From Phycisphaerae bacterium (GTDB lineage: Bacteria; Planctomycetota; Phycisphaerae; Tepidisphaerales; Tepidisphaeraceae): DNA of 51,528 nt. The stretch lies in NCBI GenBank assembly GCA_025924315.1, contig JAICIO010000036.1, forward strand, positions 1 through 51,528. Reading direction: 5' to 3'. The notes under the pieces were generated by a model, which was not told where the DNA came from, searched no databases, and worked only from the letters and a program-made list of their open reading frames with translations. Positions 1 through 51,528 of this stretch are shown here, piece after piece. Both the position numbers and the translations under genes were made by a program. The first letter of the stretch is position 1. The number at the start of each line of letters is the position of its first letter.

Positions 1-24
1 CCGGTGCGCTGAAGCGCACCCTAC
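1..24. repeat. REP-like family A, right half-element
   Basis: The window opens in the right arm of a GTAG-type inverted-repeat element. The arm holds a hairpin with a GGTGCGC/GCGCACC stem and a TGAA loop, and ends in CCCTAC. Complete copies of the same subfamily are at 8036-8110 and 12541-12615. The left arm would lie before the window. It sits just past the stop codon of the following minus-strand gene. Confidence 0.85.
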
Positions 25-45
25 GGGATTTCGATACTCGTATAG

Positions 46-744
46 TTACCGCGACGAAGCGCTGTTCTCGTACTGCATCGCCTTGAGCTTCGCTTTCACA
101 TCCGCGAGCTCGCTGAACGCCTGCTGATTTTCGGTGCGCAGTGTATTCGCCGAATTCTGCTGGATCTCGAGCTGTTCGAGCAATTGCGCGACATGCTTCT
201 CGGCGGTGTCGAGGCGATTGCTCGTCCACGCGATGCCCGCGACGATAAATGCGCCCATCATCACGACGGCGCACCACGCATCGCGTGCGCTCTTGCGGGC
301 GCGCTCGAGCACTTCAACCGGCAGCGATGAAGCGATGGGCGCCGGTTGCGCTTGCTGCTGTGATGTCGGGATCGGCAGCAGCGTCGGGGCGGAGCTGAGT
401 TCTTTTAATTTTTCCGCGAGCTGTCCGACGCGATCGAGCTCGAGGTCGATCTTCGCGCTGAGGCGCACCGGATCGCGCGGCGCGGGAACGGGGTCGCTGG
501 CGAAGACGGAGCCGGGCGTATTCGGCCGCGAAGCGGTGGGGCCGGTTTCGACCACGCCACTGTCCATGTTGAAGGTGCCGACGAGCAACGACTGAAACGG
601 ATCGTTGTAATCGACCATGATCCGCTGGGTCCCTTCCGGGGTGCGCGGGACGATCTTCTCGCGCTGGAGCGGCTTAGGGTTCTTTCCGAACCGCAATGGC
701 GCCGCGGCGGCGGGACGTTTGGGTTGTGTGGCCGTTGCTGACAT
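46..744 (-). CDS. Hypothetical single-pass membrane protein with C-terminal coiled coil
   Basis: A 232-residue protein not assigned to a family. I chose the ATG at 744 because AGAGGAG lies six bases upstream; the frame stays open further but without such a site. The first 150 residues are rich in Pro, Ala and Ser and look disordered. One hydrophobic segment runs from about residue 156 to 174 and is followed by a heptad-like Leu/Gln/Glu-rich stretch (about 177-225) that should form a coiled coil. With no signal peptide, this would be a C-terminally placed anchor with a coiled-coil tail, possibly a scaffold or cell-envelope protein. It is separated from the next minus-strand gene by repeats and a terminator, so it is probably transcribed alone. 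Confidence 0.7.
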   Translation of the reverse strand: MSATATQPKRPAAAAPLRFGKNPKPLQREKIVPRTPEGTQRIMVDYNDPFQSLLVGTFNMDSGVVETGPTASRPNTPGSVFASDPVPAPRDPVRLSAKIDLELDRVGQLAEKLKELSSAPTLLPIPTSQQQAQPAPIASSLPVEVLERARKSARDAWCAVVMMGAFIVAGIAWTSNRLDTAEKHVAQLLEQLEIQQNSANTLRTENQQAFSELADVKAKLKAMQYENSASSR

Positions 745-969
745 CGGTCTCCTCTTTCTGCCCGAAAGCCGTACACAAGCGACTCGACGGCAATCGGGCG
801 CTACTGGCTTGAAGTGATATCGAATTGGCAAATCGGCGAGGCGAGCGGATTGTGACGGTTTCACCGGCGCTACTCGGACCCTGGCGAAGGTTTATGACGG
901 CTGAACCGAAAGCGCCGGACCGATAAAAATCCGACGAGAGGTATTGGCAAAAACCCGCCGCGCGCGGAC

Positions 970-1149
970 GGGAGGGCGAGGCTCCTGCCGAGCCGTTTTG
1001 CGTTCAATTCAGCAGAGATCGCGACGGCGCGAAGAATGCGAAGGTCTCGCGAAGGGATTGTTTCTTCGCGGCTTTCTTCGCGGCTATCGCGCCTTCGCGG
1101 TCTCCGGTTCCTTTGCAGCAGAACGGCTCGGCAGGAGCCTCGCCCTCCC
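970..1149. repeat. Family B (GGAG-type) inverted-repeat element, split by another element
   Basis: Two arms of 26 bp (970-995 and 1124-1149) are perfect inverted repeats of each other, beginning GGGAGGGCGAGGCTC. Each arm contains a GGCTC/GAGCC mini-hairpin behind a GGAG tag. The only other copy in the window (36994-37063, inside rsmB) has just 18 bp between its arms; here 128 bp separate them, and most of that is a family E element (1019-1100). This reads as one element inserted into another. Nothing gene-like is seen in 745-969 or in the rest of this gap. Confidence 0.85.
1019..1100. repeat. Family E inverted-repeat element nested in family B
   Basis: An imperfect inverted repeat built from GCGAAG/CTTCGC units: it starts TCGCGACGGCGCGAAGA and ends with CGCGCCTTCGCGG. 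A closely similar element is at 19448-19532. It lies between the two perfect arms of a family B element, so it probably inserted there after family B was in place. Confidence 0.75.
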
Positions 1150-1187
1150 ACAGGTCCGCGGAGGGCGTGACCCGAGATAGGCGCAAA

Positions 1188-1218
1188 AAAAAGTGACCCC
1201 AGAACGGGGTCACTTTTT
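1188..1218 (-). terminator. Intrinsic terminator
   Basis: A perfect 13-bp stem (AAAAAGTGACCCC with its complement) and a five-base loop. On the minus strand it is followed by a run of eight T, a strong rho-independent terminator for the riboswitch-controlled small gene that ends at 1335. On the plus strand the T run is five, so it may work in both directions. Confidence 0.8.
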
Positions 1219-1334
1219 GAAGATCCAGATGTGCCGTGAATCAACTCAATCGTTCAGCGTCATCGCAGGAGCGAGGTTGAGTTGTTTGAGCGTTTGTTGC
1301 GCTCCCATTGGCCGCCGCAGCGACCGAGCCACGA

Positions 1335-1553
1335 TCAGGCCTGCATCTCGTAGGATTCCTGAGATTGCAGGATCTCATTCACCGTCTGCTCGAGCTTCTG
1401 CTCGGCGGATCGGATGGCATGAGAGGCAACGCCTGTGCTGCGATAGGCAGCGAGACGATCGAGCCCACCCGGGCGGGCAAGAGCGTCATACAGCTTGGCG
1501 TCGATCAGGCTTTCGATCGCCTTGCGTAACGATTCGGCTTGGTTCACCAGCAT
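1335..1553 (-). CDS. 72-residue protein of unknown function, downstream of a c-di-AMP riboswitch
   Basis: A small, mostly helical, charged protein of 72 residues with no signal peptide or membrane segment. I recognise no family. The start at 1553 is supported by AAGGAG eight bases upstream; the frame continues upstream but only through leader sequence. It is the first and only gene between the putative c-di-AMP riboswitch (1684-1870) and a strong terminator (1188-1218), so the transcript appears monocistronic. If the riboswitch call is right, this protein is made when c-di-AMP is low, which would place it in osmotic, potassium or cell-wall homeostasis. That is inference from the switch, not from the protein. 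The last part (about residues 48-68) could form a coiled coil. Confidence 0.75.
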   Translation of the reverse strand: MLVNQAESLRKAIESLIDAKLYDALARPGGLDRLAAYRSTGVASHAIRSAEQKLEQTVNEILQSQESYEMQA

Positions 1554-1683
1554 GGCCGATTCTCCTTGCACCCTTGCGGTGCGGTTGCGCCTCCAAATGC
1601 TGGACCTCTGGTGCGGTACGCATCCAGCGGGAGGCAAAAACTATGGAAGGATCTAGGGCGCCGATCAGGCGCGTTGATCCCTT

Positions 1684-1870
1684 TCACATGCCTACGGAGT
1701 TAGCTGACGGGCTGGGAGTTGAAAGTCTCCCTCGGTCAATGCCGATTCGCCCCTGTCACACCGCCGTCCGCAACTTAGTTCAAGTGGCGACAGCTCGTGA
1801 CGATGCGAGTCAAACGAAACTCGCATTGGGTTCTCCGCGGCGCCTCGGTGCGAAGCGCCTTAGGCGGACA
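1684..1870 (-). ncRNA. Cyclic-di-AMP riboswitch (ydaO/yuaA class)
   Basis: Read on the minus strand, the segment carries the conserved ydaO blocks in the right order: GCCUAA at the 5' side of P1, CGGAGAACCC, GGGGCGAAUC, GAGGGAGAC with CUCCC, then CCCGUCAGCUAACUCCGUAG (about 1695-1714), closing with AGGC that pairs with the 5' GCCU. These correspond block for block to my memory of the Thermoanaerobacter ydaO aptamer. A variable hairpin (ATGCGAGT/ACTCGCAT) and a longer insert sit between the second and third blocks. A GGATC/GATCC hairpin at about 1650-1680, followed by a short T run, may be the expression platform. Not confirmed by a covariance search. Confidence 0.82.
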
Positions 1871-1881
1871 AAGCAGGCTGG

Positions 1882-1909
1882 AGTTTATGAAAGAGTTATA
1901 GGGTGTCAA
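1882..1909 (-). promoter_or_regulatory. Sigma70-like promoter of the riboswitch leader
   Basis: On the minus strand, TTGACA (1909-1904) is followed after 16 bases by TAAACT (1887-1882). Transcription would begin near 1875, a few bases before the predicted aptamer, so position and spacing support both calls. Confidence 0.6.
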
Positions 1910-1962
1910 GAAAATCAACCTAAATTGACAGCCGTTTTATAAAATTTTTACGCGCGCGAAAA

Positions 1963-1993
1963 CCGCGGCGGTGGATTGCTCCACCCGCCGCGG
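1963..1993 (-). terminator. GC-rich hairpin terminator of the glycoside hydrolase gene
   Basis: CCGCGGCGGTGG and its complement (one bulged base) around a six-base loop, 33 bases past the stop codon at 2026. On the minus strand only four T follow directly, so it is a moderate intrinsic terminator. Confidence 0.6.
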
Positions 1994-2025
1994 TGATCCC
2001 TCCATCGGAGATTCAGTGAAGTCGA

Positions 2026-3732
2026 TTACGCGATCATCGACTTGAAGGTGTCATAGAACGGCTGGTGCTTCGAACCGTCCGAGTTGATCACGCCAGCGAA
2101 TCCGGCTGGTGTGCTAATCACGTTGTAGTTGAAGTAATACGCCATCGACAGATTCTGCTGAATGAACGGATAGATCGTCTTCAGCATGCTCGACCAGCTG
2201 GTATTGCTCGACGACAGCTGGAAGTTCCATTCCGTCGCGACCAGCGGCTTGCCGGCGAACATCGACTTGATGTCGAGGATCGTCTGTTCCTGGCCCGACA
2301 CGCTCGTGTCATAGGGATGAATGTTGGCATAGTCGACGTAATTCAGATAACCCGCATTCTTCATCGTCTGGTTGGACGTGCGGCTGGCGGTGAGGCCGGC
2401 GCCGATGACCTTCTCGCCATGAGCGTGAAGCGAGTCATACGCGCCGCGGAGCTCCTGCTGCACGTACTGCGAGAGCGAGCCGGAGAAGTACGAGCTGATG
2501 TTGGGCTCGTTGCCGATTTCCCAGTAGTCGACGGCACTGGCGACACCCGACTGAGTGACGGCCCAGTCGAAGTAGGCCTTGGCTTCGGAGTAGGTCGGAA
2601 CCTTCGAGCAGGTCGTGAGCAGCGTGACCTTGAAGCCGGCGGCCTTGTAGGCCCTGGCGTTGGCGAAGGTGTTCGCGGCACTCCAGCGATTGCTCCATGC
2701 GGTGAGGCCCATCCAGATTCGGACGGATTCGACACCCAGATCGCGGAGGATCGGGATCTTCGTGCTGGGGTTGTCGCCTTCACCGATGTTGATGCCCTTC
2801 AGGAACCCGGCGTCGGCAACACCCGACGGCGAGCTGGTCGAACCGCTCGACGTGCTGGTGCTGGAGCTGCCCGAGGTGAGCGACGCGGTGTTCGTGTACG
2901 CGCTGTTGCCGTACGAGTTGTACGCGGTGACCTTGTAGTAGTACTTCTTGCCGCTGGTGAGGCCCGTGTTCGTGTAGGTCGTGGTGTTCGCACCGAGCGT
3001 CGTCAGGAGCGAGAAGCTGCTGCCGTCCGTGCTGCGATAAACCTTGTAACCGGTTTCGCGAGTCGAGTTGTCCTTCCACGTCAGCTTGATCGAAGTCGAA
3101 GAAGCCGAACTAAGCGAAAGGCTGGTCGGCGCCGCGGGGGGGCTGGCGATCGTGCTGGTGCTGGTCGAGCTGCTGGTGCTCGTCGAGCTCTGCGTGATGT
3201 CGATGAAGTCGATCTTGTTGTTGCTTCCGCCCGCGGTGGTGATTGTGAGCCTGCCGTCGCTGACGGTCACGCTCTTGGTGCCTTCGATCCAGTGATTGGT
3301 GCTGGTCGGCGTTCCGCTGACGACGGTCTGACCTTCGGCGGCGAGCTTGTAGGAACTGTCGGTGTAGCTGGCGTCACCCGAAACGATATGGACCGAATAG
3401 GTGCCGTTCGGAACCGCGATGCCCCACGAGCTGCTGCTGCTCATCTGGGCGAGGGTGTCATAGCGCTGATCTTTCGACCTGGAAGAATTGCGATCGCGCA
3501 TGTTGGCGGACATGCTCGTGTTCCAGCCGTAGGTTTGTCCGTTGCGGCTGGCGTAGGTGGCGCCGGTGTCGTTGATGTATCCGCTGTAGCCTGCTGCGCC
3601 CGAGGGGGCGAAGTTGATGTGCGCGCTGAAGGACATCAGCTGGCGCTCTTCGAGTTTTTCAAAATGGTTGACACGACGATCATCGTTCGAACGGCGAATC
3701 TTCCGTGACAGCTTCGAAAGCATCTTCTTCAT
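2026..3732 (-). CDS. Secreted clan GH-A glycoside hydrolase with carbohydrate-binding and FN3 domains
   Basis: 568 residues from the ATG at 3732, which has AAGGA six bases upstream; the adjacent ATG at 3735 is also possible. Near residues 24-34 is FEKLEERQLMS, the N-terminal motif typical of planctomycete surface and secreted proteins. A malectin/CBM-like beta domain follows (about 35-180), then a Ser/Thr linker, a fibronectin type III domain (about 198-285), a second Ser/Thr linker and a TIM-barrel domain (about 304-568). WEIGNEPN (Glu near 409) and VATEWNF (Glu near 501) fit the acid/base and nucleophile of clan GH-A (GH39/GH5-like). It probably cleaves a plant or microbial polysaccharide outside the cell; the exact GH family and substrate cannot be read from sequence alone. 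The long upstream region holds paired operator-like palindromes. Confidence 0.82.
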   Translation of the reverse strand: MKKMLSKLSRKIRRSNDDRRVNHFEKLEERQLMSFSAHINFAPSGAAGYSGYINDTGATYASRNGQTYGWNTSMSANMRDRNSSRSKDQRYDTLAQMSSSSSWGIAVPNGTYSVHIVSGDASYTDSSYKLAAEGQTVVSGTPTSTNHWIEGTKSVTVSDGRLTITTAGGSNNKIDFIDITQSSTSTSSSTSTSTIASPPAAPTSLSLSSASSTSIKLTWKDNSTRETGYKVYRSTDGSSFSLLTTLGANTTTYTNTGLTSGKKYYYKVTAYNSYGNSAYTNTASLTSGSSSTSTSSGSTSSPSGVADAGFLKGINIGEGDNPSTKIPILRDLGVESVRIWMGLTAWSNRWSAANTFANARAYKAAGFKVTLLTTCSKVPTYSEAKAYFDWAVTQSGVASAVDYWEIGNEPNISSYFSGSLSQYVQQELRGAYDSLHAHGEKVIGAGLTASRTSNQTMKNAGYLNYVDYANIHPYDTSVSGQEQTILDIKSMFAGKPLVATEWNFQLSSSNTSWSSMLKTIYPFIQQNLSMAYYFNYNVISTPAGFAGVINSDGSKHQPFYDTFKSMIA

Positions 3733-3932
3733 CATTCTTCCTTCGTTGAACAGCCCTAAGGTGGATGACGTTGATGGCCGGCCCGTCCGACCAAAAAGAA
3801 TCGACAACGCCTGCGTCCTACGGCACGACCGCAGGGTGGTTCGGGGCCGAATGGCCTTCGACACAAAAACTTTGCAGAACAGCCCGCGCAAAGTGGAATC
3901 GAAACCGGGTCAGACGATTGGTCTGGTGCGGT

Positions 3933-3950
3933 TAGTCGTTATCACGACAA
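3933..3950. promoter_or_regulatory. 18-bp palindrome, imperfect operator copy
   Basis: TAGTCGTTATCACGACAA, matching the perfect palindrome at 4203-4220 in 16 of 18 positions. It lies about 200 bases upstream of the glycoside hydrolase start, in a gap (3736-4355) without a convincing gene. Confidence 0.5.
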
Positions 3951-4046
3951 GCCGCCCGCGGTCTGATTGTGTGCGGAGTTTAGGGAGGATGATCGATGCG
4001 CCAACCCGCAAAACCCGAGAAAAAAAGTTTTTCTTCAGCCCATCGA

Positions 4047-4062
4047 TGTGACTCAAATCACG
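4047..4062. promoter_or_regulatory. CRP/FNR-like site
   Basis: TGTGA-CTCAAA-TCACG resembles a CRP-type binding site (TGTGA-N6-TCACA). It stands between the two 18-bp palindromes upstream of the secreted glycoside hydrolase. Catabolite-type control of such a gene would make sense, but a single site is weak evidence. Confidence 0.35.
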
Positions 4063-4202
4063 TGCAACGAGCGCGCCAGAATTCATCCCGCGGATGCGGT
4101 CACGAGCAGAAGTTTTCCGCAAAAGGGGCTGAGACGCCGTGAGAGCGGATTCTGAAGGGGAAGAAAAACTTATTTTCCGCGCGAAACGCGTGCAAATGCG
4201 GA

Positions 4203-4220
4203 TAGTCGTGATCACGACTA
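4203..4220. promoter_or_regulatory. 18-bp perfect palindrome, operator candidate
   Basis: TAGTCGTGATCACGACTA is self-complementary over all 18 positions. A second, nearly identical copy is at 3933-3950, 270 bp away centre to centre. Size and symmetry suit a dimeric LacI/GntR-type repressor; two spaced operators would allow looping. Either the glycoside hydrolase (minus) or the pseudopilin remnant (plus) could be the former target. Confidence 0.5.
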
Positions 4221-4355
4221 ATTTCTTGCCGGTTTTATGCCTCTCCGGCGGGTTTCCCTATTTTCACACACTTGCTGATTATCCTGACGCAAATCATTGA
4301 TAATGTGCTTCAGCGGATGAGTCGGCAAGCCAACATAAAGTGACCTGGGCTCATC

Positions 4356-4664
4356 ATGCGCAAACGAGGATTCACGCTCGTCGAACTACTCGTCGTTATT
4401 GGCATCGTCGCCGTGATCTCGCGCGCTCGAGAGAGTGCGAACCGCGCTACATGCCTCAGCAACCAACAGGGACATAAGAAGGAGATCAACGTACTATATG
4501 CCGACCTGTCGGCGAAGTGGGTTGGGCGGTCGGCGTTTGATGCGCGTTTGAAGCTCATTCCGGATTGGCCGTATGAGACGGCGCTGGCGACGAACAATCC
4601 CGCGTTTCTTGACGAGACGAAGAATCCGCCGACCGGGCTGTGGGCAGACCTCGACCGCCAATAA
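4356..4664 (+). pseudogene. Decayed type II secretion/type IV-like pseudopilin (DUF1559-type relic)
   Basis: The 102-residue frame begins with a textbook prepilin N-terminus (RKRGFTLVELLVVIGIVAVI) but the rest of the membrane helix, normally continuing with a second hydrophobic half, is missing: the sequence jumps straight to SRARESANRATCLSN. After a few residues it jumps again to NVLYADLSAKWV, a motif that in intact planctomycete pseudopilins lies near the C-terminus. Two internal deletions in an otherwise recognisable protein make a functional pilin unlikely. Planctomycete genomes carry many such paralogues, so loss of one is plausible. It could still be expressed as a short peptide. Confidence 0.65.
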
Positions 4665-4712
4665 CATTTTGGCGCCCTCCGCGTATACTTCCCGCCACCT
4701 GCGGGAGGTTTC

Positions 4713-5273
4713 GTGAAGCGATTTGTTTCTGCGATCGTGTTGGCGCTCGTCCTATCTGTTCCGTCGGCGCGGGCGGGGTGGGTCGATGGCAAGACGACGT
4801 TCGCGAAAGGCACGTGGACGGCTCAAGCCTACGGCAACTACATCTCCGCGAAAGGATTCTCCGACGAGATCCTCGCCTCCGGCGCCGCCGGCGTCGGGTA
4901 CTTCGTCTTCGACAATGCCGAGCTCAATCTCGAAGTGCTCGGCTACCACGTGACACAGGACGGCCCCGACGCGGATGCCGTCGGCCTGCAACTTCTCCTC
5001 CGGCATCACTGGATTCAGTTCGACAAGCTCTCGCTGTTTGTGGACGTGGGACCCGGCATCTTTGAAGGCAGCACGGAAGTTCCGCACGACGGCACGACGT
5101 TCAACATCACCTTTCGCTCGGGCCCGGGCCTGACCTATCAGCTCACCGATAACGTTTATCTCATCGGCGGGGTAAGGTATTTCCACTTGTCGAACGCGGC
5201 GCTGGAAGGGCGTGAGCACAATCCGAGCATCAATGGCGTCGAAGGGTATTTTGGTGTGATGTTTAAGTTCTAG
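4713..5273 (+). CDS. Acyloxyacyl hydrolase / lipid A deacylase (PagL-like) outer membrane protein
   Basis: 186 residues starting at a GTG with GGGAGG five bases upstream. Residues 1-21 form a signal peptide ending ARA. The remainder alternates in beta-strand fashion and ends in Phe (MFKF), as outer-membrane barrels do. The motif YFHLSNAALEG followed by NPSINGVE matches the PagL His-x-Ser-Asn active-site region and its later Glu. PagL removes the 3-O-linked acyl chain from lipid A in the outer membrane, so the gene implies a lipopolysaccharide-bearing outer membrane. A non-catalytic barrel relative is the alternative. It seems to be a single-gene unit between the pilin relic and a repeat. Confidence 0.72.
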   Translation: MKRFVSAIVLALVLSVPSARAGWVDGKTTFAKGTWTAQAYGNYISAKGFSDEILASGAAGVGYFVFDNAELNLEVLGYHVTQDGPDADAVGLQLLLRHHWIQFDKLSLFVDVGPGIFEGSTEVPHDGTTFNITFRSGPGLTYQLTDNVYLIGGVRYFHLSNAALEGREHNPSINGVEGYFGVMFKF

Positions 5274-5303
5274 TGTCCGGAATGAATGGAGTGAAACCAT
5301 TAT

Positions 5304-5364
5304 CGTGACACGGGCTTCTAGCCCGTGCTGATCCCGCTCGCACGGCCTGGAAGGGCGTGTCACG
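5304..5364. repeat. Family D inverted-repeat element (61 bp)
   Basis: Arms of 25 bp (5304-5328, 5340-5364) in inverted orientation; the left arm has a CGGGC/GCCCG hairpin with a TTCTA loop behind a TGAC tag. The copy at 44709-44769 has exactly the same length. It fills much of the 120-bp gap between two plus-strand genes. Confidence 0.85.
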
Positions 5365-5393
5365 GATAACGCACCACGTTTCAGAGTTCACCA

Positions 5394-6392
5394 ATGGACA
5401 GCACAACGCAGAAGCATCAGATCATTATTCTCGGCGTCTGCCTCGCGCTGCTGATTGTTGGCGGTGCGGTGTGGTTTTCGATTGCGCGGAGATCATCAGC
5501 GCCTGGGCCGAGTGAAACCATTGCGCCGAGCGCGGCGGTTGCGGCGCTGATCAACAGGCCTGCTCCGGCGACGACGCCGACGACCGGTCCCCAGCTGCAC
5601 GTCGGCCTCTACATGAGCAAAACGACCGGCGACGAGGATGGCTACAGCATCCAAATCGTCGGCGAATTGTCGCGCGGAGATTTCGACCTCATGCCGATGA
5701 TCGAGCCGAACACCGCGGCTGTGCCCGAGATCAAAAAGCTTCTCGACCTGTGGTTCAAAGATAAACCGCCGGTGAATGCGTTCGATCCCGAGGCGCTGAA
5801 AAAGCTCGACGTGATCGTCGCCCCGCGAATCTGGGCGCTGCCGGATGAAGCGCGCGTCGCGATCGAAGCGGCCGTCAAAAACGGAACCGGCCTTCTCGCG
5901 CGCAACGGTCTCGGCTGCATGTCCCCCGGCGGAGGACCGGAAGTCTCGCGCTTGAATGGCTTCGCCGAATCGCAATTCGGCTACAACGCGCATCCGATGG
6001 AGTGCGAAGTGATCGGATCGCATCCGATCCTGGGCAAACTCTCGGGGAAGCTCGGACAGTCGATCCAGATCACACCGAACGGCACATGGGGCGAGCCAAA
6101 TGCGCAGACGACTCCGCTGATCGAAGTGAAAGATATGAAGGCGTTTCGGACGTTCTTCCATTACGGCAACATCCAGTCGCCGTTCTATCCGCTGTACGTT
6201 TCGCAGCTGGGGAAAGGGCGGATCGTCGGCTGTGAGTTTCCGGCGTGGTCGATGATGCCGAAGGACCTGATGAGCGCAACCGATCAGGAGTTCAACATCC
6301 GCGCGGTCTTGTGGCTCGCGCATAAGCTCGACGAGACCACACTCGCTACTACGCAATCGACGACGCGCGCGACGACTCTACCGGCTCGATAG
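5394..6392 (+). CDS. Membrane-anchored protein with a glutamine-amidotransferase-like (ThuA-type) fold
   Basis: 332 residues. A single membrane anchor spans about residues 9-28, followed by an Ala/Pro/Thr-rich linker; the rest should face the periplasm. The soluble part alternates strands and helices and has the flavour of trehalose-utilisation (ThuA)/class I amidotransferase-like proteins: DVIVAPRIWALPDEARVA, then AAVKNGTGLLARNG, a late HPILGKLSG, and GKGRIVGCEFP. No Cys-His-Glu triad is obvious, so it is probably a binding or structural version. No good ribosome site precedes the ATG. The C-terminus overlaps the end of the convergent gene by 15 bp. Family assignment is tentative. Confidence 0.6.
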   Translation: MDSTTQKHQIIILGVCLALLIVGGAVWFSIARRSSAPGPSETIAPSAAVAALINRPAPATTPTTGPQLHVGLYMSKTTGDEDGYSIQIVGELSRGDFDLMPMIEPNTAAVPEIKKLLDLWFKDKPPVNAFDPEALKKLDVIVAPRIWALPDEARVAIEAAVKNGTGLLARNGLGCMSPGGGPEVSRLNGFAESQFGYNAHPMECEVIGSHPILGKLSGKLGQSIQITPNGTWGEPNAQTTPLIEVKDMKAFRTFFHYGNIQSPFYPLYVSQLGKGRIVGCEFPAWSMMPKDLMSATDQEFNIRAVLWLAHKLDETTLATTQSTTRATTLPAR

Positions 6393-8027
6393 GATCTTCA
6401 CGCTCTTCCAGATTCCGCCGGGCCCGGTGCGATCGAACACGCGGACTGTGAGCTGATTGTCGCCGACGTGCAATTTGTTCGTCACATCGAACTCGAAGAG
6501 CTCATCCCAGCCAATCTCGCCGCGTTCGTGGGCGCCGAGTTTCTTGCCATTCAGCCACACCTGAGCGTCCTCATCGGCGGCGCCGAATACCAGCGAAAGC
6601 TTCTTTCCCTTCGGCAGCTGATCAATGTGAATCATCGTGCGATACCAGCCGACGCCGTCGTAATCCCAGCCTTGCTCTTCCCAGAACTTATCGACCTCGA
6701 TTGGCTCCCACGCATTCGCATCAACCCACCGCGAGAACCATTTTTCTTTCAGCCCGACATTGTCGGGATCCATGCGAATGAACCAGCCGTCGTTTGGGAC
6801 ATTCAAAAGCACATCGCGCGTCTTGAGCACATCGCCGAACGTTTCCGCTTCGTCGTGGCCTTCCATCTGCGAAGCTTCTGCGATGAACTGGCTCTGGTCG
6901 GTCGTTGGCACGACGTGCTTCACATCAAAATGCCCCGGCGCGGTCTTGCCGGCGCGCGTCGCGTCAATGTACGCCTGGCTCATGTGCTCGTTCGTCCACC
7001 AGTTCAGTCGCTCATTCCACAGCCACACGTATTTGTCACTGTAGGAGAGCGCGCCGTTGATGGCGATTTGCCACGTGTTCGGCTGAAAGACGTTGCGCAT
7101 CGGCTCGTCCGGATGCCATCCGCGTTTGCCGGAGTTGTTGTCGAGCCACAGGCCAAAGCCGACGCGCATCACGCGGTCGTAGGCCGCCTTGTCTTTAAAA
7201 ATCGCGCGCGCCGACAGAACCGTCTCGCGGCCGGATTTGAACGCGAGCATTGTGCGATAGCCGTACGACTGCTCATATGCATCGGCGATCGTCGTACCTT
7301 TGTCGGCGGCCTCGCACATGCCTTCGATGAACGGCGCGAGCAGCAGGTATTGCTTCTGGCCGTAGAGCTGGTGCTGGTACGTGAGCGTCGGGCCGAAGAG
7401 GAAGAACATCTGGATGCCGGGGAACTGCGCGTTGATTGCGTGCATGAACTGTTGTCCGCGCTCGCGCGCTTTGGCGATGAATTCTTCCTCGCTGTGACCG
7501 TGCGTACGCTGGGGTTTCCAGCTGTGCGGGCTCCAGACGTCTTCGTTACCGTATTCTTCCGGATCGAATTCGATGCCCACGCATCCGCCGAGCTTTGCAA
7601 TGCGGGCCATCACCGAGATGTTGTGCAGCACGTTGTCGAAGTCGGCGTCATCGTACCAGTCGATATTCCCCGGCATCGATTCGATGAGGAGGAAGTTGTC
7701 GGTGAACTTCTTGAACTTCGTGGCCCGCAATTCGTCAATCGCGTGCTCGTAGTCGGCGGCGTTGATCTTTTCGTGGCCGAAAATTCGATCGCCGGGGACG
7801 TCGTCATGTCGACCACCGAGGTTGGGCGTGGCCGACTTGGTCACACCGATGACGACACCGTCGAACGGCAGCTTCTCCATCTCTTCGACATGCGCCTGGC
7901 AATACGCGGGATTCGGAAAATCCTGGCCGTACTTGATGAGCTTCTTGCCTTGCGTGCTCGGTGTGAAGTGATGGGCGCAAGCGAGCGAATTGAGAACGAG
8001 CATCGCACCCATCGCGAGTCGAAACAT
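6378..8027 (-). CDS. Exported glycoside-hydrolase-like protein with C-terminal beta-galactosidase-type jelly roll
   Basis: 549 residues from the ATG at 8027, giving a hydrophobic N-terminal export signal (MFRLAMGAMLVLNSLACA), perhaps a lipoprotein although the lipobox is imperfect. The open frame continues upstream, but that part is only translated repeat element. The central region (about 30-400) looks like a TIM-barrel with many Trp and acidic residues (FDPEEYGNED, LLIESMPGNIDWYDD). The last 110 residues (GWYRTMIHI, AQVWLNGKKLG, LTVRVFDRTGPGG) match the GH2 sugar-binding jelly-roll. It lies directly downstream of the Gfo/Idh oxidoreductase gene on the same strand, so the pair probably handles one carbohydrate. 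A repeat ends nine bases before the start codon and no good ribosome site is seen. Confidence 0.7.
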   Translation of the reverse strand: MFRLAMGAMLVLNSLACAHHFTPSTQGKKLIKYGQDFPNPAYCQAHVEEMEKLPFDGVVIGVTKSATPNLGGRHDDVPGDRIFGHEKINAADYEHAIDELRATKFKKFTDNFLLIESMPGNIDWYDDADFDNVLHNISVMARIAKLGGCVGIEFDPEEYGNEDVWSPHSWKPQRTHGHSEEEFIAKARERGQQFMHAINAQFPGIQMFFLFGPTLTYQHQLYGQKQYLLLAPFIEGMCEAADKGTTIADAYEQSYGYRTMLAFKSGRETVLSARAIFKDKAAYDRVMRVGFGLWLDNNSGKRGWHPDEPMRNVFQPNTWQIAINGALSYSDKYVWLWNERLNWWTNEHMSQAYIDATRAGKTAPGHFDVKHVVPTTDQSQFIAEASQMEGHDEAETFGDVLKTRDVLLNVPNDGWFIRMDPDNVGLKEKWFSRWVDANAWEPIEVDKFWEEQGWDYDGVGWYRTMIHIDQLPKGKKLSLVFGAADEDAQVWLNGKKLGAHERGEIGWDELFEFDVTNKLHVGDNQLTVRVFDRTGPGGIWKSVKILSSR

Positions 8028-8035
8028 GCGGATCC

Positions 8036-8110
8036 GTAGGGTGCGCTTCAGCGCACCAGTTATTTCTCCCGGGCCACAATGAATAACCGGTGCGCTGAAG
8101 CGCACCCTAC
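8036..8110. repeat. REP-like family A1 element (75 bp)
   Basis: Two inverted arms, each GTAG plus a GGTGCGC-TTCA-GCGCACC hairpin, with a short AT-richer middle. Identical length and near-identical arms to 12541-12615. It fills the gap between the Gfo/Idh gene and the next gene, ending nine bases before that gene's start codon. Confidence 0.9.
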
Positions 8111-8162
8111 GAGGCGGCATTTGGAAGCGCGAGTCAATTGAGAAGCAAATCAACGGCTTCAT

Positions 8163-9179
8163 TCAATTCTCCAGGGAGATGTGCGGACGATTTACGTCCG
8201 CGGATTGTTGAGCGAGAAGAGAGTGGCGACTCGCGCGGATCACGTCGGCGGTGGTCAGTTCGCCCTGTGCGGGTTTGCCATCGACCTCATTGAGGAATGC
8301 ATTGAGGCAGCCTTGATACACGTCGGGATCGGCGGGGATTTCGCGCGGCGCCTTATCCGCTGACTGTGCGAGCGCGACACTTTTCCCTCCGAGTTTCCCT
8401 TCGATGACTCCGCCGGTGCCATGCACCGTGATCCGCCAGTACTGTGGCGCGCTGTACGCCAAGCCGTCCGGCGAAAGATACGAAACATCGCCGAAGAACG
8501 CGCCGTTGTTGTCAAACCGCAGGTAAAACTGCGCCGCCTCCTGGAACTTCGGATGCTCTGGCACCCGCGAATTCCAAGCGCGCGCCGCGGTCACCTCCGC
8601 GAGCTTTCTGGCTGTCATCCAAGGAATCAGATCGATCGCATGAATCGCGATGTCGTTGATCGTTCCGCCGTGCTTGCCTTCCTCGAAATACCACTTCGGC
8701 CGAATCGAAAGATTCAGCGGATGCTGCGCCGTCACGAGCACGGTCTGCACTTCGCCGATCGCGCCTTCGTGAATCAACCGCCGCATCGTGCGAAGTGCTC
8801 CGCTCTCGCGAAGGTCGAGCAGGCATCCGACGGCACGCTTCTTCTCCTTCGCCAGCTTTTCAATGCGCGATAGATCGTCGAGTGTCGTGCAGATCGGCTT
8901 GTCCGAGATCGCGTGCTTGCCGCTTTCCAGCGCCCGAATGATCACCGGCCCGCGCTTGGCGAAATAATCGCCTACCGCGATTGCGTCGCACTCCACTTCC
9001 GCGAGCATCTTCTCGTAGTTCTCATGCGTGAGCTGAACTTTGCCGGCCGAGCGAACGGATTGAATCGTTTCAGGATGTTCCTCGCACGCCGCGACGATCT
9101 TCACCCGCGGGTGATCACTCGCCGAGTTGTACAAGCCCATGATGTGCCCGTGACGGAATCCCATGAAAGCCAGTCGCAT
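8163..9179 (-). CDS. Gfo/Idh/MocA-family NAD(P)-dependent oxidoreductase
   Basis: 338 residues, close to the usual family size; AGGAGG lies three to four bases before the ATG, so the start is firm. The N-terminal Rossmann domain begins MRLAFMGFRHGHIMG, and the catalytic-type Lys is in SDKPICTT, a variant of the family EKP motif. A second conserved element (HGGTINDIAIHAIDL) carries the His expected near the active site. Such enzymes oxidise or reduce sugars and cyclitols; planctomycetes carry dozens. The substrate cannot be told. The downstream gene on the same strand encodes a secreted glycosidase-like protein, with a family A repeat between them, which may act as an intercistronic hairpin. 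Confidence 0.85.
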   Translation of the reverse strand: MRLAFMGFRHGHIMGLYNSASDHPRVKIVAACEEHPETIQSVRSAGKVQLTHENYEKMLAEVECDAIAVGDYFAKRGPVIIRALESGKHAISDKPICTTLDDLSRIEKLAKEKKRAVGCLLDLRESGALRTMRRLIHEGAIGEVQTVLVTAQHPLNLSIRPKWYFEEGKHGGTINDIAIHAIDLIPWMTARKLAEVTAARAWNSRVPEHPKFQEAAQFYLRFDNNGAFFGDVSYLSPDGLAYSAPQYWRITVHGTGGVIEGKLGGKSVALAQSADKAPREIPADPDVYQGCLNAFLNEVDGKPAQGELTTADVIRASRHSLLAQQSADVNRPHISLEN

Positions 9180-9239
9180 CGTCCTCCTGGGTTTGTTGAT
9201 GTGTGAGCTTTGTACATCGGCCGTATGATTAGTTGAAGC

Positions 9240-9896
9240 ATGACGAAAGAAACGAAATACAACCTGGTCTTCCTGGTGATCATCGTGGCGCTACTGCTGC
9301 CGGGGGCGATCATCATGTTTCGCAAGCGGATGAGCCCCGATGCACGGCGCGCGGACCTGCCCGATGCGGTGCCCACGACAGTCACCTATATGGACCCACA
9401 ACCGACCCCGCCGGGGATGCGCCGCGTCGCCCCGCTGAAGACGATGCAATGGTTTGCAAAAGTTGTTCAAGATCATGCCGGCGCCAGCGCGCTTACCAAT
9501 CTCACTGACTCCGACGGGTTGCCGCTGATGTCGGACGACAAGTCGTTTCAGCTTGCTGCGATCCGTGAGGAACCCAGCGCAACGCGCATCTGGGTTGTCT
9601 CGTGGAACCCGAATGAGGCCGATTTTTTTCGCAGCGCGCATTGGTCGCTGGCGACGCACGATCACGTGCTGGAAGGGGCGGGAAAGACATTTGAAGAGAT
9701 CGCGATTCCCGATGCGGTGCGCGACGAGTTGGGTGAGAATGGGCTGTTGAAACCGCCGAAAACGATGGCCTGGCGCGAAATTGAATTTCCGCGGGCGGAT
9801 CATGGGACGTGGCGCATTACTGCTGTTTTGAACGGACGATCGGATCAATTGATCTTCGTGCCGTCTTTCACAAACCCTGATGGGAACAAAAAATAG
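9240..9896 (+). CDS. Hypothetical membrane-anchored protein
   Basis: 218 residues with one N-terminal membrane segment (about 7-26) followed by positive residues, so the bulk is probably periplasmic or the protein is a type II anchor. No known domain was recognised in the soluble part, which includes a Trp-rich stretch (IWVVSWNPNEADFF). No clear ribosome site precedes the ATG. It is divergent from the Gfo/Idh gene, with only 60 bases between the two starts. A 12-bp palindrome GGAAAATTTTCC overlaps the stop codon region (9896-9907). Confidence 0.65.
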   Translation: MTKETKYNLVFLVIIVALLLPGAIIMFRKRMSPDARRADLPDAVPTTVTYMDPQPTPPGMRRVAPLKTMQWFAKVVQDHAGASALTNLTDSDGLPLMSDDKSFQLAAIREEPSATRIWVVSWNPNEADFFRSAHWSLATHDHVLEGAGKTFEEIAIPDAVRDELGENGLLKPPKTMAWREIEFPRADHGTWRITAVLNGRSDQLIFVPSFTNPDGNKK

Positions 9897-9998
9897 GAAA
9901 ATTTTCCTTGATGTTGCGTGCTCGCGCCGGCATTTTGATTGCATAGCATTTCAGAGACGCCTTTTCCCGGCGTCCAACCTCTTACAGAGGAGTAAACA

Positions 9999-10511
9999 AT
10001 GGCCTCAGTTGCCACGATAGCTGTTCCCGCCCGAGATCGTTCGGAACTTTCGCCCGGCCAGGCGCTGCGAATTGCCTGGTGCTGCTGGTTGATGTTGCTT
10101 TCGATTCCCGCGTTGGTTTTTCTCATTGTCATGTGGCGCATGATGGACGGCGATGTTTCGGGTCTTGATGGCATCGCGTCCGAACGCTGGTTCCTCGTGA
10201 CGATGGCGTATCTCGCGATCGCGGTGCCGTCATCGTTTTTCCTCCGCAGTCACGTGTTTAAGGCCTATTGGTCGGGCCAATGCGTGCAGCCGCGGAACTA
10301 TCTCAAGGGAATGCTGACCGTGTGGCTGGCCATTGAGATCGGTGGAATCATGGCGCTGATGGGCTGCCTGATGACCGACTCGCTGTTGCCGAACCTTCTG
10401 CCGGCGATGGTGGCCTTCATGCTGTTCATCCCGTTCTGGCCGAGCGGTCGAGCGATGACCCGCCCGTGCGGCGCTGCAGACGATCCCGAAGAGTACGAAG
10501 AACCGCGCTAG
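9999..10511 (+). CDS. Hypothetical polytopic membrane protein
   Basis: 170 residues with about four hydrophobic segments (about 24-46, 65-83, 102-125, 128-147) and an acidic tail (DDPEEYEEPR). The ATG is preceded by AGAGGAG with a good spacing. No family recognised. It lies about 100 bases before the RegB-like kinase gene and could be co-transcribed, though a hairpin at 10548-10578 separates them. Confidence 0.7.
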   Translation: MASVATIAVPARDRSELSPGQALRIAWCCWLMLLSIPALVFLIVMWRMMDGDVSGLDGIASERWFLVTMAYLAIAVPSSFFLRSHVFKAYWSGQCVQPRNYLKGMLTVWLAIEIGGIMALMGCLMTDSLLPNLLPAMVAFMLFIPFWPSGRAMTRPCGAADDPEEYEEPR

Positions 10512-10547
10512 TCGCGATCATGAGCGCAATAATCTGAGGACGAAACG

Positions 10548-10578
10548 GTAGGGGCGGCTCGAATTGGGCCGCCCCTAC
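10548..10578. repeat. Single GTAG hairpin (possible solo REP or terminator)
   Basis: GTAGGGGCGGC and its complement GGCCGCCCCTAC enclose a short AT-richer loop. It begins with the same GTAG tag as family A but has a different stem. There is no T run, so it is not a standard intrinsic terminator. It ends 39 bases before the predicted regB start and may be in its leader. Confidence 0.6.
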
Positions 10579-10617
10579 ATTGTTTTCCGCACGGCCCATA
10601 CAATTCAGCTTTGGGCT

Positions 10618-11988
10618 ATGCACGTCGAAGCGACATCCACCATCGCCCCGGCAAAGAAGCGCCTTGCGACGCGCTCGCTCACGCGCGATCTAATTCCGCG
10701 GTCAGCAGAGCCGCCGCAGATCGTGCTGACGTGGCTCGTGCGTCTGCGCTGGCTCGCGGTGGCGGGGCAGGTGCTGGCCATTTCGGTCGCGCATTGGCTG
10801 GTCGGCTTGAAGATTCCGCCGATTCCGATTGCCGGCGTGATTCTGCTGACGGCCCTGAGCAACGTGCTGCTGATGATATTGCTCCGCCGCGAGCGCGTCG
10901 CACGATGGCTCGTTGCGGCGGTGCTGGTGCTCGACGTTTGCCTGCTCTCCGTTCTCCTTTATTGCTCCGGCGGGGCGCAGAATCCGTTCTGCATTCTCTA
11001 CATCGTTCACATTGTAATGTCGGTGGTTGTGCTTGGGCCGGCGTGGACGTGGCTCATCGTCGCAATCGCGTGCGCGTCGTTTCTCGGGTTGTTTTTCTTC
11101 CACGAGCCGTTCGTGACCGATCATCCGCTGTCGGCACGCGCGCTGACGCTGGGGCAATGGACGGCCTTCGCACTCGTCGCGGTTCTCATTGGCTACTTCG
11201 TCGATCGCGTGACGCGCGCGCTGCGGATGCGCGAACGCGAACTGTCGAATGTGCGCGAGCGCGCGACGCGGACGGAACAGCTCGCGTCGCTTACAACCCT
11301 CGCCGCGGGGGCGGCGCACGAGCTCGGCACGCCGCTGGGAACAATCGCGGTGATCGCCAAAGAGCTCGAGTTGAGCCTCGAAGACTCGAACAAAGAAGAC
11401 GCCCGAATGATCCGCGAAGAGGTGGATCGATGCCGCACGATTCTCGATCGCATGCGCGTTGATATTGTCGAGGACCTGCATCAAAAGGCGACGACGATTT
11501 CGCTGGCGGAGTTCCTCAAGCGTCTGCGTCATGATCTCCCCGCGGCCGAGCGCTCGCGCTTGCATGTCGAGTGCGCGCCGGGGATTCAGTCGATCATCGG
11601 TCCGGTGCGGGCGATCGAGCAGGCGATCGGTGTGCTGGTGCGAAATTCGTTCGATGCGGCGCCGGATGCCGATTCCGTGAAGCTCTCGATCGATCACACG
11701 AAGGGCGAAACGGTGTTCACGGTTGAAGACACCGGCCACGGCATGCCGCAGGATGTGCTGCGTCGCGCGGGTCAGCCGTTCTTCACAACCAAACCGCCGG
11801 GCAAAGGCATGGGCCTCGGATTGTTCCTCGTGCGTCTCGTCGCGGAGCGTTACGGCGGGCAATTCGAACTGGCCTCGACGCCCGGCGTCGGCACGAAATC
11901 CAAACTGCAGATTCCCGATCGCGTCGCGGGCGATGAGTCGACCGAAGGAGATGATTCCGGTGCGAACGAAGATCCTGGTCGTCGATGA
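10618..11988 (+). CDS. regB: RegB/PrrB-type redox-sensing histidine kinase
   Basis: 456 residues from the ATG at 10618; an upstream TTG at 10564 falls in a hairpin and is less likely. Six or so membrane helices fill the first 200 residues. They include GGAQNPF (about 118-124), the ubiquinone-binding heptapeptide GGxxNPF of RegB. The H-box AAGAAHELGTPLG places the phosphorylated His near residue 234. EEVDRCRTIL carries the Cys (about 272) that corresponds to the redox-active Cys of Rhodobacter RegB. The ATPase domain has N, G1 (DTGHGM) and G2 (GKGMGLGL) boxes. RegB reads the redox state of the quinone pool and phosphorylates RegA, whose gene overlaps its 3' end here. Confidence 0.87.
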   Translation: MHVEATSTIAPAKKRLATRSLTRDLIPRSAEPPQIVLTWLVRLRWLAVAGQVLAISVAHWLVGLKIPPIPIAGVILLTALSNVLLMILLRRERVARWLVAAVLVLDVCLLSVLLYCSGGAQNPFCILYIVHIVMSVVVLGPAWTWLIVAIACASFLGLFFFHEPFVTDHPLSARALTLGQWTAFALVAVLIGYFVDRVTRALRMRERELSNVRERATRTEQLASLTTLAAGAAHELGTPLGTIAVIAKELELSLEDSNKEDARMIREEVDRCRTILDRMRVDIVEDLHQKATTISLAEFLKRLRHDLPAAERSRLHVECAPGIQSIIGPVRAIEQAIGVLVRNSFDAAPDADSVKLSIDHTKGETVFTVEDTGHGMPQDVLRRAGQPFFTTKPPGKGMGLGLFLVRLVAERYGGQFELASTPGVGTKSKLQIPDRVAGDESTEGDDSGANEDPGRR

Positions 11989-12505
11989 TGACGAGCGTTT
12001 CCGCAGCCGTCTCACAAAGGCGCTCAGCGCGCGCGGTTACGACGCATGCGAAGCGGGCGACGCGGAGAGTGCGCTCGCCGTCGCGAAAGTCCAACATCCC
12101 GGCCGCGCGATCGTCGATCTGCGCATGCCGGGCAAATCGGGTTTGGAAGTGGTCAGCCAGCTATCGCAGCTGGACCCCGAAATGCAGATCGTCGTGCTCA
12201 CCGGCTACGGCAGCATCGCGACGGCGGTCGAAGCCGTCCGCCGTGGCGCGATCGAGTATCTCACCAAGCCGGTCGACACCGAACAGATCCTCGCGGTCTT
12301 CGACCGCGAGCGCGAATCAACCGGCTCCGTCGCCACAACCCCGCCGCCCGAACCGACGACACCCTCACTCGCGCGAGTCGAATGGGAACACATCCAAAGA
12401 ATCCTTTCGGATTGCGGCGGAAACATCTCGGAAGCGGCGAGGAGACTCGGGATTCATCGAAGGTCGCTGCAGAGAAAGCTGGGCAAACTCCCACCGTGGG
12501 AGTAG
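11960..12505 (+). CDS. regA: RegA/PrrA-type response regulator
   Basis: 181 residues from a GTG at 11960 that has AAGGAG nine bases upstream; the ATG at 11951 abuts that site and is less suitable. The receiver domain shows VVDDDE, the phospho-acceptor Asp in IVDLRMPGKSG, and the Thr/Lys positions (LTGYGS, LTKPVD). After a Pro-rich linker, the Fis-type helix-turn-helix (GGNISEAARRLGIHRRSLQR) matches RegA closely, and the total length is that of RegA. The gene overlaps regB by 29 bp, implying translational coupling. It should control respiratory, carbon or nitrogen genes according to redox state; targets cannot be inferred from this window. Confidence 0.87.
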   Translation: MRTKILVVDDDERFRSRLTKALSARGYDACEAGDAESALAVAKVQHPGRAIVDLRMPGKSGLEVVSQLSQLDPEMQIVVLTGYGSIATAVEAVRRGAIEYLTKPVDTEQILAVFDRERESTGSVATTPPPEPTTPSLARVEWEHIQRILSDCGGNISEAARRLGIHRRSLQRKLGKLPPWE

Positions 12506-12540
12506 TCATCCGCTTCGCATTGATTGGCGCGCCGAGCGTT

Positions 12541-12615
12541 GTAGGGTGCGCTTCAGCGCACCAGTTATTCATTGCGGTCAAAGAGGAATAACCGGTGCGC
12601 TGAAGCGCACCCTAC
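12541..12615. repeat. REP-like family A1 element (75 bp)
   Basis: Same architecture and length as 8036-8110: two inverted GTAG arms with GGTGCGC/GCGCACC hairpins around a variable centre. It lies between the convergent ends of regA and fliD. Confidence 0.9.
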
Positions 12616-12719
12616 GCACTCCCAATCAAACTCACTTTCGTGTCAGCAATATCGTCGTGCGTGAAATGCCGGCCGGCGCTTCGCTGTGGGACTGCCTTGA
12701 ATGCGGCCTAGACGTATAA

Positions 12720-15437
12720 CTATTTCGAAGACGACGAGGCTGTCGGCGCCTTGATCGAACTGATCGAACCGAGCGCTTGTTGCTGCGATTGCAGATTTGC
12801 GAGCACCGACTCCAGGTTCGCGAATTGGGTTTCGAGGCGGTCGCGCTTGGCGGTGAGCTGGTCGTCCAGCTGGCTCATGCGGTCCTGGAAGGTGGCGGTC
12901 TTGTCGTCGAGGGTGTTGTTCTGGCGAGTGATGACGCCATCGACGGGGTCGATCAGTTTCGTGATGCCGTCTTCCATCACTTTGCCGAGGCCGTTCGTTG
13001 CGTCGCTGAAGAGAGCGGCGACGGCGTCGGGGTCGTCGGCGTAGGCGGCGTTGAATTTGTCCTGGTCGAACGTGAGCTTGGCGCCGTCGCCGATCGTGAG
13101 GCCGATGTCGGCGAAGATCCGGTACTTCCCGCCGGCCGGGTTCACCGCGTTCATGATCTGATACAACTCGTCCTGGATCTGCGACACAGTCTGATCGCCG
13201 AGCAGCAGGCCGCCTTGATTTGTGTCGGTGTCCCACTTCGTCAGATCGTTCATCTTGTCGACGAGCGCATCGAAGCCGTCGGAGAAGGTCTGGATTTCCT
13301 TGGTGACGTTGTCGTCGCTGCGCGTGACGTTGAGCGTGACGGGGCCGTCGCTCACGCCGTGCAAGTCGATATTCACGCCTTTGATCACCCCCGAGATCGA
13401 GTTGCTGCTGGCGGTGATGAGCAGCGGATTTTCGGCGCCGGCCGATCCGAGAAAAACAGCGGCGTCCTGGGCATCGACGAGATTGTGCGTGCCGAGCGTG
13501 GTCGCGCCGGTATCGAAGATGACACGGCCGTCTTTTCCCGTATTCGTTGCATTCAGTGAGAGACGATAAGGCGCCTGCGACGAGCCATCGTTGATAACGT
13601 TGGCGGTGAGGCCGGCACCCGCATCGTTGATCTTCTGCTGCACCGTCGCAAGCGTGTCGTTGGCGGTGATGTCGATGGTTTTTTCGTAGGTGCCGTCGAT
13701 GGTCGTTGCCGTGGCGGTGCCGGCGATGTGCAGGTCTGACGCGGTGGTGCCGTCCTGATCAGCGACCTTCATCTTCTGCGTCCCGCCGGCACTGTCGGTG
13801 AGCAGCAAACCATCGCCGTTGTCGTTGATCGTCGCGGTGATGCCGATGCCTTTCGAGTTGACCTCGTTGATGACATCGGACAGATGAATTTCGTTGCCCT
13901 GCGTGAGATCGACGGTGGCGCTCACGCCGTTTGAATTCGTGATCGTGAACTTGCCCGGCGTGATGCCCTTGCCGCCGTTCATGTCCTTCAGCAGCGTGTT
14001 TTGCGTGATCCATTGCCGCTGAAGATTGGCGCCGACGATGGCGGTTTGCGTTGTGTCGATGTCACCGAGGATGCCGAGATCGGCCGCGGTGGTTCCACCA
14101 CCGGATTCGGCGATGGTGAGGTTTCCGGTTCCCCCGCTGTTGTCGAGGATTTCGATTCCGTTGCCGCTGTCCTTCAGCTGCGCCTTTACGTGCGCGCCGG
14201 AGGCATTGTTGATGGCGTCGAGAATGTCCTGAACCGTCTTCGCGCCGGAGAGATCGACGGTTGCGTGTCCGCCGGCGCGATCGGTCACATCGATGCTGCC
14301 GAGCGTCATTCCCTTTCCGCCCTTGAGCGACGAGATGAGCACGGTGCCGAGTCCCGCGATGATGGGTGCGCCGTCGATGACTCCGCCGCTGCCGGTCGTC
14401 GCGATCCCAAGATCCGTCGCGGCCGTGGAACCCGCTGCCGCGGTGACCGTGAATGCTCCGCCGCCACCACTTTCGTCGCTCAAGCGAATGCCATTCGCGC
14501 CCGGGACGATTTCGGCTTTGATCTTTCCACCGCTGGCGGTGTTGATCGCGGTGACCACGTCCCCGACGGTTTTCGCTGCCGCGAGCGCGACATCAAACGT
14601 CGATCCATCGCCAAGCCGTACGGTGAAATCGGGGCCAGATGCTGCCGTCCCAATCCCGCGGCCGTCATTAATGGTCGAAAGATTTGTCGTCAGGCCGAGC
14701 GAATTGATGTCCGTACCCGCGATCTGGTTTCCCGCGACGTTCTGCACGATCCCGAGGTCCGTCGCACTGTGACCGTCGGCGAGGTCCTGCACGATGAGGT
14801 TGCCCGTCGTGCTGCCGGATCGATCGTCGAGCTGAAGATGATCGCCGACGATCGACGCATGAACGCTGATGTCGAGCGAGTTGTTGATCTTCTTGACGAC
14901 GTCCTGAAGCGAGACCGCGGCGGTGGTGTCGATGACCGCGGTCGCGCCGCTGCGATCGGTGATCTTGAATTGTCCGCGCCGCACGCCCGCGCCGCCGTTC
15001 AGATCGGAAAGATTGTTCTCCGTCGTCAGATCACCGCCGCCTTGTTCCAGCGTGATCGTGCCAGCGCCGACTTTTGCATTGTCGAAGTCCACGAACCCGC
15101 GGCTGACGGTCTGCTGCGAAGTAACGAGGCGCGCGACTTGAAACTGAAAGGATCCAACCGCGGCGCCCGCCGCCGCGGTAGCGGTCAAAACATTTTCGTC
15201 GCTGCTGGCGGTGGTTGCGTTCTGAAAGAACGACTGCTTCTTGAGATTCGTGCCGTTGAGTTTGAGGGCGGTGAGCTGCGTTTCGAGATCGACGTACGCC
15301 AGCTTCTGCTGGTTGACGGAGTCCAGCTGCGTCTGCAGAAGGTCCTTGGGCCTCTGCTCGATGGCCATCAACTGATCGATGATGTCCGCCGAGTTGATCC
15401 CGCTAACGAGGCCAACGCCAGAAGTGATGCGACCCAT
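12720..15437 (-). CDS. fliD: Flagellar hook-associated protein 2 (FliD), enlarged
   Basis: 905 residues, about twice the usual FliD. The N-terminus (GRITSGVGLVSGINSADIID) and the C-terminal coiled-coil region (MSQLDDQLTAKRDRLETQF) are characteristic of the filament cap protein, which guides flagellin folding at the tip. The central part is expanded by about four related modules of roughly 100 residues (about 140-235, 255-370, 372-485, 486-590), each with a flagellin-IN-like core: GGxG, a short beta stretch, VxDVVxxIN, and a GIxLxDxSGG element. No clear ribosome site is seen. It is the only flagellar gene in the window, apart from a possible small partner upstream. Confidence 0.9.
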   Translation of the reverse strand: MGRITSGVGLVSGINSADIIDQLMAIEQRPKDLLQTQLDSVNQQKLAYVDLETQLTALKLNGTNLKKQSFFQNATTASSDENVLTATAAAGAAVGSFQFQVARLVTSQQTVSRGFVDFDNAKVGAGTITLEQGGGDLTTENNLSDLNGGAGVRRGQFKITDRSGATAVIDTTAAVSLQDVVKKINNSLDISVHASIVGDHLQLDDRSGSTTGNLIVQDLADGHSATDLGIVQNVAGNQIAGTDINSLGLTTNLSTINDGRGIGTAASGPDFTVRLGDGSTFDVALAAAKTVGDVVTAINTASGGKIKAEIVPGANGIRLSDESGGGGAFTVTAAAGSTAATDLGIATTGSGGVIDGAPIIAGLGTVLISSLKGGKGMTLGSIDVTDRAGGHATVDLSGAKTVQDILDAINNASGAHVKAQLKDSGNGIEILDNSGGTGNLTIAESGGGTTAADLGILGDIDTTQTAIVGANLQRQWITQNTLLKDMNGGKGITPGKFTITNSNGVSATVDLTQGNEIHLSDVINEVNSKGIGITATINDNGDGLLLTDSAGGTQKMKVADQDGTTASDLHIAGTATATTIDGTYEKTIDITANDTLATVQQKINDAGAGLTANVINDGSSQAPYRLSLNATNTGKDGRVIFDTGATTLGTHNLVDAQDAAVFLGSAGAENPLLITASSNSISGVIKGVNIDLHGVSDGPVTLNVTRSDDNVTKEIQTFSDGFDALVDKMNDLTKWDTDTNQGGLLLGDQTVSQIQDELYQIMNAVNPAGGKYRIFADIGLTIGDGAKLTFDQDKFNAAYADDPDAVAALFSDATNGLGKVMEDGITKLIDPVDGVITRQNNTLDDKTATFQDRMSQLDDQLTAKRDRLETQFANLESVLANLQSQQQALGSISSIKAPTASSSSK

Positions 15438-15452
15438 GATGAATCTGCTGCG

Positions 15453-15659
15453 TCAGTTACTCCACCGCGACGACGGTCGTTTCAAAAACTCCGCCATTGG
15501 ATTGCGGCGACGCCCGCGCATTTCGGCCGCGTCGACGACCACGTCGGGATGATCGATCGCCCAGAGCACGAGAAACCGCCGTTGCGCCGCGCGAACGGCG
15601 CGCAGTCGCTGGGCGGTTTCCATGAGGCGGGAGATCCGTTCATCCTTTGCGATGGACAT
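15453..15659 (-). CDS. Possible small protein upstream of fliD
   Basis: A 68-residue Arg-rich frame ending 15 bases before fliD on the same strand. It is helical (MSIAKDERISRLMETAQRLR) and the right size for a FliT/FlgN-like chaperone, but I see no family motif and no good ribosome site. GC-rich sequence yields many chance frames of this size, so it is a weak call resting mainly on position. Nothing else gene-like is seen in 15660-15954. Confidence 0.35.
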   Translation of the reverse strand: MSIAKDERISRLMETAQRLRAVRAAQRRFLVLWAIDHPDVVVDAAEMRGRRRNPMAEFLKRPSSRWSN

Positions 15660-15954
15660 GCTTTGGTTATCGGAACCGTCGCGGGATCGACATGAGCCAA
15701 ATTGCCCTAGCGCGCAAAATCCGCCGTCTTAACCCCCCAGCCGTAGGTGATTCCGCCAACGCGCGCCGGGAAAAACACCAGATGCTGCGGTGGAGACGGC
15801 GAAAGTGCATGGATCCATAAAACCGCGAGTTTTTGGATGGAAATTGGCTTCCCGGGCGTTATTCTGAAAGCACACGCCCCGTTCTGTTCCTCCGCAGGCA
15901 GCCTGTGTCAGATTCGAACGCGAGGGCGGATCGACACCAACGGAAGTTGCCACC

Positions 15955-18900
15955 ATGCCAAAGTCTGCGCGCCCTGCGGGCAAGCTGCGTCCGCGTTCTG
16001 TTTCCACATCGCTTGCGTATGAGTCGCCATTCGAAGTCGAAGCGCTCGAATCGCGAACGCTGCTCTCCGTCGCGCCGGCATACGTCGGCGCGCTGACGGG
16101 CAAAGTGCTCTTCACCTCCGGCGGACATGGTTACGTCTGGCGCGACTCGTCAAAATCGTGGGGCATCATGCGCACGTACATCAACGGCATGATGGAGGAC
16201 CTTGGCAATCAGGATCAGCTTCAGGGCTACGCCGACTATGCATTGCGCTCGGGCGCCACGTTCGTGTCGATGCGGCCAATCGGTCATCAGACGAACGAAG
16301 TGATCGTCGACAACTCAGATGCGTATACGGCTGCGAACGGTGGATTTGATACGACCGGTACTTGGACCGCGGTCACCACCGGCACGTATTGGAGCAACCA
16401 CAATGGAAATGACGCGGCGCGGTACGTCTTCGCGAACACGACGACTGGGACGGAGAGTGCAGTCGCGCGCTTCACGCCGAACATTCCCAGCGCGGGGTTC
16501 TATCCCGTGTATGCGTGGTACGTCGGGGGATCCAATCGCGCCGACGACACGACCTTCCGCATCAACTACAGCGGCGGGTCGCAGGAAGTGAAGATCACGC
16601 AGGACAAAGTGGGCAACGGCTGGGTGTATCTCGGCTCGTATTATTTCGCGCAAGGCGTGAGCCAGGCCGCGGGAAGTGTGCAGATCACAAACAAATCCGC
16701 GGTCACGAAGTCAGGCCAGATCGCGGTCGCCGACGCGATTCGTTTCGGCAACGGCATGGGCGACATGACGCAGAGCTACACGTACCCGAACGGCACGAGC
16801 AAGCCGTACGTCGTGAAGCAGTACTTCAATTCGAACAACGTGCTCACGCCATCCGGTCAGCCGCGCGAGAACGAGTGCGCGCTCTACTGGTGTTACTCGA
16901 TGCTCGGTTACAAAGCTCCCGGCGTGATCAATGATCCGTCTCACGTGTACGCCGGTTCGAGCACGGATGACGAGACGAAGAACTTCAGCGCATGTGACGC
17001 CTACGCGACCTATATGAACCAGAGCGGCGTGGGGAAGATGACCGATCGGCTGTGGATTTCGTTCCACTCCAACGCCGCGGGGAATGGTGGCACGCTCGGG
17101 CTAATCACCGGCCAATCAACCGCGAACCAGGCGTGGCTCGCGAACGCCGCCGGTACCACCGTGCAGAACGAAATGACGGCGCTGAATTTCGAGCACGAGC
17201 ACAATTGGGTTGTGAACGCCAACCCCACGTACACCGGCGCGTACGGCGAAATCAGTACGACCTACATCGGCACCGAGTTCGACGCGACGATCATCGAAGT
17301 CGCGTATCACGATGAAGTGAACGATTCCGATCTGCTCAAAGATCCGAAAGTCCGCAGCGAAGTGGGGCGCGCGACGTATCACACCGCCATCAAGTACTTC
17401 GATCAGTTTGATTCGGCCTTCACGAATACGACATATCTCCCCGAACCGCCGCAGAATCTGCGTGTGACGACGAGCGGCGCGAACACGAACCTCTCGGTCG
17501 CATGGGACACGCCGCTCAGTTCCAGCGGCACCACCGGTCCGTATGGCAATGCGGCGACGAGTTACAACGTCTGGACATCGACGAATGGTTACGGATTTAA
17601 CCTGGCTGGGACGACGACAGGCAACTCTCTCAGCATCGCGGGTGACACTGCGAATGTGACATACGTGCGCGTGACCGCGGTGAATGCCGGCGGCGAATCG
17701 CTGCCTTCGATCACGGCGGGCGCCAAGCCCATGCTCGGCCGACGCGCGCCGATCCTTATCGTCAACAACTTCAGCCGGCTAGACCGGCAGGAAGATCAGA
17801 TCGAGACGCACTATTTCGGCACGGCCGCGCGAGCCCGGCAACGTTACAACAACTCGTTCGACTATGTCGTGCAGGGGGCGGAGGCGATCGAAGCGTACAA
17901 CAGCCATCTGGGCATCGAGTACGCGACCGATGCGTCGATCGCGAATGGACAAATCAGCCTGAGCAACTACTCCTACGTCATCTGGATGTCCGGCGAGCAA
18001 TCGTCCGGGAACGGAACGTTCACCGCGACGACGCAACCGCTGGTGACGAGCTATCTGAACAGCGGCGGAGACTTGTTCGTCAGTGGTTCGGAGATCGGCT
18101 GGGATCTTGTCGCGCAGAATCACGGCTCGAGCTTCTACACGAATACGCTGAAAAGCACGTACGTTCAGGATGATGCCGGCACATACGCGACGAAGGCAGG
18201 CATCGCGGGGACGGCGCTGGCGGGTGTGCCGGCGCTGAGCTTCGACGATGGCACACATGGCACATACGACGCCGACTTCCCGGATGTCCTGAGCGCGCCG
18301 GCCGGTTCGACGCTCGCCATGAAGTATTCAACCGGCACCGGCGCGGTTGTTCAGTATTCGTCCGGCAACACGAAACTCATCAACATGGGCTTCCCATTCG
18401 AGTCGATTTACACCGCGTCGCAGCGCACGGCGCTGATGAGCGCGGTGCTGAACTTTTTCGGCGCGAATGTTTCGCTCGGCGTGGGTTCGCCAGATCTCGT
18501 CGCGGCATCCGACACCGGCTTTTCGGCAACGGACAATTACACGAACAAGAACAACTCGGCCGCGAAGACATTGCAGTTTAGCGTTCCGAATTCAATCAAT
18601 GGCGCGACGATCAATCTTTATTCCGACGGCACGCTCATCGGCAGCGCGGTGACGAGCGGCGGAATCGTCACCGTCACGACAAACGGCGTCGCAACGTTGC
18701 TTGACGGTACGCATCAAATCACGGCGCGCCAGGTCGAATCCGGTTTGAGTTCATCCGCGGATTCGACGTCTCTCGCGGTCACGGTTGATACGGTTGCTCC
18801 GACGCTGTCGACTTCTGCTTTCAATTATGACACGCAGCAGAACGTGGAGTTCACCTTCTCCGAAGACGTAAGCAACAGCATCGCGCCAGGCGACCTGGCG

Positions 18901-19431
18901 CTGCACAACAACACGACGAATACGGACGTGAATTCATCGAACTTCGCTGCCACGGGCGCGACGACGACCGGGACATTCACGTTCCCGGGCCTCGGCAACG
19001 TTCTTCCAAGCGGGAATTACACCGCGACCCTCACGAGCGCGAATGTGCAGGACAAGGCGGGGAATTCGCTGCCGAGCGACGCCGCCCTCAATTTCTATTT
19101 TCAGGCGGGCGATGGCAACCATAACGGGGCGGTCGAGATCGGAGACTTCAATCTCCTCGCCGCGAATTTCGGTAAGTCCGGCCAGACTTTTACCCAGGGC
19201 AACTACGATTACAGCGGCGACGGCGCGATTACGATCGACGATTTCAACATACTGGCCGCGAATTTCGGAAAGTCGGTGAGCACGACGCCGCCGGCGGCGC
19301 CCGTGGGCGAGCCGATCACGACGCAAGCGCGCACCAGCACGATCGAGATGACGCCGGTCACGCCGGCCACGCCGTCAGCCGCCCGGTCAACCTCGAATCC
19401 AGACGATAAGCTCATCAATCTGTTGCTTTGA
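15955..19431 (+). CDS. Large secreted modular protein: amidase_3-like domain with golvesin insertion, FN3, Ig-like and dockerin modules
   Basis: 1158 residues. VEALESRTLLS (about 28-38) is the planctomycete N-terminal surface motif. A zinc-amidase (Amidase_3) fold is suggested by GGHG (about 56), WISFHSNA (about 367-374) and TIIEVAYHDE (about 443-452), the His, His and Glu elements of N-acetylmuramoyl-alanine amidases. Between the first two lies a golvesin/xanthan-lyase-type beta domain (about 100-275). An FN3 domain (about 495-580), a Rossmann-like domain (APILIVNNFSRLDRQ onward), Ig-like modules, and two dockerin-type calcium loops (GDGNHNGAVEIGDFNLLAAN; DYSGDGAITIDDFNILAAN, about 1050-1107) follow. 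It probably acts on peptidoglycan-like or polysaccharide material outside the cell; a scaffold for the dockerin is unknown. Confidence 0.82.
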   Translation: MPKSARPAGKLRPRSVSTSLAYESPFEVEALESRTLLSVAPAYVGALTGKVLFTSGGHGYVWRDSSKSWGIMRTYINGMMEDLGNQDQLQGYADYALRSGATFVSMRPIGHQTNEVIVDNSDAYTAANGGFDTTGTWTAVTTGTYWSNHNGNDAARYVFANTTTGTESAVARFTPNIPSAGFYPVYAWYVGGSNRADDTTFRINYSGGSQEVKITQDKVGNGWVYLGSYYFAQGVSQAAGSVQITNKSAVTKSGQIAVADAIRFGNGMGDMTQSYTYPNGTSKPYVVKQYFNSNNVLTPSGQPRENECALYWCYSMLGYKAPGVINDPSHVYAGSSTDDETKNFSACDAYATYMNQSGVGKMTDRLWISFHSNAAGNGGTLGLITGQSTANQAWLANAAGTTVQNEMTALNFEHEHNWVVNANPTYTGAYGEISTTYIGTEFDATIIEVAYHDEVNDSDLLKDPKVRSEVGRATYHTAIKYFDQFDSAFTNTTYLPEPPQNLRVTTSGANTNLSVAWDTPLSSSGTTGPYGNAATSYNVWTSTNGYGFNLAGTTTGNSLSIAGDTANVTYVRVTAVNAGGESLPSITAGAKPMLGRRAPILIVNNFSRLDRQEDQIETHYFGTAARARQRYNNSFDYVVQGAEAIEAYNSHLGIEYATDASIANGQISLSNYSYVIWMSGEQSSGNGTFTATTQPLVTSYLNSGGDLFVSGSEIGWDLVAQNHGSSFYTNTLKSTYVQDDAGTYATKAGIAGTALAGVPALSFDDGTHGTYDADFPDVLSAPAGSTLAMKYSTGTGAVVQYSSGNTKLINMGFPFESIYTASQRTALMSAVLNFFGANVSLGVGSPDLVAASDTGFSATDNYTNKNNSAAKTLQFSVPNSINGATINLYSDGTLIGSAVTSGGIVTVTTNGVATLLDGTHQITARQVESGLSSSADSTSLAVTVDTVAPTLSTSAFNYDTQQNVEFTFSEDVSNSIAPGDLALHNNTTNTDVNSSNFAATGATTTGTFTFPGLGNVLPSGNYTATLTSANVQDKAGNSLPSDAALNFYFQAGDGNHNGAVEIGDFNLLAANFGKSGQTFTQGNYDYSGDGAITIDDFNILAANFGKSVSTTPPAAPVGEPITTQARTSTIEMTPVTPATPSAARSTSNPDDKLINLLL

Positions 19432-19447
19432 CCTAAAACAATCTTGA

Positions 19448-19532
19448 TCGCGAAGGCGCGAAGAGACGCGAAGGACCGCGAAGAAAAGCAAGTACTCTTC
19501 GCGAGCCTTCGCGGATCTTCGCGCCTTCGCGA
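19448..19532. repeat. Family E inverted-repeat element
   Basis: Starts TCGCGAAGGCGCGAAGA and ends with its inverse; internal GCGAAGG/CCTTCGC units repeat. Related to 1019-1100. It sits between two convergent genes and may work as a bidirectional transcription barrier. Confidence 0.8.
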
Positions 19533-19542
19533 TGAACTCTTG

Positions 19543-20535
19543 TTATTGCACGATCCCCTTCGTCAGCCGCAGGAAGACGTCTTCGAGCTTCATCTGATGA
19601 GGCGTGATGCTGTGGAGTCGCACATTCGCGCCGATCAGCACTTCGATCAGGAAATGATGGTGCAGCGTTGGATCCTGCAGCGTGATGTGCAGCTCGCCGT
19701 TGTTGCGCTCGACGCGATCGACGCGGGCATCTTTCTCCAGAACTCGAACGGCCATCTCGTGATCGCCGTCGATCTGGATCGAGATCACCGGATGCGCGCG
19801 GGCGCGGTGCATCAGCTCTTCGACCGTTCCGCTGACGATTAACTCGCCGCGCTCGATGATGCCGAGTTTGTTGCAGAATTCACCGAGCTCCGAAAGGATG
19901 TGGCTCGAGACGAGAATCGTTTTGCCCAGTCGCTGCAGCTCTTTTAAAAGCTCGCGGATTTCGATGCGGGCGCGCGGGTCGAGCCCGCTCGCGGGTTCGT
20001 CCAGCAAAAGGATCGGCGGATCGTGCACGAGCACGCGTGCGAGGCTCAATCGCTGGGTCATCCCGCGGGAGAGCGAGTCCGTCGGCGCGTCCTGCTTGAA
20101 TTTGAGGTCTGTCAGTTCCAGAACATCCTGCACGACTTTCTTCCGTTGCCGCCGCGGGATGCCGTAGGCGCTGGCGAAGAATTCGAGGTACTCGCTGACG
20201 GTCAGGTCTTCGTAGCCGTTGAAGAAGTCTGGCATGTAACCGACGTTGCGCCGAACGAAATCGCCGTTGCCCATTACGTTTTTTCCGAGCACATGCGCGG
20301 TGCCGGCCGAGGGCTCAAGCAGACCCGCGAGGATTTTCATCGTCGTGCTTTTGCCCGCGCCGTTTGGGCCGATGAAGCCGAACACGTCGCCGCTTTCCAG
20401 CTCGAGATTGAGCGCGTTCAAAGCGGTGAGATTGCCGTAGCGCTTGGTGAGATTGCGCGTGTCGATCGCCGGCGGTTTTGCCGGCGCTGCCAGCGGCACG
20501 CTCGCGGCGGGGATGGGTTCGGCTACGTCCGTCAT
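19543..20535 (-). CDS. ABC-2 type transporter ATP-binding protein
   Basis: 330 residues. I place the start at the ATG at 20535, ten bases after GGGAGA; an ATG at 20553 is possible and the longer frame is not supported. After an Ala/Pro-rich leader come Walker A (GPNGAGKST), Q-loop region (RRNVGYMPDFFNGYEDLTV), signature (LSRGMTQRLS), Walker B (ILLLDEP) and the switch His (ILVSSHIL). A C-terminal extension resembles the DrrA/CcmA-type subfamily. The gene follows the large membrane protein (20561-22627) by 25 bases on the same strand, so the two are an operon and probably one exporter. Substrate unknown. Confidence 0.85.
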   Translation of the reverse strand: MTDVAEPIPAASVPLAAPAKPPAIDTRNLTKRYGNLTALNALNLELESGDVFGFIGPNGAGKSTTMKILAGLLEPSAGTAHVLGKNVMGNGDFVRRNVGYMPDFFNGYEDLTVSEYLEFFASAYGIPRRQRKKVVQDVLELTDLKFKQDAPTDSLSRGMTQRLSLARVLVHDPPILLLDEPASGLDPRARIEIRELLKELQRLGKTILVSSHILSELGEFCNKLGIIERGELIVSGTVEELMHRARAHPVISIQIDGDHEMAVRVLEKDARVDRVERNNGELHITLQDPTLHHHFLIEVLIGANVRLHSITPHQMKLEDVFLRLTKGIVQ

Positions 20536-20560
20536 TGGGTGCTGGTCTCCCATTCGCAAA

Positions 20561-22627
20561 TCATTGTACCGCAACAAGCGCGCGGACGACCTGCCAATGC
20601 TTCTCGATCGCCTTCGACGCGTCGCCAAGTTCCACTTCGGGCTTCGGATTCTGCATTCGCGCGTAGATGCAGAAACGTTTGCCGCTCTCGACAAGACTCT
20701 TCACCGCGTCGGCGCGATTCGCGGTCAGGTCGCACACCGTTCGATACAACTGCGATTCATCGACGCGCATGGCTTCGTCGTTGTATCCGTATCCATAACC
20801 GTAATAGCCATTGGGTTGCTGAACAGGTTGCGTGCTGAACGTCGTCCCAGGTTTCTCCAACCCGATGTCGATCGTCTTCGTCTCGCCCGGCGCGATCACC
20901 AGATCGCCGGCGGTGTAAATGCCTTTCTTGCCCGCGACGCGGATTTGCTCGAACGGCGAATCGCCATGATTCGTGATCGTGCCGGTCATTCGGCCGGTGG
21001 GTGCGATCTTCAGATCCGCATCCAGCGCCGCGGGACCCGTGGTCCATGTGTCGCCACGCAGGAAGCGCAGGTTCCAAACCGGAATCGCGACGCCCATCGG
21101 CCGATTGCCTTCGTAATCCTGATGGAACTGCAGATCGGTGTGCATCTGCCCACTGCGGTAGTAGGTTAAGTCGCCAACGGGTTGCCACCACACATCCTGT
21201 TCGCCGCCAAGGTTGTAGATTTGCGACTTCGGCGAATAGATGCACACGACGTCGGTCTTCGCGACCGATCGGCCATCTGCCTGATCGATCAATTGCAACG
21301 TGCGGTAATGCAACTCGCCGCTCTTGAAGAGATGGCCGATGTAGATCGCACCGATCGTCACGAGCGCGATCCAGCCGGTCGTCGTCGCCCAGGTCCACGG
21401 CTGCCGCCCAAGGCGCTTCAGCACAATCCAGTCGAGCGGGCCGACGATCGTCATCAGTCCGATCAGCACGATGGAGACGTAGCTGAAGTCAAAACTTCCC
21501 ACGCCGGGGATCGAGCCCATCAGCTCAATGTTCTGCCGCATCGCGTTGCTCGCGCGGTAGTCATCGCCCCAGTAGTCGTAGATCGGCTGGCCGTTGTTGT
21601 TGTTCTCTGACTGATCGCGAATTGTGATGCGTGCCCGGCTCAGGATCGGTTTCCAGAACTGATCGGCAGCGGGGGAGTGATCGTAGAAGAATTCTGAAGG
21701 GTCGATCGGCAGGATAATCGTGCGGCCAAAACCGATCTCGCGCGTGTATCCGACAATGCTCTTGTCGTTTTCGAACATCGAAAAGGAAGTCGCATCGTCC
21801 GCCGGCGCGAGATCGCGGCCCTTTACCTGCTTGAACCGATTAGGCAGCTTGTACTTTTTAAGAATGGCGGACGAAATATCGATCGACCGCACTTGGCCCA
21901 TGCGTGCCGGAAGGATTTGCTGAATCGCTCCCGTCGGTGCAACCGGCGCGTCGCCCGGCCACAGCAAAAGGCGTCCGCCCGCGCGCACCCAATCCGCGAT
22001 CGCCTGCTGCTGTTCAGGCGCGAGCTGGTTCAGATCCGGCTGGTTAAGCACGAGTAGATCAAGCGTGTCATATCCGCACGGCACTGCCGGCAGAAGCAGC
22101 GGCTCGAGATACCCGACGTACACGCTCGTGTTGTTGCCCGTCGTACTGCGAAGAACGTTCAACGTCGCCTTCCGCCCGCTCACGCCGATGAGCACATCCG
22201 TCGGCCGAATTGCTTGCCCCTGCACCATGAACTGCGGATCGGACAGATCGCGCACGTACCGCGCCAGCAGCTTCTGCGTATTCGAATCGCGAAGGGTTAC
22301 CGTGAGCTGTTCGAGGTCGTATGTCACGGGCGCGTAAATCGGAAACGTCCGCTCCTGCGGGCCGATCGTAAAGCTCTGCATGATCTGCATCGCGAAGATG
22401 CCGTCGTGCGGGGCGGAGAGCTCCAAATCGACCTGGCGTGGGTTGGGATCGGAAGCGGTGACGTAAATCGGGGTCCATCGCCCGGCGCGGTAGATGCTTT
22501 CCCAGCCCATTCGGACGAGAAGGGACGTATCCGCTTGGGCGATGGTGGCGAAAAGGAGGCAGGCGAGCAGCGCACCCACCCCGCGAAGGCTTGTTTTACG
22601 CGTCATGCGAACCCGCGATTGTAACAT
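20561..22627 (-). CDS. Exported membrane protein with internal helices, partner of the ABC ATPase
   Basis: 688 residues from the longest frame; the ATG at 22606 gives a neat signal peptide (MTRKTSLRGVGALLACLLFA...QA) and may be the true start. A large N-terminal extracytoplasmic part (to about 375) contains an amidotransferase-like region (YDTLDLLVLNQPDL, WVRAGGRLLLWPGD). Two adjacent membrane helices lie at about 380-435, then another beta-rich domain of 250 residues with a Tyr/Gly-rich stretch (NGYYGYGYGYN). The plan resembles planctomycete proteins found beside ABC-2 ATPases and, loosely, GldG-type components. It lies just upstream of the ATPase gene on the same strand. Function is inferred from this pairing only. 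Confidence 0.7.
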   Translation of the reverse strand: MLQSRVRMTRKTSLRGVGALLACLLFATIAQADTSLLVRMGWESIYRAGRWTPIYVTASDPNPRQVDLELSAPHDGIFAMQIMQSFTIGPQERTFPIYAPVTYDLEQLTVTLRDSNTQKLLARYVRDLSDPQFMVQGQAIRPTDVLIGVSGRKATLNVLRSTTGNNTSVYVGYLEPLLLPAVPCGYDTLDLLVLNQPDLNQLAPEQQQAIADWVRAGGRLLLWPGDAPVAPTGAIQQILPARMGQVRSIDISSAILKKYKLPNRFKQVKGRDLAPADDATSFSMFENDKSIVGYTREIGFGRTIILPIDPSEFFYDHSPAADQFWKPILSRARITIRDQSENNNNGQPIYDYWGDDYRASNAMRQNIELMGSIPGVGSFDFSYVSIVLIGLMTIVGPLDWIVLKRLGRQPWTWATTTGWIALVTIGAIYIGHLFKSGELHYRTLQLIDQADGRSVAKTDVVCIYSPKSQIYNLGGEQDVWWQPVGDLTYYRSGQMHTDLQFHQDYEGNRPMGVAIPVWNLRFLRGDTWTTGPAALDADLKIAPTGRMTGTITNHGDSPFEQIRVAGKKGIYTAGDLVIAPGETKTIDIGLEKPGTTFSTQPVQQPNGYYGYGYGYNDEAMRVDESQLYRTVCDLTANRADAVKSLVESGKRFCIYARMQNPKPEVELGDASKAIEKHWQVVRALVAVQ

Positions 22628-22742
22628 CCTGTCGCACCGGTAAAAGGATTCGTGAAACCGTTCGGCGTCGTATTCGTATAACTACTGCGTTGTTTTCAAT
22701 GCACGGACGATCACACGGAGGTTCCGGACATCAGGTTCGACC

Positions 22743-22802
22743 ATGAAGCGGCGGGGCTTGCCGCGGAATTCCGTCCCTCACGGGGCAAGCCCCGCCGCTT
22801 CA
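22743..22802. repeat. Family G inverted-repeat element
   Basis: TGAAGCGGCGGGGCTTGCC and its inverse at the other end enclose about 20 bp. The right arm is a complete hairpin (GGGGC-AA-GCCCC); the left arm hairpin has decayed. It lies between divergent genes. Confidence 0.75.
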
Positions 22803-22867
22803 TAAGAGAGCGCTGTTGCGGTTCCTTGACGTGGTACGCCGATAAGCGAATACTGTTACCTCTTCGT

Positions 22868-23161
22868 ATGACGCGAGTTCGACAAGCATTGGCGGTGGCT
22901 CTGGTCGCGACGGCACTTTGTGCCGAGCAGCAGGCCTCGGCTGCGCCCGTCGAACGAACGCAACCGGAATCGGTCGCGGCCAAGCTTGTCGAACATCTTT
23001 CCGTGACATTCCGTCGGATGGCGCCCGCCGTTCGATTGGACGAGGTTCGCCGGGTTGAAGTTCCGGTTGTCACGCAACCGGCGACGACCAACCCGCAGCG
23101 TCCGCGCGTTCAAGCAACGCTTTCGCCGTTCCAGTTCCGCCTCCCGCCTCCCGCGCTCTGA
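22868..23161 (+). CDS. Small exported protein of unknown function
   Basis: 97 residues from the ATG at 22868, which yields a clear signal peptide (MTRVRQALAVALVATALCAE, cleavage after QASA). The frame continues upstream for 14 codons without a better start. The mature part is 70 residues, basic, with a Pro-rich tail, and matches nothing I know. It lies 75 bases before secA on the same strand. Expression is uncertain, since no strong ribosome site is seen. Confidence 0.5.
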   Translation: MTRVRQALAVALVATALCAEQQASAAPVERTQPESVAAKLVEHLSVTFRRMAPAVRLDEVRRVEVPVVTQPATTNPQRPRVQATLSPFQFRLPPPAL

Positions 23162-23189
23162 TCGCTGCTGCGCGTTTTTTTCTGTCTGT

Positions 23190-23222
23190 AATTCTGCATT
23201 CATCATTCTGCATTCTGCATTT
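23190..23222. repeat. Short tandem-like repeat (ATTCTGCATT units)
   Basis: Three near-identical units ATTCTGCATT are spaced over 33 bases just before secA. The AT-rich make-up differs from the surroundings. It may be one arm of another dispersed element family whose partner arm is lost. Confidence 0.55.
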
Positions 23223-23236
23223 GTCCGAGGGTTCCC

Positions 23237-27064
<3,828 letters not shown>

Positions 27065-27087
27065 CCACCGCAAACCGCTCAGCAATT

Positions 27088-27164
27088 GTAGGGTCCGCTT
27101 CAGCGGACCGGTTACTTCCTTCTGTTCGAACGACGAATAACCGGTCCGCTGAAGCGGACCCTAC
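27088..27164. repeat. REP-like family A2 element (77 bp)
   Basis: Two inverted GTAG arms whose hairpins read GGTCCGC-TTCA-GCGGACC. Compared with A1, one stem base pair is swapped from G-C to C-G on both sides. The same length as 44622-44698. It lies between secA and the nucleotidyltransferase gene. Confidence 0.9.
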
Positions 27165-27217
27165 AATGCGCGCGGTGGCGTTCGACAATTCCATCAGATC
27201 ACGCGATCATTTCATGC

Positions 27218-28000
27218 ATGCAAACGTGGGAACGGGCGGTTGATCGGTTTCTCGTGCCGTGGAAAAAGAGAAAGGACGTCACGGGCGCGCTGATCGCCGG
27301 CAGCTACGTCACAGGCAAACCCAATCCGCGGTCGGATCTGGATCTTTACATTGTCACGAAGCCCGGAACGAAATGGCGCGAGCGGGGGAACAAGCGCGTT
27401 GATGGGTTCCTCATCGAATACTTCGTGAATCCTCCCGAGCAGATCCGCAAATACTTCGCGGACAATTTTGCGACTCACAGCGCCATGTCGCTGACACCTT
27501 ATACGACGGGGCGGATTTTGTTCGATCGCGAGGGCTCGCTCGCGAAGCTCCGCCGTGAAGCACAGAAATGGCTGCGCAAACCGCCGCGCCGGCCGTCTCG
27601 CGTGGACCGGTTGATCGATGGATATCGGCTCTGGGATGGGCTCGACAATCTGGAAGACGCGTTCGAGCGCGGCGCGCCGGATGTTGCGTACGTTTACCAT
27701 CATGCGCTTCACCGCCTCTTCGAAAGCTACACCAAGTCGCTCGGCCAGATCGTGCCCGGTGTTCCGAAGGCGCACGGCATTCTCACGAGCGCAGCGGTTC
27801 GAAAGAAGTACAACCATCCTGATTATCCCGACCGCGATTTTGTAACGCTTTTTGTTCCGGCGATGAGCGAAGGCGAACCGAAGCGGATGGTCGCACGATT
27901 GCGAAAACTGACAAAGCACGTACAGGATCGGTGGGGCGGATTTGAGATTGATGGCTTCCGGCTGCGAACGCCGGTTGAGAAACGTGTTGCGCGAACGTAG
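27218..28000 (+). CDS. Nucleotidyltransferase-domain protein
   Basis: 260 residues. Residues 24-45 hold the pol-beta-type nucleotidyltransferase signature: Gly28-Ser29, then Asp40 and Asp42 (AGSYVTGKPNPRSDLDLYIV). A helical C-terminal half (about 110-260) follows, as in kanamycin- or aminoglycoside-nucleotidyltransferase-like and MNT-type proteins. Such proteins transfer an NMP to a small molecule, protein or RNA; the acceptor here is unknown. Usual toxin-antitoxin MNT proteins are half this size and paired with HEPN; no HEPN partner is next to it, so I do not call it an antitoxin. The third catalytic Asp/Glu is not obvious (perhaps in DGFLIEYFV). Convergent with rsfS. Confidence 0.75.
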   Translation: MQTWERAVDRFLVPWKKRKDVTGALIAGSYVTGKPNPRSDLDLYIVTKPGTKWRERGNKRVDGFLIEYFVNPPEQIRKYFADNFATHSAMSLTPYTTGRILFDREGSLAKLRREAQKWLRKPPRRPSRVDRLIDGYRLWDGLDNLEDAFERGAPDVAYVYHHALHRLFESYTKSLGQIVPGVPKAHGILTSAAVRKKYNHPDYPDRDFVTLFVPAMSEGEPKRMVARLRKLTKHVQDRWGGFEIDGFRLRTPVEKRVART

Positions 28001-28025
28001 GCGGATCGCCTCGCCCTCCCGAAGA

Positions 28026-28436
28026 TCATTTCGCGTCGTTCCACTCGACGACCTTCGCGTCGCCCCACAGACCGTCGAGGTCGTAGTATTGCCGGGCGTC
28101 GGGGCTGAAGAGGTGGACGACGACGTCGACGAAGTCGGTCAGCATCCACGACTCGCCGTCCTGGCCGCTCTGGGAGAGCGGGGCGAAAGTGCTCTTCTCA
28201 CCGAGCTCGGCGATTTCGTCCGACACGCTGCGCATCTGCCGCGGGCTGGTGCCGGTGGCAACGACGAAGAAATCGGTGATGGGGGAGATTCCGCTCACAT
28301 CAAGCACGACGACGTTGTTGCAGCGCGTGCTCGCCGCGAGGCGCGCGGCTTGGATCGCGAATTCGCGCGCGGCATCCATCTTCTGCGAGCCGGACACTGC
28401 GGGACTGGGCGTACGCTTGGCGATTGCAACCTCCAC
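28026..28436 (-). CDS. rsfS: Ribosome silencing factor RsfS
   Basis: 136 residues by the longest frame, with GTG start; the ATG at 28379 (codon 20, MDAAREFAIQAARL) matches the usual N-terminus of the family and may be the real start. The conserved elements are all present: NNVVVLDVSG, ITDFFVVATGTSPRQMRSV, ESWMLTDFVDVVVHLF, RQYYDLDGLW. RsfS binds uL14 and blocks subunit joining when nutrients are short. It lies 62 bases after the ABC exporter genes on the same strand. Confidence 0.93.
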   Translation of the reverse strand: MEVAIAKRTPSPAVSGSQKMDAAREFAIQAARLAASTRCNNVVVLDVSGISPITDFFVVATGTSPRQMRSVSDEIAELGEKSTFAPLSQSGQDGESWMLTDFVDVVVHLFSPDARQYYDLDGLWGDAKVVEWNDAK

Positions 28437-28498
28437 GTCGTTTGGCGACGTAGTGTACGCGGGACCGGTCCTCTTGTCGCGAGGAGACCTTAGAATGG

Positions 28499-30040
28499 TT
28501 ACTGCGATTGAGTTGACGCGGCCGGCTCGGTGGTGGCCGACGCGATCGTGTGCAGTCGGCGGGCGGCGCGCTCCATGTAGCGCATGTATTCGGTCATGTC
28601 TTCCTGATTCTGGATGCCTTCGCCGGTCCGACGCATGTCATCGAGCACGGCGTTCAGAACAGTCGCCGCCTGTTCGCGGGAAAGCTTGGTGACATTCGTA
28701 CGCGTAATGCCTGGCGGAAAGAGCTTCTGCGCGGCGTTGTCCCCCGTGTAATACTGAAGCAAGATCAGTTGATTCTGATAGTTTGCATCGGCGTAGCTTT
28801 TTGCGGCCGATTCGAACAGCTTCACGCGCTCCTCAGGCGTGTGTGCGATCAGCGCTTTGAGAAAGTCGCGATCGGCGGCGCACATGAACGACATCGCCTT
28901 CAGATCGTCGCGGTGCGATTGGTACAGAAACGCGTTGGTTGTGTAGTTAGCGATATGCCGCGCGTATTCCGCGTCCGACGCCGCCGCCAGCTGCACTGCG
29001 CGATTGTAGCTGTAGATCGCTTCCTGCATCGCTTCAGGCAGAAGGTCTTTGGCATTCGCGGGAACATCCGCTGCGACGAGTTCGAGATCGTTGCGCTCGG
29101 TCGGGATGGTGCGGCCTGGGCCCATGAGCGCGCGAATCTCCGCGCGTCGGCCGCGTTCCCATTCCTCTTCGCCCCAGCCTTTGAGATCGAGCGCCGGCCG
29201 GCTATCCACCACCATGTCCGACAGCTGCGCGTGACGCTGATGATCGACGGTCTGCAGCACCTGCGCGCGCTTATGATAGTTATAGGCCAGCGCCAGCGGT
29301 GAAACGCCATATGGGAATGGTTCGAACTGTTTGAGGTACTGCAGTGCCGAACCATCCTCCCAGTCGCTGCCCGCGGGCAAATCGCTCGGCCGCGCGCGCA
29401 CCGGCTTCAGATATTGCGGAAGGATGTCGCCCTTGTCATCGAGGATCGGATCGAACTCGAGCCGCCGCCACGCGGGATCGTTGCGGGCGAGCTTTTGCTT
29501 CAGCTCGTGTGGCTTAGATTCAGTGCGAATCCGCTCGCGGTAATAACCCTTCTCGTTGCTGTTGCCGAGCTTGTCGAAATAGACCTGCGCGATCGCGGTC
29601 AGGATGTTGATGTTGCTCGGGCGCTGATCGTCCACCCGCTGGGCGTAATCGAGTGCATCGAGAATCGCGGTGTACTTGTTCGCGAGGCTCGCCATCTGCA
29701 CCGAGATGTTGTACGCCTTGTTCCAGATCTGGAAGAGGTGGACGGTGTCGAATTCGGGCTGAAGCAGGCGGATCCATTCGACTTTGGTGTCGAAGTCTTC
29801 GAGGTCCTTATCCGCCTTCTGCGTTTCGCTGCTGCTCCAGAGGATCATGACCAGCGGCCCGCGCAGCCCGCCCAGCAGCAGGGCGAGCGCAAAGCTGTTC
29901 ATCTGGCTCAGTTCAGTCTGCGAACCGGGGATCGACGTGTTGGTCGCGCGCATGTGATCCGCGGCCACGCGCGTCACGCCGTTGAGCGCGAGCGCGGCCA
30001 GCAGCACAGCGACAATGCCAATGCGGCCAGCGCGGTTCAT
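28499..30040 (-). CDS. Exported helical-repeat protein, third gene of an ABC operon
   Basis: 513 residues with a hydrophobic N-terminus (about 7-27, signal peptide or anchor) and a second hydrophobic stretch at about 49-68. The rest is helical with TPR-like character (AIYSYNRAVQLAAASDAEYA; LFESAAKSYADANYQNQLIL). No known family recognised. Its ATG overlaps the stop of the permease gene in the four-base ATGA arrangement, so the two are translationally coupled and it is very likely a component of the same exporter or its assembly. The C-terminus is rich in Thr and Ala. Confidence 0.72.
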   Translation of the reverse strand: MNRAGRIGIVAVLLAALALNGVTRVAADHMRATNTSIPGSQTELSQMNSFALALLLGGLRGPLVMILWSSSETQKADKDLEDFDTKVEWIRLLQPEFDTVHLFQIWNKAYNISVQMASLANKYTAILDALDYAQRVDDQRPSNINILTAIAQVYFDKLGNSNEKGYYRERIRTESKPHELKQKLARNDPAWRRLEFDPILDDKGDILPQYLKPVRARPSDLPAGSDWEDGSALQYLKQFEPFPYGVSPLALAYNYHKRAQVLQTVDHQRHAQLSDMVVDSRPALDLKGWGEEEWERGRRAEIRALMGPGRTIPTERNDLELVAADVPANAKDLLPEAMQEAIYSYNRAVQLAAASDAEYARHIANYTTNAFLYQSHRDDLKAMSFMCAADRDFLKALIAHTPEERVKLFESAAKSYADANYQNQLILLQYYTGDNAAQKLFPPGITRTNVTKLSREQAATVLNAVLDDMRRTGEGIQNQEDMTEYMRYMERAARRLHTIASATTEPAASTQSQ

Positions 30041-32133
30041 GGCGCCACCTCTTTGTTTCTCAGGAACACGTACGAAAGCGCCAGCATTGGAACTCCAAAG
30101 CCCAATAGCACCGTGAGCGCATCGAAGAGCCGCTGCGGGGCGATGGCCACGCCTTTCTCGATGTCTTCGGTCGCGGAGAATTGCGAGATATCCGGCAGGA
30201 TGGTCGACACAGCGACCAGACCTTTCGACAGCGCTTCGTAGCTCGACGTAAACGCCTTCGCCTTGCTGGGATCCTGCAGGCCAAGGTCCTGAGCGATCGA
30301 ATTGCCAACGCCCGGTTGCAGCGTGTCACTCAGCTGCTGCACGCCCCAGTGGCCCAGCAGGATCACCAGCGTGAGCACGATCGCGATCGGCCACGAGAGC
30401 CACGTGCTGCAGAAAATCGCGATGACCGTCACGAGGATCGACATCAGCCAGAGGATGAAGAGGCTCTTAAGCAAATTGAAGTCAAAGCTCTCCATCGACT
30501 GGATCATGCTGACCGAATCCGGCCGAAGGATGAGGTAGTGATCGTCTGTAAGATTGCGGAGACGAATCTCGAATTGCCCGTCCGCAAGCGGGCCGCGCGG
30601 GAGTTGGAAGATCGTTTGGCGATTCGCTTCGAGATAGAACTTCGTCGGCGAGCTGGTTTCGCCGCTCTTGGGGTTGTACGCAACGGCTTCGATCTGCGTG
30701 AGCTTCTCGGTGTCTTCGTCGCCACTGTTTTCGATGCCGGCTCGCAACTGGAAGGAGACCTGGGCACCGCTTCCGCTCGGCGCGGCATTGGAGAACGGCA
30801 GCACGACAACCGGCCCGGTTTCTTTCGAGCTGCCGGGGAGTTGCTCGCCGCCCATTCCGTATCGGCCGCGCAGGAAGGGCATAGCCGCGAGCGGGTTGTT
30901 GTTGGAATACGCTGGCTGAAGCACCTTCGGTTGAGTCTGTTCGCTCATTCCAGGGATGAGCAGAACGGCCGAATCCGGCGCGATCGAATATTCATATCCT
31001 TTGTTCGGCCCGATGATGTTGAGAAAAATCTTGGTCCGGTCGCCCTGCAGCATCTGCTGGATGCCTTGCGGGGTGATGTAGACCGGGATCGGCGTGATGC
31101 CGGCTGGATCGGCCAGGTCCACGCCCTTGCCGTTGCCGACTGCATTGCCGGGCAGCAGCTGGTTCAGGTTGGTGTCGTACACGCGAACCATGACTTGCGG
31201 CGCACGCACGAGCTTGCCCGCAATGCGCGTGGTGGGCTTGGTGTCCGGCGCTGCGATGCCGATGGGCAATTTTCCCGCGCGCTGCTCCTCCGGCGTCGGC
31301 CCGACCTGATCCCAACCAATCTTGATCAGTGCGACCGCGCCCGTCTTCCCCGGAGTTTTGTCCTGATTGTCGTCCGGCGCGATGAAATCTTCCTTCTTGA
31401 ACTCAAACGGGATCAACGCTTCGCCTTCACTGTTGCCGCTGAACCATCGCACTTTGGATTTGGGATCCGGAACCCGCGCGAAGACCTCCATCTGTTTCGG
31501 CATCTCGATCGTTTTTGCGTTCAGCAGACCCACATCCTTGTAATGCTGATACGACGCGAGATCCGTCGGATTCACCAGGCCCGCCTCGAGCCGCTGGCGA
31601 ATGTCGTCGCGCAGGAATGACGCGCGCAGGTGGAGATAGAGTCCGGTGAACAGACCCATGATGATGAGGATCGCACCGGACACGCGCGCAAATCCCAGCA
31701 CTTTGCCGATGACAATTTCCAACCGCGTCGTCGGCTTCGTCACGACGGTGTATATCACGCGCGTGTCGATTTCTTTCGGCAGGTTCGTCGCGGCGAGGAT
31801 GATCGTCGTGATGACGATCAGCAGACCGGTTGCGAAGAGGCAGAACTTGATGGTCTGGCGGATCGCGTCCTGTTCGTCGCTGGGTCGTTGAAGCTGCGCG
31901 ACGATGATCACGCCGATGATCGCCAGCGGGGTGATCCACAGGACCTTTCGGCGGATGCTTTCGCTCCAGCAGACGCTCGAGATCGCCCACGCGCGCGTGA
32001 TGCTGAAGCGCAGCAGATCGCGGAAGCCGTAGATCAGCAATCCGCCGACCACGATCACGACGCCAAGGATCGCGCCGGTGAAATTCGAGATTTCGAAGTC
32101 GCCTAGAAGGTGGGATGACATGGGATCACTCAA
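30037..32133 (-). CDS. ABC-2 type transporter permease with large extracytoplasmic domain
   Basis: 698 residues. Membrane helices cluster at the N-terminus (about 19-38, 64-81, 94-116, 141-167) and C-terminus (about 545-590, 670-690). The region between (about 170-540) is a large beta-rich, presumably periplasmic domain. This is the ABC-2 permease plan with an unusually large insert. It lies 33 bases after the ATPase gene and overlaps the next gene by four bases: ATPase, permease and accessory protein form one operon. The exported substrate is unknown; cell-surface polysaccharide, lipid or lipoprotein are the usual choices. Confidence 0.8.
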   Translation of the reverse strand: MSDPMSSHLLGDFEISNFTGAILGVVIVVGGLLIYGFRDLLRFSITRAWAISSVCWSESIRRKVLWITPLAIIGVIIVAQLQRPSDEQDAIRQTIKFCLFATGLLIVITTIILAATNLPKEIDTRVIYTVVTKPTTRLEIVIGKVLGFARVSGAILIIMGLFTGLYLHLRASFLRDDIRQRLEAGLVNPTDLASYQHYKDVGLLNAKTIEMPKQMEVFARVPDPKSKVRWFSGNSEGEALIPFEFKKEDFIAPDDNQDKTPGKTGAVALIKIGWDQVGPTPEEQRAGKLPIGIAAPDTKPTTRIAGKLVRAPQVMVRVYDTNLNQLLPGNAVGNGKGVDLADPAGITPIPVYITPQGIQQMLQGDRTKIFLNIIGPNKGYEYSIAPDSAVLLIPGMSEQTQPKVLQPAYSNNNPLAAMPFLRGRYGMGGEQLPGSSKETGPVVVLPFSNAAPSGSGAQVSFQLRAGIENSGDEDTEKLTQIEAVAYNPKSGETSSPTKFYLEANRQTIFQLPRGPLADGQFEIRLRNLTDDHYLILRPDSVSMIQSMESFDFNLLKSLFILWLMSILVTVIAIFCSTWLSWPIAIVLTLVILLGHWGVQQLSDTLQPGVGNSIAQDLGLQDPSKAKAFTSSYEALSKGLVAVSTILPDISQFSATEDIEKGVAIAPQRLFDALTVLLGFGVPMLALSYVFLRNKEVAP

Positions 32134-32166
32134 TGTCCGCCAGTTTCGGTCAGATCGCTTGCCGCC

Positions 32167-33063
32167 TCATTGCCCGTTGCCGGCGATGCGCGGATCGGCG
32201 CCCGGCGTATTCTCGCGCACCACGCGGACGAACAGGTCTTCCAGCGTCGTGGTGGGATGCGTGATCGTCGCGTCGGTCACGCCGGTGCGACGCAGAAATT
32301 CCTGCACTTCGGTCAGCTGCTGCGGGGTCATGCCGCGCGTCTGAATCTGCGTAATATCGCGGACCTGGAGCAGATCGCGCACCTGGCCGAGCGTCTGCAT
32401 TTTTCCGCGGAAGAGAATGGTGATGCGATCGCACACGTCCTGCACATCGGCCAGCAGGTGCGAGCACAGCAGCACCGTTTTGCCTTGTTCTTTGAGCGAG
32501 AGGATCAGGTCCTTCATCTCGCGGGTACCGATCGGGTCGAGGCCTGTGGTCGGTTCGTCGAGCAGGATCAGATCCGGATTGTTGATCAGCGCCTGCGCCA
32601 ACCCGATGCGGCGCGCCATGCCCTTGGAATACTCACGCAGCTTGCGCTTACGGCTCTTTTGATCGAGGCCGACGACGTCGAGCAATTCCGGCACGCGGCG
32701 TTTCAGGTCTTTCGAGGGGATCTTAAAGAGCCGGCCGTAAAACTTCAGCGTCTCTTCGCCGTTGAGGAAGCGATAGAGATACGACTCTTCCGGCAGGAAG
32801 CCGATTTTTTCGTTGATGGTGGTGCTGCCCGCGGGCTGACCGAGCACATGTGCGGTGCCGCGCGTGGCGAAGATCAGACCGAGCAACAGCTTGATGGTCG
32901 TGGATTTACCCGAGCCGTTCGGACCGAGCAGGCCGAACACTTCTCCGCGATGAATCGTGAGGTTCAGATCATCCAGCGCCCGAACTTTGTCGCGGCCCCA
33001 GAAGTCGCGGTAAATTTTTGTGAGATGCTCGGTATGGACAGCAGAATCGGTAGCAAGAGTCAT
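32167..33063 (-). CDS. ABC transporter ATP-binding protein
   Basis: About 298 residues; three candidate starts lie in a row (33069 GTG, 33066 and 33063 ATG), and AAGG is best spaced from the last. It has Walker A (GPNGSGKSTT), signature-like YSKGMARRIGLAQAL, Walker B (LILLDEP) and the switch His (VLLCSHLL). A C-terminal ACT-like extension (TQIQTRGMTPQQ) is typical of ABC-2 exporters of the CcmA class. First gene of the three-gene exporter operon. It is not closely similar to the ATPase at 19543-20535, so they serve separate systems. Confidence 0.9.
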   Translation of the reverse strand: MTLATDSAVHTEHLTKIYRDFWGRDKVRALDDLNLTIHRGEVFGLLGPNGSGKSTTIKLLLGLIFATRGTAHVLGQPAGSTTINEKIGFLPEESYLYRFLNGEETLKFYGRLFKIPSKDLKRRVPELLDVVGLDQKSRKRKLREYSKGMARRIGLAQALINNPDLILLDEPTTGLDPIGTREMKDLILSLKEQGKTVLLCSHLLADVQDVCDRITILFRGKMQTLGQVRDLLQVRDITQIQTRGMTPQQLTEVQEFLRRTGVTDATITHPTTTLEDLFVRVVRENTPGADPRIAGNGQ

Positions 33064-33186
33064 CATCACCTTCGCTTGATCGGATTGCTCGGTGGCCCCT
33101 TCTTAGAAAGCAGCGCCACACCCGCCAATACAACCCTCGGCCATCGTGATTTCTTCCCGCTGTTATCAACGAGCCCATCGAGCAAT

Positions 33187-33378
33187 TTATCGACGAGGCG
33201 CGCTGCTGCCGCCGACGCGCGGCGTCTTGCGGATGCGACGACGACGCTTCTCGCTCGGCTTCTCGTAATAGGCGACGCGCTTGATGTCTTTCGTCAGGCC
33301 TTCCTTCTCGCACATCTTCTTGAACCGACGCAGCATCTGCTCGGCCGTTTCGTTGCCACGGCTCTTGACCTTGATCAT
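33187..33378 (-). CDS. rpsU: 30S ribosomal protein bS21
   Basis: 63 residues from the ATG at 33378, with AAGG nine bases upstream. MIKVKSRGNETAEQMLRRFK and the basic C-terminal stretch (KRRRRIRK) are typical of bS21, which sits near the anti-Shine-Dalgarno region of the 30S platform. The longer open frame is leader sequence. About 120 bases separate it from the ABC operon downstream. Confidence 0.93.
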   Translation of the reverse strand: MIKVKSRGNETAEQMLRRFKKMCEKEGLTKDIKRVAYYEKPSEKRRRRIRKTPRVGGSSAPRR

Positions 33379-33520
33379 ATCTATCAACCTTTCAGCGACC
33401 TTTTGTTTCGACAGAAAAACCACAGGCGGATTCTCCCGACCCGTGGTCACGGCACAGTTTAGCTATCGGAACACAATCTTCAAGCGAAGCGATATTTCGG
33501 AGTGCCCGGGCAGTGGCACT

Positions 33521-34843
33521 TCAGTGCCGCTGTGATTCGCTTCTCTTTAACTCCCGCACAAGCCGCGAATTAGACTCTACGAGCCAGTCATCGACATGTT
33601 CAGCCGGGATCTGCGCCCCAAACGCCTTCGCGACCCATACTTCATATCCGCCGCGCGCTCGCGCCTCGCGCGTCACGAAGTATCCGTGGGAGCCATTACA
33701 CACGCTGGCGACCAGCGTGTGATCGAACGGACTCTGCTGACGGATGCGGAGCACGATTTCGGCAAACGCTTCGCCGGGGCAGGGGACCAGCGCAACCGAG
33801 CCGATCTGCGTCAGCGTCTGCTGAAATGATTTATCCGTCATCGGCGGACGCGCATGCGCTTCGACGATCGCCTTCCAGTGCAAATACTCCGCCATCTCTG
33901 GCCCGGGCGTCTTCGTCGCCGGCTCGCGCTTGGCGAGCTCCTGCTTCGCCCCTTCGATCGGTGGAAGCGGGGCGTAGGGAATCTCAACCGTTTCCGAATA
34001 TGTTCGCAGCTCGACATCACCGAATGCGTGAATCGAGCGATACGCCCGCAGCGCATCGCCCGCTGCTCGCAGTCCCACTTCGAGCATCGACGCTTCGCCG
34101 TCTCCCACCGTCTTGTTATTCGCCATCCGCGGGCCGATGTCGCCGAGCGCGCCGTTGATGAACAGCACCGGCACGCCGCCGGTCAGTTGCTCCACGCGAT
34201 CGCACATCACGCCCGGCCAGTCGCGCGTCACGATCTTCGTCGACCCATCAAAGCTCGTTGCGTGCGCGCCGTAATGCACGATCGTCGCGACCGGTTTCTC
34301 CGTTTCATCGACGATGCGAATCACCGTCATCGTCTGATCGTAAGGGCCCCATGGATTCACGCCGAACGCGATGGAATGATCCGGCAGGATCTCGCGGCGA
34401 TTCACGCCGACGTCGCTGTGCGTCGTGCTGATCCCGATGCGCACCGGCCGGCGCGATTCGTACGCCCGGCGCACCGCGTCAGCGATCTTCGGCACGGCGA
34501 CGTCCATGTATTTTCTGTCGAGTTCCGCCCAGCCGAACACATTGAACGTCGCCGGGCCCGAGTGCGTGTGCGTCACGCAGACCGTCACGTTCTCCGGCTT
34601 GATCGGGATGAGCTTCGCAACCGCGGCCCGCACTTCGGCGACGGTTTCGTTCTCGATGATGCTCCAGTCGAGCGACACAATCGCCACGAGCGTTTCGCCG
34701 CGCTCCAGCACAATGGCGGTAGCATTCAGCGGATCGCGCACCGATTCCGCGAGGCGATTCGGATCGGCGTAGCCGACGAGAAGTGACCCGAGCGGCGGGG
34801 TGATGTCGCTTCGCGCAGCGCCGCCGAGAAGCGTCTCACCCAT
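33521..34843 (-). CDS. Neutral/alkaline ceramidase-like N-terminal domain protein
   Basis: 440 residues from the ATG at 34843, six bases after GAGG. The sequence resembles the N-terminal catalytic domain of neutral ceramidases: GGAARSDITPPLG at the start, CVTHTHSGP (zinc His pair), VHYGAHATSFDG and FINGALGDIGPR. True ceramidases are longer and secreted; this one lacks a signal peptide and the C-terminal domain, so it is a cytoplasmic relative common in planctomycetes. Substrate is uncertain: an amide or ester hydrolase is likely. It overlaps the Nudix gene by eight bases. Confidence 0.82.
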   Translation of the reverse strand: MGETLLGGAARSDITPPLGSLLVGYADPNRLAESVRDPLNATAIVLERGETLVAIVSLDWSIIENETVAEVRAAVAKLIPIKPENVTVCVTHTHSGPATFNVFGWAELDRKYMDVAVPKIADAVRRAYESRRPVRIGISTTHSDVGVNRREILPDHSIAFGVNPWGPYDQTMTVIRIVDETEKPVATIVHYGAHATSFDGSTKIVTRDWPGVMCDRVEQLTGGVPVLFINGALGDIGPRMANNKTVGDGEASMLEVGLRAAGDALRAYRSIHAFGDVELRTYSETVEIPYAPLPPIEGAKQELAKREPATKTPGPEMAEYLHWKAIVEAHARPPMTDKSFQQTLTQIGSVALVPCPGEAFAEIVLRIRQQSPFDHTLVASVCNGSHGYFVTREARARGGYEVWVAKAFGAQIPAEHVDDWLVESNSRLVRELKRSESQRH

Positions 34844-35312
34844 TCGGCACCTCAATCTTCAAATACGGTTTCGCGGAGCTTCCATCGAGAATATCGCGGC
34901 CAATGAGCGCGACGCACCTGCGATCGGTCTCCCACATGAAGGCGTCGTTCACGGCGTCGCGCGCGATCCAGCGAACATCATCGTGCTCTTCGTTTAGGCG
35001 CACTTCATCCGCGCGCGAGACGAGCGCGACGAACGGAATCGCATGCCAGAGTGTGTCGTTGACGGCGGTATAAAACGTCTCCACGCAATCGACGCGATAC
35101 AGCTCTCGCGGACGCAGGCCCGACTCTTCATACAGCTCGCGAATTGCCGCCTGCCACGCGGTCTCTCCCGCGTTCGATGTGCCGTAAACGGTCTGCCAGG
35201 TTCCGCCCATATAGTCGCTGGCGGCTCGTCGCAGTTGGAGAAACTCGTGCGACGATCCATCGATCGTCGGGCGCACGACGTAGCAGACGACCATATCGTT
35301 TCGCTCGCGCAC
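34836..35312 (-). CDS. Nudix hydrolase
   Basis: 158 residues with a perfect Nudix box, G-x5-E-x7-REL-x-EESGL (GTSNAGE...RELYEESGL, about 44-66). Nudix enzymes cleave nucleoside diphosphates linked to another group. The family with YGT at the box start includes dihydroneopterin-triphosphate pyrophosphatase-like enzymes, but I would not go beyond Nudix. The start is a GTG at 35312; an ATG six codons later is possible. It begins seven bases past dprA and overlaps the next gene. Confidence 0.88.
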   Translation of the reverse strand: MRERNDMVVCYVVRPTIDGSSHEFLQLRRAASDYMGGTWQTVYGTSNAGETAWQAAIRELYEESGLRPRELYRVDCVETFYTAVNDTLWHAIPFVALVSRADEVRLNEEHDDVRWIARDAVNDAFMWETDRRCVALIGRDILDGSSAKPYLKIEVPNG

Positions 35313-35318
35313 CTCGAT

Positions 35319-36467
35319 TTAACTCCGTTTGACGTAGTTCTGGCCATCGACCCGGCGCACCGCGCCTTTCAGCGTGAGCATCGTGAGATCCTGCAGGATC
35401 TGCTGCGGAGACAGCGACGTTCGCTCGATCAGCGCATCGACATCGGTCGGATCGTTCGTGAGATGAAGCAGAATCGACTGCTGCGATTCACTCAGACCAA
35501 CGATCGGAACCGGCGCTTCTGGTTCGGCTTCGGGCGATTCTTCTGCTTGTTCAAAAAGCGTCGGCAGGGGTTGGGCAACATCATCCGGCAGCGGCGCGAG
35601 ACCATCGATGATGTCCTCGATTCCCGTGCACAGGGCGGCGCCTTCGCGAATGAGTTTGTGCGGACCGATCGAAAGGCGGTTATCGACGCGGCCGGGCAGG
35701 GCAAAGACCGGCCGGCCGTGATCGTCGCACGCCTGGCGCGCGGTGATGAGGGCGCCCGAGCGCTCGTCGGCTTCGATCACCAGCACGCCGCGCGACATGC
35801 CGCTGACGATGCGATTTCGCCGCGGGAAATTCTCCGCGACGGGGGGCGTGCCGAGCGGATATTCGCTGACCACCGCGCCGCGCTGGGCGATCTGCTCGAA
35901 CAGCTTGTCATTCTCCGGCGGATAGGCGACATCCACGCCGCTTCCCAGCACCGCGATCGTCCGTCCATTCGTCGGCGACATCGCGCCTCGGTGCGCCGAT
36001 GAGTCAATTCCCCTCGCACCGCCGCTAATGACTGTGAACCCCGCGCCCGCAAGCAGCGCGCCGAATCGCTCCGCCTGCTCGCGGCCGTAATGGCTGCACT
36101 TCCGGCTGCCGACGATCGCGATCGAATTCAAGTCGCGCGGCTCGATGGTGCCGCGCAGGTACAACACCGCCGGCGGATCGGGAATGTGTTTCAGCAGGAG
36201 CGGATAAGTTTCGTTGTCAGGGCAAATGATCGTGACGTTCTTCGCCGCAGCGCGATCCAGCTCCGCCTTCGCCTCGCCCGCCGCGAGCTGCATCGACTTG
36301 TAAATCAGCGCCGCCTTCGATCGCGAGATACCATCGATGCTGGCGAGAAGCGATGTGTCCGCGCGACAGGCCGCTTCCGCGCTGCCAGCTGCATCCATCA
36401 ACCGCCGTAAGAGGATCGGCCCGATCCCATCCGTCATCGCGAGTTGAAGCCAGTGGATCAGCGCCAT
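35319..36467 (-). CDS. dprA: DNA-processing protein DprA
   Basis: 382 residues from the ATG at 36467 with AAGG eight bases upstream. The N-terminal SAM-like part has a helix-hairpin (DGIGPILLRRLMDA). The extended Rossmann fold carries IVGSRKCSHYGREQA, SGGARGIDSSAHRGA, ENFPRRNRIVSGMS and the stretch ADERSGALITARQA. The last 65 residues fit the winged-helix DprA tail. DprA loads RecA on incoming single-stranded DNA during transformation, so natural competence is possible. It follows rsmB in the def-fmt-rsmB cluster, a frequent bacterial arrangement. Confidence 0.93.
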   Translation of the reverse strand: MALIHWLQLAMTDGIGPILLRRLMDAAGSAEAACRADTSLLASIDGISRSKAALIYKSMQLAAGEAKAELDRAAAKNVTIICPDNETYPLLLKHIPDPPAVLYLRGTIEPRDLNSIAIVGSRKCSHYGREQAERFGALLAGAGFTVISGGARGIDSSAHRGAMSPTNGRTIAVLGSGVDVAYPPENDKLFEQIAQRGAVVSEYPLGTPPVAENFPRRNRIVSGMSRGVLVIEADERSGALITARQACDDHGRPVFALPGRVDNRLSIGPHKLIREGAALCTGIEDIIDGLAPLPDDVAQPLPTLFEQAEESPEAEPEAPVPIVGLSESQQSILLHLTNDPTDVDALIERTSLSPQQILQDLTMLTLKGAVRRVDGQNYVKRS

Positions 36468-36490
36468 CGCTTGAGCCTTACATTGCATCC

Positions 36491-36570
36491 CATTTAGCCG
36501 CGCGGGCTTGCCCCGCGCGAGACGTCATTCGCCCCGCGGCGATCGCGCGGGGCAAGCCCCGCGGCTAAAT
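36491..36570. repeat. Family C inverted-repeat element (80 bp)
   Basis: Arms of about 30 bp begin CATTTAGCCGCG and end CGCGGCTAAAT; each contains a GGGC/GCCC hairpin behind TTAG. The copy inside the TMTC-like gene (45924-46003) is also 80 bp. It fills nearly all of the gap between rsmB and dprA. Confidence 0.88.
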
Positions 36571-36583
36571 AATGCTACTGCAT

Positions 36584-37906
36584 CTACGATTTTCGAGCGA
36601 ATACCGCCACGTATCCGCCATCGTGATATCGCTTCGGATCCGGATCAAAACTCGGCAACGTCGATCGCTCGCGCACAAGCTCGAACTGCGAATACTGCTC
36701 CCCAAACCACTTCGCGATCGCCTCGTTCTCCTCCCGCCACACGCTGCACGTGCTGTAAATCAGGAGCCCACCCGGCACGACGGAATCGACCGTATCGCTC
36801 AGAATCTCCTGCTGAAGCTTTTCGAGAGACTCGAGCGTCTTTGCATCCTGCCGATACCGCGCCTCGGGCCTTCGGGCCAGCACGCCGCTGTTGCTGCAGG
36901 GGACGTCGATCAGAACACGATCAAACGTCTTTGGACGATCCGCGACGTCGCGCATCCAGGCCGCCGTCACGACCGAAACGTTTGTAATGTGTTGGGAGAG
37001 CGAGGCTCCCTCCGAGCCGCTCGCGCGATCGGAAAGACGGCTCGGCGGGAGCCTCGCCCTCCCGGCAAGCAAGGCGCGCAATCCCTCCGTCCGAGCACGA
37101 TTTGGATCGACCGCGAGGACTTTTCCGGCCAGTCCAACCTTCTCCGCGAGTTGGAGCGTCTTCGTGCCGAATCCGCAGCAGCGATCGAGGGCGGATTGGC
37201 CGGGTTGCACGTCGCATTCTTCCACGACGCGCGCCGCGGTCGCGTCCTGCACCTGCGAGATTGCGCGCCGCGACCAATCCGCGAGCGTCGCCTGTTTCGC
37301 GTGCTGGACGACGAACATTCCCGCCTGCTCATGCGGCGTGATTGTGACGCCCTCGGCCTGCAGATCATCTACTTGCGCGTCCGCAAGCAACCGCACGAGC
37401 GTCGGCGGCTCGCGATTGTCGTGTTCGGCGAAGCGAATCGCTTCGTCGTGTCCGAGCAGTTTCACAAGTCGATCGAACAAGTCTCGCGGATGCGACAGGC
37501 GGATCGCGGGATCGTCGATCTTCGGATCCGCCTCGCGGGTCGCTTTGCGGAGGACGGCGTTCACAAATCCCTTGGCTCGCGCGCGCCCGAATCGCGCCGC
37601 CTGTTCGACCGCTTCATTCACTGCGGCGGACGCCGGGACACGCGTGAGGAAGCGAAGCTGATACAGCGCGATCGCCATAATCTTTTGCGCCAGTGGATCG
37701 ATATCATTCAGTTTTCGCCCCGAATGATGAACGATGAGATGCTGGAGCAGGAGGAAATTCTTGATCACGCCGACGCGGATCTGCTCTGCGAGTGCGAGAT
37801 CGCGCGGATCGGTTGGCGAAGGGACCGTTTTGCGGATCAGATTGGTTCGCCAGTTCGGCAGGGCGGTCGCGTCGAGGGCTGCGAGCGCAAAATCACGGGC
37901 GCTCAT
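36584..37906 (-). CDS. rsmB: 16S rRNA m5C967 methyltransferase RsmB, carrying an in-frame repeat
   Basis: 440 residues. The N-terminal NusB-like RNA-binding domain (about 1-130) is followed by the SAM methyltransferase domain: motif I DRCCGFGTKT (about 241-250), motif IV DVPCSNSG (Cys near 337) and motif VI YSTCSV (Cys near 387), the two Cys of RNA m5C enzymes. Residues about 281-305 are encoded by a family B element and read AGRARLPPSRLSDR then ASGSEGASLSQ; they fall between two Rossmann-fold elements, where normal RsmB goes directly on to the next strand. The frame is intact on both sides. The ATG overlaps the fmt stop by four bases. Confidence 0.9.
   Translation of the reverse strand: MSARDFALAALDATALPNWRTNLIRKTVPSPTDPRDLALAEQIRVGVIKNFLLLQHLIVHHSGRKLNDIDPLAQKIMAIALYQLRFLTRVPASAAVNEAVEQAARFGRARAKGFVNAVLRKATREADPKIDDPAIRLSHPRDLFDRLVKLLGHDEAIRFAEHDNREPPTLVRLLADAQVDDLQAEGVTITPHEQAGMFVVQHAKQATLADWSRRAISQVQDATAARVVEECDVQPGQSALDRCCGFGTKTLQLAEKVGLAGKVLAVDPNRARTEGLRALLAGRARLPPSRLSDRASGSEGASLSQHITNVSVVTAAWMRDVADRPKTFDRVLIDVPCSNSGVLARRPEARYRQDAKTLESLEKLQQEILSDTVDSVVPGGLLIYSTCSVWREENEAIAKWFGEQYSQFELVRERSTLPSFDPDPKRYHDGGYVAVFARKS
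36994..37063. repeat. Family B element inserted in rsmB (70 bp)
   Basis: Arms of 26 bp around 18 bp, in inverted orientation: left GGGAGAGCGAGGCTC..., right ...GAGCCTCGCCCTCCC. The right arm differs from the perfect copy at 1124-1149 by one base, the left by a few. It lies wholly inside the rsmB reading frame and adds about 24 codons. Confidence 0.88.
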
Positions 37907-38844
37907 GCGATCGACTCCAGGCGCATGCCGGTGTCCCAGCGGTGGCCGTTGCGATACGCGACGAGCGGCATGGGGCGTTTGCCTTCGGGTTGGACTTCAA
38001 TGATCTCGAGCACGCCATCGCCTGTCGCGACTTTACCGTCGAGCATGATCGAGCCGGGGATGCGGCGGCAGGGCGGGCCTTCGGCCCGGCCGCTCCGCGC
38101 GCGGACGAGCGTGATTCGATCGATCGGTTTTTCACCCTCGAGCAGCTGCACACGGCAACCAGGCCACGGGTACAGGCCGCGGATCTGGAGGGCGATGTCG
38201 CTTGCGGGTTGCGTCCAATCGATTCGTGTTGAGTCGCGAGAAAGTTTCTTCGCGAGCGTTGCTTGCGAGTGATCCTGCTCGATGTCCGTTGCATTTCCGG
38301 TGGCGAGCTTTTCGACCACGTCGACGAGCAACTTGGCGCCGTCCTCGGCCAGGCGATCGTGCAATTCGCCCGCGGTCTCCAATTCGCCGATCGGAAGCGT
38401 TGACTGTCCAACGATCGCGCCGGCGTCCATCTTTTGAGCGAGGCGAATGACCGAGTTTCCGGAAATGGTTTCGCCCGCGAGGATCGCCGCGTTGATCGGC
38501 GCGGCGCCGCGAAAATTGGGCAACCGCGACGAGTGCAGATTCACCGCGCCGAGCCGCGCGTGATGCACGACTGACTCGGCAATCTTCTGGCCGAAGGCAA
38601 TCACGACGAGCAGATCAGCCGGCGGCAATTTCTCCGCGTTGATATTCTGCGTGCGAATGAGCGGGAGATTATTGTCGAGGGCGAACTGCGCGATCGGCGT
38701 CGGTGTGAGCTTTCGTCCCCGTCCGGCGGGCCGATCCGGTTGGCTCACGACCTGCACAATCGAATGGCCGTGCTCGCGCAGCGCACGGAGGGATGGCAAC
38801 CCAAACTCGCCGGCGCCCGCGAAGATGATTTGGAGAGGGGACAT
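37903..38844 (-). CDS. fmt: Methionyl-tRNA formyltransferase
   Basis: 313 residues from the ATG at 38844, the normal size. It formylates initiator Met-tRNA from 10-formyl-THF. Seen are the N-terminal strand IIFAGAGEFGLPSLR, the catalytic region NLHSSRLPNFRGAAPI (Asn and His), MDAGAIV (Asp) and the C-terminal OB-like domain from about 205 (IDWTQPASDIALQIRGLYPW). A short GC-rich palindrome (GGGCC-TTC-GGCCC, near 38068-38092) sits in the C-terminal domain. No ribosome site precedes the ATG, because a repeat element begins right there. def upstream and rsmB downstream on the same strand complete the classic cluster. Confidence 0.94.
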   Translation of the reverse strand: MSPLQIIFAGAGEFGLPSLRALREHGHSIVQVVSQPDRPAGRGRKLTPTPIAQFALDNNLPLIRTQNINAEKLPPADLLVVIAFGQKIAESVVHHARLGAVNLHSSRLPNFRGAAPINAAILAGETISGNSVIRLAQKMDAGAIVGQSTLPIGELETAGELHDRLAEDGAKLLVDVVEKLATGNATDIEQDHSQATLAKKLSRDSTRIDWTQPASDIALQIRGLYPWPGCRVQLLEGEKPIDRITLVRARSGRAEGPPCRRIPGSIMLDGKVATGDGVLEIIEVQPEGKRPMPLVAYRNGHRWDTGMRLESIA

Positions 38845-38901
38845 GGTTATTGGTGATTGGTGATTGAAAGGAAATTGATCATGCACCAATCAACAATCAC
38901 C
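38844..38901. repeat. Family J inverted-repeat element at the fmt start codon
   Basis: GGTTATTGGTGATTGGTG and, inverted, CACCAATCAACAATCACC enclose about 20 bp. It is AT-richer than its surroundings. One arm touches the fmt start codon; the other runs into a half family A element at 38901. Confidence 0.7.
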
Positions 38902-38954
38902 AGTTATTCATCCGTTCGAACAGCAAGTAACCGGTCCGCTGAAGCGGACCCTAC
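38901..38954. repeat. REP-like family A2, left arm missing
   Basis: The centre (with TTCGAA) and right arm (GGTCCGC/GCGGACC hairpin, CCCTAC end) of a family A2 element are intact, but the left GTAG arm is replaced by the family J element. This junction suggests one element truncated the other. It begins about seven bases after the def stop on the minus strand. Confidence 0.8.
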
Positions 38955-38961
38955 GAAGGCA

Positions 38962-39516
38962 TCAGCGTTTGGTTTTTGTGGTCTTCACAAGCTTCTTCGG
39001 GTGCTCGAGCTCGTAACGTTCTTCGAGGTCCCGAAGCGTTTTGCGGTGGCTCATGCGGGCTTGTTCGCCCATGCGGTCGAGGATGAGCGTGCCGTTGAGA
39101 TGATCGAATTCGTGCTGCCAGACGCGAGCGATGTAACCGCTTTCGGTTTCGCTGATCGGTTGCCCTTCAACGTTCTTCCCTTCCATATGCAGTGTGCGGT
39201 CACGCAGGATCTCGGCATTGATCTGCGGAAGGCTCAGACAGCCTTCTTCGCCGGCCTCTTCACCGGTGGCGTCAGTTAAAACGGGGTTGACGTAGACGCG
39301 ATCGTCGCCCGGTTGGCCTGTAGGGTTCATAACGAACATACGAATGTTCAGCCCAACCTGTGGGGCGGCGAGCCCCACACCCTTGGACTCGCGCATCAGC
39401 TCGAGCATTCGGAGAGAAAGATCACGCAGATTTTGATCGAAATGCTCGACTTCCACGCTCATTTTGCGGAGCCTGGGATCGGGCCAGAGGATTATTTTGA
39501 GGTCTTCAAAAGCCAT
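38962..39516 (-). CDS. def: Peptide deformylase
   Basis: 184 residues with the three family motifs in order: GVGLAAPQ, EEGCLSLP and WQHEFDHLNG. The Cys and the two His bind the catalytic metal; the Glu of HEFDH is the general base. It removes the formyl group from new proteins, complementing fmt directly downstream. A basic tail (KKLVKTTKTKR) is a little longer than usual. The ATG has no strong ribosome site. Divergent from the TPR gene, with a 190-bp shared control region. Confidence 0.95.
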   Translation of the reverse strand: MAFEDLKIILWPDPRLRKMSVEVEHFDQNLRDLSLRMLELMRESKGVGLAAPQVGLNIRMFVMNPTGQPGDDRVYVNPVLTDATGEEAGEEGCLSLPQINAEILRDRTLHMEGKNVEGQPISETESGYIARVWQHEFDHLNGTLILDRMGEQARMSHRKTLRDLEERYELEHPKKLVKTTKTKR

Positions 39517-39541
39517 GTAGGTTCGACGCAGGCTCGCGCGC

Positions 39542-39600
39542 TATAATGACCTTAGAGATTAGACCAATTTGTTGACAGGTTCAATTGAATGCGATTAGAT
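39542..39600 (+). promoter_or_regulatory. Candidate promoters between def and the TPR gene
   Basis: TTGACA (39572-39577) is followed after 17 bases by TTAGAT (39595-39600), a plausible sigma70-type promoter for the plus-strand gene at 39707. A perfect TATAAT stands at 39542-39547 but lacks a well-spaced -35. Both are in an AT-rich island. Confidence 0.4.
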
Positions 39601-39706
39601 TGCGGGCCCTTGAGCTGACGCTTCAAACACAGTGGACCCCAATTCTTAAGCTTCGCCAGATGGGGCAAGCTCGCCCCAACGCTCGCGCCGCAGGAGTACC
39701 CAAGCA

Positions 39707-41140
39707 GTGGCTGACAACGACAGCGGTTATCGCGATATCCCGGAAGAAGACCGGAAAAAGGCGGAGACTTTCTTCGAGAAAGCCGCCGCCGTCGCCGGCG
39801 CCGCACAGTACGACTTTGCCATTGCGATGTTTATCGACGGGCTCGGCTATGACCCGGAATCCGTCGATGCCCACAAAGCGCTGCGGGACATCGCCCTCAA
39901 GCGAAAAGTGAGCGGCGGAAAAGCGATGGGCATGTTCGACGCAATGAAATACAAGCGTCCGAGCAAGGACGACAAGCAGAACATGCTCAACGCGGAGAAG
40001 CTGCTCGCGTTCGATCCCGGCAACACCGATTACATGTTGTCCGTCATGCAGAACGCCGCGCGTGGCGGGTTTTACGACACCGTCCTTTGGATCGGTCCCA
40101 TCCTCCTGAAAGCGAACTCCGAAGCAAAAAAGCCAGAGTTCAGTAAGTACATCCAGCTCCGCGATGTGTATCGGTCGATCAAGCAGTGGAAGCTCGCGAC
40201 CGAAGCGTGCCAATACGCGGTCAACATGAAGCCGGACGACATGGATCTGGGCCGCGAGCTGCGCGATCTGTCAGCCCAGACGACGATCAACGAAGGCAAC
40301 TACGAAGGCGCCGGCAGCTTCCGCAAGAGCGTGAAGGACATGGCCGGCCAGTCGAAGCTGATGAGGCAGGATCAAGACATTCGCACGATGGACCAGATGG
40401 GCAGCCTGATCGCGGCGGCCGAGCAGGATTGGCAGGCGGATCCAAACGAGCCGTCCAAGCTCATGAAGCTGGTCGATCTGCTCATGAAGACGGAGTTGCC
40501 CGACCAGGAAAACCGCGCCATCGAGATGCTGGAAAACCAGTACGAAAAAACCAAGCTGTTCCGCTACCGGCAGCAGATCGGACGCATCAAGCTCGCGCAG
40601 CTGGCGCGCATGGAGCGCTCGATGCGGCAGGAGGTCGCGCAATCGCCGGGCGATGAAGGACTCAAGACTGAGTACCGCAACTTCCTTAAGGACCGCGCCC
40701 AGCAGGAGCTCGACGAGTACACGCTGTGGTCCGAAAATTATCCGACGGATCTGAGCCTCAAATACCAGATCGCCGTCCGGCTCTTTCAACTTGGCCGGCA
40801 TGATGAAGCGATCCCGATGTTCCAAACTGCGCGAAGCGATCCGAAGTATCGCACCGATGCGACGATCGCGCTCGGCAGCTCGTTCCTCAACGCCGGGTTC
40901 GTGGACGAAGCCGTCGATACGTTCAAAGCGCTGATCGACGACTATCAGCTCCGCGGCGACCAGAAGTCGGTCGATATGCACTACATGTATGGCCGATCGC
41001 TCGAACAAAAGGGCGATAAAGCGGCGGCCATTAAGGCCTATAGCCAGGTCGCGCAATGGAACTTCAACTACCGCGACGTGCAGGCGCGGATTAAGAAGCT
41101 CCGTGCCGAAAGCCAGCAACCGCCGCCCGACCAAAAGTAA
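39707..41140 (+). CDS. Tetratricopeptide-repeat protein
   Basis: 477 residues, starting at GTG with AGGAG ten bases upstream. No signal peptide or membrane segment: the protein is cytoplasmic. It is helical throughout, with TPR-like units such as KAAAVAGAAQYDFAIAMFID (about 25-44), IQLRDVYRSIKQWKLATEAC, IAVRLFQLGRHDEAIPMFQT and MYGRSLEQKGDKAAAIKAYS near the C-terminus. The middle is charged and may form long helices. TPR proteins assemble complexes; a specific partner cannot be named. Its neighbours are translation genes (def-fmt, rpsT, glyQS), which may be chance. Confidence 0.8.
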   Translation: MADNDSGYRDIPEEDRKKAETFFEKAAAVAGAAQYDFAIAMFIDGLGYDPESVDAHKALRDIALKRKVSGGKAMGMFDAMKYKRPSKDDKQNMLNAEKLLAFDPGNTDYMLSVMQNAARGGFYDTVLWIGPILLKANSEAKKPEFSKYIQLRDVYRSIKQWKLATEACQYAVNMKPDDMDLGRELRDLSAQTTINEGNYEGAGSFRKSVKDMAGQSKLMRQDQDIRTMDQMGSLIAAAEQDWQADPNEPSKLMKLVDLLMKTELPDQENRAIEMLENQYEKTKLFRYRQQIGRIKLAQLARMERSMRQEVAQSPGDEGLKTEYRNFLKDRAQQELDEYTLWSENYPTDLSLKYQIAVRLFQLGRHDEAIPMFQTARSDPKYRTDATIALGSSFLNAGFVDEAVDTFKALIDDYQLRGDQKSVDMHYMYGRSLEQKGDKAAAIKAYSQVAQWNFNYRDVQARIKKLRAESQQPPPDQK

Positions 41141-41229
41141 GCGCTGTTACCGCTTCTGCCGCTTGCGGCTTAGCGGGATCGCAGACGGGCATCGGAAAGC
41201 GGCGTTTGTCACATTTGGGCGGGCGTCTC

Positions 41230-41257
41230 TGGACATTTCCCCTCGCTCGACTATGCT
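41230..41257 (+). promoter_or_regulatory. Promoter of rpsT
   Basis: TGGACA (41230-41235) and TATGCT (41252-41257), 16 bases apart, match the sigma70 consensus at five and four of six positions. Transcription would start near 41264, just before a leader hairpin. Confidence 0.55.
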
Positions 41258-41267
41258 ATTCGACCCT

Positions 41268-41292
41268 CTGCCGACCGGTCTTTGGTCGGCAG
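41268..41292 (+). promoter_or_regulatory. Leader hairpin of rpsT
   Basis: CTGCCGACC pairs with GGTCGGCAG around a seven-base loop, a perfect nine-pair stem at the predicted 5' end of the rpsT transcript, 26 bases before the GTG start. It may protect the message or take part in autoregulation by bS20, as known in E. coli; the latter is inference. Confidence 0.5.
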
Positions 41293-41318
41293 AATTGTTT
41301 GACAGGAGACGAACGAAC

Positions 41319-41615
41319 GTGGCTCATTCACTTTCCGCCAAGAAACGCATCCGCCAGAGCATCAAGCGCCGCGCGCGCAACCGCGCCCGCAAGGACCAGA
41401 TCAAGGAAGCCGTGAAGGGCTTCACCACCGCGGTAACCGCGGGCAAGGTCGACGATGCGCAGGCGGCCCTGAACAAGGTCGTTCAGCGGCTCGATCGCGT
41501 CGCGACCAAGGGAACAATTCACAAGAACAACGCCGCGCGTAAGCGCAGCCGCCTGACCAAGCGCCTCAACGCGCTTCGCGCCGGGGGCAAGGGTACGCAG
41601 GCCGCGAAAGCCTGA
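41319..41615 (+). CDS. rpsT: 30S ribosomal protein bS20
   Basis: 98 residues from a GTG at 41319 with AGGAG ten bases upstream; a much longer open frame is present but is not coding before this point. AHSLSAKKRIRQSIKRRARN at the start and the late NNAARKRSRLTKRLNA are diagnostic. bS20 binds the 16S rRNA 5' and 3' minor domains early in assembly. GTG/weak starts are common for this gene and allow translational control. Confidence 0.95.
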   Translation: MAHSLSAKKRIRQSIKRRARNRARKDQIKEAVKGFTTAVTAGKVDDAQAALNKVVQRLDRVATKGTIHKNNAARKRSRLTKRLNALRAGGKGTQAAKA

Positions 41616-41662
41616 GCGCGGCCCGACCACATAGCCCGATCATCTAAGCTGAATCAACAACG

Positions 41663-41736
41663 GCCCGGGCATTAGGCGTCGATCATGCGAGGGTAGATTC
41701 CCTCCAACGATCGCTGTCTAATGCCCGGGCTTTTTT
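41663..41736 (+). terminator. Long branched terminator after rpsT
   Basis: GCCCGGGCATTAG pairs perfectly with CTAATGCCCGGGC, followed by six T (41731-41736). Inside the stem are a further partly paired GATC region and a GAGGG/CCCTC hairpin. The perfect outer stem and T run make it a strong intrinsic terminator; the elaborate interior could also be a stable small RNA. Confidence 0.8.
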
Positions 41737-41740
41737 CTTT

Positions 41741-41817
41741 GGGTTCAGGGTCCGGGGTTCAGGGTTCAGTTGAAGCATTTCGGTTTCACTGAACCCTGAA
41801 TCCTGAACCCCGAACCC
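41741..41817. repeat. Family I inverted-repeat element (GGGTTCAGG units)
   Basis: Arms of 29 bp (41741-41769 and 41789-41817) built of GGTTCAGGGT-like units and their inverse, around 19 bp. It separates the rpsT terminator from glyQS and ends about 20 bases before that start codon. Confidence 0.8.
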
Positions 41818-41837
41818 TTGAGTTCGGAGAGTTTCCA

Positions 41838-43496
41838 ATGTCAGAAGCAACCACCAGTAACGTGATGGAACAAATCGTCTCGCTCTGTAAGAGGCGAGGA
41901 TTCGTCTACCCTGCATCCGAAATCTACGGTGGCATCCGTGGCTTCTGGGATTACGGACCGCTCGGCGTCCTGCTTAAGAACAACATCCGCGACTGGTGGT
42001 GGCGGAACATGGTGGAAACTCCGCCGATCGGACCCGACGGGCACCCCGTCGACATGGTCGGCATCGACACCGCGATCATTCAGCATCCAAAGACCTGGGA
42101 AGCGAGTGGCCACACGGCGACATTCGCCGACCCCATGCGCAAGTGCACGAAGTGCGGGCACATCGTTCGTGCGGATCACTACTGGGAGATCCTCGCAACG
42201 TCCTCCAAGTGGTTCGAGGATCTGCTCCAGGAGTTCACTCCGATCATTGGCAACATCGATACGGAGCGGCTACTGAAGTGGGCTCGTGGCAGGGGACGCA
42301 AGCTCGCGCCGAATCTTGCCCTTGTCCGAAATCCCGAAGTGACCTTGTCGTGGCTCGCAACGCGCGTGAACGGTCAGCCGACTGTACCCGTGGAAATGAA
42401 AGAGTTCGTGCGCCACGTTGCGACGGAGCAATTGAACGCGACCGGGTTGCAGGAGCCCTGCGTGCTATGCGGCGCGCCGCTCGGAGAGCCCGAGCAGTTC
42501 AACTTGATGATGATCTCTTACGCGGGCCTCTCGCAAACGCCGGAGAACCTGGTTTATCTTCGTCCGGAAACGGCGCAAGGCCAGTTTCTTAACTTCAAAA
42601 ACGTGCTGGACACGACCCGCGTGAAGGTGCCCTTCGGCATCGCCCAGATCGGCAAAAGCTTCCGCAACGAAGTGACTCCGCGAAACTTCATCTTCCGCTC
42701 GCGCGAGTTCGAGCAGATGGAGATGGAATGGTTCTGCCATCCCGATGACGCGCGCAAGTGGTATGAGTTCTGGAAGGTCGAGCGCATGAAATGGTGGAAG
42801 TCGCTCGGCGTAAAGGACGAAAACCTCCGCCTGCGCGATCACGCCGCCGACGAGCTCTCGCACTATTCGAAAATGACGGTGGACATCGAATACAAGTACC
42901 CCTTCACCGCGCCCGATTTCGGCGAACTCGAAGGCATCGCCCATCGCGGATGCTTCGATCTCACGCAGCATCAGACGCATTCGACAGCGAAGCTGGATTA
43001 CTTCGATCAGGAACTTCAGCTCAAGCTCAAAGAGCAGGGAGCGAGTCCCGACGAGATTAAGGCGAAGAGTCGGTATATCCCCAACGTGATCGAGCCCGCG
43101 AGCGGCTTGACGCGCGCTGTGCTCGTCTTGCTTTGCGAGGGATACCGCAATGTGAAGGGCCGGCAGGGAGCGGAAGAGTATCTGTCGATCCCGCCGCGAT
43201 TCGCGCCGATCAAAGCCGGGATTTTCCCGCTCGTGAACAAAGAAGGCATGCCCGAAATCGCGGAGAAGCTGTACCTCGATCTACGACAGAGCTTCACGTG
43301 CGAGTACGACGCCAAGCAGGCAATCGGACGGCGCTATGCGCGTATGGACGAAATTGGGACACCGTTCGCGGTGACTGTCGACGGCGACACGCTGAAGGAT
43401 CAAACCGTGACCGTCCGCGAGCGCGATACGATGAGCCAGCAGCGGATCTCGATCGACAAGCTCAAGGGCTATCTGCTCGAGCGAATCAACGCGTAG
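41838..43496 (+). CDS. glyQS: Glycyl-tRNA synthetase, dimeric type
   Basis: 552 residues, class II. It charges tRNA-Gly. The sequence is of the alpha2 type (as in Thermus, archaea and eukaryotes), not the bacterial alpha2beta2 GlyQ/GlyS type. Seen are IYGGIRGFWDYGPLG near the N-terminus, two Cys pairs that could bind zinc (KCTKCGH; CVLCG), motif 2 (FRNEVTPRNFIFRSREFEQM) and motif 3 (ASGLTRAVLVLLCEGY), then the anticodon-binding domain (IKAGIFPLVNKEGMPEIAEK). GGAGA precedes the ATG by seven bases. Confidence 0.95.
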   Translation: MSEATTSNVMEQIVSLCKRRGFVYPASEIYGGIRGFWDYGPLGVLLKNNIRDWWWRNMVETPPIGPDGHPVDMVGIDTAIIQHPKTWEASGHTATFADPMRKCTKCGHIVRADHYWEILATSSKWFEDLLQEFTPIIGNIDTERLLKWARGRGRKLAPNLALVRNPEVTLSWLATRVNGQPTVPVEMKEFVRHVATEQLNATGLQEPCVLCGAPLGEPEQFNLMMISYAGLSQTPENLVYLRPETAQGQFLNFKNVLDTTRVKVPFGIAQIGKSFRNEVTPRNFIFRSREFEQMEMEWFCHPDDARKWYEFWKVERMKWWKSLGVKDENLRLRDHAADELSHYSKMTVDIEYKYPFTAPDFGELEGIAHRGCFDLTQHQTHSTAKLDYFDQELQLKLKEQGASPDEIKAKSRYIPNVIEPASGLTRAVLVLLCEGYRNVKGRQGAEEYLSIPPRFAPIKAGIFPLVNKEGMPEIAEKLYLDLRQSFTCEYDAKQAIGRRYARMDEIGTPFAVTVDGDTLKDQTVTVRERDTMSQQRISIDKLKGYLLERINA

Positions 43497-43517
43497 CACC
43501 CGTTTCTAAAAGACAAA

Positions 43518-44603
43518 ATGAACCACCAAGACACAAAGACACGAAGCACAACTAGTACCGCTTCGTGTCTTCGTGTCTTAGTGGTTTTATTTATTTTTGC
43601 ATTGCAGATGTGCGCGTTTGCTGATCCGACGACGAAGCCGGTCGAGATTCGTCGCGGCGTCGTCTTTAACGGTCCCACGACCGATCCGGCGGAGCGACAG
43701 CGCGAGGCGCTCGAGCGGATCATCAAGAAGATCGAGCCCAGCGGCGTCGGCGATCCGACGCGTATGTCCATTTATCTCGACTTCTACAAGCGCGAGCTCA
43801 TCGGCGATTCGCGGAGTGTTGTGATCGACGTTCGCGCTGACTGGCGCGACGATGACACATTCACGCTTCACGGATTCGTCGAGTATGAAGAGCACAAAGC
43901 GGCCCTTGAGGCATTCCTGCGCAAGCTGGGTTTTAACAGACTCGGCAACGAGATTGCGGTGCTGCCTGACGAAACCTTCTCGACACGTTACGGCCGCGTG
44001 AAATCGCCGACGTTTGTCTGCGATCGCACGACGACGCCGCAAGAAAACCTCACGCAGTGCCTCCCCGGCGATCGGATTTATCCGCTGCGGAAAACGGATG
44101 ACGGTTTCTATCTCGTCCACGCGCCGGAAGGATACGTCGGCTACGTGCGCGCCGGTGATGTCGAGCCCATCGACGCCGCCGCTTTTCACAAGTCCGATCC
44201 GCCGAGCGACACGATCGAAAAAGCGATCGCCAGCGCGATGGAACTGATGGGTACCAAATACGTCTGGGGCGGACTGACGAAAGACGGCGTGGACTGCTCG
44301 GGCCTCGTGCAATCGTCGTTCAAGAAATACGGCATCAACCTTCCGCGAGATGCGGATCAGCAATCATACGTCGGCCGCCTGGTCGCGACGCGCTGGGATC
44401 GCGACGGTTTGCGCCGTGGCGACTTGCTTTATTTCCTCTCCCGTCGCGGGGCGATTCATCACACCGCGATTTATCTGGGTGATGGGAAGTACCTCGAGGC
44501 GGCGTCGCCGGGCGTGAAAATCACGAGCTTCAACAAGAGCGATCCCGCCTATGATCCCAAGAGAGACGCGAGCTTCTGCTTCGCCAAGCGGTTGCTCGAA
44601 TAA
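43518..44603 (+). CDS. Exported NlpC/P60-family peptidase with SH3-like domain
   Basis: 361 residues. A signal peptide covers about residues 1-35 (hydrophobic core LRVLVVLFIFALQ). After an unassigned domain (about 40-165) comes an SH3-like region (about 183-215) and the NlpC/P60 domain: TKYVWGGLTKDGVDCSGL with the nucleophile Cys260, and GAIHHTAIYLG with the catalytic His near 314-315. Such enzymes cut peptide bonds in peptidoglycan stems. Residues 2-23 are encoded by a family F repeat, which therefore supplies the start context and part of the signal peptide. Starting at Met31 instead would remove the export signal. No good ribosome site is seen. Confidence 0.85.
   Translation: MNHQDTKTRSTTSTASCLRVLVVLFIFALQMCAFADPTTKPVEIRRGVVFNGPTTDPAERQREALERIIKKIEPSGVGDPTRMSIYLDFYKRELIGDSRSVVIDVRADWRDDDTFTLHGFVEYEEHKAALEAFLRKLGFNRLGNEIAVLPDETFSTRYGRVKSPTFVCDRTTTPQENLTQCLPGDRIYPLRKTDDGFYLVHAPEGYVGYVRAGDVEPIDAAAFHKSDPPSDTIEKAIASAMELMGTKYVWGGLTKDGVDCSGLVQSSFKKYGINLPRDADQQSYVGRLVATRWDRDGLRRGDLLYFLSRRGAIHHTAIYLGDGKYLEAASPGVKITSFNKSDPAYDPKRDASFCFAKRLLE
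43521..43586. repeat. Family F inverted-repeat element, used as signal-peptide coding sequence
   Basis: Arms of 26 bp: AACCACCAAGACAC... and its imperfect inverse ...GTGTCTTAGTGGTT, about 14 bp apart. The copy at 48282-48348 also shares the preceding AAGACAAATG. Here the ATG of that flank is the likely start codon of the NlpC/P60 gene. Confidence 0.85.
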
Positions 44604-44621
44604 GGTGTCCATCCTGATCTT

Positions 44622-44698
44622 GTAGGGTCCGCTTTAGCGGACCGGTTATTCGCCTTTTCGAACGAATGGAGTAACCGGTCCGCTGAAGCGGACCCTAC
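44622..44698. repeat. REP-like family A2 element (77 bp)
   Basis: Same length as 27088-27164. The left arm loop is TTTA instead of TTCA while the stem GGTCCGC/GCGGACC is unchanged. Followed after ten bases by a family D element. Confidence 0.9.
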
Positions 44699-44708
44699 AA
44701 TGCTCGCT

Positions 44709-44769
44709 CGTGACACGGGCTTCTGGCCCGTGCGAACGATGCACGCACGGGCTGGAAGCCCGTGTCACG
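44709..44769. repeat. Family D inverted-repeat element (61 bp)
   Basis: TGACACGGGC-TTCTG-GCCCGTG on the left and its inverse on the right; same length as 5304-5364. With the neighbouring family A2 element it takes up most of the 180-bp gap before the TMTC-like gene. Confidence 0.88.
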
Positions 44770-44783
44770 CTTAAGCATCAACA

Positions 44784-46964
44784 ATGAGCCTCACCGCCAC
44801 TGGTGTCACGACTGACTTGGAAAGGCCCGCGCCAACGACGCGGTGGGGCGCAATCGCGTTCGGTTGCCTGCTGCTCATCGTGGCTTCCATCGTCGCCTAC
44901 TGGCCCGTCTCGCATAACGGTTTCACCACCTATGACGATCCCGATTACGTCACGGACAACGGTTACGTGAAGATGGGCCTGACGGCCGACAGTGTGCAGT
45001 GGGCATTCACGAACACGCAACAGTCGGCGAACTGGCATCCGCTGACGTGGCTCTCGCACATGCTCGATGTGGATCTGTTCGGGGCCGACAATGCGGCGGC
45101 GCAGCACTGGATGAGCGTCGGCATTCACATTGCCGCGGCGATCGTTTTGTTTCTGACGTTGCTGTGGATGACGAGCGCGCCCGGATGCAGTTTGTTCGTC
45201 GCGGCGCTGTTCGCTGTGCATCCGCTGCGCGTGGAATCGGTCGTTTGGGCCGCCGAGCGAAAAGATGTGCTCAGCGCGCTCTTCTGGATGCTGACGATGC
45301 TCGCGTATTGGTTTTACGCGAAGAAAAAGTCGGCGGGGCGTTACGTGCTCGTCGTGATCTGCATGGTCCTCGGGCTGCTCGCCAAGCCCATGCTCGTCAC
45401 CCTGCCGCTTGTGCTGTTGCTTCTCGATTTTTGGCCGCTTGGTCGATTTGGGCGCGAAACTCCAATGAAGCTTTTTATCGAGAAGCTTCCACTCTTCGCG
45501 CTAAGCATCGCCGCCGCGATTGTGACGATCGTTGCGCAGAAGAGCGGTCAGGCGGTGGGGGACCTGACGTTCTATCCGCTTGGCCTGCGGATCGAGAACG
45601 CGATCGTTTCTTACGCAGCGTATTTGCTGAAGACGGTTTGGCCGATGCAGCTCTCGCCGTTCTATCCGCATCCGGGGATGTGGGAGAATCCCACAATTCC
45701 GATGGGGCGCGTTCTGCTCTGTGCGGGCGTGCTCATCGCGATCACAGCGCTGGTCATCGTGCTTGCACGTCGCGCGCCCTATTTGCTGATGGGATGGTTA
45801 TGGTATGGGATCACCCTCTTGCCTGTGATCGGAATTGTGCAGGTCGGTAAGCAGGCGATGGCGGATCGGTATACGTACATTCCGTCGATCGGGCTGTACA
45901 TCATGATCGCCTGGGGATTTGCTCATTTAGTCGCGGGGCTCGCCCCGCGCGAGACTTCAACCGGCGACGAGCGCTCGCGCGGGGCGAGCCCCGCGGCTAA
46001 ATGGGGAGCTAAAGGGGGTCTGGTTGTAATTGCTACGATTGTCATACTGCTTTGCGTCATCCGCACGAATCGTCAGACGCGTTACTGGAAGAACGATCTC
46101 ACCCTCTGGTCGCGGGCGCTGGAGATCGATCCGCATAACTTCCTCGCCCTCGACATGATCGGGAATTACTACCTGAAGCACGGCGACGCGGCGCGGGCGA
46201 TGGCGCAGTACAACGCGGCCCAGCAGGCCCGGCCCAATGCAGTCGAACATCAGCACGACATGGCGGGGAACGTTTATGCTGCTCAAGGTGACACGGATCG
46301 CGCGCTGCGCGAGTACGAACGGGCCGTGAAGCTTCAGCCTAATCTTCCGGAAACGCACAACAACCTCGGCCAAATCTATTCGCAGCGAGGCGAATCGGAC
46401 CGGGCGATCCAGGAATTTCGCGCGGCCATTCAATACGGCCCGATGCTGCCGCAGCCGTATCACAATCTCGCACTGGAACTGGCGCGGCGCGGGGATGTGA
46501 AAGACGCGATTCAGTACTGGGAGAAGGCGATTGAGCTCAAGCCGGATTACGCCGCGGCGCACGAAGGTCTCGGCCACGCGCTGCGCATGCAAGGCGATCT
46601 GAAAGGGGCCGCGGACCAGTATCGCGCGGCCATCAAAAACGGCCTGCGAAAACCGGACGTGCTCGGCGCACTTGCGTGGATCCTGGCAACCGATCCGCGT
46701 GACGACGTCGCGGACCCGAATGAAGCGATGAAGCTGGCGGAGGAATGCAATCGGTCGGCATCAGGGAACAACCCACTCGTGCTCGACACGCTCGCGGCCG
46801 CGCAGGCGCGGAATGGCAAGTTTGTCGATGCGATCGCAACGGCGCAGAACGCGGTGAAGCTCGCGCAGTCGGCGGGCAATGACAAACTTGCCAACGGCAT
46901 TCAAAGCCGCATCATGTTGTATCAGCGGAATCAGCCGTACCTCGAAGCGCCGCAGACAAAGTAA
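44784..46964 (+). CDS. TMTC-like polytopic membrane protein with C-terminal TPRs, carrying an in-frame repeat
   Basis: 726 residues. About ten membrane helices occupy residues 23-425; TYDDPDYVTDNGYVK, NWHPLTWLSHMLD and HPLRVESVVWAAERKD are hallmarks of the TMTC/PMT-like family (O-mannosyltransferase type, GT-C fold), with the acidic YDDP loop as likely catalytic element. About six TPRs follow (440-640), e.g. HNNLGQIYSQRGESDRAIQE. It may glycosylate exported proteins; this is inferred from the family. Residues about 380-406 (AGLAPRETSTGDERSRGASP) come from a family C repeat and lie in a loop before the last helix, at a topologically harmless position. No obvious ribosome site. Confidence 0.85.
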   Translation: MSLTATGVTTDLERPAPTTRWGAIAFGCLLLIVASIVAYWPVSHNGFTTYDDPDYVTDNGYVKMGLTADSVQWAFTNTQQSANWHPLTWLSHMLDVDLFGADNAAAQHWMSVGIHIAAAIVLFLTLLWMTSAPGCSLFVAALFAVHPLRVESVVWAAERKDVLSALFWMLTMLAYWFYAKKKSAGRYVLVVICMVLGLLAKPMLVTLPLVLLLLDFWPLGRFGRETPMKLFIEKLPLFALSIAAAIVTIVAQKSGQAVGDLTFYPLGLRIENAIVSYAAYLLKTVWPMQLSPFYPHPGMWENPTIPMGRVLLCAGVLIAITALVIVLARRAPYLLMGWLWYGITLLPVIGIVQVGKQAMADRYTYIPSIGLYIMIAWGFAHLVAGLAPRETSTGDERSRGASPAAKWGAKGGLVVIATIVILLCVIRTNRQTRYWKNDLTLWSRALEIDPHNFLALDMIGNYYLKHGDAARAMAQYNAAQQARPNAVEHQHDMAGNVYAAQGDTDRALREYERAVKLQPNLPETHNNLGQIYSQRGESDRAIQEFRAAIQYGPMLPQPYHNLALELARRGDVKDAIQYWEKAIELKPDYAAAHEGLGHALRMQGDLKGAADQYRAAIKNGLRKPDVLGALAWILATDPRDDVADPNEAMKLAEECNRSASGNNPLVLDTLAAAQARNGKFVDAIATAQNAVKLAQSAGNDKLANGIQSRIMLYQRNQPYLEAPQTK
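45924..46003. repeat. Family C element inserted in the TMTC-like gene (80 bp)
   Basis: CATTTAGTCGCGGGGC... to ...GCCCCGCGGCTAAATG, arms of 30 bp around 20 bp; same length and arms as 36491-36570. It is wholly inside the coding frame and adds about 27 codons. Confidence 0.9.
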
Positions 46965-46982
46965 CGATTACGGCCCCGCGCG

Positions 46983-47174
46983 TGTCATCCTGAGAGCGTG
47001 TGATCTTTTCAGCGTGGCGAGGGCATCTTGCCCTCGCGAACGCGGCTGTAGCCGCAAATGCGAGGGCGAGACGCCCTCGCCACGCAAAAAATCACAGACT
47101 CTGAGCGAAGCGAAGGATCTCGGGATTGGATGATGCGTTCGAAATCCAGATTGTTCGCTTCGCTCACAATGACA
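46983..47174. repeat. Composite repeat: outer family L element interrupted by family H
   Basis: TGTCATCCTGAG at 46983 is answered by CTCACAATGACA at 47163-47174, and internal GAGCGAAGCGAAGGATCTC resembles the inverse of TTCGCTTCGCTC. A family H element sits inside. The whole 238-bp gap between the TMTC-like gene and the next gene consists of these repeats; no gene or promoter was recognised. Confidence 0.65.
47012..47085. repeat. Family H inverted-repeat element, nested
   Basis: GCGTGGCGAGGGC-ATCTT-GCCCTCGC and the inverse GCGAGGGC...GCCCTCGCCACGC, each arm a perfect mini-hairpin behind GTGG. A small CGGCTGTAGCCG hairpin occupies the centre. Flanked by TGATCTTTT and AAAAATCA, parts of the outer element. 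Confidence 0.85.
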
Positions 47175-47202
47175 GAGTTCGTGTCTCCAAGCGCCACACC
47201 TC

Positions 47203-48273
47203 ATGACCCGACAACTGGACATCCTCGCGCTCGAGCCGTTTTATGGCGGAATTCGTCGCGTCATGCTCGACGCGGTCATTCACTGCAGCCGCCATCGCTG
47301 GACGCTGCTCAAACTTCCGCCACGACGAATCGAGCGAAGATTAACCACCGCCGCAGTCTGGTTCGCCGAGCAATTATCGCGGCATTGGGTGGGGCGGACC
47401 GATCTCTTGTTCACCAGTGAAGCGCTGAACCTCTCGGATCTGTATCGCTTCATGCCGAACCTGCTCAAGACGCCGTCGGTCGTTTACTTTCACGACAATC
47501 AGCTTCCGCCGCTCGATTCGAAGCACGAAGGCCCGCTCGACCTCATCAACCTGAACAGCGCCGCCGCCGCGACGGAGATCTGGTTCAACTCGCTCTATCA
47601 TTTGAAAACGTTTCTCGGCAAGGCGACGGCGCTGGTGAAACGATTGCCCGAACTGGCAGGGCGGAACCCTTTGCCGGAAGTTACAGGAAAGGCGCGGGTG
47701 ATGACCCCGCCGGTGGGCTTTGCGCACGTACAGGATCTAATGGGCGCCGAAGCCATCGAACGTGATACGCGGACGATTTTCGTCGAGACCCGCGACGCCG
47801 ATAACAACCTGCTCAACGCCGCGATGTCGATCCTCAAGCGTCGAGGCGAGAATTTTCGGCTGATCACGGTGGGGCCGGTGGATGAGCTGGCGGTCGATCT
47901 GCCTCGAACCACCCTGCCGGAAAACGATCAAAATGCGCATCTGAAGGGATTGCTGGCGTCGAAAGTATTTGTCAGCACGCGTCGCGATGCGACTTCGGAC
48001 CATCACGCGGTTCGAGCATTATCGGCCGGTTGCTGGCCGTTGTTCCCGAAGACCGGCATGTATCGCGAACTGCTCCCGCAGCGGATGCAGAGCTCGTGCC
48101 TCTACGACCCGTACGCCGAGGAGCTCGCCGGACATCTGCAGGACGTGTGGCATTTCGCGCCGCCGGATGGTTGCGAACAGGACCTCGCGGACATCCTTCA
48201 TCAGTTCGACCCGGTGGTCGCCTGCCGGGCGATCGACGAACGCGTCGAACAACTCGCGGCGACTAAGCACTAA
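47203..48273 (+). CDS. tRNA-queuosine alpha-mannosyltransferase-like glycosyltransferase (DUF3524)
   Basis: 356 residues. The N-terminus (LDILALEPFYGGIRRVMLDA) and the run KLPPRRIERRLTTAAVWFAE, LLFTSEALNLSDL, SVVYFHDNQL match the DUF3524 domain of QTMAN/GTDC1, which adds mannose to queuosine in tRNA-Asp of vertebrates; bacterial relatives exist. The C-terminal half has a GT-B glycosyltransferase layout with a late SDHHAVRALSAGCWPLFP, a nucleotide-sugar site. Activity on tRNA is an inference from homology remembered, not demonstrated. Nucleotide-sugar dependent sugar transfer is safe. Usual length for the family. Confidence 0.78.
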   Translation: MTRQLDILALEPFYGGIRRVMLDAVIHCSRHRWTLLKLPPRRIERRLTTAAVWFAEQLSRHWVGRTDLLFTSEALNLSDLYRFMPNLLKTPSVVYFHDNQLPPLDSKHEGPLDLINLNSAAAATEIWFNSLYHLKTFLGKATALVKRLPELAGRNPLPEVTGKARVMTPPVGFAHVQDLMGAEAIERDTRTIFVETRDADNNLLNAAMSILKRRGENFRLITVGPVDELAVDLPRTTLPENDQNAHLKGLLASKVFVSTRRDATSDHHAVRALSAGCWPLFPKTGMYRELLPQRMQSSCLYDPYAEELAGHLQDVWHFAPPDGCEQDLADILHQFDPVVACRAIDERVEQLAATKH

Positions 48274-48281
48274 GACAAATG

Positions 48282-48348
48282 AACCACCAAGTCACGAAGA
48301 CACGAAGCAGCTCAAGCGGTGCTTTGTGGTCTTCGTGTCTTGGTGGTT
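48282..48348. repeat. Family F inverted-repeat element
   Basis: AACCACCAAGTCACGAAG... with its inverse ...CTTCGTGTCTTGGTGGTT. It starts nine bases past the stop codon of the preceding gene. The 67-bp copy is intergenic here, in contrast to the coding copy at 43521-43586. Nothing else is recognised up to 48472. Confidence 0.85.
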
Positions 48349-48472
48349 TGAGTTATTTTGAAATGCAGAGATTCACGGTCTGGAAACCCGTGCTACGTCA
48401 ACAGCCCAATTTCTCACCGCCCTCCTACGTCCGATAATCCGTGTTATGTTAAGTTCGATCCCTGGGAGCGCA

Positions 48473-50269
48473 ATGGAGCCACAAACGCTGAATCCGCCGG
48501 TAAAACCGAGTGATTCCGCGTCTTGGGCTTCTCGCTTCGTGCTGCCGGGGTTGCTATTGCTCGTCGGCGTTTGTTTATGGCTCAACGGCGGTCAAACGTG
48601 GCCGACGAAGCTGCAGTTTGAGTTTGGCTTCGTCGCAATCATCGTCAGCTCGATCCCGCCCGTGAATCGCTTCTTCACGCGCGCCCTCGATGCTCTGCGA
48701 ACCATTTCGCCGCGCACGCGAACGCTCATCGCGATCGGGTGGACGATCGTCGCGATTATCTACATCTACGTAACAGCCGTCCATCAAGGCCGGCGGTTTG
48801 AGATGGTCTACCACGACGAGTTCATGTTTCGGCTGCAGACCACCATGCTCGCCCATGGCAGGCTTTGGATGCCGGCTCATCCGCTGGCCGACTTCTTTGA
48901 ATCGTTTTACGTCCGGGGCAAGCCGGCCTACGCCGGGATCTATTACCCAGGCACGGCCATCGTCTACACGCCCGGCGTTTGGCTTCATTTGAAGTTCTGG
49001 GTCATTCCGCTGGTTTTGAGCGGATGTGCAATCGGTTTGACGTATCGAATCGTCGCGGAAATTGTCGATGGGGCGGTCGGATGCATCGCGGCGCTGATGC
49101 TCCTCGCGACGCCGGAATTTCGTCGCGTCGCGATCATGAATATGGGCCAGCAGCCGGCGCTCGTGCTCGGGTTGCTAGTGATCCTCCTGTGGCTTCATTG
49201 GCGACGATCACCCACCGGGCGGACGACACTCTTTATCGGACTTTGCACGGGTCTGTGCGCCATCACCCGTCCAATCGACGCAATCTGCTTCGCGGCGCCA
49301 GTTGGCGTGATGATGTTCGCGCAGCTAGTTCGCAGGCCGCGAAGGCTCGCGTCGTATTTAATGATCTTCCTTGTTGGCGTGTTGCCTTTCATCGCGCTTC
49401 AGCTGACCTTCGATCATGGAGTTACGGGTCACTGGCTCCGCACGCCTGTGCAGGAATACCTCGATCGCGAGATGCCGGGGCTGACGTTTGGAGTCGGCCG
49501 AACCTACGTGCCGGCTGAGCGTCCGCAGACGACACTTCCGCAGAAGCTCGAGTTTTATGACAACGTGATCGTACCCTTCCTGAAAGGCGATCACCCCGGC
49601 GGGCGATTTTACAAATGGTACGACCAGCATGGGCGGGAGCTCGTGCCACTGATGCTGCCGATCGCCCTGCTGATTGTTTTTGCTCCAATCGCGGTATTGT
49701 CGCGCAAACGGCGCGCATGGATCCTGATCGCCCCGATCGTATTATTCCTAGTTCTGTATCCGATGTATCCGTCGTTTCTTCCGCATTATTTGTTTGTTTT
49801 CATGGCGTCCTGCGTGGCATTGGTTCTGGTGGGAATTGAAGCGCTGTTCGAGCGCTTGCGACGGGGACGAACGGTGATGGACATCTGCATCATCGCGATG
49901 CTCGTCGGATATCTTCCGCCGATCGATCGACACGTGCGGGATGTGCCGGCGTACATGAACTATCCCAGCCTCCCGGCGATTGAAGATCGCATCGCACAAC
50001 TGCCTCGCGTACCTTCGATCATTTTTTTCCGGTTCCATCCCGGTCATGACAATCCGCAGGAAGAGCCGGTGCATAATTCGGAGACGCTGTGGCCGGATGA
50101 AGCGCATTTGATCCGCGCGCACGATTTGGGTTCGAGAAATCACGAACTGATTGATTACTATGCCAAGCGACAGCCCGATCGGCGGGTTTATCTCCTCGAT
50201 CGGGCCGCGAATTCGATTCAGGAATTGGGAACCGTTCGAGAACTCGCGCGCTCACGGCCGAGCGAGTGA
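48473..50269 (+). CDS. Polytopic membrane protein, GT-C glycosyltransferase-like
   Basis: 598 residues from the ATG at 48473, four bases after GGGAG; an ATG nine codons earlier lacks such a site. About ten to twelve hydrophobic helices cover residues 20-460. A luminal loop with YHDEFMFRLQT (acidic DE, typical of GT-C first loops) and AYAGIYYPGTAIVYTPG, plus TRPIDAI later, suggests the PMT/ArnT superfamily that uses lipid-linked sugars. The last 130 residues are soluble. The substrate is unknown. The C-terminal codons overlap the end of the convergent ketoacyl synthase gene by 18 bp. Confidence 0.75.
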   Translation: MEPQTLNPPVKPSDSASWASRFVLPGLLLLVGVCLWLNGGQTWPTKLQFEFGFVAIIVSSIPPVNRFFTRALDALRTISPRTRTLIAIGWTIVAIIYIYVTAVHQGRRFEMVYHDEFMFRLQTTMLAHGRLWMPAHPLADFFESFYVRGKPAYAGIYYPGTAIVYTPGVWLHLKFWVIPLVLSGCAIGLTYRIVAEIVDGAVGCIAALMLLATPEFRRVAIMNMGQQPALVLGLLVILLWLHWRRSPTGRTTLFIGLCTGLCAITRPIDAICFAAPVGVMMFAQLVRRPRRLASYLMIFLVGVLPFIALQLTFDHGVTGHWLRTPVQEYLDREMPGLTFGVGRTYVPAERPQTTLPQKLEFYDNVIVPFLKGDHPGGRFYKWYDQHGRELVPLMLPIALLIVFAPIAVLSRKRRAWILIAPIVLFLVLYPMYPSFLPHYLFVFMASCVALVLVGIEALFERLRRGRTVMDICIIAMLVGYLPPIDRHVRDVPAYMNYPSLPAIEDRIAQLPRVPSIIFFRFHPGHDNPQEEPVHNSETLWPDEAHLIRAHDLGSRNHELIDYYAKRQPDRRVYLLDRAANSIQELGTVRELARSRPSE

Positions 50270-51373
50270 CACCGCTCCGAGCGCTCCGCCAAATCCCGAT
50301 GCGATAGCCAGTGAACGTTTGATGTCGCGCTGCACCGGGGATTGGCACAGCGCCAGTTCTTTTCGGGAAAGCGGATGCGTTGTGCGAATGTTGCCGGGGA
50401 CGAGGTTGTGCTGATGCATGACGGCATTGAGCGCGATGCTGATGAGGCCGGAGGCGCCCAGAGAATGGCCGAGTGCGGCTTTGTGGGAGTAGACGATAGG
50501 GCGCGTGTGGTCGAATTGCCCAGCCTTGAACGGCTGGGCTTGGTGAAGCGTTTCTTCGAGTACGGCAAGCTCGATGGCATCGTTCATTTCTGTGCCGGTG
50601 CCGTGGGCGTGAATCACGTCGATTGGGCCTTCTGCAATTGTACTTTTAATGACGTGCCGCAGGGCGCATGCGTTGGGGTCAGATGCCGTGAGGTGCGTAG
50701 CATCGTTGGCCAAAGCGAAGCGATCGACACGCGCGAGTGCCCTTCCGATGTTTTCATCAGTCGCTTGCTCGACGCAGACAGCGGCGGCCGCTTCGCTGAT
50801 AACTAAACCCTTCCGATTCCGATCGAATGGCCGGCAACCATATCCTTCGGGAGCGAGGATGCCGAGGCGCTGAAAGCTGCCGACAAACAGCGGATTCACC
50901 GACGCCTCCGCCGCGACAACAAGCGCTCGTTTGATCTGCCCCGACCGAATCATCATCGTTGCGCGAATCAGCGCATGCAGCCCGCTCGCGCACGCCGCCG
51001 ACAGGGTTATGCTGGGCCCGTTCCCGAAATCGCACCCTGCCGCGATGTCATGTGCGATCTCCGAGAGACCCAGTCCCGTCGCGACGCGCCCCGCGGTCGT
51101 CCAATCTTCGATCGTTCCCTTGCTTGTGCCGATGACCAGGGCCGTCGCGTCATCGCGCGTAAGCTTCTGGTCCCAACGCGCATGCGCAAGCGCCTCCCGC
51201 GCCGCACGCAATGCAAGCCGCGTCACACGCGAGCACTCCACAGGATCGTCCAGGTTCACGCGCGAATGATCGTTGATCGATCGACCCACCAGCAGCGCAT
51301 GCCAAGTCTCGTCCGCGCTATTTCCCAGCGGCGTGACGAGTCCGATTCCCGTGATGAGCGACGCGCGTTCCAT
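50252..51373 (-). CDS. Beta-ketoacyl-ACP synthase (KAS I/II family)
   Basis: 373 residues from the ATG at 51373; the frame upstream is repeat and IS sequence. The thiolase-fold enzyme condenses malonyl-ACP with an acyl chain. The nucleophile Cys128 is in LSAACASGLHALIR; the two His are in HAHGTGT and SHKAALGHSLGASG. It is shorter than FabF (about 410), with a reduced N-terminal half, so it may be a specialised enzyme for a secondary fatty acid or polyketide, not housekeeping FabF. The start codon has no strong ribosome site. A truncated family A arm lies 14 bases upstream. Confidence 0.85.
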   Translation of the reverse strand: MERASLITGIGLVTPLGNSADETWHALLVGRSINDHSRVNLDDPVECSRVTRLALRAAREALAHARWDQKLTRDDATALVIGTSKGTIEDWTTAGRVATGLGLSEIAHDIAAGCDFGNGPSITLSAACASGLHALIRATMMIRSGQIKRALVVAAEASVNPLFVGSFQRLGILAPEGYGCRPFDRNRKGLVISEAAAAVCVEQATDENIGRALARVDRFALANDATHLTASDPNACALRHVIKSTIAEGPIDVIHAHGTGTEMNDAIELAVLEETLHQAQPFKAGQFDHTRPIVYSHKAALGHSLGASGLISIALNAVMHQHNLVPGNIRTTHPLSRKELALCQSPVQRDIKRSLAIASGFGGALGAVSLARP

Positions 51374-51387
51374 GACGAACAAGAGTT

Positions 51388-51404
51388 GTAGGGTCCGCTT
51401 CAGC
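51388..51404. repeat. REP-like family A2 arm, cut off
   Basis: GTAGGGTCCGCTTCAGC equals the first 17 bases of the A2 left arm; the expected GGACC that closes the hairpin is absent. The following sequence looks like the terminus of an insertion sequence, so the element was probably interrupted. Confidence 0.8.
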
Positions 51405-51528
51405 CTGATCTTTCCCCACATCTTTCCAGTTCGCAAGCTGTGGCGATACTGTGGGGTTTTTTCGATTGAGTTGGGAGGCCGGCATGGAGGCTGGCGATTC
51501 ATTGCTCTGGGCACAGGCTCATTTGGTC
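51405..51528. mobile_element. Left end of a Tn5/IS4-like insertion sequence (partial)
   Basis: CTGATCTTTCCCCACATCT, at the exact breakpoint of the truncated repeat arm, resembles the Tn5/IS50 outside end (CTGACTCTTATACACAAGT), matching especially in the first four bases and pattern. A reading frame of transposase type begins 78 bases later. The right end lies beyond the window. Confidence 0.5.
51483..51528 (+). CDS. Transposase N-terminus (partial, runs off the window)
   Basis: ATG at 51483 with GGGAGG five bases upstream; only 15 codons are visible (MEAGDSLLWAQAHLV). The WAQAHL-type start is common in Tn5-like IS4-family transposases of planctomycetes and others. Too short for certainty; the call rests on this start, the strong ribosome site and the IS-like end just before it. 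Confidence 0.45.

Follow-up and report, generated by a model that had tools for sequence, protein, structure and literature searches.

The window analysed here, the whole 51,528-nucleotide stretch of a contig from a Phycisphaerae bacterium, carries rsmB, whose product contains the Pfam domains NusB and Methyltr_RsmB-F and was assigned as a 16S rRNA m5C methyltransferase consisting of a NusB-like domain and an RsmB/F methyltransferase domain. The closest named relative of the window's genome (G000) is a Humisphaera MAG, likewise of the Phycisphaerae, while a scan of genome contigs for near relatives of the gene returned a single one, in the G016 MAG. A search of 61 genomes recovered RsmB from 38, with matches that are interrupted near residues 283 and 305 in many relatives. 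The first-pass annotation had placed an inverted repeat in frame inside an otherwise intact rsmB, and this was confirmed: the open reading frame is intact despite the insert, both Pfam domains are recognised, and the protein is otherwise complete (Table 1). The reported length of 70 bp and the 26-bp arms proved correct as well, the two arms being 92% complementary and 18 nt apart. Read on the sense strand, the element runs from the first base of codon 282 to the first base of codon 305.

Table 1 Features of the window discussed in the text.
Feature	Position	Strand	Remarks
rsmB	36584..37906	-	440 aa; assigned from ORF, Pfam and conserved columns
REPIN-type element, 70 bp	36994..37063	-	occupies codons 282-305 of rsmB with the frame kept; adds 22 aa net
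REP-like unit 1 (5' arm, rsmB sense strand)	37038..37063	-	GGGAGGGCGAGGCTCCCGCCGAGCCG; perfect consensus
Spacer between units	37020..37037	.	differs among copies
REP-like unit 2 (inverted)	36994..37019	+	GGGAGAGCGAGGCTCCCTCCGAGCCG; 2 substitutions relative to consensus
Further inverted pair of family B	954..1165	.	arm cores 970-994 and 1125-1149; long spacer, intergenic
REPIN from another REP family (TTTAGCCGCGGGGC type)	45924..46003	.	in frame in + ORF 44784-46964

Alignment with relatives, proposed initially as a way to locate the insertion, revealed a single gap of exactly 22 residues that is empty in all 29 relatives (MAFFT), at a site that is otherwise length-invariant among them. The inserted residues 284-305 read ARLPPSRLSDRASGSEGASLSQ, between LLAGR and HITNV. 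The net gain amounts to 66 bp compared with an element length of 70 bp. Relatives carrying the peptide but lacking the repeat, which would have spoken against an insertion, were searched for and none was found.

An AlphaFold2 model built on the 29-sequence alignment reached a mean pLDDT of 94 and a pTM of 0.90, and resembles E. coli Fmu/RsmB (1sqf/1sqg; TM 0.79-0.82 for 1sqf). The insert is the sole poorly defined part, with mean pLDDT values of 71, 50 and 68 in the three blocks covering residues 281-310, and it sits between helix 270-284 and strand 310-314, in line with the earlier placement of the peptide in a loop of the Rossmann domain. According to the model, the 22 residues are thus a disordered loop in an otherwise confident RsmB fold. 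In class I methyltransferases the SAM site and the alphaB-beta3 turn are at opposite ends of the sheet, which makes it plausible that RsmB tolerates the insert, and we infer that the enzyme still works.

A less favourable reading is that rsmB was already inactive, or that the insert is an assembly artefact, and that the frame was kept by chance. The G000 assembly is a draft of 262 contigs that frequently end in a repeat of this very family, another copy has an in-frame stop within its gene (L021, see below), and chance alone keeps the frame in one third of cases. However, the contig runs through the element and its copy-specific sequence with rsmB continuous on either side, the rest of the protein is intact, and the catalytic motifs PCS (C337) and TCS (C387) are retained in conserved alignment columns. 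Moreover, rsmB is single-copy as judged by a search of the genome with an E-value cut-off of 1e-20. We therefore regard this reading as improbable.

The repeat, termed family B hereafter, extends beyond rsmB and beyond the window's genome. Its arm core gave 111 exact or one-mismatch matches genome-wide and none with a reversed control, which is far above chance, the 26-bp arm gave 138 matches at ≤2 mismatches in the 6.57 Mb of G000, and full-length copies of the element number in the dozens. A catalogue compiled from individually retrieved loci, rather than by a whole-genome scan, comprises at least 55 inverted pairs and 22 single arms, widely spaced pairs among them. The ends of the element are sharp (GGGAG...CTCCC) and lengths fall mostly at 69-76 bp (typically 70-76 bp), with conserved arms around a variable spacer of typically about 20 bp. 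The initial description of a mobile, selfish repeat is borne out. Among 392 planctomycete genomes the arm is patchy, with matches at ≤1 mismatch in 12. Within its own family it is rich in G000 and G020 only, two genomes of different genera with 138 matches each. Family B was near-absent from the remaining 24 genomes of the family, and identical cores occurred at low copy in distant planctomycete families. The patchy distribution suggests horizontal spread or repeated loss.

The family-B unit follows the 26-bp consensus YGGGAG-GGCGAGGC-TCCN-GCCGAGCC-G. The whole element folds 6.6 sd (ssDNA) and 7.9 sd (RNA) below shuffled sequences, none of 200 shuffles being equally stable, and the RNA reaches −62.9 kcal/mol compared with a shuffle mean of −35.4. 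Each arm is also predicted to form an imperfect hairpin with a GGAG foot, a 4-nt loop and an 8-bp stem that a tandem G-A mismatch interrupts, although a single arm folds no more stably than shuffled sequence. Target duplications, which the first-pass annotation had suggested looking for at the insertion site, were absent (k of 3 or more) from all 39 copies tested, and the insertion sites showed no regularity beyond a preference for Y at position −1 and for T/A at position −2. Family B thereby shows the properties of REPs and REPINs, being a short, high-copy, imperfect palindrome in inverted pairs with a variable spacer, without target duplication and mainly extragenic. Its foot departs from theirs, reading GGAG (consensus YGGGAG) where the canonical REP foot is GTAG (or GT[AG]G) or CGTC.

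Fixed-length inverted ends, a typical size of 70-76 bp and a large number of copies would also suit a classical MITE, that is, a DDE transposon reduced by deletion, bounded by terminal inverted repeats of 26 bp and moved by a cut-and-paste transposase. DDE-type elements leave a target duplication of fixed length, however, of which the 39 copies show no trace; furthermore, an imperfect hairpin with a foot at its 5' side is predicted for every arm, and single arms and widely spaced pairs exist. A MITE is thus unlikely. We consider it very probable instead that the rsmB insert is a REPIN-type non-autonomous mobile element that moved in within the lineage of this genome and was kept as a tolerated, in-frame disordered loop.

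Under the REPIN-type reading, the element that moves would consist of two 26-bp REP-like hairpin units, inverted relative to each other and separated by a short variable spacer, and its mobilisation would presumably depend on a RAYT-type Y1 HuH transposase that acts on single-stranded hairpins. A net gain 4 bp short of the 70-bp element would agree with insertion on the 3' side of a tetranucleotide already present at the target, as in IS200/IS605 transposition, while a small (4-bp) target deletion would fit the 66 bp equally well. Retention in rsmB would be possible because a 66-bp net change keeps the frame and brings in no stop codon, and because the 22 residues would protrude from between helix alphaB and strand beta3 as a disordered loop, at the end of the sheet opposite the SAM site and the catalytic cysteines.

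G000 encodes 10 Y1-transposase genes (PF01797) and G020 four, and none of these genes has a family-B repeat closer than 1.5 kb (0/10 and 0/4). No convincing RAYT partner was found in G000, G020 or five more repeat-bearing genomes; in genome G416, two loci (L130 and L142) each have one single family-B repeat nearby, and arm-like matches at L131, L134 and L137 (5-6 mismatches) were weak and taken as chance. No cognate RAYT of the REPtron kind was found for family B, whereas one accompanies a GTAG REP family of G000: locus L086 (G000:C56:29371) is a canonical REPtron with a 180-aa Y1 transposase frame between inverted (G/C)TAGGGTCCGCTTCAGCGGACC repeats. The (G/C)TAGGGTCCGCTTCAGCGGACC family also occurs in the window, at 27085-27167 and 44620-44700.

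In-gene copies were surveyed with a three-periodic Markov coding model and ORF analysis. As this model missed rsmB itself, the gene counts are lower bounds. Eight further G000 copies lie in frame inside long ORFs with a one-frame coding signal on both sides, giving about nine in-frame genes in G000 (rsmB included), and three in-frame copies, likewise with coding signal to either side, were found among the 38 pairs of G020. Hosts in G000 include PutA, a Gfo/Idh oxidoreductase, PMT-like glycosyltransferases, a cytochrome c protein and a beta-ketoacyl synthase. The copies in PutA (L020), PMT (L102) and the cytochrome (L124) lie in variable linkers or loops, and the PMT homologues are without the insert. 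The insert at L009 is missing from same-genome paralogues and from G020 homologues; loop length among these paralogues (net 27 aa, 71-bp element) was too variable to define an exact boundary. A further copy, at L021:1501-1570, is read in the frame EGEAPAGPS within a 652-aa beta-mannosidase-like ORF and has an in-frame stop in its spacer, and its host is possibly a broken gene. Only about 10 of the 55 pairs lie in genes while about 80% of the window is coding, from which we conclude that most insertions into genes are either purged by selection or avoided.

The reading frame of these copies is strongly biased. In 10 of the 12 in-gene copies (G000 and G020 pooled) the first arm is read as [W/R/G]EGEAPAEP, an agreement with a chance probability of about 7e-4, the exceptions being the rsmB copy, with its basic reading GRARLPPSR..., and L044. 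Stop codons were ruled out as the cause, since the three phases are almost equally stop-free (.89/.92/.88). This bias suggests that selection mainly keeps copies read as an acidic, probably unstructured peptide. The unusual basic frame of rsmB, together with the length invariance of the site in the 29 relatives, could be taken to mean that the peptide was recruited for a new function of RsmB, for example contact with rRNA or the ribosome. Such a role is highly improbable, however: the segment is present in one genome only and is predicted to be disordered, the two substitutions in its second arm alter the peptide without visible constraint, and it is one among many insertions in unrelated proteins.

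Elements of other families are also found within proteins. The REPIN of the TTTAGCCGCGGGGC type in the window encodes HLVAGLAPRETSTGDERSRGASPAAKW between membrane segments of a 726-aa membrane/TPR protein, and a second copy of this type, at 36491-36570, lies between the stop of rsmB and the DprA-like ORF next to it. On a larger scale, a DinG-type helicase was found to enclose, in the same frame, a complete Y1/RAYT HuH transposase of about 225 aa, at L257:1563-4310 (G000:C124) and L258:815-4210 (G020:C191), in both cases flanked by in-frame inverted REPs of a family that differs between the two genomes. Matches over the full length of the query place the DinG-Y1 arrangement in six genomes of the bacterial family (G000, G020, G021, G013, G010 and G005), with G003 as a probable seventh. 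The nested Y1 proteins retain the HuH and Tyr motifs and are 46-55% identical to the G000 copy, compared with 65-80% for the helicase parts where these are well aligned. Other members of the family and class have DinG without the nested Y1; at the same site, the insert is small or missing in G007, G023 and G015, and G022/G001 have no more than a short REP-peptide pair. Y1 of the same subfamily was also found in frame in two valyl-tRNA synthetases of 1308 and 1354 aa (L289:2601-6524 in G026; L290:912-4973 in G051), where it is located directly before (T)H(I/V)TVATTRPETML and flanked by tandem REP-encoded peptides (TGVPPV..., THGRDARAT). Further in-frame cases are an Eco57I-type methylase (L291 in G047) and DUF1156 DNA-methylase-like proteins (L292 in G009; L293 in G004), with arrays of REP-encoded peptides flanking Y1 in L291 and L293.

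A literature search returned no description of such nested transposases. The broader proposition, that REP-type elements of Phycisphaerae are protein-colonising mobile DNA, stands in our estimation at even chances: family-B REPINs would mainly occupy the frame giving a benign acidic peptide, related families would carry whole REP-flanked RAYT-type HuH transposases in frame in housekeeping proteins, much like inteins but with no splicing (about seven genomes for DinG, two for valyl-tRNA synthetase and three for DNA methylases), and the insert in rsmB would represent this at its smallest.

The first-pass annotation had likened the insert to the Rickettsia palindromic elements (RPEs) as a rare class of selfish DNA, with no planctomycete case described. 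The functional parallel stands: like RPEs (Ogata et al. 2000, summarised in a 2024 review, PMC10969869), family B is palindromic selfish DNA held in frame in unrelated protein genes (nine in G000, three in G020) and encodes a surface or loop peptide. The original-class RPEs, however, measure about 100-150 bp and form families of their own in another host with another composition. The rarity does not stand, as Di Nocera et al. (2013, PMC3733652) surveyed in-frame intragenic REP dimers, which encode 20-30 aa, across several bacteria, among them Rickettsia conorii, whose RPE-4/6 they classed as REPs, and Opitutus terrae of the planctomycete-related Verrucomicrobia. REPs in Planctomycetes were reported in the same survey, while our literature search found no report of intragenic ones, so that the planctomycete case may indeed be undescribed even though the class itself was already known. 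In-frame REP insertions have also been noted inside tnpAREP genes by Quentin et al. (2018, PMC6006769), who discarded unexpectedly long fusions.

Family B shares with the intragenic REP dimers (PMC3733652) the inverted pairs of short hairpins, the in-frame position in unrelated genes and the otherwise mostly intergenic distribution. In contrast to the GTAG families of Opitutus terrae (PMC3733652), its foot is GGAG, neither GTAG nor CGTC, and its host belongs to a different phylum; its strong reading-frame bias and the absence of a detected RAYT partner further set it apart from these dimers. With REPINs/BIMEs (Bertels & Rainey 2011, PMC3116915) it has in common the inverted REP doublets with a variable spacer that form one hairpin, the high copy number and the lack of visible target duplication; Pseudomonas REPINs, however, are almost entirely extragenic (PMC3116915), whereas about one in six family-B pairs is intragenic. 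Family B is thus a non-GTAG form of the known in-frame REP dimers and not a unique case. New here are the eight additional in-frame copies in G000, the three in G020 and the frame bias, for which our literature search found no earlier report.

The nested transposases would represent a new protein architecture and are possibly more important than the rsmB insert. Family B itself provides a natural series in planctomycetes leading from selfish DNA to protein, in which one genome offers intergenic copies, nine in-frame copies and a broken one for comparison, and its frame bias yields a testable prediction of which peptides proteins tolerate.
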